Positions 1 through 64,000 of a DNA stretch of 64,000 nucleotides are shown here, piece by piece (the first letter of the stretch is position 1; each line of letters begins with the position of its first letter). The translations under genes were made by a program, and so were the position numbers. Under the pieces are notes generated by a model. The model did not search any database. It had not been told where the DNA came from and saw only the letters and a list, made by a program, of their open reading frames with translations. This stretch comes from Quercus robur (taxonomy: Eukaryota; Streptophyta; Magnoliopsida; Fagales; Fagaceae), in the NCBI RefSeq assembly GCF_932294415.1, contig NC_065535.1, forward strand, positions 82,357,862 to 82,421,861, read 5' to 3'.

Positions 1-1188
1 TTCCCTGAAGTAATCCATAACTTCCCTTTCCTCAAAAATCCAATCCCCTGCCCCATTTTTAACTGACCAAATATGGTTCCTTTTCCTTCTGGCTAGGGCT
101 GATATGTGATAGAAGGAAGTATTACGGTCACCCATCACCAACCAGTTTATTCTAGCTTTTAACGCCCAAAGCTCTGTTTCTTGGCCATTCACCATTTCCA
201 AATCCTTAAGAAGCTAAGACTCTAATAGAATCAGAGAGGGAGATGGACTATTAGCCATAGCCCTTTGAACTCCATCTAATCGAGCCATGATTCTCCTTTT
301 CTTTGCAAATATATTCCCGAAATGATTCTTATTCCACAACTTAGCCTCCTTTGCAAAATTTTCTATATTCTCCGGAAGCTCCATAGACCTCTTCCACGCC
401 TGACTAACTACACTCGGAAAGGAAGGGTCAGAGAGCCAGAAGCTTTGAAAACGGAACGATCTATTAAGATAATTCATCCTCCTAGGCAGAGTTTCAAGAA
501 GAACTAGGCAGTGATCCGAGTGGCATCTCGTGAGATGGGAAATTCTAGCTTCCGGATACAGAAGACACCAGCTCGGATTCATGAAGTATCTATCAATCCT
601 TTCTTGGATAAAATAGTTGGCATCTCTCTTATTAGTCCAAGTAAACCTTGGCCCATTGAACCCTAAATCCACCATATTACACCTATCTAAGCACTCCTTG
701 AATAGAAGGGATCTATTAATGCTTACTGGTCTACCCCCTAACTTATCCTCATTAACTAAGGGTTCATTAAAATCTCCAGCTATCACCCAGGGTTTATTAT
801 GCATTTCTGCCACTTTGGACAGATTATTCCATAAAATACTTCTCTCCTCACTCCTCGGGCTAGCATAAATTGCAGTAAAGAACCAGGATAGATTAGAGGA
901 TAGTACCTTGACCTCAACATGGATCTCTTGTTCTGTAGTAGCCAGCTGGTCAATCTCCACCATGTCTGAATTCCACAGCAACCACAAGCCTCCAGTACGG
1001 CCAATTGTCTCCGTAATAATTGCACCATCGAATGGAAGTCTGTCAGTGATCTCTCTTGCTCTTTCTCCCCCAAGACGAGTTTCCATTATTACCATTATTG
1101 CCGGATTGTGCATCCCTACCAAGTCCCTTACATGTTTCTGAAAATTGGGCTTCAGAACCCCTCTACTATTCCAAACTACAAAATTCAT
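1..1188 (-). pseudogene. LINE ORF2 start: endonuclease domain, partial
   Basis: This is the N-terminal part of the LINE polyprotein. I chose the ATG at 1186-1188 because the protein then opens MNFVVWNSRGV, the normal start of plant L1 endonucleases. The upstream extension in this frame only overlaps ORF1. The apurinic endonuclease signatures are visible: ETRLGG, the GDFNEP motif, and SDHCLVLL near the domain end. An in-frame TAG at 214-216 interrupts the ORF. Beyond it the same frame resumes with LKDLEMVNGQETELWALKAR and continues to WLVMGDRNTSFYH, the linker that precedes the reverse transcriptase. The frame runs off the left edge of the window. Confidence 0.92.
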
Positions 1189-1219
1189 AATAAAATGAAA
1201 AAAGGGGAGAAGGAACATA

Positions 1220-3043
1220 TTAAGCAGAAGCAGTAGCTCCACCGCCATTCTCGAAATCCATCCCAATTTCGCCATCACCGGAACCCCCCTGCTCACAAGG
1301 CTTGCTGTTGTGGGTCCGCTGATCGACTGGCTCAGCTTGAAGAACGGAGTCAGCAGAACCTCCACCATCATTTTCGAAATCCATTCTAGCTTCACCCTTG
1401 CCGGAATCCCCCTGCACTCTATCCTTGCTGTTATGAGTCCGCCGATCAACTGGATCGGCTTGAACATCGGAATCATCTTGAAGGCTTGGCTCGGCTGGGT
1501 GGCGACTCGGTCTTCCACTAACATCACCGACCTTGCTGCCTCTGGGACGGTCTGAGTGAACACAGGAAGATTCTCCTCCTCCGGTAGCCACACGCCGGTT
1601 CGACACCACATCATGCTCTCCACTCTTCTTTCCCTTAGCTTTAATCCCCACTTCCTTTTGAACCGGAGCTGTAAACTGAAATTTGTTCTCATGGCTGCCC
1701 TTACTGCCATCAGAGGTGCGCCAACTCCAATTCTGAGAGTTAAGAGTTTCTGGCTGCATTTGAGTGAACGTAGCCCTACTCCTAGCCAAACCCTTTTTTC
1801 CCCTTACTGATGGGCTCATTTGCAAAATAGGCCCCTGCCTACTTGGACTAGTCCCCACACTAAATGGGCCCAATTGCTTGTCCTTCAAATCGTGTTTCGG
1901 AACACCAAACTTCTACGGGTTTGTCTCCTTGGCCCAGCCCATCGAAATGGGCTTCGTTGCAGTTCCTTGCCCACTAGCCTGACGCTCCTCTGCTCTCCCC
2001 GAACCTGAGAGTCCGTCCAAACCAGCAGCATTCCTAACGCCACGCTGTCCATTTTTCCTGCGTGTCACTAACATCCAAGGCCCGTACGAGTCGTTAGCCT
2101 TTGTCGCTCCACTACCCTCTGACATGCCACCCCCAATGACTGTACTATCCGTGTCATGCACCATACGTGACCCAACAGAATCACCATGCTCATCGTTGCC
2201 TCCTCTCACCGGCGATGAAGAAGACCGAATGATGTGTGGACAGACCTCTTTCTTGTGACCTACCCTACCACAAGCAAAACACAACTTCTGGATTCCCTCA
2301 TAGACCACCGGCTGCTCGAATCTGCCTATAAGCACTGTATTAATAAGTGGTTTGTTCATATCCACTTGAATGCATAATCTCGCGTATTTTCCTCTCACTT
2401 CCATGGCGGTTTGAGCATCAATCCGTAAAACTTTGCCAATAGCTTCTCCAATATGTTTAAGCACCTCCGTTTCGTATAGTTCCAATGGCAGCGCATGTAA
2501 CCAAACCCACACCGCTATCGAAGAGACATTGGCTGCTTCTGGTTTGAAGAAAGGCTCCCAAGGTCTGATCGATAAAAATTGCCCTCCGATGAACCAAGGA
2601 CCTTTCTCTAGGACTGAATCCATATCCTCTTTCAAGGTGAATCTAACAGAATAAAAATCGCACCCAAGATCGACACAGTCCAGTCTTCCGATTGGTTTCC
2701 AAAGGTACTGAAGCTTGCTTTGGAGAAAGTTAAACCCAACCGTTTTCCCGTACAGCTTAATAATCAGTGTTTGAGACCACGGTTTTCGAATTCGCAGCTT
2801 CGTTTCTCTGGAGAGCTTCACCGCAGCTAAACCGTCCCTAAGATCAGTAACCTCATCATCTGACTCGGCGTCATCATCCATCAAATCCATAAAGTCAAAA
2901 GCTTTAGCAAAAGCTCCTGGGATTTCTCCGACTAGTTTATCTCTGAAGGACGTTTTCGGCGACCCCCACACATTCTGATGTCTCTGCTCTTGGCTGCCTT
3001 TACTTGGACCTTCATTGAACTCAGCATGGTGGACATCTTTCAC
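1220..3043 (-). pseudogene. LINE ORF1 (DUF4283, zinc knuckle), broken by one stop
   Basis: This is the RNA-binding ORF1 protein of a plant L1 element. In such elements ORF1 packages the element RNA. From the ATG at 3041-3043 the frame is open to a TAG at 1913-1915, then continues in the same frame to a TAA at 1220-1222, so a single nonsense change splits an ORF of about 607 codons. Residues around 70-230 match the DUF4283 pattern, including a GPWFIGGQFLSIRPWEP segment. It is followed by a CCHC knuckle (CFACGRVGHKKEVCPH). The part past the stop is hydrophilic and low in complexity, with a short internal repeat around RTHNSK. ORF2 starts 31 bases downstream. Confidence 0.9.
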
Positions 3044-3994
3044 CTTCTTTTTGCTTCACAATAACTCAGCTTCCTCCTCTCTAGAGAGAACCCGGTGTTT
3101 AGACATTTCGCTATTCCAAATCTAATATATAAAATATTATGATTTTTATAAAAATATTCCAACAGAGATGTAAGATCTTTTCCTTTTAAAAGTTCCAAAT
3201 TTGAAAAAATAGTATTAAGAAAAAGACAGCCATACCTTCTCAAAAGAAAAAGACAGCTATTAAATAATCACAAGATGATGGACGGTTAACCAAATATATA
3301 AATAATAAAGCTTTTCTCATTTAATTAATTTAGCTAAGGCATTACGTTTATTACCAATAGACTAATAACAGATATATATGCTCAAACTGTAGTTTAGTTA
3401 AAGCAGTGGGCAAAAAACAATTTGAATGATATTCTTGAGAAATCCATATACTAATAAAACATACCATTTGTTCCAAGATTTTTCTTATTATCTAGATTTG
3501 TGAATTCTTTTTTTAGATTTTTTTTATTGTCTAGATTTTTGAATTGTACAATGTTTGTCTAAAGGTTTTTCTTGATATTCTTATGACATCTAAATAAAAG
3601 GGTTGAATAGAATAAGTTTTTCATTTTTGAAATTTCATGGGTCAGCTTGTAAATTTTTTTTTGGGGGGGTGGGGTGGGGGGGGAGGAGTATATAATTTTA
3701 GGGACAAAAGTAAAATTTTATGTGTAAATATATACACACACACATTTTCCAAAGGCTAGGGAGGCATAGCCACCCTTAGCCTCAACTTAGTTTCATCTCT
3801 ACAGAGAATTTTGAGCTTCACTATTTATGGGAACCAATATTTATTGGGTCTTGTTAATAGCTTAAGGTATTTGTTAATGAACCATTTAGAAAGTTTTTAA
3901 TACCATTTTCATAAGAAATATAAAGATCTTAAAAAAATTTAGTTAATTTGTTTCTTTTCCTATAAAAAGTTATTTAGGAAAGAGATAAACAGGA
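3044..3994. other. Gene-free AT-rich stretch with possible TE remnant
   Basis: No gene is seen. It holds possible 5' sequence of the LINE, AT-rich DNA, a G-rich run at 3663-3683 and a CA microsatellite near 3735. A fragment around 3754-3800 resembles a decayed hAT terminus. Confidence 0.6.
3663..3683 (+). other. Potential G-quadruplex tract
   Basis: Runs of seven, four and eight guanines are separated by single thymines on the plus strand, in otherwise AT-rich DNA. This satisfies the usual sequence rule for an intramolecular G-quadruplex with very short loops. Nothing shows that it has a function. Confidence 0.6.
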
Positions 3995-4002
3995 CACTTG
4001 CT

Positions 4003-5037
4003 TAGGAATGGCAACGGGTCGGGTTCAGGCTGGGTTTTTCCATACCCGGACCCGACCCGCGGGCCAAGACCTACAGCCCAGACCCGGCCCGTTTACTAAA
4101 CGGGTTTTTTTTTGGGGCCGGACCCACCCCACCGGGCTCCGCGGGCCCCGTCTAGCTAGGCCAAATTTGGGCCTAATTCTCGGACCAAATCATGGCCCAA
4201 TCACAATCAATTTTTTTTAAGGCCCAGATGCCAAAAATAGGCCCAACCAGCTTAAAATATGAAGAAAAAAAAAAATCTCACACCAAATCAACTTGTGTAA
4301 GATCTTGAGTAAAAGTATATGCATTATGCCATAGTGTAAGATTTTTTTTCTTTTTTTTTTTTTTGTAAAAAAAAGAGGAAACAAATCAGTTCTTTTTTCT
4401 TTTTCTTTTTTTCTCTTCTTTGTTAATACAGATTTTTCACCATAAAAAAATAAAAAATACAAATCACAATCCCAAACATAAACATAAACAGAAACACAAA
4501 TCAGCTTGTTTTTTTGGCTCTTCTCTGTTAATACATATTTTTTACTAAAAGAAAAAAAACACAAATCACAAACAGAAAACAAAATCAATAGATCCCTATT
4601 TCGATTCTTTCGTATCCGATACCGTCGTCGATGTCGCCGAGCAACATACGCGCCGCGACGACGTGCGCAGTTGAGGCTAGGTTGCATAGATCGTCAGAGG
4701 AAGACATCACTGTTTTGATTGACACAGATGACTAGATGAGTCTTACACTCAGCCAACAAGGAAAAACATCCACTGGGCTTTGAAGGATCTAGTGCGATGG
4801 GCTGTGCCTAAAGAGTGAGAGTGAGGCCGTGAGGGTGGGTGAGAGTGAGTCCGTGAGGGGGGCGACAACCATGCGTGAGACGGAGCGTGACTGCGTGAGG
4901 TGTGAGGCCGTGTGCTGTGTAAGGTAGTGAGGGACGAGGGTGAGGACTAAAAAGGTGTGAGCAGAAATGAGGGAGTGAGGGTGAGGAGGCTGGAGGCGTG
5001 AGCTGAAAAATGAGGGAGTTAGGGTTAGTGTTTATAG

Positions 5038-5073
<36 letters not shown>

Positions 5074-5299
5074 GTTTTTTTAGTAATTTCATGGTAACCA
5101 GGTCTTATCCGGGTCGGGTTTCAGGTAGGGTTTTGGATTTTTTAAATAAAATCCAGACCCGACCCGAACCCGCTTCGGGGTTTTTTTTTTTTTTAAAACC
5201 CATACCTGACCCTATTCTTTATCAAGCCGGGTAAAATCCGGCCCATTAGGGTCGGGCCAGACCGGATATCCGCGGGTTGGATCTAAATTGCCATCCCTA
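4003..5299. mobile_element. Non-autonomous hAT-like element with 8-bp TSD
   Basis: The element is 1297 bp. It starts TAGGAATGGCAA and ends with the complement of TAGGGATGGCAA, so the terminal inverted repeats match at 11 of 12 positions. It is flanked by an exact 8-bp duplication, CACTTGCT, at 3995-4002 and 5300-5307. An 8-bp TSD is typical of the hAT superfamily. The subterminal 150 bp on both sides are rich in ACCCGACCCG-like motifs and their complements, as in many hAT elements. The centre holds a GC-rich patch near 4617-4690, GTGAG-rich repeats at 4805-5000 and a TA microsatellite at 5040-5070. No transposase reading frame is present. Confidence 0.88.
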
Positions 5300-5307
5300 C
5301 ACTTGCT

Positions 5308-5962
5308 TGTTTATGGGCATGACCACCATCCACCAAAGTACCTCTCTTTCGTGTGTATGTGTGTGTATATATATATATTAGTTGGATATTTTCATCTGAT
5401 GCTACTAAATATATTTGTTCGCTTAGATTTACTATTGAATACGATTATTTGGGCATTGTCAAATATATTAATCACTCTTTTTGTATGCTTTAAAGTCTAA
5501 TTATTTTGTAGAAATACTTTTTTCTCATTATTTTTCTACTTTTCACACATATTACATTACTTTATTATATAGGGGAAAATCTTCTGGTAGCAATCAAGAG
5601 GTATTCTATTGGCATGAGTTATTTCGAACTTGACTGCCCCAAAAAACACGAGTCCAAGCATTAATGTATCAAAATGCAACACATGTTTAAGCAATAAAAC
5701 CCCCCACCACTTTATTAAAAAAAAAACTCACCACTTGTACTTTTTTTTCCTTTTCTCACTAGAAATGGTATACAAAAGCAGTATAAAAAACAATTGAAGT
5801 TAATTGAACCTGTTAGAATAATAATACATAAAAATCTTAAAGGTTGTTCCAAGAAAGAAATGCAAATAAACATCCCTTAAAAGGTCTATGTAATACTTAA
5901 TATAACAATGACGTGGCATTTATTAGGTAATTTCTAATTGAATAAAAATCATATTAAATAAG
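5308..5962. other. Gene-free AT-rich spacer
   Basis: This lies between the hAT-like element and the Copia element. I see only AT-rich DNA and short TA/TG runs near 5355-5378, with no convincing ORF or element ends. Confidence 0.6.
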
Positions 5963-5967
5963 GTAAA

Positions 5968-6203
5968 TATCAAAGTGATAGCAAGAATGAAAAGTATCTA
6001 GCCAAAGGAACAGAGCACAAGATGAACTGCAAATTAGAAGGAGAATAACGACTATAATTTTATTTATGGTTGTTACAAAACAACCAATAGCTTAGCTTAG
6101 TTGTAAATAATCTATTAATTAGCACGTGTAAGAGTTAGTTAGAGAATCCGTTTGTTGGTTAGTATAGTTTATTCAGTTGATTACCAAAATCTAATCTTTG
6201 ATA
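5968..6203 (+). repeat. Left LTR of the Copia element
   Basis: It aligns with the right LTR over its full length, for example the shared run GCACGTGTAAGAGTTAGTTA, but lacks about 60 bp present near the 3' end of the right copy. Several substitutions separate the two LTRs, so the insertion is not recent. Confidence 0.9.
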
Positions 6204-8243
6204 TAGTTCAAACACAATTTGGAATGAATATCAAAGCAATTAGATCTAATAATGCCATAGAATTTAAAATGCTTGATTTTTATAATTCTCGTGGCATTAT
6301 ACACCAAAACAATTGTGTTTACACCCCTCAACAAAATTCTGTTGTTGAGAGAAAACACCAACATATACTCTTTATAGTTAGAGCCTTACATTTACAATCA
6401 AACCTTCCATTACAGTTCTGGGGTGATTGCGTCCCTACTGTTGTCCATCTAATTAATAGGTTGTCATCTCCTCATTTACATAATAAAACTCCTTATGAAC
6501 TACTTTTTCATAAACCTTGAACCTATGATCATTTAAGGGTCTTTGGTTGCTTATGCTTTGCTTCTACCATAGCTCAAAATAGACACAAATTTTCTCCAAG
6601 GACTAGAAAATGTGTTTTCATTGGTTATCCCTTTAATGTCAAAGACTAAAAATTGTTTGATCTTCAATCTCGTACTGTTTTCCTCTCTAGAGATGTCACA
6701 TTTCATAAAACAGTTTTCCCTTACCAAACTCATTCATATATTCCATCTTCTTCCTCCCAATTGTCTTTGCCTTCCACTCCTCCAAATCCACCTATGTTTC
6801 TTAATGAGAATTCTCCTATTTCTCATTCTCATAATCCAGATTTTGTTAACCATTCATCAAGTTCATCTTGGAAGCTAAAAATATTTGGACCTTAACTCCA
6901 TTACCTTCCAACAAGAAGCCCATTAGATGTAAATGGGTTTATAGAATGGGTTTATAGGGTTAAGTACAAGTATGATGGTTTAGTGGAGAGGTACAATGCC
7001 AGGTTATTGGCTAAGGGCTTCACTCAGAAGGAAGGGGTAGATTACACTGAGACTTTCTCACTTGTGGCCAAGATGGTTTCTATCAAATGCTTGTTAGATG
7101 TGGTTGATGTGAAAGGTTGGTTTCTTAGCCAACTTGATGTCAACAATGCATTTCTGCATGGTGACTTATCAGAGGAGGTTTACATGGCTCTTCCACCAAG
7201 TTTTCACAGTAAGGGGGAGCTGGTGTGTAAGCTAAATAAATCACTTTATGGTCTTAAGCAGGCTTCTAGACAATGGTTTGCAAAGTTTTCAACTACTCTA
7301 GTTTAGCTGGGGTTCACACAATCAAAGGCAAACTATTCACTCTTTACTAGGCAACAAGATCATTCATTCATGGTTCTTTTGGTCTATGTGGATGATGTCC
7401 TAATAGCTAGCAACAATCAAGAAGAAGTGAATTAGTTTAAGGTGTTATTAGATCATAAATTCAAGCTCAAAGACTTGGGTGGGTTTAAATTCTTTATTGG
7501 GTTGGAGGTTGCCAGATTAGACAAGGGAATTGCCCTTTGCCGGAGAAAGTACACCTTAGAGGTCTTGAATGATGTTGGTCTTCTTGGTTGTAAACCTGCA
7601 TAGACACCTATGGAGTAAAACCTCAAACTCAGCAAGTATGAAAGGAAAGAGAGCCTCATTTGGATGCAATGCATAAGACTTTGCAGTACTTGAAGAATGA
7701 ACTAGGCAAGGGACTTCTGTTCTATTCTCATCTAGTTCAAAACTATACATCAAAGGCTTTGCAAATTCTGATTGGGCTTCATGCCCAAATACCAAAAGAT
7801 CTGTGACAGGTTATAGCATTTTTATGGGGGATTCACTAGTTTCTTGGAAGTCCAAGAAGCAATCAATAGTTTCCGGGTCTTCAGCAAAGGCAAAATATAG
7901 GTCCATGACTATAGTTACATGTGAAATAGTCTGGATCTTGTATCGTCTTAATGAATTTGGAGTAGACCACAAAAGAGAAGCATTATTATTTTGTGACAGT
8001 CAATCTGCTTTACATATTGGTTCAAACCCTGTGTTTCATGAGAGAACTAAACATACATAAATTGACTATCATGTGGTCAAGGATAAGGTTCTAGCAAGTG
8101 TTATCAAATTGATTAATGTGATGACTTAATGTCAACTAGCAGATTTGCTAACAAAGGCACTAAACTTCAATCAATTCTCTAATCTTCTTTCTAAAATGGG
8201 AATGGTGAACATACATACACCTACAGTTCAACTTGAGGGGGAG
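6204..8243 (+). pseudogene. Copia pol remnant (integrase, RT, RNase H)
   Basis: The order integrase, reverse transcriptase, RNase H is that of Ty1/Copia. Integrase core signatures lie at 6210-6520 ([25 protein letters not shown], which have Asp/Asn and Gly/Ser changes from the usual pattern). The reverse transcriptase starts near 6985 with [19 protein letters not shown] and [12 protein letters not shown], and the catalytic YVDDVLIA is at about 7384-7407 after a stop. The RNase H part at 7800-8060 has VSWKSKKQ and CDSQSALHI. Stops interrupt it repeatedly, including after TTLV near 7305, at 7433-7435 and at 8058. The protein is non-functional. Confidence 0.92.
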
Positions 8244-8545
8244 TATCAGAGTGATAGCAAGAAGGAGAAGTGTCCAGCCAAAGGAACAAAGCACAAGATG
8301 AATTGCAAACTAGAAGAAGGAGAAAAACGATTGTAGTTTTACTTATGGTTGTTAACTAAACGACTAGTAGCTTAGCTTAGTTGTAAATAATCTATTAATT
8401 AGCACGTGTAAGAGTTAGTTAGAGAATCTGTTAGTTGGTTAGTGTAGTTTATTATGTTACTTACTCATATTAGCTAGTATATAAAACTGTGTAATCTCTT
8501 GGTTAATTAATTAAGCTCATTTTTACCAAAATCTAATTTTTGATA
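8244..8545 (+). repeat. Right LTR of the Copia element
   Basis: This 302-bp LTR follows the polypurine tract at 8232-8243 and ends in TGATA just before the GTAAA duplication. It is the more complete LTR of the two. Confidence 0.9.
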
Positions 8546-8666
8546 GTAAAAGTGAGAGATTGAATTATCCGGGAAGAAAAGGAGAATGGAAGGAAAAGTG
8601 ACCGAAATATACTAATATTTAATGCGTTCTAAACTTCTAATCTTCTATTCTGAGTTCTAATCACTG

Positions 8667-8673
<7 letters not shown>

Positions 8674-8738
<65 letters not shown>
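8674..8738 (+). repeat. (GA)n microsatellite
   Basis: About 32 uninterrupted GA units lie between the Copia element and the 3' end of the dynein light chain gene. Its length suggests high polymorphism. Confidence 0.97.
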
Positions 8739-8741
<3 letters not shown>

Positions 8742-8965
8742 GATGATTAGCATACCTCAACTTGAAAAATCTCACTTACACGCTTAATGTGATAAGGACC
8801 CAAACTAGTAAGATATGTTACAGCAAATTACAATACTTCTCCATGTTCAGACTTCTAAATACAATAAAGGATCAAATTTAAGTATCAAACACAAAACAAT
8901 AGCTTCTAAAAATTATCATACTGGCATTAGTGATCGATCAAACAAACCTATAATCCTATTAACCC

Positions 8966-10406
8966 TTAATCCAAAGCTTTCTGGATCTTCGTTTTAAATA
9001 ACAAAATGTAGAGTTTATCCATTGAAAAATAAAGGAAACAGCCTGTTGAGTGGGTCACAAACGAGCCGAAACTTGAGCCCACGATGCAATGCCAGGCCGG
9101 CCCATACACTTTATCGAATTCCTGTGTGAGCATTAAGACAAGTTGTTACTTCTTTTGAGTCTTGTTTATGTTCCAAAGACAAATCTTTTTTTTTTTTTTT
9201 GAGAAGCAAGACAAATCTTATTTATATTATTATAAACCCCACTATTGTGGCATATACTACTAGCATATAGGCACATATTTTAAGAAGACAATTTAGAATA
9301 TTACACACTACTACTAGTAATTTAGGCTGAATTATTTGTAGCAGTAGCTGTAGGTTCTTTCTAAACCCATACACATGGGTTGTTGGATCCTCGATCCAGT
9401 CCAGTATCTAATAATCTGGACAACCTAGCTAGAAGCTAGATCATGTGGTGTGTCTAGACTCTAGTCTAGATTAAATGTCCCCAGAATTTAAAAAAAGTCT
9501 CAGTTTGACTTTATCTTCAGTATCTTGAGATCTTCTGAAGGGTACTGTTGATTAGTGGGGCCCACCAACTAAAGAAAGAGAGATCCATATTCCATGTTCT
9601 ACTTCTAGCTTTTTGATTTCCATAGCCAAGCCAAAAAAAGAATACAGAATGAGAGAGAAAGGGAAATCACATAGGCAAATGTGAATCATCCGCAAAAGAG
9701 AAGTTCCAAAAAGAGACTCCAAGAAAAATAATTGATCACAAGACACCCTTTTGGCCTTGGCATCACTGACACTTATTATAGGTCACTGTTAATAAAGACC
9801 ATCAAATTTTATAGCTTATTTAATTGGTATATTATGCTTAAAGTAACAATCCCTTTTTTTTTTTTTGTTTTTCTTCAATGGCAAGCAAATTTCTGCTTTA
9901 TGTTAGTTATATAGCATTAGTATGGTATGGACTATATGTTAAGAACATTATGTAATTAAATGTTTGTGAAGATAAAATCTCTGAAACATACATACCTTCT
10001 TCATGTTAAAAGCCATGTGTTTAGAGCTGAACTTCTCCAAGCTATCATGAGTACGCCTTGCACAACGAAAGGCATGCACTTGCATGAATTCAGGCATGTC
10101 AGAGACCAAGACCTTGACTTGAAGAAATGTTGCCACTGATGCCAAATTGGTTTCAACATGGGAAACTGATTTCCTTGCTTCAACTAATATTTGTCCCACA
10201 CCTCCAACTCCTCCCTCTATGACTCTCTGGCCACCTTGCTCAATTTCCTTGTTGCACGTTTTCGATTTCCTTGAAAACCAACTTCGTTGAATGGATTTCT
10301 TATCCACCACCACAGCTGGTGGTGGTATCATCGGCTTTATATGATTGCCGGTGGTGGACTTATAAATGGACATGAAACTTTTCTTTTGCTTCTCATGGGA
10401 AGCCAT
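8966..10406 (-). CDS. Dynein light chain, LC8 family (2 exons)
   Basis: It encodes a 188-aa LC8-type dynein light chain, a small homodimeric hub protein that binds short linear peptides. Exon 1 is 10406-9996 (137 codons) and exon 2 is 9121-8966 (51 codons plus TAA). The donor reads AAG|GTATGT and the acceptor CACACAG|GAA, so the 874-bp intron is in phase 0. The LC8 domain is at residues 98-186, with FMQVHAFRCARR, SLEKFSSKHMA, EFDKVYGPAWHCIVG and FGSFVTHSTGCFLYFS all intact. About 97 residues of basic, proline- and glycine-containing N-terminal extension precede it, so the protein is about twice the length of animal LC8. Angiosperms generally lack dynein heavy chains, so its role is probably independent of dynein. 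A TATATA motif at 10470-10478 may be the promoter. Confidence 0.93.
9188..9207 (-). repeat. Micro-insertion with 12-bp TSD, intronic
   Basis: A T run followed by GAGAAGC is flanked by AAGACAAATCTT at 9176-9187 and 9208-9219. Read on the minus strand the insert is GCTTCTC plus poly(A). It lies in the dynein light chain intron. Confidence 0.75.
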
Positions 10407-10469
10407 TGATGATGCTTCTTAGGCAGTATTGGAAATGGGTTGGTTTTGTTCAATAAGTTGGAGGTACAA

Positions 10470-10478
10470 AATATATAA
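10470..10478 (-). promoter_or_regulatory. Possible TATA box of the dynein light chain gene
   Basis: On the minus strand this reads ATTATATATTTTG around 65 bases upstream of the ATG. The position suits a TATA box with a short leader of 30-40 bases. The region is AT-rich, so chance is possible. Confidence 0.4.
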
Positions 10479-11261
10479 TGCGTTGAAGATGAAGTGTTCG
10501 GAATCATGAGCACAAGGAAGACCCATTAAAATAATGTTGATTAAGAAGTGGGAAAGATAAATTAAATGAGTGAACCATGTGTAACTGCCTATGGTCATGG
10601 ATAATATAAAAGGGTGAGTCTTTGCTAGTGGAAGATTTGATATATTTTGTTGTTCCTTCAAAAATAATGGGTTCTTGTGGTTGGAAGAGAGTGATTATTA
10701 ATATTAGGGAAGCATATATGTCTCCAATAGTTTTGCTTCTGCTAAGCCAGCACAAATGGACCCCTACTCTAGCTGAAGGGCCTGCACCGCCAATTCTTGC
10801 TATGGTACCTAACAAATGGGTCCTTGTCATTATAATACTCCTTGTTTTCAAGTCATGCAGAATAAAAAAAGAGAATTGATTAAGAGAAAAATTCTTTGTC
10901 AAGTGCCAACCAATAAGTTTGTGATAGAACTTAAAAAATAAAAAATAAAATAAAAGAAGAAGAAGAATATTGAATTATGATGGTGGTTATGTTAGTTTCA
11001 GGAACATGGTGAAATGGACAGGTAAGTTTGTGTACGTGTTAAAAATTGAATAATCTCCGGCTTAGAATGATTTGTGCTAAAATAATGAATAATCTCTACT
11101 TGGATGGGTGTATGACTCAGTACTCTTGGTAAAGTTTAATTGATATTTTTTGGGATATACCTCGATCCCGTAGGATCGTTTTATACCTGCTATGTATGAT
11201 AAATTAATCAAGGAAAAATGAAGAAAAAAAAATTATGAGACTAACATTGGTATCAACTATC

Positions 11262-11331
11262 AAGTACCTTTCAATTTTATTCATCAAAAAGTACCTTCAA
11301 ATTTTTTTTTCAGAAACAAGTACCTTCAATT
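11262..11331. repeat. Nested micro-insertions between three TSD-like copies
   Basis: Three near copies of AAGTACCTTCAATT start at about 11262, 11290 and 11318. The first gap holds bases ending in CATCAAAA and the second a T run ending in CAGAAAC. This fits two successive tiny retroposition events in opposite orientations at one site. Confidence 0.5.
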
Positions 11332-11375
11332 AATTGTAGACAATGGACTCCGTTTTCTAATTATATGATTTATAA

Positions 11376-11399
11376 CCTTCTCAAAAAAAAAAAAAAAAA
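11376..11399 (+). repeat. Micro-insertion with 9-bp TSD
   Basis: CCTTCTC followed by poly(A) is flanked by GATTTATAA at 11367-11375 and 11400-11408. Confidence 0.7.
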
Positions 11400-11446
11400 G
11401 ATTTATAAACGGATAAATTACCAATTAACATCCAATTGTAACCCCA

Positions 11447-11469
11447 CCCCCCCCCCCCCCCCCCCCCCC
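11447..11469 (+). repeat. 23-base cytosine homopolymer
   Basis: An unbroken run of C is followed by an A run. A run of the same length occurs at 13194-13216. C runs this long can form G-quadruplex or i-motif structures and are also prone to sequencing-length error. Confidence 0.9.
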
Positions 11470-11622
11470 AAAAAAAAGAAAAAAAGAGGAAGAAACCAAC
11501 GAGATAATTTATTATAATTTTATTGTCAAGTCAATCAAATTTTAGTCATGTCTAACTTATAATAATTAATTCTTACTCAGATCTAACTTATAATAATTAA
11601 AAGAAATAGGAGCTTTTACCAT

Positions 11623-11636
11623 TTTTTTTTTATCAA
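11623..11636 (-). repeat. Micro-insertion with 14-bp TSD
   Basis: A T run ending in ATCAA is flanked by GGAGCTTTTACCAT at 11609-11622 and GGAGGTTTTACCAT at 11637-11650 (13 of 14 match). Confidence 0.7.
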
Positions 11637-11809
11637 GGAGGTTTTACCATATACCACATATTCTTACGCTTAGGTATTATATTACTACAATACAATATTA
11701 AAAATTCATTTGACTAAATAAAATGAATAAAACTCTGTTTAGCATTAAATTAATTAGTACATGTTTCACACCTCCTTTAAGTTAGGGTTCAACATGTGAA
11801 TTTACATAT

Positions 11810-11993
11810 GAGTAATACTACTGGCACAAACTATTTTATAATATTTTTACAAAATGTTGATGTAGCCAATTTCTTATTGGTTTTTATCTAGGCTCACTAT
11901 TAATATCATTTTTTTCATTTACCAATAATTACTCAACACATCAGCAATTTGTAAATTTTTTTTATAAAATAGTTTATATCTCTAGTATTATTC
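11810..11993. mobile_element. MULE-like MITE, 184 bp, 9-bp TSD
   Basis: The ends read GAGTAATACTA and the complement of GAATAATACTA. The inverted repeats continue imperfectly for about 50 bp. An exact 9-bp duplication, TTTACATAT, flanks it at 11801-11809 and 11994-12002, the size expected for Mutator-like elements. Related, more degenerate copies are seen near 21880-22070, 29858-30022 and 62826-62998. Confidence 0.82.
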
Positions 11994-12299
11994 TTTACAT
12001 ATAGATAAAAGTTTCAATAACACCCAAATTTGTAAGTAAGCAAAGATGATTAATTGTATAGTAAAGTAAGAAGTAAGAATACCTCAAAAGTCAAATATTC
12101 ATAGTACTTCAATGACTAAGATTGTAACATTGTGTATGTGATAAAAAAAAAAAAAAAAAAAAAATAGTGTATAGAATCAACTCTAAAAATTGATTTTGCA
12201 TCAATTGTTAAGCAGTCTATGCCCTAAATCTTTTAAATTAATCTTGTTCCATTTGCTTGTAGAAGTTAGTGCTAATTGTAGGTCAATTGCTTGTTCCAT

Positions 12300-12960
12300 T
12301 TGTATGAAAAGAGAGAGCTTTTCCTAGAGAAAAACCAGGTTCCCATCTTTCTTTTCCATCTCTTTCATTGTATTGATAGAGATTCTGTAAACACCTTCCT
12401 CATCCACAAACATAGACTTTGTGAGTGAGAGAATGGCATTGGAAACATGAGAAACCATATCCATATCCATATCCATATCCAAATCCAAGTCATTTGGTGG
12501 CTTTCCATTGGTAGCTCAACGGTGGTGACTCCAGGAAGCTAGGTGAAGAAAAGACTAATGGAGTTGGTTACTAGCTAGAGCTTAGAAGGCTCAAGTACAC
12601 AGGGAGATATAGGCTTGGAGGATTTATAGTCATCCATGTACTGCAAAGTCTGCAACTATTCATTCTAGTCAAGTTTTCCGACGGGTGGTCGGTGGAGAGG
12701 TTTTTACACTCGGAGCTCGGGTTTTCCTCTTCCATAACACTTTGTGGTGTTGTGTATGGTTTGCCTTATTGTTCTTTATTTCCTTTATCTTTCTATATTG
12801 CCATGTTTGTGTAGTGTTGTTAGTTTGGAAATTTGCTAAATCACTTACACTTGGTATATATTGTTTAGTTTAGTGTTAAAATCAACTTAGCCGTAAAACT
12901 TTGTATTAAAGGCAAAATATTGTGTTAGGGTGTTTTAGCATATTTCAATGTTTAAGGGCA
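12300..12960 (+). repeat. Possible LTR or retroelement remnant
   Basis: The stretch around 12680-12760, with a GAGGTTTTTACACTCGGAG motif followed by a T/G-rich leader, resembles the R/U5 part of plant LTRs. I could not define ends or a TSD, so this is a weak call. Confidence 0.25.
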
Positions 12961-13193
12961 TTGTTCTTGTCCTGAAACTTAATTCAATTTGGACCAATGA
13001 TATCAATGGCACACATTTTACATTCATTTAGATTACATTTAACTGAAGGTTATATTGGGAAACTTCTTCCAATTCCTATGGGCCCCAATTAGTTATTTTT
13101 AATAATAATTTAAGGCTATGGTTCCTGCAACAATCTAGGATCCATATATGGTCCTTTGTAGACCAAAAATTTTGTCCACTTTTACCCAAACGG

Positions 13194-13216
13194 CCCCCCC
13201 CCCCCCCCCCCCCCCC
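13194..13216 (+). repeat. Second 23-base cytosine homopolymer
   Basis: An uninterrupted C run is followed by ACACAAG in AT-rich DNA, with the same caveats as the tract at 11447. Confidence 0.9.
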
Positions 13217-13995
13217 ACACAAGAATTTAGTTTTTTAACAAAATAAATGCTATATGTATATTTAATATTTTAATTTAACCTTAAGAAAACTTATATTTGA
13301 CCCCTCAAAAACTAAAATTAGCCTAAGTTTTTGTTTTTTTTATTATTTGCAAAACTAATTGATTTTTTAGTTACAACGATATTGGGCACAAAATAAATGT
13401 ATTTTTTATTTGATTTGTAGATTATGAAAAGGTCGACTACAATATTTGACTTTTTCAAAAAGAAAAATGTAAATATTTTAGAAGTCAATACCTCTTATGC
13501 AACATTACCAAACTCGAATTAATGCTGATATTCTAATTTTTAAAAATTCTCAAACAAAATTTCACAAAGAAGTTTTTGAATATTGAAAGATGATATTTTA
13601 ACTTTTTTTTTTTTTTCTTAATAAAGGGAAATTGCTTCAATTTAGTATAGAGTCAGTTAAAGATGATTTTTGAGATTTAAAAGAAGATCGAGTTCCATTT
13701 GATAAATAATTTAGTTGAAAAGTATTAAGAAAAAGTTATTTTGAGTTTTCTCTTTTGTTGATATTTTTTTAATATTCGTTAAACGCTAGTTGGGATTCAC
13801 GTGAAATTTTTTTTCCTCATGTTTGTCTCCATTAGGTCCAAACCTTGGTTCCGTCCCTATTTGTCATAGTCTAAAATATAACACATGAAACATTATTATT
13901 ATGATTTCTGAACTGCCTTATCATAAGCTTTCTTGATTTTTTCTCTTAATCAGATCTCTATCATACATCATAATACAAATCTCGTCAATAAAGAC

Positions 13996-14657
13996 TGTGG
14001 GGGGTAAAAAACCAGTAGGCCCATGTCGATGTCTATATTGGGCCAAAGGCCCAGCCCAAGGGAAAAATCCCTCCTCGGTCGCGGGGAGGAAAAGCCCTTC
14101 CTCGGCCATGGGGAGAGTCCTCCTTGGCACAGTGTAGCCGAGGATGGAGGAGGTAACCTGCCATTAGTAGTGACACTCCCTATCACCTCACGGAGAGAGA
14201 AAAGTACTAAAACAGAAAAGGACAACGAAAGTGTTTAAAGGAAAGGCTATCATTATTGCATTCAGTGTCTTGTGTCTGACATGGCCATACTTCTCTGTCC
14301 TTACAACCACTCCCAACAACTGGAGGAAATGGCTGATGGGACAAGTACCTACCCTAGGGACCCCATTCAGGAGGAAGAAAACTACTATAAAAGGAGAGTA
14401 AAGAGAAGCAGAAAGGGCGGGGCGAAGACCCCCCAACACACAAAAGGGACCAGAAAGGGCTCCCGGAATTGTATCGAGGATCAATTCTCCCAGATGAACT
14501 CAATCCACCTCATCCTATCAAGTAAAACACCATGATAACTGTTGTCCATACACCAAAGCCTAGCTCTTTAGGCCACTCTCTACAAATTCATTGTACCGAG
14601 CTTGCTGGTCTAAAATCTCATGCATCCTGAGCCAGATCAGAAAAATCGGACCCTACA
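13996..14657 (+). mobile_element. Solo LTR with 5-bp TSD
   Basis: This 662-bp sequence starts TGTGGGGGGT and ends ACCCTACA, giving imperfect terminal inverted repeats of the TG..CA type. An exact duplication, AAGAC, lies at 13991-13995 and 14658-14662. A TATA-like box (CTATAAAAGGAG) near 14386 and the GC-rich 5' third fit an LTR promoter. No internal retroelement sequence is present, so this is a product of LTR-LTR recombination. The TG..CA ends and length would suit Gypsy or Copia. I cannot assign a lineage. Confidence 0.88.
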
Positions 14658-14662
14658 AAGAC

Positions 14663-16640
14663 AAAAGTTGTTACTATTCCCTAATTGTTTGAAACTAGTT
14701 TTAAGAATTTTGACCATAGTGAATGCTCAATTTTTTTTTTTTTTTTTTTTTGAGTTTTGAGATTCTTTTTAACCTACAAATATATATGTAATTTATGTAC
14801 ATGATGGCAGGAAAAGTGCTTTTATATATATATTTTAAAAGTTTCAAAATGTTAATTTAAGAGATAGACTGTAAAAAAGTCCATAACAACTCACTCATGA
14901 GTCATGCTCACATCATAAAATGAGGAATACAAAATTTTTACTTAGAGACTATTTCCAAATAAATGCGACATAAATTGCGGGGTTGCCATGTTTGGTCACG
15001 TGTAGTAGACATTGATGGATGATTTTGTATTTTAGTACCTTATCCTTGGAATAATCAACTATTTTTTCATGTGGTATATGGGCTTCCAAGCTTTCAGTGG
15101 CTCTTTCTCAAAAAAAAAAAAAAAAAAAAGCTTTCAGTGGCTCACCCCATTTAAAGGAGTTTTGCGGGCTAAAAGCTTAGCAACAAACCTTTCAGTGACA
15201 CCATCAACTGTTCATAATTGATGCAATCAAAGATTCAAGAAGCTCCCAATATAATCTTTTTATGAAAAAAATCTTGTATTGCGTGTAAACAATAGCTGCC
15301 ATATTTGTGTGTTTTATTAGGTGTGTGTGACTGTGAGTGCAAATTAATGTGCATGTCTGTGTGTTTATGAGAGAGGTGCGTACGTGTGGGATGAGCATGC
15401 GTGTGTGTGTGTGTCTAAGATAGAGAGAGAGGTCATCAAAAGCTGAATGCTACCATGCAGTCTATGCTAGTGAGGATTAGGTTTACTTACTTTCATTAGC
15501 TAAGATCTAGTGAGAATAGGGGAATCAAAGTCCTTTAAACAGGAAAGCAAAGAATAAATATTGGGCCGAAAGAAAATGTAGTTCACTATCATGTGCTCAT
15601 AATTCATTATAGGGGAATCATGATGAGAGAGCTATGCCATTGCCATACCTCCACAGCAAACAAAAACAATAACTTTGGCAGAGGCTTTGGCTATCCTAGT
15701 CAATAGACTACAAGAAAGATAAAACCACTACTCTCAATAGGTCACAAGGGACCACAACAAAGAAATGGAACCTGAAGTTCTGTCAGTAACTGTACCAATA
15801 ATGTGAAAAATATGTCGTATTTCCTCTTGTATTCTAAGAAAAAGAAATTGAAACTTACATTTGGACTTGAGGTTGTACTATTACTATATTCTTTGTTGAG
15901 GGCTTTCTTATTAGATGGATTGAGGTCGACTCCTATGGTACACCTTTTAAGAACGCTAGACATTCATATTCTAGCCAAGGGTAGCATAGTCCTGGCCTTG
16001 TATCTTTTTCCCATCTAGTCGAATTTTTATTTTTGAGTGTTTCCTTTATGACAAAGAAATGCTCTTGATTCTCAATGAAATTTGTTTGTTCATTGCCTCC
16101 TGGTCATGAAATAATTATCTCATATATCCCGGTTATCTTCTTTCTTCCAAACATATGGATTTCACAATGTATGAGATCTTCAAGTTAGTGAGAAAGATGA
16201 CGTATTAGATGCACAAGATACCTTCTCCTAATCATGGAGTCGCACTTTTCATAAGTTTTAAGCACTTAGCTATAAGTACGTTCTAATACAACAGATAACT
16301 TACACTGCCAGACTCGCATTTCTCCATTTTAGTTCATAAAAGCTGATTCTAGTTAATGATGATTGTATCAACTCAATAAAATAGAAGCCCATAGTTCAGG
16401 AAATAAAAAGATGTAGGAAGCTGTGACATTTATATCATGGCCATGAAGTTACAATAACTCCATGTGCATATATGAGGAAAGAACTCTTTTACAAATATAA
16501 ACTTATTATTAGAGTACATGTCCTGTTTATAATTTGGCCAATCAGTTCAATTCATTCATGCATTTATGTGTTAGCCAGGGTGGTTGTAGGGTTTGAACAA
16601 ATCATGAGCCGTGGTCGATAAAAGTCTTGCCCTCGTGTCC
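14663..16640. other. Gene-free stretch
   Basis: The DNA is AT-rich with a GT microsatellite near 15398-15414 and one micro-insertion at 15104-15127. ORFs here are short and unrecognised. Confidence 0.55.
15104..15127 (+). repeat. Micro-insertion with 16-bp TSD
   Basis: TTTCTC followed by poly(A) is flanked by exact copies of AAGCTTTCAGTGGCTC at 15088-15103 and 15128-15143. It is the clearest example of the class in this window. Confidence 0.85.
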
Positions 16641-16641
16641 T

Positions 16642-16652
16642 TTATATATATG
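16642..16652 (+). promoter_or_regulatory. TATA box of the microRNA transcript
   Basis: TTATATATATGG is followed about 30 bases later by a purine-rich start region (near 16675-16690). It lies about 190 bases upstream of the hairpin, as expected for a Pol II pri-miRNA promoter. Confidence 0.6.
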
Positions 16653-16831
16653 GTTAAAACTTCCCTTCAACCTCAAGCAAAGCATATAGAGAGGAAAAGA
16701 GTGAAGCAACTCTTTTTTAGACTTTAGTACTAGCTAGTAACTAGGGATCCTTTCTTTTAATTGTACACCATTGCCTTCCCTCTTCCTATTCATCCTCCGT
16801 TCATTCTTCATTAACATAATGCGAAAAAAGT

Positions 16832-16913
16832 AGAAATGGGGGTTCCTTTCAGCCCAAAACATTCTGCCGAACTTCTGGCTGGCTGTTTTGGACTGAAGGG
16901 AGCTCCTACTTCT
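16832..16913 (+). ncRNA. MIR319: miR319-like microRNA precursor hairpin
   Basis: The 3' arm contains TTGGACTGAAGGGAGCTCCT at 16888-16907, which matches miR319-family mature sequences from memory. miR319 guides cleavage of TCP transcription factor mRNAs in leaf and flower development, and the related miR159 targets MYB mRNAs. The 5' arm at 16832-16861 pairs with 16884-16913. I count almost continuous pairing with G-U pairs and mismatches only at 16853/16892 (C-A) and 16836/16909 (A-C). A 22-base loop joins the arms. For a 21-nt guide at 16887-16907, the star with 2-nt 3' overhangs would be 16840-16860. Canonical MIR319 precursors are long (about 150-200 nt) with a second paired block near the loop, and this one is short. 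Expression and target are not shown. Confidence 0.8.
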
Positions 16914-19544
16914 TCTTTCATTCAGTCTCTCAGCTTCAAAGGTTAGAATTATTGATGGTATCTCTATCTTTAGTATATGTTTGATCTCTTCAAGAAAATT
17001 TTATGCATATAGGTTTCATTTACTTTGAAATCAAAATGAAATCCATAAGTTGTGTTTTCCTTTGGTAGATGAAATCTATAGGTTGAGTAATGATATTGTC
17101 ACACTTCATAATATTTATGACAACATTACAAGTTTTGGACTAGTGTTTATCTCAGTAACCTTGGTTTTTTGTCTCTTGTTCCAAAGATCATCATCGAAAC
17201 AATTATTGATTCTTCACATGGTGTTGAACACTAAACAATTAGGACAGCCAATTTTGTGTTGTTCAGAAGGCCCATTAGGCATAACAAGGCAACTGCAAAA
17301 ATGGTACTTCTCCTTTGCAAAAATCAAAACACAATGTTTTTTGCTTCGAAAGGTAACTTCCTTTCAAGCTTCCTCTTTTCCAATGAAACCTCTAATACTA
17401 TATATCTTTGTTCCACTTTATCTTTCAGATTAAAAGTGCCAAGCACTTTGATTATACAATCAGCATGACTTCTGGATCATCTTTTTGAAGCATGAAAGAC
17501 AAAAATGCAATAGTTTTTTAACTCATATATATTGAATTAGCTTTTTCATTATGTTCTACTTTGTGAAGCATGAAAGACAAAAATGCAGAAACAGATTGAA
17601 CAATCATTCTTATATATTGAATTGCTTCCAAAAAAATATGTGGATGCAGATAGTTAGTTATATTCACTTCCGACATTCCAATCTACAAGCTACCGTGAAA
17701 GTCATGTTTTATGTACGATTAACAAGAATTATAGAGAACAAATTATTTGCACAAGTCAGAATCATAGACATTCATTCTAAGCGTCTTTTAACTAAGCCCC
17801 ATTGGACTTGTTATGCTTCTAGACACATTGCTGAGCCAATTGAGCCTTCAGTTCTTCAGTGTCTGCTGTACTTGAGGTAAACATCTTATAGCCTAGCATG
17901 GTCCTTGTTTAAAGGTCCAATTGTGCATGGATAATTAGCTTTTCATTATATTCTACTTTATTTTCCAATTTTTTAATTGATAATAGGATTCCAAACAATG
18001 CACCATTAATGTATTGATGCTTCATCCCAGCAAATGGATTGCCCCATGCGTATGCTTAATTAACGCGTTTTTGGTCCATTCGTCGCTGTCATGGCTATGT
18101 GTATAACGGTGAAGTGCTTATTAGATTAAACAAGTAAAATCAACTAGTCAGGCTCAGGAGACAATTTGATAAGGACATAGGCTCCACAGATGAAAGAAGC
18201 CAAATTTGGGTTCAATTTGATATTGATGTGCAGCACTGTTTACATTGCTTCACAATATCAGAGACAACCTGGATATGAGAATGACAGACAAATTAGACTT
18301 GCAATGTTACTCAACCTATGAACTTGTACTAAAATTTCACACTAATTAATATGATCATCATTTTACCTTTTTATTCTAAAGCAAAATTACCACAATCATG
18401 CAGAGAATTACTTTAAAAAGAGCCTTGCTATATCAATTGTAATTGGTCCTACTAAAAATTTTTAAACACAATAAGATGTTGCAGAAAGTCCAACCTTTTG
18501 CAAAGATGTTGCTTATGGGTCCTAAAACAAACTTTTAGTAATATGAAAAGCATACACATCTAAATTCCTAACCATTACTTGCATCTGCAGAAAAACCAAG
18601 CTATCTAAACAAGCATCCAAATAATCCCAATCTGCTTAAATTCTCTCAGGACAACTAATCAAACCAAATCCTAGGATTGAATTTGGGCTTAATTTGATGG
18701 TATGAGCTTCCATTTTCTTTTAGGCTTGCCTTCCTCTTTGCATGCCAGCCAAACCCCATGACAGGCCCCTTGCTGAATCTTCATTACATGCTTATGTACA
18801 AGACCTAAGCAAATTTTACATATCTCATCTGATAAAGAATCAAACAATGTATTGCCACTTGCTACACTCAGTTCTGCCAGCCATTAAAGTCAAAGCATAC
18901 ATTTGAATTCTACGTGGGTTCTTTATGTGTTGTACTCAAGTTTCCTAATTAAATTCAACTTCATGACTGCATTGACCAATGCGCAAACAATGCTATCTTT
19001 CTCATGGACAATTAAAAATTCAACCATATGATTTATTGACCAACAAAATTATATGGTTAAATTCAATTGGAAAATGTAAGATACAACACTTAAAAAATTG
19101 TACCTAAGTTTTACCCATACTAGTAAATTGGCCTTTGAACCTAACCAAGCTTTTGCTGGCTGAAATCAGAGCAGTGAAGCATACTCCCTCAACCTCAGCC
19201 ATGGAAGTTGAGCTCTTACTCAAAATGGACTAGGCTAGAAAGCCAGCTCAAATGTGGAACTTTGATTCATGAAAACTTAAGCCCCCAAAAAAAAAACGCC
19301 ATTTTCTAATCAAATATATATCACTTATTTATTCAGATGGAAAAGATGACAAGAACTTGGTTCACACAATTGTAGTATCACCCTAAGGACATAATGCCCC
19401 TGCATTATGTCCAGTAAAATGGATAAACAAATTATATATATTAAGAGCCAAGTGACACATAATACATATACAATCACTCTTAATTGAGTATTAAAAAAAA
19501 TGAATCTAGCTGCTTTAGACAGAAATTCTCTCAAGGTTTTTATA
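16914..19544. other. Gene-free region downstream of the microRNA
   Basis: It may include the pri-miRNA 3' part. ORFs at 17050-17433 and 17551-17880 are unrecognised and have the AT-rich composition of non-coding DNA. A direct repeat of about 20 bp (GAAGCATGAAAGACAAAAAT-like) occurs near 17487 and 17564. Confidence 0.5.
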
Positions 19545-20640
19545 TTATGCACAGGGAAGATAATCTTCCTTCAAGTGAACAGAAGATAGGCATGTGACTT
19601 GCTGTTGTTGTGTCATTTGTACTGCTTGTTGAATCTGCTGCTGCTGTTGTTGTTGTGCCTGCTGCTGGAAATTGCATTTGACAAGTGAGCATGATCTTCT
19701 GGTGTCACCAGCTAGAGGAATCACAGGTAAGTTGTCACAGTTGCAGATTTCTATCATTGAGCCATCTGGGTCATGGAAGAAAAGCTGATCAACGTAAATT
19801 CCACCCTCTTCCACCCTGCTTTTCACGTACTCTATCTTCATGTCCTTTAACTTTTTCTCTACGGTTGCCATGCTCTCACACTGCCAACACATCCTAATTT
19901 AGTAATTTCAAGCAAATAGACATGCATAAAAACAAACACACAATCGAGAAAGAGAGAGATATACTTGGAAAGAAATGTGGTTGTGCTTGGGATTAATGTG
20001 GCCAATCTTGGGCATGCTATCAGGGTCTTCAGATTGAAGTAGGTGTATGCCGATACCATAATTGAATAGCCTATTCAGAATCAACACCAAAGAACAAAAA
20101 AATTAATAAAGGAAAAGATTAATATTAATATCATTCAGTGAAATTAAATAAAATTTAAAAAGAAAAAGGTTTTCAAGAAAGTTGAATTTTTTTTTTTTTT
20201 GCTGAGACAAGAAAGTTGAATTGTAGTACATCAAAAATATTCTTTGACCAATATCATATATACTTGATATGGTGACATACAAAACATCTCAACAACTTCG
20301 AAGGACTCTTTTGTATTCATGGTTTTCAAGAATGTTGAATTGAATTGCACCATGCACCATATCAAACAAATCTCCATCAACAAAAACACAAAATCTTTTA
20401 GTTCTATTAATGTTCTTAAGATTCTTGAAACTGATCAGATTATTTATCCAAACAAAGAAAAAAGGATTCTTGGAACTGAGATTGTATGTATGTATACCAT
20501 GCACCCTCAAAGTCAAAAGAACCAGGCCTTCTGATAGGAAAGAAACCAAGAACATTCAGGTAGAAATCGAGAGACTCCTCTAATGATCTGCACAAAATCG
20601 AGATGTGATTCAAGGACTTAAGGCGCAGTGGATTTTCCAT
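19545..20640 (-). CDS. Glyoxalase-I-like VOC domain protein (3 exons)
   Basis: This is a 194-aa protein of the vicinal oxygen chelate fold, closest by memory to the plant GLYI4/GLYI7 group. These are usually described as lactoylglutathione lyase-like, but their methylglyoxal activity is uncertain. Exons are 20640-20498, 20070-19965 and 19880-19545, with GT-AG introns. The protein is continuous across both junctions (FDFEGA-W-LFNYG and HISFQ-CESM). Likely metal ligands are in place: H12 (NHI), H57 (GIHLL), H79 (NHISF) and E127 (MIEICNC). The last 40 residues are unusual: a Gln-rich tract at 155-177 with a run of seven Gln, then a short tail. There is no organelle signal, so it is probably cytosolic. 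Confidence 0.93.
20189..20207 (-). repeat. Micro-insertion with 15-bp TSD, intronic
   Basis: A T run followed by GCTGAGA is flanked by exact copies of CAAGAAAGTTGAATT at 20174-20188 and 20208-20222, inside intron 1 of the VOC gene. Confidence 0.8.
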
Positions 20641-20822
20641 ATGTGCTTAATTTTACAATCCAAACAAGAACTGTAGTACTACTCCAAAAATACCAGAAAG
20701 TTATTATGAGGCTAAGACCAAAAACGAATAATGGGTTTGAAGAGCTTGGTTGGTTTGGTTGATGTAATTGAAGAGAGGATGAGAGTGAATATTGCTGAGA
20801 TTTTCTTAGCTTTGCTTCACTC

Positions 20823-20834
20823 CTTTATATAGAG
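20823..20834 (-). promoter_or_regulatory. TATA box of the VOC gene
   Basis: On the minus strand this reads CTATATAAAGGAG, a good plant TATA box, about 185 bases upstream of the ATG at 20640. Confidence 0.7.
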
Positions 20835-20917
20835 ACCAAATTCAGATAGAACCGAAATCACATGTATGCTTCGTGGGTTTTTCTCGTTTTTTCTTAGATT
20901 CCCAGGTTTGGATAGCG

Positions 20918-20986
20918 ATACCACGTAGACCACTCGTCATGTCACATTGGCACCAACCAAGATCGATATCGCCACGTATGACGTAT
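20918..20986 (-). promoter_or_regulatory. ACGT-core cluster, possible ABRE/bZIP sites
   Basis: Three ACGT cores lie within 70 bases upstream of the TATA box (CCACGTAG near 20920, then GCCACGTATGACGTAT near 20972). Such clusters are typical of abscisic-acid or stress-responsive plant promoters bound by bZIP factors. The regulation is inferred from motifs only. Confidence 0.5.
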
Positions 20987-22466
20987 CTCTATGATGGGCT
21001 CTGACAAGTAGTGATTTTTTTTTTTTTACCTTCTTTATTTTTTTTTCCTTTTATTTTCTTTTTGAGGAATGATTCTTTTCTTTTTCTTTTTTAATAAATT
21101 TATTTAGAAACAAACACACACACAATCTATTGTTGGGAGAAAAAAATGGTCAGACCATTGAAAAAAAAATAGCTGAATTTTTCTTGTGGTGCACATAAAA
21201 TAATTTAAAATTGAATTTAATAGTTATCCAGTTTTGGTTTCGTACAGTTTTAATTTTATGAATAATTTTTTTGTTTTTAAAGTTTTATTTATTTATTATT
21301 GGATCCATTTTATTGTTTTTGTAAGGAAGCAAGGAATAAACTATATCTAAAATAATAAAACTTTTTTTAATTACAAATATAATTATTTGAAGTCCATTAT
21401 ATCTGTTCTGTGGGAATTTTTCTTTATCATTAAGGCAAGATATTAATGAATTTTGTTTTTTATTTTATGTAGGCAGGATTAGGCCAGTATAATAATAACT
21501 TTTTTTTTATAATATTAGATTCTAATATAATCTAACTGAAACTTACTAAAATAATGAAACTTTAGAAAACTTTACATAATAAAAGAAGATAAACTGAATT
21601 TTAAACTCTACCAATATGCTAACAATAAAAATAAAAGATATATATATACACACACAATATGTACAAATAAAATTTTATTTCAAAATAATAATAATAACTC
21701 TTATTTTTGTTTTCTTTTTTCCTTTTATTTTGTTGATAATTGCGTATGGGGAAAGCTGATGCTGAACTTTCCCCCATCTAGCTGTCTCTTGTGAAAAAAA
21801 TGGTTGTAGCTAGGATGTGTCATTGTACGTTTTTGTAGAAGCGAAGTAAGAATTTTCAAATGTATTACGTCATATACTAGAATATAATATATTAGTATAG
21901 CACATAAAAAATTTCACAATATTTGTTACAATAATTAAATTAACAAGTATTTACTTATTTTTATCTAGACTCACTATTTACATAATTTTTTACTAATTAT
22001 TAATAATTTACCATATCAATCGTGTGTGAAATTTTTTGTGTCTATAAATTAACTTTTTCAGTAGTTTAATATTCCTTTTTACTTAACAAGAACTAAAAAG
22101 TTTTTCCACTTAATAATTTTTTTTTAAATTAATATTTTGAAATTCTCATTACTGTTCACATGTTCTCTATATTCTCCACACACATGCGTACTAAATTTCA
22201 TTTCAATTCATTGACCTTCACTATTTAATACATAAACTCATGTTTTGTATATAATTAAAATTTCAAAAAAAAATTAAACTTTTCATACATGAAATAGTTT
22301 TCTATTAAAGATAGGAAATAATTGAATATTATTGAGTAATGTAATATCAATAAAAGTTATGACAAGTGTGACTTGACCAAGTGTGTGTGTGTGTGTGTGT
22401 GTGTGCGTGTGCACAAGCATGTGTGGAGAGAGAGAGAGAGAGAAATAAGGCTAGCAAGATACGCCA
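20987..22466. other. AT-rich upstream region with degenerate MITE
   Basis: No gene is seen. A degenerate relative of the 184-bp MITE lies at about 21880-22070 (inverted AAAAAATTTCACA blocks). GT and GA microsatellites at 22381-22443 end the stretch. Confidence 0.5.
22381..22443 (+). repeat. Compound (GT)n-(GA)n microsatellite
   Basis: A GT run at 22381-22410 is followed, after a short interruption, by a GA run ending at 22443. Confidence 0.95.
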
Positions 22467-23268
22467 CCATATGTAGATAATGTGGAAGTAGGGGTGGCAA
22501 AATTGGACACAATCCGCAAACCTGACACGACAGGACACGAAATTAGTAGGTTATAGATTAAGGCTTAACGAGTTTGTGTCATATTCAAGTTAACACGGCT
22601 GACTCGTTTAATAAATGGATTGGGTTAGTGTTGAACACATAGAACCCGTTTGACTCATCTGACCCGTTTAATTAAATGACATTTTACCAATATACCCTTC
22701 AAACTCTACGTATATAAACTTATTAGTTGTTGTGCCATATGTAGATAATGTGAAAGTAGGGGTGGCAAAATTGGACACGACCCGCAAACCCGACACGACA
22801 GGACACGAAATTAACAAGTTATGGATTAAGGCTTAACGGGTTTATATCATATTCAAGTTAACACGGCTAACTCGTTTAATAAATGGGTTGGGTTAGTGTT
22901 GAACACATAGAACCCGTTTGACTCATCTGACCTGTTTAATTAAAATGACATTTTACCAATATACCCTTCAAACTCTACGTATATAAACTTATTAGTTGTT
23001 GTGCCATATGTAGATAACGTGGAAGTAGGGGTGGCAAAATTGGATACGCCCACAAACCCGACACGACAGGACACAAAATTAGCAGGTTATAGATTAAGGC
23101 TTAACGGGTTTGTGTCATATTCAAGTTAACATGGCTAACCCGTTTAATAAATGGGTTGGGTTAGTATTGAACACATAGAACCCGTTTGACTCATCTGACC
23201 TGTTTAATTAAATGACATTTTACCAATATACCCTTCAAACTCTACGTATATAAACTTATTAGTTGTTA
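22467..23268 (+). repeat. Tandem triplication of about 268 bp
   Basis: Units start at 22467, 22735 and 23004, with periods of 268 and 269 bp. Each unit begins with about 22 bp of host flank, including a copy of the TSD, and then the first ~246 bp of the hAT-like element. The duplication therefore happened after insertion and crosses the host-element junction. Confidence 0.93.
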
Positions 23269-23603
23269 TGGTTTATTTTCTTTGACATATTGTGATTTAT
23301 TATTTGTGATATTAGGATATGCTTTAGTTTTAAATGATTATTTGTGATACACTTACTCATTAGTTCTGAATTTTATATTAAAAATATTTATTTGTTTTTT
23401 TTTCATAATTTTTTTTTCTTCATTTTGATAAAATCTGATAAACAAGTCGACACGACTGACCTGTTTAATAAGTGGGTCATGTTAGAGTTGAGAAATCTTG
23501 ACCCGTTTAATAAACATGTCAAATTAGTGTTGACTTATATAGTCGAATACTCATAAGTTGACAGGACACGAATTCAACACGCGAACACGAATTGCCACCC
23601 CTA
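22489..23603. mobile_element. hAT-like element with 8-bp TSD and triplicated end
   Basis: The ends read TAGGGGTGGCAA and the complement of TAGGGGTGGCAA, an exact 12-bp inverted repeat. An exact 8-bp duplication, TGTGGAAG, lies at 22481-22488 and 23604-23611. The subterminal regions are rich in GACACGAC and GACCCG motifs. No transposase ORF is present. The terminal sequence resembles that of the element at 4003-5299, so the two are probably related families. The left end is present in three tandem copies (see the repeat feature). Confidence 0.9.
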
Positions 23604-23611
23604 TGTGGAAG

Positions 23612-26059
23612 CATGAATAGATAAAATACCAGTGTTCCTTCTTAAAGATCAAAATGATATATCATGCGACTAAAATGGACCATCTACTAAATATAGCATT
23701 ATCAAGAGTTAATGGTTAGTACACATTCTTGCGATTAAGGCTGAACACATATGATTATGATTAATTAATTAATTTTGTGTGATTGATTTTCTAAAAGATT
23801 AATTATGATTGATTATGTCTCATAATCTCATTAGTTTAGGTTTAGAACAAGGGTGCACATGGATAGGATACTGTTTAATTCTATTAGATAATTGAGAATT
23901 TTTAGAATTTTAATTCATTATCTTAGAAATAAAGGTTCTAATTAAAATAGTAAAAGTCTCTAATATCTACTAGTATTGTCTGACCTTGGAAATGGTAAAA
24001 GTATGTCTCACTTTATGTGTTCAATTTTATCTTCTACCAATTACAATTTATTATATCTTTTTTAATACTTTCTTTATAAAATTTAAAATGAAAAGTAATC
24101 AGGGATATAATACGTATCATATGCCTAATTATTTTTCATTTTATACAGAGGTTTGTATTCTATTAGTTAAAATTTAATGCAGGCTCATCTGTGTAAAAAA
24201 TACAAAAAATAAAATAAAATTGTTGGAAGGTAGTGCGCACTAGCTTCCAACATTTTTTTTTTTTTTGGGTGAGAGTCACTTGCTTCCATCTTGAGTGGGT
24301 AGAGGTAGAGGTAGCTACAGCTTAAATTCACTTTTTAAAACCCTAAAAGTATAAACAAAGGCATGCACATTTGACATATGACACTTTAAAAAGTCCAGCG
24401 GATCAATGCGAATCATCAGTATTTGTATTGTAAGACCATGCCGACGTGGTTATGAAAGTATATTGGTTGGATGTAAGTTCATGTCAAGATACAAATTTGG
24501 ATTTATTAGCACATGAGATGAGAATATTTTTCAGTGCTTTTACATGGATGATCGAAGAGATCTCTTACCTTTAACTCAAAAAGAAAATGAATATACAAGC
24601 GGTTGCTTGAGATTCATTCAATTGAGGTGTCTCAGGCCATTAATTCCATGTGTTATCTTCATGATTTGCATGGCGTTTTAAATGTAACGCATGGCATTGT
24701 TGCTTAAATCAGCTTTCATCACTCTTAACATATAATAGGCAGTAGTATGCAATACAAGTATATGTTAACGTATAATATATAGATAGCATGTGTTAATGTA
24801 TAGTATACAATGACACACGTTAATAGCTCCCTCAAACTCAAGTAATAAAATATACAGTAATACCTAGCTCACTTTACCTTATCTTGTACATCATACATAT
24901 TTGTATAACACACATATTGTTAACATGTAATAGGCAGTGAGCATTAAGCCCACTTTACCTTGTCTTATATAGCACACATATTTGTATATTACACATGTTT
25001 GTACTGCACACTATTGTCTCTTGTACTGTACACTACTGTCTCGCCATAATAGTCCCAAAAATTATATTGTACTTCGACCTGAGATTTATGTTGTATCTCT
25101 AAGTATTACTTTTTGTTTTAAAATTTTCAAACCAATAAAAAGTTGTGAATTTTTTTATTTTTTTATAAGTAAAAGAGACGAAATAGTAGCAAATTTAATC
25201 GTTCTTTCAACTATGATATTATAATTTTGTTTTGTTTTCTAATGAATGATATTATAATCCAGTTAATCCTTTTCAATTGCGAAATCTTTATTATTATTTA
25301 ATTATCAAGAGTATGACTGTGATCTTACTCATTCTTTGAAAATATATATACACATTGTCGGTGGCCTCAGTGCAGTGTTTGTTCTATTGTTATGTATACA
25401 TCATTGTTCCCTTCATCATAATTAAAAAAACAAAACCGGGACATTTTTTAAGTGAATAATAATCATTGAGATTGTTATTCACTTTCAGAATGCAATAATA
25501 AATTTATTTTAATCATATCCGACTCTGCTAATTTAAGGTACGTACAGACAATCACCTCGAATTTTTTCTATAATATATATTTTGAGTTGGATCCACCTCA
25601 CCTTTAATTATTTTTCCGGCCACACCTTTTGACAAAAATAATATGTCTTAGATTGCTTATCTCATGCTAGAAAACTAGCTAGAGTACACTTACGTATTGC
25701 CATGACAATCACTGGAAGTAGTGGCTTTGAAAGCTTTCCTTCAAGAGATACATCAAATTGACTTGTCTCCATTAAAGTTTGAATTGGCAAAGTGGGTACC
25801 TCATAGAAAATGATTCTTCCTTTTACTTTTGTCCTCTGTCTCTCTGTCCCGGGTTTTTTTTTTTTTTTTTTCCCAAGCTGGATCCAAGAAACTACTATAT
25901 TTATTTAATTATTTATCATGCTAAAACGTATAAGCATACCCTAATCTGCATAGAACTTAGATAAGCTATTTTTCACAATAACAAAATACTTTCATAAGAC
26001 ATCTGTATATGTTTTTAAGAGAAGTTCTTAAAGCTGTCAACATGCTGGCTTATTTTGGA
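23612..26059. other. Gene-free AT-rich stretch
   Basis: No convincing ORF is seen. It holds a 30-bp palindrome at 24222-24251 and degenerate repeats of GTTAACGTATAATA-like motifs at 24720-24930. Confidence 0.55.
24222..24251. repeat. 30-bp near-perfect palindrome
   Basis: It starts GTTGGAAGGTAG and ends CTAGCTTCCAAC around a GTGCGCAC core, with one mismatched pair. It has no loop, so it could extrude as a cruciform or be an empty-element footprint. Confidence 0.8.
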
Positions 26060-26067
26060 TTGAAGAC

Positions 26068-27120
26068 CAAGGGCAGTTCTACAGCCAGCCCAGCCCCCAG
26101 GGGTTCAAATGAATGAACCCCCGGCCCTGGCCTGGCCCCCAAAATATATATATATATATATATAATTTTTTTTTTACTCCTAAAATAAAATTTTGAACAC
26201 CTTAACCCTAAATTTTATTTAAACCCAATTGAAATAAACTTGAAATATGATCATTTTAGTGATATTTTCACAATAATTTTACAATAAAGGTTAAGTGACA
26301 AGTTGTAATTAGCTTTTTACAACAAATGAGCAATTTTGCATAAATGTTGTGTCAGTAGCACTACTCTTAAAATTGCTCATTTGTTAAAAAATAAATAAAC
26401 TTTCTCTCTGGACTTTGGCTTACTTTATCGTTGATGGTAAAATGAAACAGTTTTTTATTATACTTTTCTTCTTCATCAGCAAAAAATTACACCACTTGTA
26501 CAACCAACTGATCTGTATTTACATCTATGATTCTTTTCTCTTTCTCTTTCTCCCTTCTATGTTTTCTTTCTGTCTAATCAAGTAGTTAATTTGATAAGTG
26601 TTCTATAGTTTTTCGAGTCCAAAAAGTCTTTTAGTGCTTGCTCCAATTCCAAGAGAATGACCACGTGTGTGGTTAAAAATCCATATATTTCAAAAGCATA
26701 ATCTTATATAAGTTACTATTTTTTTTCCTTAGTATCACGTTTCTGCCAGACCTACTCTTAGGTGTGTTACTATTCTTCTTTATCATATATTTTTATTTAA
26801 TTGATATTACATATGATTATAATAAATTATTATTAATTTGACAAATATTATGGTTAGTTATTTATTTTTATTTATTTATGCATTCAATTGTTGTTTTCTT
26901 ACCGATCTTTAAACTATTAATTATTTTTTAAGATTATTGTACAGTATAATTGTATTGTATACTATTTAGAATACTATGTTAGATTATTGTATGTAATATG
27001 ACAATTGTATATGCAAAAAAAAAAAAGTTATAATCATTTTATTTTTTTTACTCCCCACAACAAAATCTTAGCTCAAGACACTATTGACCTCCCTAGAAAA
27101 AAATCCTGGAGTCGCCACTG
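26068..27120. mobile_element. hAT-like element A with 8-bp TSD
   Basis: It begins CAAGGGCAG and ends CGCCACTG, so the right terminus read inward is CAGTGGCGACTCCAGGA, a typical plant hAT end. An exact duplication, TTGAAGAC, lies at 26060-26067 and 27121-27128. The interior is AT-rich with an AT microsatellite at 26143-26163 and has no transposase. Confidence 0.88.
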
Positions 27121-27198
27121 TTGAAGACTAATTATCTGTCTTGATGGATATTGATCAACTAGTATATTTAGCTAGCTACACTAGCTACCACCTGAATT

Positions 27199-27212
27199 GT
27201 TTCTCAAAAAAA
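27199..27212 (+). repeat. Micro-insertion with 16-bp TSD
   Basis: GTTTCTC plus poly(A) is flanked by exact copies of AGCTACCACCTGAATT at 27183-27198 and 27213-27228. The insert shares TTTCTC-poly(A) with the one at 15104. Confidence 0.82.
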
Positions 27213-27473
27213 AGCTACCACCTGAATTCCAAAATGTTTTGCGCTATAGCCCGCATTTTTTTTGTAGTGCAAGATAGTCAAGTATGGTGTTAATAATATT
27301 CCCAACACGATGAAGTTTTCAGTAATGAATAATTGGTTAAATTAATGGTCTCAAAAGACTGCGACGTTAACAAGCTAGCCTTGTGTTTTGGACGGTCAGT
27401 TATGGTCGGCAAATTCAAAGCCACTTTTACTTCAGTTCAAATCCTATGCGTCACTGATGGTGTAACTTGGTCC

Positions 27474-28417
27474 CAGTGGCAGCTCCAGTATTTTTTTTTT
27501 TGGGAGGTCAGTAATGGCAGGGTTAGGAATTTGTCATTTGTCACAAGGGGCGAGTAAAAAATTAAATGATTAATCTTTTTTTCTATAGATACAACTTTCA
27601 TATTATATACAATACAACTATATTTACAATAGTCTAAAACCATTATAAAATAGGTAAGACAATAACTATTGAATGCATAAACTAATATAATTAAATTACT
27701 AATCATATATTTTTGTCAAATTAATAATAACTTATTATATTTATACGTAATATCAATTATATAAAAATATATGATAAATAAGAAGAAGACTAGTAACACA
27801 CTTAGGAGTAGGACTAGGAGTAAATGTGAAACTAAGAAAAACAAATAGTAAATATAAGTTTTTGCTTTTGAAGTGGATGACTTCTTAACCATACACATAG
27901 ACATAGTCACTCTCTTGGAATTGGAGATAATTGGAGATAGAAAGAAAAACTAAGAAAAAAATATAAGGGAGAAAGCAAGATAGAGAGAATGAGGAAAAAC
28001 AACTTCATTTCGTTTTCAACTGTAAAGTAAGCCAAAATCTTGGAAAAAATATTCATATTTTTTTTTTAATGAATGAGCAAAATTTTTGGAACTAACACAA
28101 TACTTTCAAAAAAATTCCGCAACAAAATCTAGGTAACCAATTGTTAAAAATAGATAAAAAAAAAATATTATTAGTTCTGGATCCTGATAAAAAGTAGTTA
28201 CAACTTGCCTCATATTATTGTAAAAATATTGTGAAATTAAAATTAAGATGATCATATTTAAGTTTCAAGCTTATTTCAATTGGGTTCAAACAAAATTTAG
28301 GATTGGGGTGTTCAAATTTTTATTTTAAGGGGTAAAATTGAAAAAATTTAAAAATTTATATATAAAATTTTTGTTTGGGCTAGGTAACCCCCTAGCCTTC
28401 ATGTAACGCCGCCCATG
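27474..28417. mobile_element. hAT-like element B, inverted relative of A
   Basis: It begins CAGTGGCAGCTCCAG and ends ACGCCGCCCATG. The flanks are CTTGGTCC (27466-27473) and CTTTGTCC (28418-28425), matching at 7 of 8 positions. Its interior around 27640-27790 is similar to the complement of element A around 26780-26950, so the two belong to one family in opposite orientation. Confidence 0.8.
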
Positions 28418-28425
28418 CTTTGTCC

Positions 28426-31149
28426 TGGTGGAGGCTATATATATATTACAAGACAAGACTACAAGTGAAAATCAAGAAGGTATATATGTTGAAATAATTC
28501 GAAACAACAAATTTCCTTTTCGCAGTACTTGATAGATACTTGGACTAATTTCGCTCTACCTAAGTACCTAACCAGAAATTTTCAACCTAGCTAGCAGACT
28601 ATTCTTGGCCAACATTGATGGACCAAATGGTGGGCAAGAGGGAAGTAGGTAGATGCACAAAACGACACCTGAAATTGTACGTAGTAGTATTACTTTCTTC
28701 CTTTCTATCTCCTTTCCAAAATGACATTTATTAAGTAATGGGACTTGGAAATAGAAATTAGCTTATGAGATTGTCTAAGAAAGCTAGATATATATGTACC
28801 AGAATTCTAATGCGGTCGATTGTAATCCATCACTTACCGTGAACAATTTCAATAAATTGTAGCAAATGATGTGGTCTTAAAAGAACTGTTATCTTATTAG
28901 CTTATTATCGTGGATCCTACAAGTATATATATAGGACTCACCAGTTGTGAGGGCCCATTCCATGGATCGAACTCAAGAGATATTCTCTCATACTAGAGTC
29001 ATGAATATGTAAAGGCTCGATGAGTATGTAAACTATTTTTATCAAGTATAACAACTTCCCATATATATTATTTTTGTTTTTTTCTTAAGGATCTTTGCTT
29101 ATTTCCTGCGCATGCTGCCATATTCCTTGTAGGGTTGCACGTTAATCATAAGAAAGACGTAATCGTATAGGAAACAACTACAGATTGTCAACCTTAGAAC
29201 GCCATGCTAGATCTTTTGTAGTGATGCATTTTTCGGTTGCGTCGTTTTCAATGATGCGAATTTCCTACCTTCCCAAGGTGAGCCTTGCTAACCAAACTAG
29301 TTAATTTTCAAGTTAGATTAATTAGGACCATTGTCATAAGATCAGAGACCATATTATTTATTTAAATAATTGTGGGTTTAAACTTTTTTTAATAAGAGAA
29401 TCAAGCACATTAAATTTTTAATTTTCTAAACGAGAGGTTAATTCAAGGTATAGTTCAAAAGTGAGACCACTTGCTATGATTTATGATAAACTGCAGTTTA
29501 TCTTCAAAGTTTAAGACTAGTTTAAAATTTTAATCATTACTTTAAGAAATGGTTATTGCTTTATTGCTAAATGCCAACAAAGAAAGACAACAAAACAGGT
29601 GGAAGGTGTTCTTGTCTTATATGAACTAAAGAAACATGACTTTTTTTGCTGAATAGAAACATGTGGTTAACTCGAATATAAAAAACACTGTCCACGCATT
29701 CCTTGTGGCCCTTATCTATATGCACGTTTTTTAGCTAAAAGTATGGTCACCAAAAGTAACAGTCGTTACATTCTAGGGAATATATTGGTTCATCAACATG
29801 TAATTTGTTCGAATAATGATGTATAGTTACCCCCACGCACATATATGTTAGATTATGTAATGCTACCGTCATAAATTTTTTTTACAAAAGGTAGCAAATT
29901 TTTACTGATTTTCATATGAGGTCACCATTTATATCGTTTTTTTTACTTATTAATAATCATTCACTACATCAACATTTTTAAAATATATATATTTTAAGAA
30001 AGTTTATAACTCTAGTATTTTTCTATAGATTTTCCTAGCCAAATAAATAGAAAGAGTGGTTTGGTAGAGTTTGAACTTCAGTACTCATGCATGATGCACC
30101 ACAAGAGATAGAGAGAGAGATAGAGTTTCAGTCGGAAAGGAAGAGAGAGAAGAGAGAATTAAATGAATAAATTAATTTATAGTGTTGGTTGTGAAATATG
30201 ATGTGAAAAATAAGAAATGGAATGTAGTGTGAGTTGTAAAATGATGTGTTCAAGTAAACTAGTTAGGGCTTGCACGTGCTTGTCTTGTAATAAGAGTAGT
30301 GATTAAGGTCAATTCTAAATTTTATTTATATTACAAAAACAAAGATATAAATCATTTGATTTTTAAAGTACTAGAGATTTACATTAATCAAAAGATACAT
30401 TAATTTTAAGAATTTTGATAATTATGTCATAAAAAGTTAATCTCATTCGTATAAGAATTTTGATCACACACAAAGTTAGGGTAGCTATTTAACATATAAA
30501 TATTTATTTTACTATAATAGTTTTTAAGTACTTATTTGCTAAAGGCAACATATCCACTCAATAAAAACTTCTAAGAATGATAATGAATATCATCATATTC
30601 CAACAATAAGCAACTGAGTTTTGCTAAAAAAAAAAAAAAAAGAAAGATAACGAAAGGCATATGTCATCGAATTTTCCATTAGATAATATATAAGTCTCGA
30701 AAATTTAAACCTAGAAAATTAATGTCCTTTAGCTAACATATAAAACACTTTATATTATCATTCCAACTTTCTAAACATTACTACCATATCTAAAACTCAA
30801 TATACGTGAAGAAAACTTTTGGGATGTTAAAATTTAGTGGGAGTATTTTAGACATTATACAATAAAATATTTTAAGAATCATAAATTTTCATTAGGGTTT
30901 AGCTAAGAGAATCACAATATGACATATTTGCTCTTTTCCAAAATATTAAGAGAAAATTTTCTTGATTTTAAAGTTAAAGGAGAAATTGTAAACTACCCTA
31001 AACATAAAGGATGAAAAGTGTTTTTATCATAAGTTTTTTTTTTTTTTTTTTTTGGGTAAATCTATGTGTTTTTACTTAAAATGGTGCGTAAAGAAAAAAA
31101 AAAATACAAAAAGTTAACCCAAGAAAATTACATGTGAAACAGTAAATTT
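28426..31149. other. Gene-free region with MITE relative
   Basis: No gene is seen. A degenerate relative of the 184-bp MITE lies at about 29858-30022, and a micro-insertion lies at 29639-29654. The rest is AT-rich. Confidence 0.5.
29639..29654 (-). repeat. Micro-insertion with 9-bp TSD
   Basis: A short insert with a T run followed by GCTGAAT is flanked by AGAAACATG at 29630-29638 and 29655-29663. Confidence 0.6.
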
Positions 31150-34140
31150 TGACTCAATGACGTTGAATAAACCAATAAAAAATTTATAAATTGCACAACA
31201 TTTTCATAATACCTTTATAATTTTGTAATATTTTGTTTTGACTTGTAAAAAATTGATAGCTCAACAATTTTGAAAAAATTGTGATGACAACGAGATATCT
31301 TAAAGTTTTCACAAAAATTAAGAAATGTTATGTCCTCGACATTTTCATAACAAATTATGAGTAGTAGGTTGTTATTGGTAGGCAAAACAGTAATTTCATT
31401 AGCAAGTTTAAATTAGAATCAATAATAATTTACCACATATGATTTGTTATGAAAATATTATGAAAAATGTTGTGGATGTAGCACTTTTTTTGCACAATAA
31501 CTTTATTTTTAGTTGAGATTGGTTCCAATATGATATATTATTATTTTATTTTGACCTATAAGAAATTAACACCTCAACAATTGTGAAAACATTGTGCTAA
31601 TTTGTTGTGTTAATATTTTATTATTTTGTGAAATATTGCGAATTAAACAAACCAAAAATAATGTAGCAAAACTAATGTAGCTTTATGCATTCAAAAAAAA
31701 AAAAAAAAAAAAAAGCGGCTGGTGAAATAGTGCAAGTTGAACAAACCGAAAATATTGTAGCTTCAAGGCATTCACTCTTTTTATATATAGATAATATAAT
31801 ATAAAACAAAACAAAAACAAATGGGTGTACTTCAAAAGGAAAAAAAAAAAAAAAAAAAAAATTCATCTCACCATATTGGCCAAATGCCTTGAATAAGTAT
31901 GAAAGGTTTTTTAGTAGCATTAGAATGAGTCCAAAACTTGACTAAACCAAAACACTACTCCTAAGCATATTGGCTCTTTTTATATTTTATTATGACTTTT
32001 AAAGAATTGATAGCTCAGTAATTTTGAAAATATTATGATGACAACAAGATGTATTAAACTTTTCACAATAGAATAGTTATATCCACGACATTTTCATCAC
32101 AAATTATAAGTAGCAGATTGTTATTAGTGCGCAAAAAGTAATTTTATTAGTAAATTTAAATTATAACCAATAACAATTTACCATCTATAACTTGTTATGA
32201 AAGTGTTGTGAAATATGTTGTGGATGTAGCACTTTTTTTGCATAATAACTTTATTTTTAGTTGTAGTTGGTTCCAATATGATATTTTATTATTTTATTTT
32301 GACCTATAAGAAATTAACATGTCAACAATTGTGAAAATATTATACCAATTTGTTGTGTTAATATTTTATTATCTTGTGAAACATTGCAAATTGAACAAAC
32401 CAAAAATAATGTAGCAAAACTACTTTAACTTTACACATTCAAAAAAAAAAAGTGGTTGGTAAAACAATGCAAGTTGAACAAACCAAAATTACTGTAGCTT
32501 TAAGGCATTCACTCTTTTTATATATAGATAATATAATATAAAACGAAACAAAAACAAATTGTTGCACTTGAGAAGAAAAAAAATCCATCTCACCAGACAG
32601 GCGAAATGCCTTGAATAAATATGAAAGATTTTTTAGTAGCATTAGAATGAGTCCAAAAACTTGACCAAACCAAAACACTATTCCTAACACTATTCGTAAG
32701 CCTATTGGCACTCTTAATATTTTATTTTGACTTGTAAAGAATTGATAGTTCAATAGTTTTAAAAATATTGCGACAACAACAAGATATCTTAAAATTTTCA
32801 CAAAAAAAAAAATTATGTTGACGACATTTTCATAACAAATTATAAGTAGATAATATAATTATAAGTAGATATCTTCAAGGCATTCGCTCTTTTTATATAT
32901 AGATAATATAATATAAAACGAAACAAAAACAAATTGTTGCACTTGAGAAGAAAAAAAATCCATCTCACCAGACAGGCGAAATGCCTTGAATAAGTATGAA
33001 AGATTTTTTAGTAGCATTAAAATGAGTCCAAAAATTTGACCAAACCAAAACACTATTCCTAACACTATTCGTAAGCCTATTGGCACTTTTAATATTTTAT
33101 TTTGACTTGTAAAGAATTGTTAGTTCAATAGTTTTGAAAATATTGCGACGACAACAAAATATCTTAAAATTTTCACGAAAAAAATGTTATGTCGACGACA
33201 TTTTCATAACAAATTATTAGTAGAAGGTTGTTATTTGTGGGCAAAAAAATAATTTCATTAACAAGTTTAGATTAGAACCAATAACAATTTACCACCTATG
33301 GTTTGTTATGAAAGTGTTGTGAAAAATGTTGTGGATGTAGCACTTTTTTTTGCATAATAACTTTATTTTTAGTTGTGATTGGTTCCAATATGATATTTTA
33401 TTATTTTATTTTGACCTATAAGAAATTAACACCTCAACAATTGTGAAAATATTGTGTCAATTTGTTGTGTTAATATTTTATTATTTTGTGAAACGTTGCT
33501 AATTGAACAAACCAAAATTAGTGTAACTAAACTACTGTAACTTTACGCATTCAAAAAAAAAAAAAAAACGCAATCAGTGAAACAGTGTAAGTTGAACAAA
33601 CCAAAAATACTGTAACTTCAAGCCATTCGCTCTTTTTATGTATAGCTAATATAATATAAAACAAACAAAAACAAATTAGTGTACTTGAGAAGAAAAAAAA
33701 TCCATCTCACCAGATTGGCCAAATACCTTGAATAAGTATGAAAGGTATTAGAATGAGTCTAAGAACTTGACTAAACCAAAACACTATTCCTAAGCCTATT
33801 GGCTCTTTTTATATAGTTAATAGAAAACATTGCGAATTGAACAAACCAAAATTATTGTAGTTAAACTTCTGTAACTTTACGCATTCAAAAAAAAAGTGGC
33901 AGGTGAAAGTTGAACAAACCAAAAATATTGTAGCTTCAAGCCATTCACTCTTTTTATGTATAGCTAATATAATATAAAACAAACAAAAACAAATTGGTTT
34001 ACTTGAGAAGAAAAATCAATCTCACGATTGGCCAAATGCCTTGAATAAGTATGAAATGTAAAAGCATTAGAATGAGTCCAAGAACTTGACTAAACCAAAA
34101 TCCTATTCCTAAGTCTATTGGCTCTTTTTCTATAGTTAAT
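31150..34140. repeat. Degenerate long-period tandem array
   Basis: A landmark, the CTCTTTTTATATATAGATAA-like run, recurs near 31775, 32511, 32887, 33630 and 33946. The spacing alternates between about 740 bp and 320-375 bp. A second landmark (ATCTTAAAATTTTCACAAAA-like) recurs near 31287, 32038, 32777 and 33155. The full unit of about 740 bp contains a MITE-like inverted repeat (GACATTTTCATAACAAATTAT and its partner). Some intervals are partial units, so the array grew by unequal exchange. It has no coding capacity. Confidence 0.8.
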
Positions 34141-35066
34141 AGATAATTAAAATAATTTATTGTGTGTTAAAATAGGTATTTTTTTACAAACCCCAATATA
34201 TGTTTAGTGTTACACATCAACCAATACAAATATATATTGATGGCCTAACTTGGAGAAATTACCACACAACCCATATGAACTTCCAGATTTAATAGAATAA
34301 TTTTGTCTAAACTCGATTACTTCATCCCTAAAAAATCAATAAATTAATAAAAAGTAACTGAATTGTCACAAACCTTGTAGTTTAGTGGCATTGTTTGCTC
34401 TTCTTATGCCGACAAAGGATCGATCATTAGATGATGATCCTGACTAAGGAAAAATTGTAAACAGAAAAAACATGCAAAGACTGAAAATCATCATGATCAA
34501 ACCTGGTAAGAAGGCTTAAGAAAATTCATATCTTTTTGTCAACTCCATTCAAAATTAATGTTCCATCATGCCACTCAGAGATTATGGATATTAATATAAC
34601 AACTGACTCAGTCCAGCTTGGTATTCCAAGCCAATTAAAATTCCTATTTGCTAGCTAAGAGACAACACATAAAAATGATAACTGATTGAGAATGTGTAAA
34701 CTACAACTACATTTTATGAAAGTGAAAGTAGCGTTCAGCTTCAGCCATAGGGTGATGAAGGTTCAAGGAAACAACATAGGAGACGTGTGATGGGAAGAGT
34801 ACAGTATCCAGGATTTGCAGTTCAAAGGTCAAACTTCATAGCCATCCGATGAAGAAATATTGAGAATGCCCATTTGCATTTTGCCAAGGACTTATTCAGG
34901 TTGGACCGAATATAAGCAAAGCCCTGCAGAGCCCAGATCTTGGTCTCTCGTCTTACACTATTCCACACAGCCCAATTTTCTAAACTGGGCTTTCATTGTC
35001 TAACTAGGTTCATCGCCAGAAAAGAAGAACCCAACAAATAAAAATAAGGTTAATTGCAGCTATCCA
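34141..35066. other. Gene-free stretch
   Basis: Nothing recognisable. The 34380-35030 part is less AT-rich than its surroundings but has no conserved ORF. Confidence 0.5.
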
Positions 35067-35075
35067 GCTAAACTA

Positions 35076-35583
35076 GGGGGAAATGGGCTTTTTGCCCTTA
35101 TTTTTTTTAATATCTAGCATAATGTCTTAGTTTTGAAATTATTAAGTAGCATGTCTTTATTTTGAAACTCAATTTTAAAAAAATTGAGTTACAAGTGAAA
35201 CTCGACATTAGCAATATCGAGCTCTATGCATATTTTGTTACTTAATTTTTTTTTGAAAATTTAAATGAAACTCGACATTACTAATTTGAAACTCAATTTT
35301 AAAAAAATTGAGTTACAAGTGAAACTCGACATTAGCAATATCGAGCTCTATGCATATTTTGTTACTTAATTTTTTTTTGAAAATTTAAGTGAAACTCGAC
35401 ATTACTAAAGTTGAGTTTACTTAAAAATATACATATAATTTGATTTTGAGGATATCGAATTTTATACAAAACTCAGTTTTGTTAAAATCGAGTTTCAAAA
35501 ATAAGGACATTCTACTAAATAATTTAAAAAAGGGACATTGTGCTAGATATTTTTAAAAATAAGGGCAAAAGCCCATTTTTCCT
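35076..35583. mobile_element. MULE-like MITE with 9-bp TSD
   Basis: This 508-bp element has long terminal inverted repeats of about 90 bp, with cores AAATGGGCTTTTTGCCCTTA and AAATGGGCTTTTGCCCTTAT. An exact 9-bp duplication, GCTAAACTA, flanks it at 35067-35075 and 35584-35592. Long TIRs plus a 9-bp TSD point to the Mutator superfamily. It has no coding region, and its interior contains a 124-bp tandem duplication. Confidence 0.9.
35161..35404 (+). repeat. 124-bp tandem duplication inside the MITE
   Basis: Copy 1 starts at 35161 and copy 2 at 35285, nearly identical. Each contains an AAACTCAATTTT hairpin, a GAAACTCGACATTA motif and a TATCGAGCTCTATGCA run. Confidence 0.92.
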
Positions 35584-35592
35584 GCTAAACTA

Positions 35593-37802
35593 TATAAGGT
35601 ATTTCATATTTGTAATTTTGACTTTTGTACTGTGGACCTCAAACTTCAAATATTTGCAATCAGCTTCCTAATTCAAAAAACTATCTTCTTGTTTCGCCGT
35701 AAATGTTTTTAAAAAAATTAGACATTTTCAAAAAATAGTTTTTATAAAACTATCTCATTTTTCTATGTCTAATAGCAACCTTAAATGAGGTGGAAAAAAA
35801 ATCTTCTAACTTTCTTTATTTAGTTTACTATGAGATAGATTGATAGGGTTGTTTTCAAAAAAAAAAAAAAAATTAGTGGAAAGTAACCTCTAACAGATAA
35901 GCCTTACTTTTTCTATTGACTAAAGATAATTTTCTTTTGACTCTTTTTTTCTTATGCTACTAAACACTAGAAAACTATATTCACACGAGGTTTCCTATTG
36001 GAACAGATAAATATAGCCCAAATTAGTGGTGTTCAACGCAAATATATGCATAGTTTATGATGCATATTACAAATTCTCTCATAATTTAAGCTAGATAGTT
36101 GTCTGCTAAACCATTATTAATTTTGATACTAATTTTTTATAAACATTTTGATACTAATTTAGAGGTTGAGATCAACGATTCAACAATACAAATTCATATC
36201 AAATTAGGTGTTAATTACAAAATTTTGAAGTTTAGGTAATACGTGCAAATACTTTTTATGGTTCAAGGTGGATTAGTGTAATTTCCCCATAAAAAAATAA
36301 GTTGAATAAAACATTTTTCTTAGATGCTTACCTGTGTTGATCATTGTCATTGGCGTGACACAGACAAATTAACTTTGTTTGGATGAACTTGCTTTTAGAT
36401 CATTTAGAATCTTTAGATGAGTTTTATGTTCATCAAGGGTGGCAATGTTTGACATGACTCATGAATAAGATATGATTTTTGTGGGTTAGTGTCAAAACAA
36501 GTCAATCCACTTTGTCGCAATTAATAAATTGGTCAATTTTGTGTTGACATATTAATCCAAAATCAACCTGAAAAATTATTTGGCTTATTATTCATGTCAA
36601 GACAACCTGTTTATACAAATTCAAAAAATACAAATAAATGACATTATTATCTATCATAAATTTGAATTTCAAATATAGAATTGAGTGATTTAAAAGTATT
36701 GTAATGGTTATTTTATGAAATTCTTTACTGAAACTCTGAAGTCTTTAACCTTTTTACTAAAAAAAATTCTCTCTTATTTATTTATTTATTTAAAATTTGT
36801 GCATTTCTAAATTTAGATGGAACTTCATTGGTAAATAAGAACTTTTAGATTAAATGTTATTAGTACTTTAATTGATGTTATTATGAAATAAAGCTTGTAT
36901 GGAATTTATTTGTTTATAATTATTATAACTTATGTGCTTACCAAATATAAAAATATATTAATCATTTTGAGTCATTTTTTTAAATGGGTTATGTGTCACC
37001 CAACACAAGTTGCATTACTTGAGGTGTGTTACGTTAACTCGCTTAATATAATAAATAGTTGAGGGCTGCAAAGATAGTTACCTTAAATAACCTTTAAATT
37101 TCCTTTCCCCAAGCCAACTCTTTTTACTATAATTTGTGTTAGGGTTGAATGGTTTTAACATGATTACTAAATGGATTGTGCTCATATCAATTTATGTAAT
37201 CAAATACCCTTTATCTTAGCACAACACAGTTACACAAACACAACCTGATAACATGAATTAACATCCCTTCTCCATTAGTAAAATTAAGTTAATAAAAATA
37301 AATTCAACCAAATAAACATTGCTTATTTATTTATTTGGTTTATACATAACTTTCCAAACCCACACTTAGGGTTGTAGACCGCTCAATCTGGCTTGCATAA
37401 GATATGTTTATTACTTTTGTTTATTTAGCATATAAACCAAGCTCAAGCTCATGTTTAGATTCAACTATTAAACAAATTAAACTCAAACATAATAATATGT
37501 TCATGAAAAAATTCATAAATATAAACTTAATTTAAGTATATATATACACACATACATAAAGATATATTTATATAGGTTTGATATTGAGTTTTGTAAATAA
37601 TTTTATAAGACATCAAATTATATTTTGTAAGCTATTAAAGGATATAAAATCGACTATTCCGTAATAAAAAGGGTAAAACACAATCAATCCCTTAGGTTTG
37701 GTTTTATGTTAGTCAGGTTTAAGATATCTCCAAAACTAACCAATTTGATTCCTAATTACCGTGACCAAGTAGAAAAATAAGTAACAGTTTAGAGACTAAA
37801 AG
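35593..37802. other. Gene-free stretch with hAT-like fragment
   Basis: Around 36436 an AAGGGTGGCAATG motif and following GACATGACTC-like repeats resemble the hAT ends at 22489, but no partner end was found. A micro-insertion lies at 36136-36144. The rest is AT-rich. Confidence 0.45.
36136..36144 (-). repeat. Micro-insertion with 16-bp TSD
   Basis: Nine bases (TTTATAAAC) lie between exact copies of ATTTTGATACTAATTT at 36120-36135 and 36145-36160. Confidence 0.65.
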
Positions 37803-38013
37803 TCCGTTTGAGAACAGTTTATTTAACTGAAATTGAAAACTTTTTACTGAACTAAAAATTTGTTGAAATAGTAACGTGGAACTTATGAATAGTACTAAAA
37901 AGTGCAATGAGACCCATAAATAATAATAAAAATAAACTAAATAGTAGTATAAATAAGCTAAATAGTAAAAAAAAAAAACTGTTTTTTTTTTTTTTACCAA
38001 TGCCAAATGCAAG
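37803..38013. mobile_element. Short TIR element (MITE family of the 52-kb cluster)
   Basis: It starts TCCGTTTGAGAACAG and ends with a GCCAAATGC-type terminus. Between them lie ATGAATAGTACTAAAAAGTG and ATAAGCTAAATAGTA motifs shared with the cluster at 52378-53195. The TSD is not clear. Confidence 0.5.
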
Positions 38014-38567
38014 CCAAGATTGTCACTTTTGAAATATCTTGGATCTTGTATCCAAAAAAAAAAAAAAAAAATCTTGGTTCTGGCTAATATTAGCCAAACT
38101 CAGAGATAATCTTAATAAAAATTGTACGTAAATTTTATTAATACAAGTTTATTAAAATTTATTATTAAAAATTGTCACTTTTTTATTTTTTATTTTAAAT
38201 ACCATAAACTAAGTTTGTTTTGAAGTTTTTAGAAGGTGTTTGTTTAGAGGTAAAATAATTGGTTGAATTTGTAAAATATTTTCTGTCAAAAAAAAAAAAA
38301 AAAACAAAGGCAAAAGTTTGTAAAATAATTTTCCCGAGAAACTCTCGACACTTTCTCCCCCTCTCTCATCACCATCTCTTCCTAGCACTGTTACACAATC
38401 CATCTTGCATCGACGTCACCCTCCACTGGGTTGTTAGATTTTCAGATTAGTTTGTGTGTTCGTGGGAGAGTGAAGAGTAAAGTCCCGCTCCCAAGTCCCA
38501 ACTCGGTGCTCACCTCCAGTTCTCTAGGTTTCTCTCTAAAATTTTCCCGGAAAATTTGGAAGAGAAA
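38014..38567 (+). promoter_or_regulatory. MED17 upstream region and 5' leader
   Basis: The 230 bases before the ATG turn CT-rich (CTTTCTCCCCCTCTCTCATC near 38350), typical of a plant 5' UTR. No TATA box is obvious, as is usual for housekeeping genes. Further up is AT-rich DNA with a possible micro-insertion at 38043-38070 (7-bp TSD ATCTTGG). Confidence 0.45.
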
Positions 38568-41500
38568 ATGGACAGCAAACTAGAAGTTTCTCTGGACAGG
38601 CTTCCCGTCAAGCGCTTGGACGCCATTGAGGAAAACGGCCTCGAACATTTCCCTCCGTAAGCTTCTTCCTCTCCCCTCCTGAAACTCCGTTTGCCTTTCG
38701 AGAAAATGTTGCATAACAACTTTAAACCTAACTATTTCATCTTAAGATTTCCAATTTTCAATTTCTCAATCCCTTTTCCCCAGCTTTCTCGGCTCCCAAA
38801 CACAAGGATTAAGCGAATATTATAATTCATGTAATTGTAATTGTGCTTATCTGTTTATTCAGTGATTTTAGGTTCTAAAATTAACCCTAACGAACACAAT
38901 CGAGCAGTCAAGTAATATTAAAATTAACGAATATCAAATTCTTAACTGTTTGCAGCAGTTTTCTCAGCTACCAAACGGAAAGCTTAGTTTTTTTTTTTTT
39001 TTTTTTTTTCCCCTCTGTTATGTAGAGATGTAGGTTATGATGAGAAGAGGCTTTCGCTGATTCGGCGAGTTGACTTTGCTTGGGCGATAGAGAAAGATGA
39101 TAACAAGAAGCAGAAGAAGAGCTCAAAGGAGAGCTCAAAGCCGTGGCAATGGCAGGGCATGGTGGAGAACCTGCAGTTGGCTCATCAGGAGCTCTCTATC
39201 ATCATAGATCTCATCAACACTGTGAGTCACTCTCGTATATATTACATTTACAATCTAATGTGGTTTGTGTATTGCATTGTGGATTTTAGAGATAACTGTT
39301 AGGTTTCTATTGTTGTTAGTTGAAGAATGAATTTTAGAGCTGAATTAAGAGCTTTGACGTATCTGACTGCCAACGATATGGAAAAACAAGTCCTTTTGCT
39401 GATGCAAATAGTGTGAATGAAAGTTGGAACATTGATGTGATCAGCATTCTAATCTTGTGTAGTAACCATGATAGGGATGAGTAGTAATGATTATGTTCAC
39501 TGTATTTTGTTTTTGAATGCCAATTTTGAGGGTGTTGCAAATTTAAATGACAGCGATTGCTTACCTCGGCGCTCAACCTTGATTGATATATAAGAAGACT
39601 TTTAATAGTTGAATGAATGAGACAACAAAGAAACTTTCCATCTGCAACCCATCAGAATAAACAACCCTTAGCATGACAAAGCCACAACCAAGGATCAATG
39701 GGTTGCAAGTCCACTTTCTAAAACAAAGAAAACAGTGGATACTCAGTAGTGTTGATAAAGAAAAGCAGCTGGTTAAAAGCCAAAAAGGTGGAGCGAGAAC
39801 TGATAACCTGGCTCAGTTCATTAATTACCTCAAAACCAGTAGCAACCCACAAGATCTTCACTCAGTTTACCTTCCTAGCTGACAAATGCGTCCTTTACCA
39901 TCTCTGAAGTCTACAACAAACAAGGTGTTACAGGTGGACATCGCAACATGCAGTATGTCAATCACAAATCAGCTGTTGGGAAGAAGATTAAATACCCATT
40001 CAACATTTAGGTTCTATAAATAACAATTTGCATGATATACCCCAAAGTATAGACACTTGTTCTATATGAACAGTAGACTTAATGGCAAAAATTTGTCATT
40101 GATCCCTGCCATTTGTTAACATTTTGTTCAACTAAAGAAGGCAGAAGGGAGGAAGACCCTATTATGAGGCTTGTGATTCATGTCAAGCTGGCTCCTAATG
40201 ACATCAAGAGCCGTCTCTACTGGATCGGTTGCACAACCACAGTACACAGTCAGTGTACTGGGGCTGTTAGAAATCAAATGAAAGTACATAAATCTAAAAA
40301 CTCTAGCATATCATAGAAAGAAAGAAAAATTAAGATTTCCATCCAGTCATACAGAGTCCAAAAAAAAGAACAACTTCATATCCGAGAGCGAGGCCTCTAT
40401 CCCTTCAAACATGCAATTATTGCGCTCTATCCAAATAATCCACGTAAGACATGATGGAATCACACCCCAACCCTAAACCCTCTATTTACTTGCCGGGAAA
40501 GAGAAATTTTAAAAGTTGATACTGCTGCTTATTTTTGCCATCCATTGCCTTGCAAGTAAATAGAGGGTTAGGGATTTAGATTTTACCCATCAATGCCATA
40601 AAGTGAAACCTTAAGATAAATTTTTAGTCAAGTGCTTGATTTTGGTTTGGAGTTTGCTTGATGTAATAGACACATGAGTATTGTGGGTAACACTCATTGT
40701 GGGAAAAAAATGATAAATATTTCATAAAAAAAAAAACCCTAGTATACAAGAATGTACTTAGAGAACAAAAATTCAAGAAAAACAACCAACTATCAATGAA
40801 AGTAAGCAAAGAAGGAGAGGAGAGGGTGGAAAACACAGCCATCCACTCTTAAGAAACATGCAGAAAAACTGGTTTCAGCTCCATAGAAAGCCTCTGAACC
40901 CTTAAATGCTCAATGGTTTTGTTCCCTCCGGACTGTCTACATTAGACACAGAGGAACTGCACACCAACAGTGCCAATACCCTGTTAAACAAAACTCCCTT
41001 TCCAACATGCCAATTTTTCAATGATACTCTAAGGCATAACCCAGTGCACCCTGAATAAACAGAAGACCTGGAACCGTAGCTCACTAACATACATACCATG
41101 GAAGAACAGATAATCAACAGTCTCCCAAGACTTTTTGCACATGTAACACCACTCGACCACACAGACCTTCCGGCAGTGAAGGTTATCAATTCTGAGAATC
41201 TTAGCCAAGGAAGGAGTCCTTGGAAAAGAAATAGTTTTTTACTAGCCATGAAAGATGAATGAGGACTTGTTTTCTGTATATAATTTGTCTTTAAATTAAC
41301 GTGTGTAGGTTGAAGCTAATGATGCAGTAACAGTGGCTGGAATGACCAGGCCAAAGCCATTGCCAAATGAAGTACTGTCTGACCTTTCAGTGTCCGCAGC
41401 AACCAAGCTACAATGCTTCAGGGTATTCTCTCTCCTGCTATACTAATGTTGCACTTCCTGTCCTTCCAATTCGTGTTAAATGTTCTAATGTAATTAGAGG

Positions 41501-44500
41501 CAAAGTTACATATGTAGGATATGGTAACAGTGTTCTGCAAAGAAATGAATTGATAAACTGCCTTTTCATCTTGATATTGTTTCAGATAATTGTTGAAAAT
41601 CTCTTTCTTATTTGTTCTTTGTTTCCGATGCAGCATCTTGGTAAATATTTTAAGCAATCTGCCAAAGCTTTGGAACAGCAGGTTGCTAGGGAAGCAAGAT
41701 TTTATGGTGCTTTAATCAGGTGAGTCTGTCTCAGTTACTTTATTAAACTAGTCACTAACCCATGTAATGCACCAAAAAATTACTGAAAATGAAATCTAAT
41801 GAATGCTTGTGTTATTTTTATCTTTTCTATTGAATATGATCTTTTTTTTAAAGTAATATGCTAAGCAATTATGCAAGATACCATGTAATTTTTTTTCTTT
41901 TTTGATAAGTAACATAAAAATTTTATTAAAAAACACACAGCCTAGTATATAGGAAATGTACAAAAAGGCAAAACCATCAAGAAACCAAATTACAAAGATC
42001 TAGCAACTCAGGAAGGGAAAAACAAGAAAAAGATGGTAAAACAAGACACCATTCGAGAAGAGTAAAAAAGAAGAAAGACTTAAGCTCAGGTGCTTCAGGT
42101 GGAGGTCAACATGTAGATTGGCTCTACTTAGGCTCCGTGGGTGCTTCAGGTGGGGTTTTATTGATGTGGGACAACAGGGTTGTGGATAAGGTGGAGGAAG
42201 CGGTGGGCCGTTTCTCTGTCTCTTGTAAATTCAAAAATGTGGTGGATCATTTTGTTTGGGCTTTCACTGGTGTTTATGGTCCCAATAGTGATAGAGATAG
42301 AAGTTGCTTATGGGAGGAGTTAGCTGGCCTACGTAGTTGGTGGGATGTGCCTTGGTGTGTGGGAGGTGATTTTAATGTGGTGCAGTTTCCTTCTGAACGT
42401 TCGAGTTCTGCAAATTTCACTTCAACTATGCATTGGTTTTCAGCTTTTATCTCTGAGCAAAGCCTTATTGACTTGCCTTTGGTTAGGGGGAGTTTCACGT
42501 CTAATTCTAGAGAGGTTGCTTCAAGATCTAGATTGGATAGGTTTCTAGTGTCACAAATTGGGAGGAGAAATTTCCATCTATTTGTCAATGCCGTCTATCT
42601 AGGTTGCTTTTGGATCATTTTCCTATCCTTCTTGAGGGTGGGAATTTACATGGAGGCAACAAACCTTTTAGGTTTGAGAACATGTGGTTAAAGGATGAGG
42701 GATTCTTGGAAAGGGTGAGTTCATGGTGGGAGTCCTATTATTTCCAAGGAACTCTTAGTTTTGCTTTGGCTAACAAACTGAAGTTGTTGAAATTGGATTT
42801 GAAAAGATGGAATGCGGAGGAGTTCGGCAATATAGGTTTGAGGTTGCAGAATTTATGGAAGGAGTTTAATGCGTTGGAAGTTATCAAAGATGACTAGGTT
42901 CTTTCAGCGGAGGAAAATAGGGATAAGGATCGAATTCCTGGAGAGCTAGAAAAAACAACTATATTGGAAGAAATTTGCTGGAGGCAGAAATTTAGGGCTC
43001 TTTTTCTTAGAGAGGGAGATAGGAACACAAAATTTTTTCATCGTATTGCAAATTCGCATAGAAAATGCAATACTATCGATAGGCTTATGGTGGATAGAGA
43101 GTTAGCTACGGATTAGGGGATCATTGAGGGGTGCATTACTCATTTCTATAGGCAGTTGTACACGGAGAATGAGGTCCACAGACCTCTTTTGAATGAGGTT
43201 GTTTTTTCTAGAATTTCTAAGGAAGATGCCACTTGGTTGGACAAACCTTTTGATGAGGAAGAAGTATTTGGAGTGGTCCAAGATTTCAATGGTGATAAAG
43301 CGCTAAAAGACAAATATTAGTGAATGCTACTTGTAGCAACTGAAGCTCACAATATAAGTATATTACATGAGGCCAAAAGTCTCTTTAAGTTCCCCTTGGC
43401 CTTATAGTCCCTAACATACACACGTCATTAACTATTATTGCTTTTGCAATATGAAGCAACTCCTTCACATTGAAAAAAATACCCTGGTAGTGAAATCGAT
43501 CCATTTACACATGGTCAAGTAATAAAAATGGCCTAAGTATCTTAGAGGTCCTTTTGAGGTAAACCTTAGGAGCATTGCTGCATTGAAGGGGCAATGGAGC
43601 CCTCTGGCATTGGCTTGTATGGAGAAATGAGGGACTTTTTAACTGTATGAGGGGCATTGGCAACCCTTAGATTTTTCTTGTATTAGATTTTGCGTGTTTT
43701 TGTATTGAATTTAATTTCAGAGGATTAATTCGAAATTATTTGAATTGAACCTCACAAATTAGGGAAAAAGGAAAAGAAAAGAAAAAAAAGAATAACATTA
43801 CATCATTGTAGCTGATTAATATACAAATAAACTACCAATTTAACATGATAAATCACTAATAGTAATTTAGAAAGCAAAAATTAAAGTTGTCTTACCTATT
43901 TAACCTAAAACTATTCATATTCTAAAGTTGTCAAACACCTATTAACAAATAGCTATTAATATAAAATATTAATCTTGTTGCATGAATTGAAAAGTCTCAA
44001 ACACATAGCTTCAATAGCTTCACAAAACAGAAAATTAGCAAAAGTTAGAGCATTTGAAGCTTATGCTTCGCCTGGTTGGGACTTGTGAGAATAATGAATT
44101 GCCATTGTTTGGGTATAATATAGGATGGACCTGAATTTTTTTAGAAGAAGTTAAGTCAATTCATTCAGTAATCAAATCAAACATCAGTACACCATATATG
44201 GTGCGTCGGTTAGAGGGCTTGGTGAGGATAAAATGTGCTGGAACTCTGTTAGAGAGAAGGACTTCACGGTTAGGGATTATTACAATCTCTTAGTGGGCCC
44301 TAATGACTATTGTTTTCCTTGGAAAAGCATTTGGAAGCAGAAGATTCCTTCTCGATTAGCTTTCTTTGTTTGGACTGTTGCTTTAGGGAAATGCTTAACG
44401 ATTGACAATTTATGAAAAAGGAAGGTTTGGATATTAGACTGGTGCTAAATGTGTAAGTGTAATGGGGGAATCGGTTGATCATCTTTTTCTTCATTGTCTG

Positions 44501-47500
44501 GTTGCAATGGATATGTGGGCTATGGTGTTCGGGTTGTTTGGAGTGAGTTGGGTTATGCTGCAATATGTAGTGGGGCTTCTAGCATGTTGGCAAGGCAGTT
44601 TTGGCTGTCATCGAAATGGGTATATATGGCTTATGGTTCCCCATTGCTTATTGTGGTGCCTTTGGAGGAAGAGAAATAGTCGATGCTTTGAAGATAAGGA
44701 GAGATCCATATCAAACTTGAAGCTATTTTTCTTTAGAACTTTAATGGATTGGTTGGCTGCATTGCGGAACCAATCCTTTTCATCCTTTCTTGATTTCTTA
44801 GATTCTTGTAATTTTTGTTCTTGATTGTTTGACCCCTTGTACACTCCCTGTGTACTAGGGTGTTCCATTTTTTTGAGATCAATAAACTTTTACTTATCAA
44901 AAAAAAAAACATCAGTACATGGTAAAGGAAATTGTAAAATGACACCGTTATTTAATTCCATGTACTCCAAAATGCTTTTTTTGATAAGTAATAAGTTTAT
45001 TGATGTCAAAAAAAACACCCTAGTACACAGGAAGGGTACAAGGGTTGAAACAATCAAGAACAAAAATTACAAGAATCTAAGAAATCAAGAAAAGATAAAA
45101 ATGATTGGTTCCGCAATGCAGCCAACCAATCCATTATAGTTCTAAAGAAAAATAGTTTCAAGTCAGATATGGATCTCTCCTTATCTTCAAAGCACCGACT
45201 ATTTCTCTCCCTCCAAAGGCACCACAATAAGCAACGGGGAACCATCAACCATATATACCCATTTCGATGACGACCAAAACTGCCTTGCCAACATGCTAGA
45301 AGCCCCATTACCAATTCACCTTTTATTTTCCAGGTACTTAATTGCTACATTGCATTTCAATCACCCATATTATACTAAACACATAAAGAGACAGAAAATT
45401 TGTGTCCTATGACTTCTTTTGTTATTTTTTAATGATAAACTTACCTTAATAGAGACATGAAGAACACCATGAACTTTTTTTGGCACATGCTTATGCAAAT
45501 TTGCATGGTACCCAAACTTTAAAATTAGTATTCAATTTTATATATATATATATATATATATAAGATATAAATACGTGGATGAGTTTAAAATTGATCAATA
45601 CCAAAATTTAATTGATCTAATGCTCTACATCATATCATCGAGATTATGTGCCCGTTTGTTTCAACGTTTTGGACCCAAAAAGCCCGTTTTGAAGAAAGTT
45701 GGAGTGGAAAGCCTGTTTGGTTCAGCATAAAACGCAACTTTTTGGAAAAAGTTGCGTTTTGGCCAAGGTTGAGAACGCACAAACCATTATGGAGCTCTGG
45801 AGATCCATTTTAGAAAAAGTCCATGCGCATTCTCAGCTATCTGTTGGACTCTTCGAGCAATTACCAAATTACCCTTCAATAAAGCTCACTCACGCCTCTC
45901 ATCTCTTCTCTCTGCTCTGCCCTCTCCGTGTTGCTACAAACATAGCACCACCCAACTATCACCGGTTTACCACCACAACCCATTTCAACATTTGATAATC
46001 CAGACACAAAATCAAACAAAAAATAACTCAAAATCAACACAAAACAACTTAAAATCAACTCAAACCCTATTCGAAAACCCATCCCAAACCCAACTCAAAA
46101 TCAACCCAAAACAAAATCAACTCAAAATCAAACCCAAAATCCACAGAAAATCAACTCAAAATTAAACCATTAACTGAAAACCCATAACCCAAACCCAAAA
46201 TCAAAATCAAATACAAACCCAATGGTGGCAAAGACTTAAGGGATTTGAGAATTAAGGAGAGAGATGAGGGATTTCCTTATGTTTCAATCATCTTCATCTT
46301 CTTCTTCATCATCACCATCATCTTCTCTCTTCCTTGATCCTTGTAGCTTTCGAATTGTCAAAAAAAAAAAGATATGCAGAGAAGTGGAACGTTCTGGAGT
46401 GTGAAGTGGTAAGGCAAAAGACGAAAGAAGGAAATAAAGAAAAAAAGTAAGGGCACGTGTGTGGAGGAAGTGGTAGGGAAAAAGATGAAAGAAGGAAAAA
46501 AAAAAAAAAAATTAAGGGTACTTGTGTGAAGGAGAAAAAAAGAGGGAACAAAAAGAAGGAAATAAGGATAAAAAATAAAATAAAATAAGGGAAACATAAA
46601 ATAAAGAATAAGAAATTAAAATTGAGAAATACTGTCATAATATTTTCACAATACTTTTACAATAAATCTTAAGTGGTAGGTTATGTTAATGTTGGTGAGA
46701 AAAAAATAATTGTAATAGTACGTTCAAATTAAAATCAGTATAAATTATCACAATACTTTCACAATAAATCTTAAGTGGTAAGTTATTATTAGTTAATATT
46801 GGTAAGAAAAAAATAATTTTACAATATTGATTTAAGTATAAAATAAACTCCCTTATATATACATTGTCCTTTTTGGTAATTTACCCCTCAAATTGCCACT
46901 TTTATAAGTGTTAGCTAAACACCAACTTTTTCAAAAAACACTTTTTAACAGTTTTTATCGAACATTCAACTTTTTGAAAAATCACTTTTTCATTATACAT
47001 TTTTTGAAAACTCAACTTTTTCAAAAAACCCAACTTCAAAAAGCTGAACCAAACTCACCCTATATACTATTTAGTTTTTTTTTTTTTTTTAAGCCAGCTT
47101 CCTTGTTTTGCTATTAATTTTGGTTGGTCATGAAAATACTTTGGAAGCTTTATATATCAAGCAGATGGTCTGCGTCTATGAAAAGTGAAACTATTTTTGC
47201 TTTTAGTAAAGTTATCTAAACCTGGGTTGGGCTGGAGGAGAAAAATGAAGAAGAAGAACAGAGGATGAAGCAGCAGAAATTATAAACGGGAGAACTTGGG
47301 ACCTTTATTCACATCTAGCATTTATGAGTGTGTTTTTTCAAAAAATTTCTCAAATTTGCAATAAAGCTTGACAACAATTTATCAAAACAAAAAATGTATA
47401 AACCCAGGCTGGCCAAATTGGAAAGGAGAAGATGGTTAAATACCAAAAACATTTCCGTAGTTGCTCCCAATCATGAGGCACTGCCAGTGGTTGCATTCAA

Positions 47501-50500
47501 TCTGACCTTGGTTGTTCAAGCTTTCAATCCTGATGCGATTTAAATCATGTTGGGTTTGGGTTGCATCATTTCCTGTAGGAGTAGTGTGTTGGAAGTATAT
47601 GGAGTGCCAATTAAAGTTTAATTCTTTACATGCATTGAAATTGGTTTTAAAAGTAACAATGGAATAAATTGAAACAAAAATCAAATTCTGAAATACCTTA
47701 ATGAAACAATATTGACTCATTGCATGTCTTCAATGCGCCATTGAGAAGTCAAGGGCTTGTTATGATTGAATGCATCTAGTGATATTCGGATAGTGTTTAT
47801 TTCAAATTTCTTAAGAGGGTCAGAGAGGATAAAGTTGGAGAGGAAGATTGGTGTATGGATGGTGGCAGATAGAAATGTGGATTATTGTATTTGGCTAGAA
47901 GTAGGATATTGTATTTAAATAGGAATATAATCAGAACTTTACCAGTAATGATTCCGGTAGTCTGACGATGGGCAGAGGTTCAGATTTTACTCTATCTCTG
48001 CATTATGGTCTCAGATCTCTGACTTTCAACAGCAACAAATATGCAAAACAAAACCAATTCTAACTCAAATGCCTTGATAAAAACCATAATCTTACCCCAA
48101 ACCTAAATTAAAAACAATCCTACCAAAATACCCAAACCTAAACGTAAAGTAAAAAGAGAGAAAACTTTACCAGTCCTCTGATCTCTCTATTCACACCTTA
48201 TGGATCTTTGTCTAGCGGTTTCAGTCATCTGACAGTGGCGGTAGGCTGGTGGTATCTCTCTTGCCTCTCAGGATATGAAATCTTCTTCTTCTTTTTTTTT
48301 TTTTTTTTCCTCTGCCCTTCAATCTGACTTAGTTTGTTCCTATCATTGTTTAGATTGGGCTTTTAATAGTGATGAAAAGGTTAAAAACCAAATGGTACAC
48401 CGTTTTGTTTAAACCGTGTTTTATGGTATACGGAAAGGCACAATTTTTCAGTGTTTTTAAATGTAAACGTGATACAAATTTATATAGCCACATGACACAA
48501 TAAGGAGCAGTCAACAAAAAGTCAAACGTTCACTTTTATATTATATATAAATGATTACACTACATTACTTTAAAATCACCCTGCGGGAAAGTCAAAAACA
48601 GACGTTGTACGTTACAGGAGTAATAACTATTTTTCATATATATATATATATTTCAAGTCTCAAAGCTTTGAGACCCCATCTCTTTCTTTAAAATTTAAGA
48701 AGCTGCATTTTAGTCCCTAAAAAATTTAGAAGGAACCAATTTCATCATTCTGTTCATCTGCCATTCAAAAAATTGCATATGTGGCATGTTAAAAAGCTGA
48801 AATGGCCTGGAATAAATTTAACAAAATAGGCGGAAAGAAAAACTTGATACCTTTTATATATTAACATATTTCAAGGAACAAATTTTCAACCTTTTAAGTT
48901 TGACAAACAAAAATTTAACTTGGGCCAAAGTTAGGAATTTAAGTGTGCATTTGGTTTAGCATTCTATTTAGCTTATTTGCTTATATACAGTTTTTTAAAT
49001 CCTCACTTTTTTAGGTACAATTGTACTTCTACTCATTTTTAGCAAATCAAAATCAGAAGCCAATCCAAACACACACATGTATATTTCAGTATAAATTATT
49101 ACTATAAAATATAGTGTCACTAGAATACACTATATTTAAAGATGATCTCTATGTCATTTCCTGACAAGCGGATAGATTGCAGCAAAACTGGAAAGTTAAA
49201 CGGCAGCGTGGGGCTGCTTCAGCTCCCGGTAGTGAAGGCTTCACAATTGATCTGTTTGACAATTCATTGTATGATCCAGCAGCTGTATTCCGTCCATCAT
49301 CTCTATCTACTGTTCGTGTTGACCATGACTCGGCAGGCATGCTTTCAATAAATTTACCTCCCAATTCATACCGCTCTCTTCAATTTGGTTTTTCTGGTCC
49401 GCATACGGATGATTCTCTGAGGGAACCATTTAAAATGAAAACCAGTTCCACAAGGGAAAGTGAGAAAGAATCTGTAAGTGATGATGAGTGTGTTAAAGAA
49501 ACACATTCACTCCTTCGTGAAGTTCATCAGGCAATCTTTGACGAGCAGGTCTTATTTCTTTTTCTGTTTTCTTGTTGATCTTTAACTTTACATTTCATTG
49601 TAACTTTTTTTGGTACTTTTATTTACGCCTGGTTCATCTTGTCCAGGTGTTTGATTTGGTGAGTCGTGAAGCATTTAACCCATCTTTAGGAGTCAATGTG
49701 ACTGGCATACAAGAAAATTATTTACAGATGAGCATAGGTCAAGGAACCTCTGTATTCATATCTATTACTCCATCTAGTCAAGGAGATCAAACAGTTGAAA
49801 GTTCAGGCACCCAAAATTTAGATAATGCAATTTTACCTTTGGATACATTGGATGGAGTGATGTTACCAGAGGAAGAACAGGATACCCCTAAGCAAAAGTG
49901 GGGGCTTCCCAATCGTGTTAGCTATGAGATATACCTACAACAGATTTTCCATGAACATGTTTTCCTAAGAGCAAAGGATAGGCCCATTTACGCTGGTAAT
50001 AGAATATCTGGTCAAGGGGCAAAGGATGGTTGTGGTCTGTTGGTTCATTTCTGTATGTCACTGTCTCATAGAATCTTTTCAAACAAAGTTCTAATGGAGC
50101 TGGATACTGTGGTATAGACCTATTTCTTCTTTGACATGAATTAAACGCTATCTTTTCCCTTAATAGAGTCTCAGTAAATTTTACTTGATATCTGTAGGTT
50201 TGCAGGGTCCCATATCTCCAGTTGATTTCTCATCCAACCTGGCATTCTCGGACATCTTCATGGACACTGTTTATGAAGGTTCCTCAGTCCATTCTTCATG
50301 CAGGCTGCCTAGCCCATACATCAAACAACCATCGTGTGAAGAATGTTATCAAGTCTCAGTTCCGGACTAAGGTGGTGGTAAATGATGATTGCATCAATGT
50401 AGAAGGGGAAGGTGCTCCTAATGTTGTTGGCCTGTTCAAAGGGAATTCAGAAGAAATTTCCTCTATGAACAGATATAATTGTGATTTGGCAGATCTTTCT

Positions 50501-50992
50501 GTGATAATTCTGCAACAGGTAGATTTTTACATTAGAGTTGGTGTATACATGTATGAATCTAGCATAGGAGTAAATGCATGCAAGTGTATTGTATGTAAAT
50601 ATAAACATATAGTGACCATGCACTTCCTCTTGTGTAGTTGGAATAATAGTGAATTTTTGGAACAGGTTGCAAGCCAGATTATTGGTTGGCTTCATGAGGA
50701 AGCTCTTTTGGTTGGAATAAAGGTGAATCGAGATTTTTTATGCTTATCCTTTGAGCTGGAGCAGGGCGAAACACTTAGCCTGGTGGCACATGTGGACCCA
50801 GAAGATACTCGAGGATGCATTTCCTGGTGGTTGGTTATGGATGATAGTTTCAATGAGGAGAGAGAGCTTCATATAGATATTGCTGATGGTGCATCAGAAT
50901 ATAAGAAGTTTTTAGGCCATTTGTCCCTAGATGTGTTGTACTCAACACTGATGGATTTGGTGAGCTTGTGCTGTGGAGGTGGTAGCCTATGA
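38568..50992 (+). CDS. MED17: Mediator complex subunit 17 (8 exons)
   Basis: It encodes MED17, a scaffold of the Mediator head module that links transcription factors to RNA polymerase II in the nucleus. Exons: 38568-38656, 39026-39221, 41309-41422, 41634-41719, 49176-49548, 49647-50111, 50198-50518, 50666-50992. All introns are GT-AG and phases are consistent, giving 1971 bases and 656 aa, the normal plant length. Family signatures: [20 protein letters not shown] at the start, the [12 protein letters not shown] and [10 protein letters not shown] regions, [45 protein letters not shown], and the C-terminal GCISWWLVM and [10 protein letters not shown] blocks. The start fits the conserved N-terminus. 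Intron 3 is 2.1 kb and intron 4 is 7.5 kb, both filled with LINE fragments. Confidence 0.96.
40650..41260 (-). mobile_element. LINE 3' fragment in MED17 intron 3
   Basis: On the minus strand, 41249-40902 and neighbouring frames encode a decayed RVT zinc-binding region. Residues such as [12 protein letters not shown] and [19 protein letters not shown] can be read after correcting for a frameshift. The 3' end, with a run of A and a TACTAGGG motif, lies near 40730. The element is 5'-truncated and broken. Confidence 0.7.
41896..42090 (-). mobile_element. LINE 3' end fragment, MED17 intron 4
   Basis: On the minus strand it ends ACTTATCAAAAAAG, the same 3' end type as the LINE at 44192-44908. It also shares the CCTAGTATATAGGAAATGTA-like tail region. 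Only non-coding tail sequence is left. Confidence 0.6.
42092..43312 (+). pseudogene. LINE ORF2 fragment (endonuclease to RT start)
   Basis: It encodes an L1 endonuclease lacking its N-terminus: [21 protein letters not shown], the GGDFNVV motif and [12 protein letters not shown] frameshift near 42600 moves the frame to [12 protein letters not shown] and the WLKDEGF region. The linker continues ([26 protein letters not shown]) with a stop near 42895 and another near 43115. Homology ends at about 43303 in GDKA, just where the reverse transcriptase should begin. It sits in MED17 intron 4, in the same orientation as the gene. Confidence 0.9.
43313..44180 (+). other. Unrecognised intron DNA between LINE pieces
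   Basis: AT-rich sequence with no coding signal. It separates the truncated ORF2 fragment from the next LINE insertion. Confidence 0.5.
44192..44908 (+). mobile_element. 5'-truncated LINE with TSD, MED17 intron 4
   Basis: It covers the last part of ORF2 and the 3' tail. The protein reads [20 protein letters not shown], then [19 protein letters not shown] and the zinc-binding C-terminal region ([11 protein letters not shown]) typical of zf-RVT. A stop lies after IDNL near 44415. The 3' end is ACTTATC plus poly(A). Exact flanks ACATCAGTACA at 44181-44191 and 44909-44919 show that it is an independent, target-primed insertion. Confidence 0.9.
44973..45315 (-). mobile_element. Second LINE 3' end, inverted to the first
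   Basis: This is a minus-strand copy of the same LINE 3' end. Its peptide [20 protein letters not shown] differs from the plus-strand copy at only a few residues across about 85 positions. It starts in a T run (poly(A) on the other strand) and is 5'-truncated near 45315. With the element at 44192-44908 it forms inverted arms of about 340 bp, separated by about 65 bp. Confidence 0.88.
45320..49175 (+). other. Rest of MED17 intron 4
   Basis: A TA microsatellite lies at 45540-45562. A possible DNA transposon of about 1.4 kb spans roughly 45650-47060: both ends carry GTTTGKTTCARC-like termini in inverted orientation and CAACTTTTT/AAAAAGTTG motifs. Inside are CAAAATCAACTCAAAA repeats and A/G-rich low complexity. 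At 46628-46850 are MITE-like CACAATACTTTTACAATAAATC repeats. No gene is seen from 47.1 to 49.2 kb. Confidence 0.45.
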
Positions 50993-52377
50993 CCTTCCAC
51001 ATCTTTTTCTTGACATTCAAAAACTGGAGAAGCTCCTTGTGGCTTCTTTAGGCGCCAGTTGTTGCATGTAATGTAATTTCAGCTTTATTTTATTAATTTT
51101 TAGTTTAATTTCAGATTTGAAATCTCAACCAATTCAGAAGTCTTCGTAAATGACAGTCTATGAGTATTGAGTACCTTTAGGACCACACCAATTTTACGAC
51201 CATTTTCACAATTATCTTATGTGGTAGATTATGTTTGATTGTTTATTACTTTCACATGAACTCATCACTATTTTTCCATCAATCATAATCAGTCATATAG
51301 GATAATTGTGATTGTAGAATTTTTCTTAGTTTACAAATCATTCATAATCTGGAAAAGGTCAGTGTAAACACAAGAAATGAATGTCGCTGACAGCAGAGAT
51401 TGATGTGATATTTCTGGAACAATTGCTTACAACAAAACTTGCCAGAAAGAAGCTTAACAAAGAAACTTCATTCTTGGAAAAATATCAGGTCAGGTCACTT
51501 TCATTTCAATTCGGCCAATGGAAAGCTAAATACGTGGTAAATGAAAATGACTTCAAGATGAGGAACTTACTTTAGATGACAACTCAAGAGATGAACATGA
51601 TCGTGTAAGACGTGCTTGTTGTTGAACGCAGTCCAGACGCTAATTAAATATCAATTAATTATTATAAAATGTTAGTTTTTAGACAAATTGAGATAATCTG
51701 ATCTGTAAAACCTTAATTAATGGGTGCAAAAGTGGAAAGCAATAGTTCATAATATTTTGGAAGTAATGTCATGGTGGGCATGATTGCTTGCCCCGCGAAG
51801 GGGGGGATACCTCACGGTCCTCGCCTGGTTTTTGTCGTCGAATCCCTCAAGCCTATGTATCTGCATGGTTCCTTTTATTTTACTTTGCAGTTCCCATAAG
51901 GCTCATCTTTTTTTTTTCCCCACCTAATCATCTTTGTTGGCACCAAATATTTTAAAGACAATCTTTACCACCTGACCCTTTTTTAAATAATTTTTTTTTA
52001 TATATATTTTACTTCTCTTCTAGACTGTAATTGCATTGTAAAGCATTATTATATGTCCGATTTGGTAAAAAGATTTTTGTTTTTTTTTTCTTTTTTTCTA
52101 AAACTTAACCATACTAGTTTTTTTTTTTTTTTTATTATATAAAAAAAAAACTAACTTTTAAATTTTTGTCTCACATTTAACATAAAGCTACAAAACAATA
52201 TATATACTACGTATTTTGTCTTATATTTAACGGATAAGCTATCAAAAAACTACGGGATACCAAGCAAATATTATATTATCAATATAACTTATAACATGGG
52301 AGAGGATTTGAATTTAGATGTTTCCATTGTAAATACCAAGAAGTGCCATTTGAGCTATAAGGCATCTGGATATTAAG
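50993..52377. other. MED17 3' UTR and downstream spacer
   Basis: The first few hundred bases are probably the 3' UTR. An ORF at 51381-51575 is short and unrecognised. No other feature is evident apart from T runs near 52080-52150. Confidence 0.5.
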
Positions 52378-53195
52378 GTTGTGTTTGACATTGGCTAAAA
52401 AACTAGCTTTTTTTTACTATTTAAAGATTGTTTAGGAATAACTTCTTTAGTTGAAACTGAAATTTTTTTGTTGAAAGTACTGTAAATAAAGGTAAAAGTT
52501 AGCTGAAATAGTATAGTAGGACTCATGAATAGTATCAAAAAGTATAGTGAGACCCATAAATAGTAACAAAAATAAGCTAAATAGTAGCAAAAATAAGCTA
52601 GCAAAAATAATCAATGCGAAACGCACACTTAGCTTATTTGTGCTACTATTCATGTGTCTCATTGCACTTTTTGGTACTATTCATGAGTCTCATTGTACTA
52701 TTTTAGTTACATTTTAGCTTTATTTACAATACTTTTAGTTTTATTTACAATACTTTTAGCAAAAAAATTTCAGTTTTAGCTAATGAAGCTATTTCCAAAT
52801 GAACTCTATGTGTGTGTTTGGCATGGCTTAATTTTGCCAACTTATTTTACTATTCAGCTTATTTTTACTACTATTTATGGGTCCTACTGCACTTTTAGTA
52901 CTATTCTTGGGTCCCACTGTACTATTTCAACTAAATTTTACTTTTATTTACAGTACTTTTAGCCAAAAAAATTCAGTTTCAACTAATGAAGCTGTTTCCA
53001 AATGGACTCTACTTGTGTGTTTGGCATGACTTAATTTTGTCAGCTTATTTTTACTACTATTCATGGGTTCTACTGCATTTTTAATACTATTCATGGGTCC
53101 CACTGTACTATTTCAACTAACTTTTACTTTTATTTATAGTATTTTCAGTAAAAAGTTTTCAGTTTCAACAAAATAAACGGATTTCAAACAGGCCT
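52378..53195. mobile_element. Cluster of short TIR elements
   Basis: The first member, 52378-52628, has ends TTGTGTTTGACATTGGCT and the complement of TGTGCGTTTCGCATTGATT. Three further related segments follow in the opposite sense at about 52629-52800, 52812-53000 and 53010-53195. Each contains ACTATTCATGGGTCYYACTG-like and TTTATTTACAGTACTTTTAG-like motifs. It is the same family as 37803-38013. No TSDs were resolved. Confidence 0.6.
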
Positions 53196-53768
53196 ACATA
53201 TCAAAACTTATAAAATGTATTATAGACTTCGTTAAATGTTAACCTCCACATTTCTACCTTGTCAAACAACTTTGACCTCTTAAACTGTGTTTAAATGAAT
53301 TTATTTTTATTATTTTATTAAAAAAAACACAACAAACTTCGTAAAATATATTTATTCCTAAAAAATGAGATGTTTAAAAGCTTAAGGAAGAAAATTAAGT
53401 GACATGTTAAGGTAAGTAAAACAAATAAGCTCTATAATAAAATTTGCTAATCCATATCTAAGCATGATTTAGCTATATAATAGCTATCTAAATAAAGGGT
53501 TTCAATCATGTCAACGCCAATCAATAATATTATTTTGGATAGGATAGAACTTATCCAACTTAATAATCGAACTCTTTTAAAGGAAACATTCCCTCTTTTA
53601 AGGCAGCTTGAGCTGGAAGTAATCCAGAGAGGTGAGCAAGCACTCCTCAATTCCCACCAAATGCCCTGCTTGCTCATAAAAAATGAGCTATAAAAGCACA
53701 ACATTATATAGTTGCCTTGAAAACTTAGCAAAAAGGTCTAAAATTCTAATGACAAATAACGTACCAAA
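53196..53768. other. Gene-free spacer
   Basis: AT-rich. The two overlapping ORFs at 53447-53731 are mirror images of each other without recognisable homology. Confidence 0.5.
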
Positions 53769-53782
53769 AACCATTTTAAAGT

Positions 53783-53930
53783 GCTAGCAGTGTAGACTCT
53801 TTTGTTATCTTTTTGTATCCGCCGTCTGTGGTGGAAAGTATAATAGCTTCTGATAAAGCTAGTCTACGATGTAATAGACTTATTAATTATTAAGTTTAAT
53901 GAAAATTCCATTACTGACCAAAAAAAAAAA
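53783..53930 (+). mobile_element. Short retroposed sequence with poly(A) and 14-bp TSD
   Basis: About 135 bp ending in a run of 12 A is flanked by exact copies of AACCATTTTAAAGT at 53769-53782 and 53931-53944. This is a clear target-primed insertion. The body (TTTTTGTATCCGCC, then AATAGACTTATTAATTATTAA) looks like the tail of a LINE or a retroposed transcript and has no Pol III boxes. Confidence 0.85.
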
Positions 53931-54209
53931 AACCATTTTAAAGTTCGAACACCTAGCAAAGTTGCGTGACATGAGCCATCAATTATCACATTTATTTTCC
54001 TTAGTTCTTCGAAAAAGTTAGAAAAGAAAATCAAATTTGGAGGCTAATAGAAAACACAATTCATTTTAACTATCACATTTTTGACACATTCTTATCGTTG
54101 ACTATTTTGGTTTTAGCCACCACCACCAAGCAAACAAATATCTATAGCTAATTATCACCAAAAAGAAAAAAAGAACAAAAAAGTTTAAAAAACAAAAACA
54201 AAATTGAAA

Positions 54210-54349
54210 TAGTAAAGACTCTAATAGTTGAATAAGAGATTTGAGATTCAATTCCTGTTTACATAAAAAATCAATTAATGTCTTGGTCTGATGATAACAA
54301 ACTATAATAAAAAACAGATGTCATAAGTTGAAATTCTCTAAAAAAAAAT
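54210..54349 (+). mobile_element. Degenerate tRNA-derived SINE (tentative)
   Basis: A B-box-like GATTCAATTCC near 54247 is followed by TGTCTTGGTCTGATGATAA and an A-rich tail. This is the layout of a common plant SINE type. The A box and TSD are not convincing. Confidence 0.4.
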
Positions 54350-55385
54350 AATAATAATAATAAAAATGTTAAAAATGAATATTAAATAGAAGATTCGAAA
54401 TCACACACATTCCTTACAAGAAACGAATCATCAGTTGCACACACAAACTCCCAACTTCTTATCAAAAAAAAAAAACCTTTTAATTATAAGCCGAACATTC
54501 CGTCACACAGATCCCTCTCGTCGCCTTACAAGACAAATACAAACACACTCTTTCTTTCTCACCATTAATTTACGAGATTACCCTTCATAGCTTTCATTTA
54601 ATTACAGTATTACACCTTTTTTTTTTTTTTTTTTTTTTAATAAAAATATATTGGTTTGGTTTCTTCTTATTACTACTCCTACTTTCTTTGCATTGATCAG
54701 TGGGAATTTGAAGAAACCGAAGGGTTTGCTTTGTGGGAATTGAAGAGACTCTGATATCGTATCCGTTTAGAATGTGGGTTTGAAGCATCAGAAGCATTCA
54801 TCTACTTTGGTAGAGTACGTTGGACTCTCTATAACGGGTTTGTCTCTTTTGTTTTCAAATTCTTGTTCTGGGTCTTTGATTCTCTGTATTGAATATATTC
54901 TTGATAAGGGTTTTGAGAAAAATTGGATTTTGGATTGGGGTTTTGGAGACTGGGAGTTTTTTTTTTTTTTTTTTTTAAATTCCATTGTGGTTTTTTGAAT
55001 TGATTAGTTTGTGGGGTTTTGATTTGATGTGGTGTTTGGGAATTTGGTATTGGAGACGTGAAGTTTATTGCAATTTTTTTTTGTGGTTTATGCATTCAGT
55101 TCTTAGAGATTATAGTAGATTTTGAAACCTGATAGTCATTGGAGTTATTAAGAGTAGTGAAGTAGTGAACATACATACGCTGGATTTTTGAAATTGGATT
55201 TCATAAGTGGGTTTTGGAACTGGAGAGATTCTGTGGGGAGATTGTTGCTTTTGGTTTTCTTGTACTAGATTCCTGAGGAATTGAATTCATCTGTGAGTTT
55301 GGAGATAGGAGAGGTTTTGTTGATTCTGGGGGAAGGTTCTTGTGTTGCATGCTGTTTTTTCTAGTTGGCGTTAGTTTGTGTCACT
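54350..55385 (+). promoter_or_regulatory. Upstream region and 5' leader of the TMEM128-like gene
   Basis: From about 54670 the sequence becomes T/G-rich and less repetitive, as in transcribed leaders. A 5' UTR intron is possible (GTTTGTCTC-type donors are ambiguous). No ORF on either strand looks real here. Confidence 0.35.
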
Positions 55386-57780
55386 ATGTCAGGCGGGACC
55401 CCAACTGGGGGTGGATATATGAGGCAGAGGCACAGCCAGGGGTATGCCTCGAGTGGTGATGACCTTGAGGATGATGCATGCTCGAGGACACGTCCTACAT
55501 CACCTTCAGTTCCAAGAAACCGGACATGGATTGAGATTTTGGAGAATTTCCTTTGGCTTGCTTCAGCAGTCTTTATTATATACTATGGTGATCGGCGCTC
55601 CAATTTGATATATCTCTTGTTGCATGATGGCCGAATCAGAAGGTAATCGTTTTTGCCTAAATATTATTATTATTTTTAGTTTGAATCCACATTAATGGTT
55701 TGGTTGTTTGGTTATGTTGTATTTCTTTAATGTCAATTTTTTTTATTGCTTGAGAGACTAGGTATCATCTGGCTGTTTTGTTAAATCTTATTGAACTTTT
55801 GCATTTGGATCGTACAATGTGTCATTCAATTAGTTTCAAAATGTTTTGGAAATATAATGAATTGCAATTGAAATGGTGTAAAATATGGAATGGCATGGAA
55901 AACACTTGAAAAAAGATATTTAGATTTTATTAGTCACTATGAAAATTGAAATGTGGATGTGAGTATGCCTCTCAAGTTTGGGTGTATGCCTAGCTTCGAG
56001 ATTCATTTAATTCCCAATTGACCAATTCTTAGGCCAAGGCAACAAGGCTGAATTAATATGTATGCATCCAATTAAGAAGTTGTATAACTAGCTGGAAACT
56101 CAGATTCAGTTTGTTAGTTTCTATTTGGTTATTGAATGCCCTGTAGATTTGTTGTTTGGGGCGGGGTTGGAGTAGACTGTGTGTATCTATGGGAGTCTTT
56201 TTTATACCATTATTGGTTTATTTAAGTTTAATCTAAACTGTATATGCAATACTGTGGCTCTAATTGGATTTTGAAGTCTATTTTATATCAGAAGTATTTG
56301 CTATATAAAATATTAGTAGTTGATAGTGTTAGGGTATGAAAATATCAGAATACAAGTACTGTTTTACTTATAATAGACTCGATTGGCTCTGGTAATTTAG
56401 TCTTTGCACAATCGTGATATCATTATAACTATGGCATGTAGCTCTGGACAGGTGCTTCCAATAATCGGGTTATTGTTAACTTTATCTACGGTGAAGTTTT
56501 GATTATGGGAAGCTTACTTAAGGCCCAATTTTAGGTAAAAATTCGCATACAATTGCATGAGTTCTAGTTGTCTTGAAGTTGTATTTGTTATGATGATTAG
56601 TCAGTTGATATGTTAGGATTACGCCTAGAGGCTTGTTTAAAACCAATTACTACCTCTGGGATTTTTGAGGCCTACACTGTAAAGTTTAAAAAATGAGGAA
56701 CTTTATGGTTCATAGCAGCCCTCGAGGCCTGGATTCTGACTTATCAATGAAGTTTGTAAATTGTACGGTACATGGATACTATTAAGGGACTTTCAAAATC
56801 ATTATGTACATGCAATTTTTATATTGTATATTTTAAGTTTTTTTAATGGCTCTGTTTCCCAAATTATGTTCATACTAGCATCTCTCTCCCCTAATAATTT
56901 GAATGATTTTGCAATTAATATTTGCTTTTCAGAATAAATGGTGGGCTCATGAGGCTCAGATCTCACGTCCAAACGGATGAGAGCTCATACATTCTATACA
57001 TCTTTACTGGATTGAGTTTGTATGGCCAAGAGCTTTGTAGCTCAGTTGAATTGCTTGGTCTCCTTTATAAGGAGAATCAAGGTTCAAATCCCCCTCCCCC
57101 ACTTGTAACAATTGTCAAAAAGTTTGTTTTGGACAAATTATTGAATAACCCATGGCTGCATAAGTAGCCTTCTAAAATGGGTTGAAGCACCACTAGGCTG
57201 TAAGGCCATTGCTGAGATAGTAGTATTTATTAATGAGCATGGTTTGGCTTCTGTTGTCTGTGATCTTATATGTACTTTATTTCTCTTGCAGAACACCTTT
57301 ATACCTTGGGATGTTGGGTGTCGGTTTGAATGTTCTCATCTTCGTTTATTCAAGTATGTCAATTTGGAGTGTCAGGAGGTTTGATGAAAAATGGGAACTG
57401 ACAAGTATATCTGTTTTGCCGTTCGTTACCCTTCTTGGACTCGTCTCATTTTGCTTGTAAGAGGAACCATTGTGCTTAATTTTTTTAAACTTATCTGGTT
57501 AACTTATGTGCTTCAAAATAATCCTGTTTTGCTGAGTTTTTCTATTGCAGGTTGTGTTTTGCTTTGTGGCCAATATGGAGTTTCCTGAGCCTTCCTCTTC
57601 TGGTATATGACCATGCTTTTGGTTGTGCATGCCTTTTTATGCAATATTTTACATTGGTGGTCACTGTCTAATTATTCTTCATTGCTGCAGTTCACACTCT
57701 TTATGGCCGGCATGGTTATATTCCCCCAAATTTTGATTGGGACATTCAGGCCACAATACGATATGTTCCGTATAGATTAA
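55386..57780 (+). CDS. TMEM128-like membrane protein (4 exons)
   Basis: This is a 187-aa integral membrane protein of the TMEM128-like family found in plants and animals, with unknown molecular function. Exons: 55386-55642, 57292-57456, 57551-57602, 57691-57780. GT-AG introns and phases agree. The start at 55386 is the first ATG of the open frame. Residues 1-45 are polar and Gly/Ser-rich. A conserved block (RTWIEILENFLW) leads into the first membrane segment at about 52-68, then YYGDRRSNLIYLL. Further segments lie at about 88-107, 125-145 and 149-178, giving four in all. The polar loop with FDEKWELTSIS lies between segments two and three. The 1.65-kb first intron holds a SINE. Confidence 0.88.
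57026..57120 (+). mobile_element. tRNA-derived SINE in TMEM128-like intron 1
   Basis: It has a Pol III A box TAGCTCAGTTG (57038-57048) and a B box GGTTCAAATCC (57081-57091), 32 bases apart as in tRNA genes. A tail of about 30 bases ends in an A run. Flanks AGTTTGTATGG (57015-57025) and AGTTTGTTTTGG (57121-57132) look like an imperfect TSD. It cannot fold as a functional tRNA. Confidence 0.8.
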
Positions 57781-59129
57781 GCCTCCTGGGATGCATGCGA
57801 TAAAGAATACTGACATAGATGAAGAGTTGCTAACTCAAACATGGGTAATTGGTTGCAGGGATTAAAGGTTGAAATTTTGTCCTCCATTATGTGAAGCATT
57901 CCAGCCCTTGTTGGCCATATTGGTGCTACCGATGATTAAGCTGGTTGTTTTTTAATCAGTCAGCTTTTATTTTACACGGTTTACACGGCAACCGGACCCT
58001 GATGATTGATACATGATGATGGTACAACCTCATCAACTTTTCTTATACACCCAGAGCTAAAGGTCTCATTGAAATGAAATTAGTTTTCTGCTGAGTTGAT
58101 ACCCATTGCCTAGTCTTCTTCGGTTCTTTCAGATCAATTTTTTAGTATCGCTTTGCATCTTTGTTCTCTGATGCTTTGAGTTTGTTCAGAACTCATCTTT
58201 GGAATAGGAGGCTGTGATTTCATTTTAGTTATAAAATCGAGTTTTCATTGTTAGTAAGTTGTTGACTTACTGGGGTCCCTCTAGTCTCAAGGTGGTGTCA
58301 TTTTTTGTTGAACCATTTGCCTAAATACGTTGAATCTTGAGATTTTAAAAGCTAACTCGATTGAAAATTGAAGAAACAGAACCCAAATGCCTACTAATGA
58401 ATCAGTGGTCCTTTTTATCTTGTTTCTTTTTTGGGTAGTTGGTGCATGGATTCAGTTTGGGTCAGAATTGGGATATCTTTTCAACTTACTCCTCCAACTT
58501 CTTAAGATGAGAAATTTTCAACCCAACTCAAAACGTACTTTGTTTTTCCTTGCCCCATTTTCACATAGGAAGCAATTGTGAATTTTCTTTCACGTGTATG
58601 GACACATATGAACATGCAGAATGAATATACACGCACACACACCTTTCAGCGACTTTATTAGCAGACTTTGACTTGTGGCTTTGGACGTTGTGTTCATGTG
58701 GCTGTGGCATAGACTGATAGCAGATCATTAATTAAGAATATGACATCTTAGAAAAATCAGCAATGAATATCTCCTCTTTGTTCTTCCAAGCACCCCGTGT
58801 TCTTTGGGCAGAAAAAAATACTGGTCGAGATAATTGGAATAACCAAAAAAAAAAAAAAAAAATGTGAGATAATAGAAAATATCTGAAAAAAAAAAAAAAA
58901 AAAGAGGATGAAAATTGTTATCCTTTCGTTTTCTATCATCCCTAAAAATCACTTGTAGGTTCTAGATAATGACTCTTTCGTTTTCTATAATCCTTTAAAA
59001 TTACTTGTAGAGACTAAATAATGATTCAAAAGACGCTAAAGCAAAGAAATCTAAAATTGGAGTTGTTGGGAGTATGCTGAGATCAGCAATAAAAGGATCA
59101 TTGCATGGAAGATTGGAATTTGAATTTGC
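57781..59129. other. Downstream spacer
   Basis: The 3' UTR of the TMEM128-like gene is likely within the first 300 bases. A runs lie at 58846-58862 and 58887-58903. No gene is seen. Confidence 0.5.
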
Positions 59130-59137
59130 ACTACACG

Positions 59138-59470
59138 CAGGGCCGGCCCAACAAAATTTGGGGCCTAAGGCAAAAATTTTATATGGGGCCTTTTTATATG
59201 TAAACATTAATTAAATAAAATTATATAATACTAATTAAATTAAGACTAATTTGATGTAAATACAGAAATTGATGAATAATACTAGTTAAACTAAGATTAA
59301 TTTCATATAGAAGATTGAATATTAAAGTTGAATAAAAAAGAACTTACTTTAACTTGGATATATGATTATGCATAGTTAAGTATAGTTGTAATCTAAATTT
59401 TAATTTTATATATTCTTTTTAAGAGAAAGATATAGATAGATAATATTTGATGTGTGGCTTAGTAGGACTG
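59138..59470. mobile_element. Short hAT-like element with 8-bp TSD
   Basis: A 333-bp sequence starts CAGGGCCGGCCCAAC, a widespread plant hAT terminus, and ends GTAGGACTG. An exact duplication, ACTACACG, lies at 59130-59137 and 59471-59478. The right terminus matches the left one only weakly (CAGTCCT against CAGGGCC). It has no coding capacity. Confidence 0.75.
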
Positions 59471-60540
59471 ACTACACGACTATAATCTTCGATCAAGACT
59501 TCTTTTATTCCTGTTAGTTTTGTACTTAATTAGCATTATCTGATTTTTCCGTAGAGAAATATTAGGGTTCAAATCCCTCACATCAAGCACATTACCAATC
59601 CTTTGCAAATTCGTTGATGCTCTCAAGACTAAAGAGATGATTGTCATGTTGCTTATTTGACTTTGAATAGATTGATATGACAGTTTTTGGAGTTTTTAAC
59701 TTAGAATTAAGTAATTGACCGTTAATATGGCTTCCACTAGGTTTCTATGATTCTTAATGCCTTCAACACGCTTTGGTCCCTTTTTTTTTTTTTTTTTTTT
59801 TGGCTAGAACATTGAAAATTAGTAATTACTGCTAACTTAATTGGACTCCTATTCTTTTCAAGGAGAAGGAGAAAATTCCCACCAAGGTAAGGTTGGCTAA
59901 TCCTTGATTTATATCCACCACTTTTCTTTGTTTATGTGGGTTTACCAATATAAGTATGTGCATGACAAAGTTTAATGTGAACCCCACTGCAACGACTTTC
60001 TTAATCCTCAACCATGCCTTGTCCCCTAAGTTGGGAATGACATCTTTCAACATACCACCCCCCTCAAAAAAGAAAAAGTAGCCTAATCATTTTAGTCTTA
60101 GTGCTCAGAATAATTTGTAAGTTTGCATGAAATTATTGCAACACACACTGAATTTCTGATGTGTGATAGCAAAAGACTGTTCAAGATATTGAGGCGCCGA
60201 AAAAAGAAGAAATTAGAGCATGGGTATTGGTGGTACCAAAAATTTAGTAATTTTGTACTATAAAAAATTACTTTATCTATTTTATCATGTCATTTTATAA
60301 AACACCCAACATCAATAGTTTTATTTTAGCTTTTAATATAATAAAATAATATATCCACAGTGTAAACACAATAAATAATCTGATCTACAGTGTGTACACT
60401 ATAGCTCAACAACAAAAAACTATTGCTTTGGCTCCACCAATGCAACCCCAATTTTGTAGTTTATGGTGTTAAAAATATCAATTTAGCGTTTTAGCACTAT
60501 TAATACTAATGCTCAATTCATGTACTAGGATGGAGCATTA

Positions 60541-60575
60541 TTTTATTTTATTTTTTTGATTTGATTTGATTTGGT
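60541..60575 (-). repeat. Micro-insertion with 11-bp TSD
   Basis: A T-rich insert containing three GATTT units is flanked by ATGGAGCATTA at 60530-60540 and 60576-60586. Confidence 0.65.
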
Positions 60576-62166
60576 ATGGAGCATTAATTGATTATGACTA
60601 ATTGAGCTTCAAATTTGAACCAACTTGTTTATCTCAAACCGCTTGTTTGTCCAATATACAGAGGATTGAATGGAAGCAAAAGATTGATGACTTTTAGGGA
60701 GAAAAGGATGACATTGAATTTAGGCAGCATTTTGAAGTATATTCATATTCACACATGAGCCTTACGTAAGCTAGTATTCTTAAGTTCCTAAAGTAGTGAA
60801 TAAAGTTAAGCTGTAATGGACAAAATTTAGTTAGGATTGCCATACATGATACATCAATCAATTCAAATGTGTCTTGACCACAAAACAGGCTCTCATTTTT
60901 CTTCAGTCAGTTTAACACATGAAAAGCTTTGGTCATTGCTCACTAATAATTTTCTGCTCTCTTCTTTTGCATCATTGGGGATTATTTTTAAGTGTGTATT
61001 ATTATTATTATGATAACGCCATGCAAAGCAGGTGGTCAAGTAGTTCAGGTAGACACCAATTATAAAAGTACTCTCAAAGTTTTCCTCCTTAAATAGGATA
61101 ATGAGGAAGTGCCACTCAGATTGGTTTATATTAACATAGTATTAATGACTTTTGTAATTTGCGGAATAAAACTTATTAAAGAACCGTTAGTGGGTCCATT
61201 TCAATTACATCATCTGATATTGGTCTGATTGGTTTTTTTGAATTATTGTTCAGAATTGGAATTAACAAAGAAAAAGAAAATGTCTTGATCCCTACAGATT
61301 TATATCATAATAAGCAGACAAAAGAGTTTAGACAGATAGTTACTTAGGACTTGCCCAGTTGGGATGACTTTTGGAGTGGAAAATCTTTACACAAGAGATG
61401 GGATTCGTAGAAGTAAAAAGAGAAAGCCCACCTCTTGGGGAAAAAAAACGTATTCTTTTTCTTTTCTTTGTTTTGTTTTTTCCCTTTTTTTTCTTCTGGT
61501 AAAAAGAGTCCATTTTGTTTTTCTGAACATGAATTTCACACATGCCCCAAAAAAAAGTCCATTATGTTGAATTTCACACTTCCCCACCCCTTTAGAAAAA
61601 AACTGACAATAAAACTAACAATAAGAAACTATGGAGGACTTGGCAAACACAGTGGACTTTATTTGAAATGCTACTAGAAGATTAGCATATTCTAGACATT
61701 CTGAAAAAGCTTCCCTCTCTTGTAGAGGTCAATTGGAGCACTAAAAATACCCAATTTTCAAACCTAATTTTTCCTAACCACAAAAGTTAAACTTGAGGGC
61801 AAATGCCTCATTAACCCAAATATATTCTCTCACAACAAGGAGATAGAATTTCCAAATTTTCCTGATTGAGAGGGTGATTTGTATTCGTGATAATTAAATT
61901 CAAGTTAGGTGTGGGAGTTATAATACCATTCCCATATGCAATCATTAAGAGATTTTTTTTTGTAACTCATAAGTCCTATTCAATTAATATCAATTTGTAA
62001 TTATCCATAGTTTCATACATAAAGATGTGGGGAAGAAACAGATTTCATCAGTGCATTAATTAGAAGCCTCTAAACTGCAGTCAGAACATGACCCATGATT
62101 CAGTCAAGCAAATAAATCTATCCTAATAACAGTCAATTTATTTGACCTTGGAGGCATGATTTTTTT

Positions 62167-62185
62167 TTTTTTTTTTTTGAAGAGT
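62167..62185 (-). repeat. Micro-insertion with TSD of up to 13 bp
   Basis: A T run ending in GAAGAGT is flanked by GCATGATTTTTTT at 62154-62166 and 62186-62198. The T part of the repeat is ambiguous, so GCATGA is the safe core. Confidence 0.6.
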
Positions 62186-62333
62186 GCATGATTTTTTTAG
62201 CTTTGATACTTAAGTTAACCAAAAAATCTACAAAACTACAATTTAATCATACACATTCCACATATAATGTTCCATCAATTTCCATACCCCTCTTCAAAAT
62301 GGAAGAATACAATATAGACAGTGCCTTGTTAAA

Positions 62334-62378
<45 letters not shown>

Positions 62379-62563
62379 TGCTTTAAAGTTAATTAAGCTA
62401 CAACCGTTTATGTAAAATGATGAAGTTTTGTTGCAATTTGACCATTCAATATGCCAAGTGAAAATTAAAAATTCAATACTTAATTTTTATTAGAGAATAA
62501 AGGTTTTCTTTTTTGGGTTCAAAAAAGATTTACTCTCATACTTTATAGATTGTTGAATGATTT

Positions 62564-62584
62564 TTTTTTTTTTTTTTAATAAGC
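62564..62584 (-). repeat. Micro-insertion with 16-bp TSD
   Basis: A T run followed by AATAAGC is flanked by exact copies of GATTGTTGAATGATTT at 62548-62563 and 62585-62600. On the minus strand the insert reads GCTTATT plus poly(A). Confidence 0.82.
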
Positions 62585-63406
62585 GATTGTTGAATGATTT
62601 AAACCTATGAATAATATGATTATTATATGTCAAAAAAATTATTAAATCCCTCATGCCTCAATTATGAGATGCCGCCTTATCATAATTTTTTCCAAAAATA
62701 ATATAAAGAAATATAGAATACATTATTATAATATAATCACATTTAGTTTTTATCTCACCACCCATGGCGCATTTTTATTCATCTGGAAAAGATGAGAGGC
62801 CAACTTTACCAAAAAACTAAAGGATAAATGATATGTTTACAATATTTTTACAACAAATCATAAATAGCAAGTTTTTACTAATTGTTATTGTTGGGATAAA
62901 AAAGTAATCTAAGTATTAAATTCAAATTTTAACCAATAATAACTAACCACCTATAATTTATTGTGAAAATTTTATAAAAATATTGTGAATATAATACCAC
63001 TCAAACTAAAAATATCCTTTGCGGAGTGGGTTAACACATACTATAGAAAAGTCTTTTACAATTAATAAGAGTATTTGGTAGAGCTGTGGAGATGTGGGGC
63101 CATTATTATTTTATTTTCTTTATTTAAATCTTTTTTCTACATAATACTTTTTACATATTATTATTATGAAAGAAAAAGAAAAAGTCTCACTCTCCATTTT
63201 TTAGAGTTTTGTTTTAAGTCTGACCCTGTTTAAAAGGTCCTCAATAAATGAAAGAAACAACAGCTATATTCCAATCTCCAAGTTGTGATATTTTTTTTAT
63301 ATGCTTGTTTATGTTTTCTGCAGAAAAACAAAACAACCACCAAAATGTCATCTTTCAAAAAAAAAAGGCACACGCTTTCCTCTCCTCCTTTAATGGTTTA
63401 GGTTTG

Positions 63407-63410
<4 letters not shown>

Positions 63411-63436
<26 letters not shown>
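63411..63436 (+). repeat. (CT)n microsatellite
   Basis: About 13 CT units lie in a sequence that becomes pyrimidine-rich towards the window end, as in plant 5' leaders. Confidence 0.95.
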
Positions 63437-63437
<1 letters not shown>

Positions 63438-63479
63438 TCTTGAACACACTCTTGTGCTTGGTAGGTTGTGCCGTTGAAG

Positions 63480-64000
63480 TGATGGGCCCAAAACTCCACT
63501 GAAGATTTAATGGTGAGAGGGGTCTCTATCCATCTTTCAGTGCTCTCTCTCTTTGCCCCCATTTTCCTACTGTCTCGCATTTGGGTTTTTTTTTTTTTTT
63601 TCTTTTCTCTTTGAAAAAATAAGATCTTGGGGTTTTATATTCTCTGTCTGAAGGCTATGGGAGCTGACTTCCCGAGGCTTTGGCACATGCTTTTCTGATT
63701 TTTGGACATGGGTTTTGGAGATAATGTGGTAATGATGTTGAGTTTGTGTGTTTTGTTGGTCAACTTTGGTTGACTTTGGTTTATGGGGTTTGCTTCTTCA
63801 ATGCGTTCAGCTTCTGATTCTCTCCTTTGGTTGGGTTTTGAGCTGTCTGCGACTTCTATTGAGCTTTGCGTTTGATTCTGGAGGTGGGTTTTGGAGGATT
63901 CAGAGGTTAACTTTACTGGATAATTAAAGAGTGGATTTTATGTTCTTGTCTTGAAGGTAGAGTTTGGAGCTTGGACCTGAAAAGTGATAGTTGGGTTTTG
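63480..64000 (+). promoter_or_regulatory. Possible 5' leader of a gene beyond the window
   Basis: From 63400 on, the sequence has CT repeats, then T/G-rich, non-repetitive text with few A runs, resembling the leader region before the TMEM128-like gene. No start codon opens a long frame before the edge. This is suggestive only. Confidence 0.3.

Follow-up and report, generated by a model that had tools for sequence, protein, structure and literature searches.

A short-type MIR319 hairpin, probably a working microRNA gene of a catalogued family, in the genome of Quercus robur

A 64,000-nucleotide stretch of the Quercus robur genome (hereafter, the window) very likely contains a plant MIR319 gene that is single-copy and of the short kind (type 2, resembling grape vvi-MIR319e), whose 21-nt miR319 would act against TCP mRNAs. 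Judged from its sequence, the locus is a well-formed short-type MIR319 and an ordinary member of a catalogued family, and our combined analyses suggest that the hairpin is probably a working microRNA gene. The features assigned to the locus are collected in Table 1.

Table 1. Features of the MIR319 locus and its upstream region (positions of the window)
Feature	Positions	Strand	Basis
Short MIR319 precursor hairpin	16831..16914	+	Full-length RF03483 match and fold
Predicted mature 21-nt miR319	16887..16907	+	Identical to vvi-miR319e; phase borrowed from grape
Predicted miRNA*	16840..16860	+	2-nt 3' overhangs relative to 16887-16907; inferred from pair map and duplex
Lower stem, 5' side	16823..16839	+	Mismatches at 16836 and 16831, internal loop at 16826; pair map
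Lower stem, 3' side	16908..16923	+	Pair map
Short upper stem and terminal loop	16861..16886	+	Without second duplex; most divergent from the family consensus
TATA-like run tttatatatatgg, candidate core promoter	16641..16653	+	Sequence only

The 19-base miR319 core occurs at 16888-16906 without a mismatch and nowhere else in the window, where a second copy was absent at up to three mismatches (0.01 expected). The 20-base miR319-type sequence that a sequence-only reading of this DNA had placed at 16888-16907 is indeed present. Folding of 16800-16950 with RNAfold, as that reading had proposed, gave a stable hairpin of -53 kcal/mol (z = -5.7), which none of 200 shuffled sequences equaled in stability, and among 5326 sampled 96-nt windows of the plus strand the hairpin had the lowest energy. 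The minimum-energy fold has 34 pairs within 16832-16913, in agreement with the earlier description of a short foldback paired over about 30 positions. When eight stem pairs were tested in three sequence contexts, seven had a probability of at least 0.985, and the weakest, 16827:16918, had 0.73–0.77. In the pair map, 16837-16852 was paired with 16893-16908 in an unbroken helix, which a C/A mismatch separates from the helix formed by 16854-16861 and 16884-16891, and the lower pairs of the stem were 16832-16835/16910-16913 and 16827-16830/16915-16918. The 22-base loop drawn previously at 16862-16883 is not open: the minimum-energy fold places six more pairs there, forming a short helix at the apex that is closed by a 6-nt loop at 16870-16875.

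The miRNA at 16887-16907 and its partner at 16840-16860 form a clean duplex with 2-nt overhangs, and 26 nt lie between the end of the predicted star (16860) and the start of the 21-mer (16887). The miR319 mature sequence is located on the 3' arm and paired with the star, the arrangement by which a MIR319 gene is recognized. A chance hairpin was ruled out by the fold statistics and pair probabilities, and shuffling the arms 2000 times never gave a duplex of the observed energy.

Two Rfam models were used for class assignment: RF03483 ("MIR319"), the short precursor model of 92 positions with a gathering score of 54 bits, and RF00638 ("MIR159"), the long MIR159/319 precursor model of 196 positions with a gathering score of 74 bits. 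The window locus scored 80.6 bits against RF03483 (cut-off 54), covering model positions 1-92 of 92, and 40.9 bits against RF00638, below the 74 needed; at gathering scores it matched RF03483 only. Because RF03483 is matched end to end and the RF00638 cut-off is not reached, the locus belongs to a short MIR319 family that is already curated. Agreement with the RF03483 consensus in the cmscan alignment was 20 of 21 positions for the miRNA, 18 of 21 for the star, 14 of 16 for the lower stem and 11 of 26 for the loop, which is 8 nt shorter than that of the model and different in sequence. The minus strand of 16831-16914 folds at -41.2 kcal/mol and also passed RF03483, by 0.2 bit. An antisense gene was considered and rejected: among the five long paralogues of this genome (see below), three passed RF00638 on both strands as well, and we attribute the minus-strand pass to the symmetry of a good hairpin.

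It had also been proposed that the hairpin is young and was born at this place by inverted duplication of target or miRNA sequence. Its arms are highly complementary, and alignment of the locus to its own reverse complement extends over 93 positions at 75% identity, as such an origin would predict. However, this alignment stops at the end of the stem and does not enter the flanks, the entire hairpin fits RF03483, and the window holds no second copy of an arm, only matches of 11–15 nt at chance level. Star, miRNA and lower stem all follow the family consensus, which makes a recent inverted duplication unlikely; given also the fit to Rfam and the lack of further arm copies in the window, we rejected it as scarcely credible.

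To place the locus among its relatives, we searched the whole assembly (786 Mb, 42 contigs). The miR319 core was found at 12 places with at most one mismatch (none for the reversed control), and six of these, the window locus included, carried it exactly. The other five exact-core loci (L003, L004, L005, L007 and L008) are long hairpins with a star–miRNA spacer of 131–172 nt that match RF00638 at 96–157 bits. By the same measure the spacer of the window locus, the only short one among the six, is 30 nt, which confirms that the hairpin is much shorter than the usual miR319 precursor. It shares the mature miRNA core with canonical MIR319/MIR159 (RF00638) but lacks the long stem and the second duplex. 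This loop-proximal duplex between star and miRNA is directly seen to be absent, the 26 nt available leaving no room for it. The RF03483 cut-off was reached by at least one locus, that of the window (on both strands), with scoring applied to 53 of the 229,296 first-look candidates, and the short MIR319 is most likely single-copy in this genome.

BLASTN comparison of the window locus with the long paralogues returned a block of 19–29 nt at the miRNA and an inverted match of the star, all else having E of at least 0.07; nothing of the second conserved duplex turned up in this comparison, and no flanks were common to the window locus and the long paralogues. Among themselves, L004, L005 and L007 share 179–200 nt of hairpin. 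The arms of the window locus were most similar to those of L007 (alignment scores 20/37 and 27/37), and the other eight loci compared scored little below this (17–20 and 22–25). Derivation of the window locus by deletion from a long paralogue now present is not supported by these sequence comparisons.

The remaining six of the 12 places (L009-L014) share one and the same mismatch. Four of them (L011-L014; G000:C39:6074879-6088193) are long RF00638 hairpins with the miR159-like core TTGGAGTGAAGGGAGCTCC, arranged in tandem 4.0–4.7 kb apart. Their long pairwise alignments show 84–94% identity, and their sequences suggest tandem amplification. In L009 and L010, 14 of 19 bases paired in a loose pairing test, yet refolding gave no miRNA hairpin, and neither matched an Rfam family at gathering score. 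On the opposite strand both have open reading frames containing ELPSLQY, which we take to be the peptide that GAMYB genes encode at their miR159 site; for these two proteins Pfam returned no family.

Within the window, a glyoxalase-family coding stretch is located about 3.6 kb downstream of the hairpin at 20500-20640 on the minus strand (PF00903, 25.5 bits versus 20.6), and it is possible that it could serve as a synteny anchor. Pfam matched three of seven window open reading frames, every domain being common in retroelements: an endonuclease/exonuclease/phosphatase domain in two frames and an RVT_2 reverse transcriptase fragment (217-1803, minus strand; 6896-7303, plus strand; 41930-42688, plus strand). 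These three are likely retroelement remnants. A repeat finder reported nothing in 16500-17300. On the plus strand, the 14 sampled 96-nt windows of lowest energy fell in the MIR319 hairpin and in two further places, 3985-4176 and 14017-14172; neither of these two matched an Rfam family at gathering score.

For comparison with previous work we drew on published studies (PMC3118147, PMC2831844, PMC5050227, PMC2822795, PMC8688358, PMC3359237, PMC3937062, PMC5100886, PMC6938847, PMC6246748, PMC11932238, PMC6488645 and PMC6854478). Li et al. (2011; PMC3118147) sorted 277 MIR159/319 genes and candidates (sums over their Table 1) into five types. Their type 2 comprises 6 genes and 13 candidates (19 in all) from 6 species; in it, miR and miR* are no more than 60 nt apart, and neither additional conserved regions nor an elongated stem are present. 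The window locus, with its 26-nt spacer and, from the BLASTN comparison with the long paralogues, no extra conserved sequence or extended stem, agrees with the published description of this type in distance and in the missing second duplex.

Among the closest known counterparts is vvi-MIR319e of Vitis vinifera (chr11:4,317,223-4,317,329). Its 3' arm carries the same 21-mer, UUUGGACUGAAGGGAGCUCCU, and its precursor is listed with 107 nt, whereas the four long relatives vvi-miR319b, c, f and g are listed with 194–231 nt. On the shared 21-mer and the listed precursor lengths, the two loci are putative orthologues. As far as the listed genes go, grape also resembles oak in combining one short MIR319 gene with several long ones. 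In a grape berry study, the abundance of vvi-miR319e summed over 48 libraries was 40,107 TP4M versus 9,157 for the sequence listed for b/c/f/g, and the table of that study gives no 5' (star) sequence for vvi-miR319e. A second berry study gave vvi-miR319e 18.59 in one of two libraries, where other miR319 forms had at most 0.35, and 7.94 in the other, where vv-miR319c (a different sequence in that study) had 20.68. In a third grape paper, the table marks the vvi-miR319e precursor for leaf 454 reads and for RNA-seq of stem and callus, and the text names it for stem only; the leaf library of that paper contained 0 reads of the mature form. According to a 2025 review (PMC11932238), Castro et al. 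picked vvi-miR319e as the "most basic" member by size and structure, and an artificial miRNA on its backbone yielded the expected 21-nt species and silenced GFP, together with 22- and 24-nt species.

These grape data bear on the possibility that the oak locus is a decayed MIR319, that is, a pseudo-miRNA gene whose upper stem was lost by deletion and whose processing has ceased. Against this stand the grape miRNA of identical sequence, which is the more abundant one in berries and whose backbone is diced, as well as the intact stem of the window locus with its high pair probabilities and the family consensus kept in miRNA, star and lower stem. We regard decay as improbable.

In passion fruit, a short miR319 precursor is likewise predicted next to long ones: ped-miR319p has a 76-nt precursor beside others of 171 and 185 nt (PMC6938847). 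However, it differs from the oak locus in being a computational prediction and in its mature sequence, which is shifted by one base. The identical 21-mer has also been reported in bean, jujube and yellow lupine, with the annotation atr-miR319b in lupine. The sequence-only reading held that the hairpin, if expressed, would be structurally novel, a claim that would fall if short MIR319 precursors of this structure were on record as a family. The short form is indeed already known as RF03483, as the type 2 described by Li et al. (2011) and as vvi-MIR319e, the last of which has been studied in grape. Thus, the hairpin picked out by that reading is real but of a catalogued kind, and the locus does not amount to a new source of miR319.

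With regard to function, we infer transcription, dicing and target, and the steps are proposed because established knowledge of miR319 says so. RNA polymerase II would transcribe the locus, and the TATA-like run at 16641-16653 would probably serve as its putative promoter; a TATA-like sequence upstream of the hairpin had been pointed out before. DCL1 would then cut the short hairpin to release the 21-nt miR319 (16887-16907) and the star (16840-16860), and the loaded miR319 would guide cleavage of TCP mRNAs. In yellow lupine, TCP4 is listed as a putative target of the identical 21-mer in a column that mixes prediction and degradome. A search of the oak genome with a TCP-site pattern at up to two mismatches gave 9 sites (1 exact); since the reversed control gave 10, this count is no evidence for targets.

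The order in which such a hairpin would be cut is a separate question. Long miR319 precursors are cut several times from the loop downwards, and ath-miR319a is processed loop-to-base; one survey lists miR319 among 14 families with conserved processing modes, as judged in at least three species. The rule quoted in that survey places an internal bulge or the terminal loop 15–17 from the first cut. In the window hairpin, the internal loop 16826/16919-16920 is 12–14 nt below the duplex, with two 1x1 mismatches between, and the terminal loop starts 9–11 nt above it. The base-side distance is slightly under the 15–17 quoted for base-to-loop cutting, and the base side fits the rule better than the loop side, if imperfectly.

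It is therefore somewhat more probable than not that the hairpin would be processed by two cuts in base-to-loop order, since the lower stem agrees with the consensus and reaches down to an internal loop 12–14 nt from the duplex, and since the terminal loop lies only 9–11 nt above the duplex and departs from it. The single-step processing suggested earlier is plausible from the shape of the hairpin. Alternatively, the same gene might follow a short loop-to-base route from near the apex, like its long relatives, as the conserved mode of the family and the loop-to-base cutting of ath-miR319a would lead one to expect. However, the duplex is closer to the terminal loop than the 15–17 quoted, and the loop is the part least like the consensus; we consider this route rather doubtful. 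Returning to base-to-loop cutting, a limited literature search found no report of miR319e or miR319p together with this order. As a tentative proposal, which we hold at somewhat below an even chance, short MIR319 may be an old lineage maintained beside the long genes, in which loop-to-base processing was dropped for two-cut base-to-loop processing.

Our analysis provides one clean example of a short MIR319, which stands alone next to the five long loci of its genome. The main remaining point of interest is whether dicing of the short MIR319 starts at the base, in contrast to the loop-first description of the family. If so, one conserved miRNA family would have two processing modes within one genome, and the short gene could escape controls that act on the long precursors.
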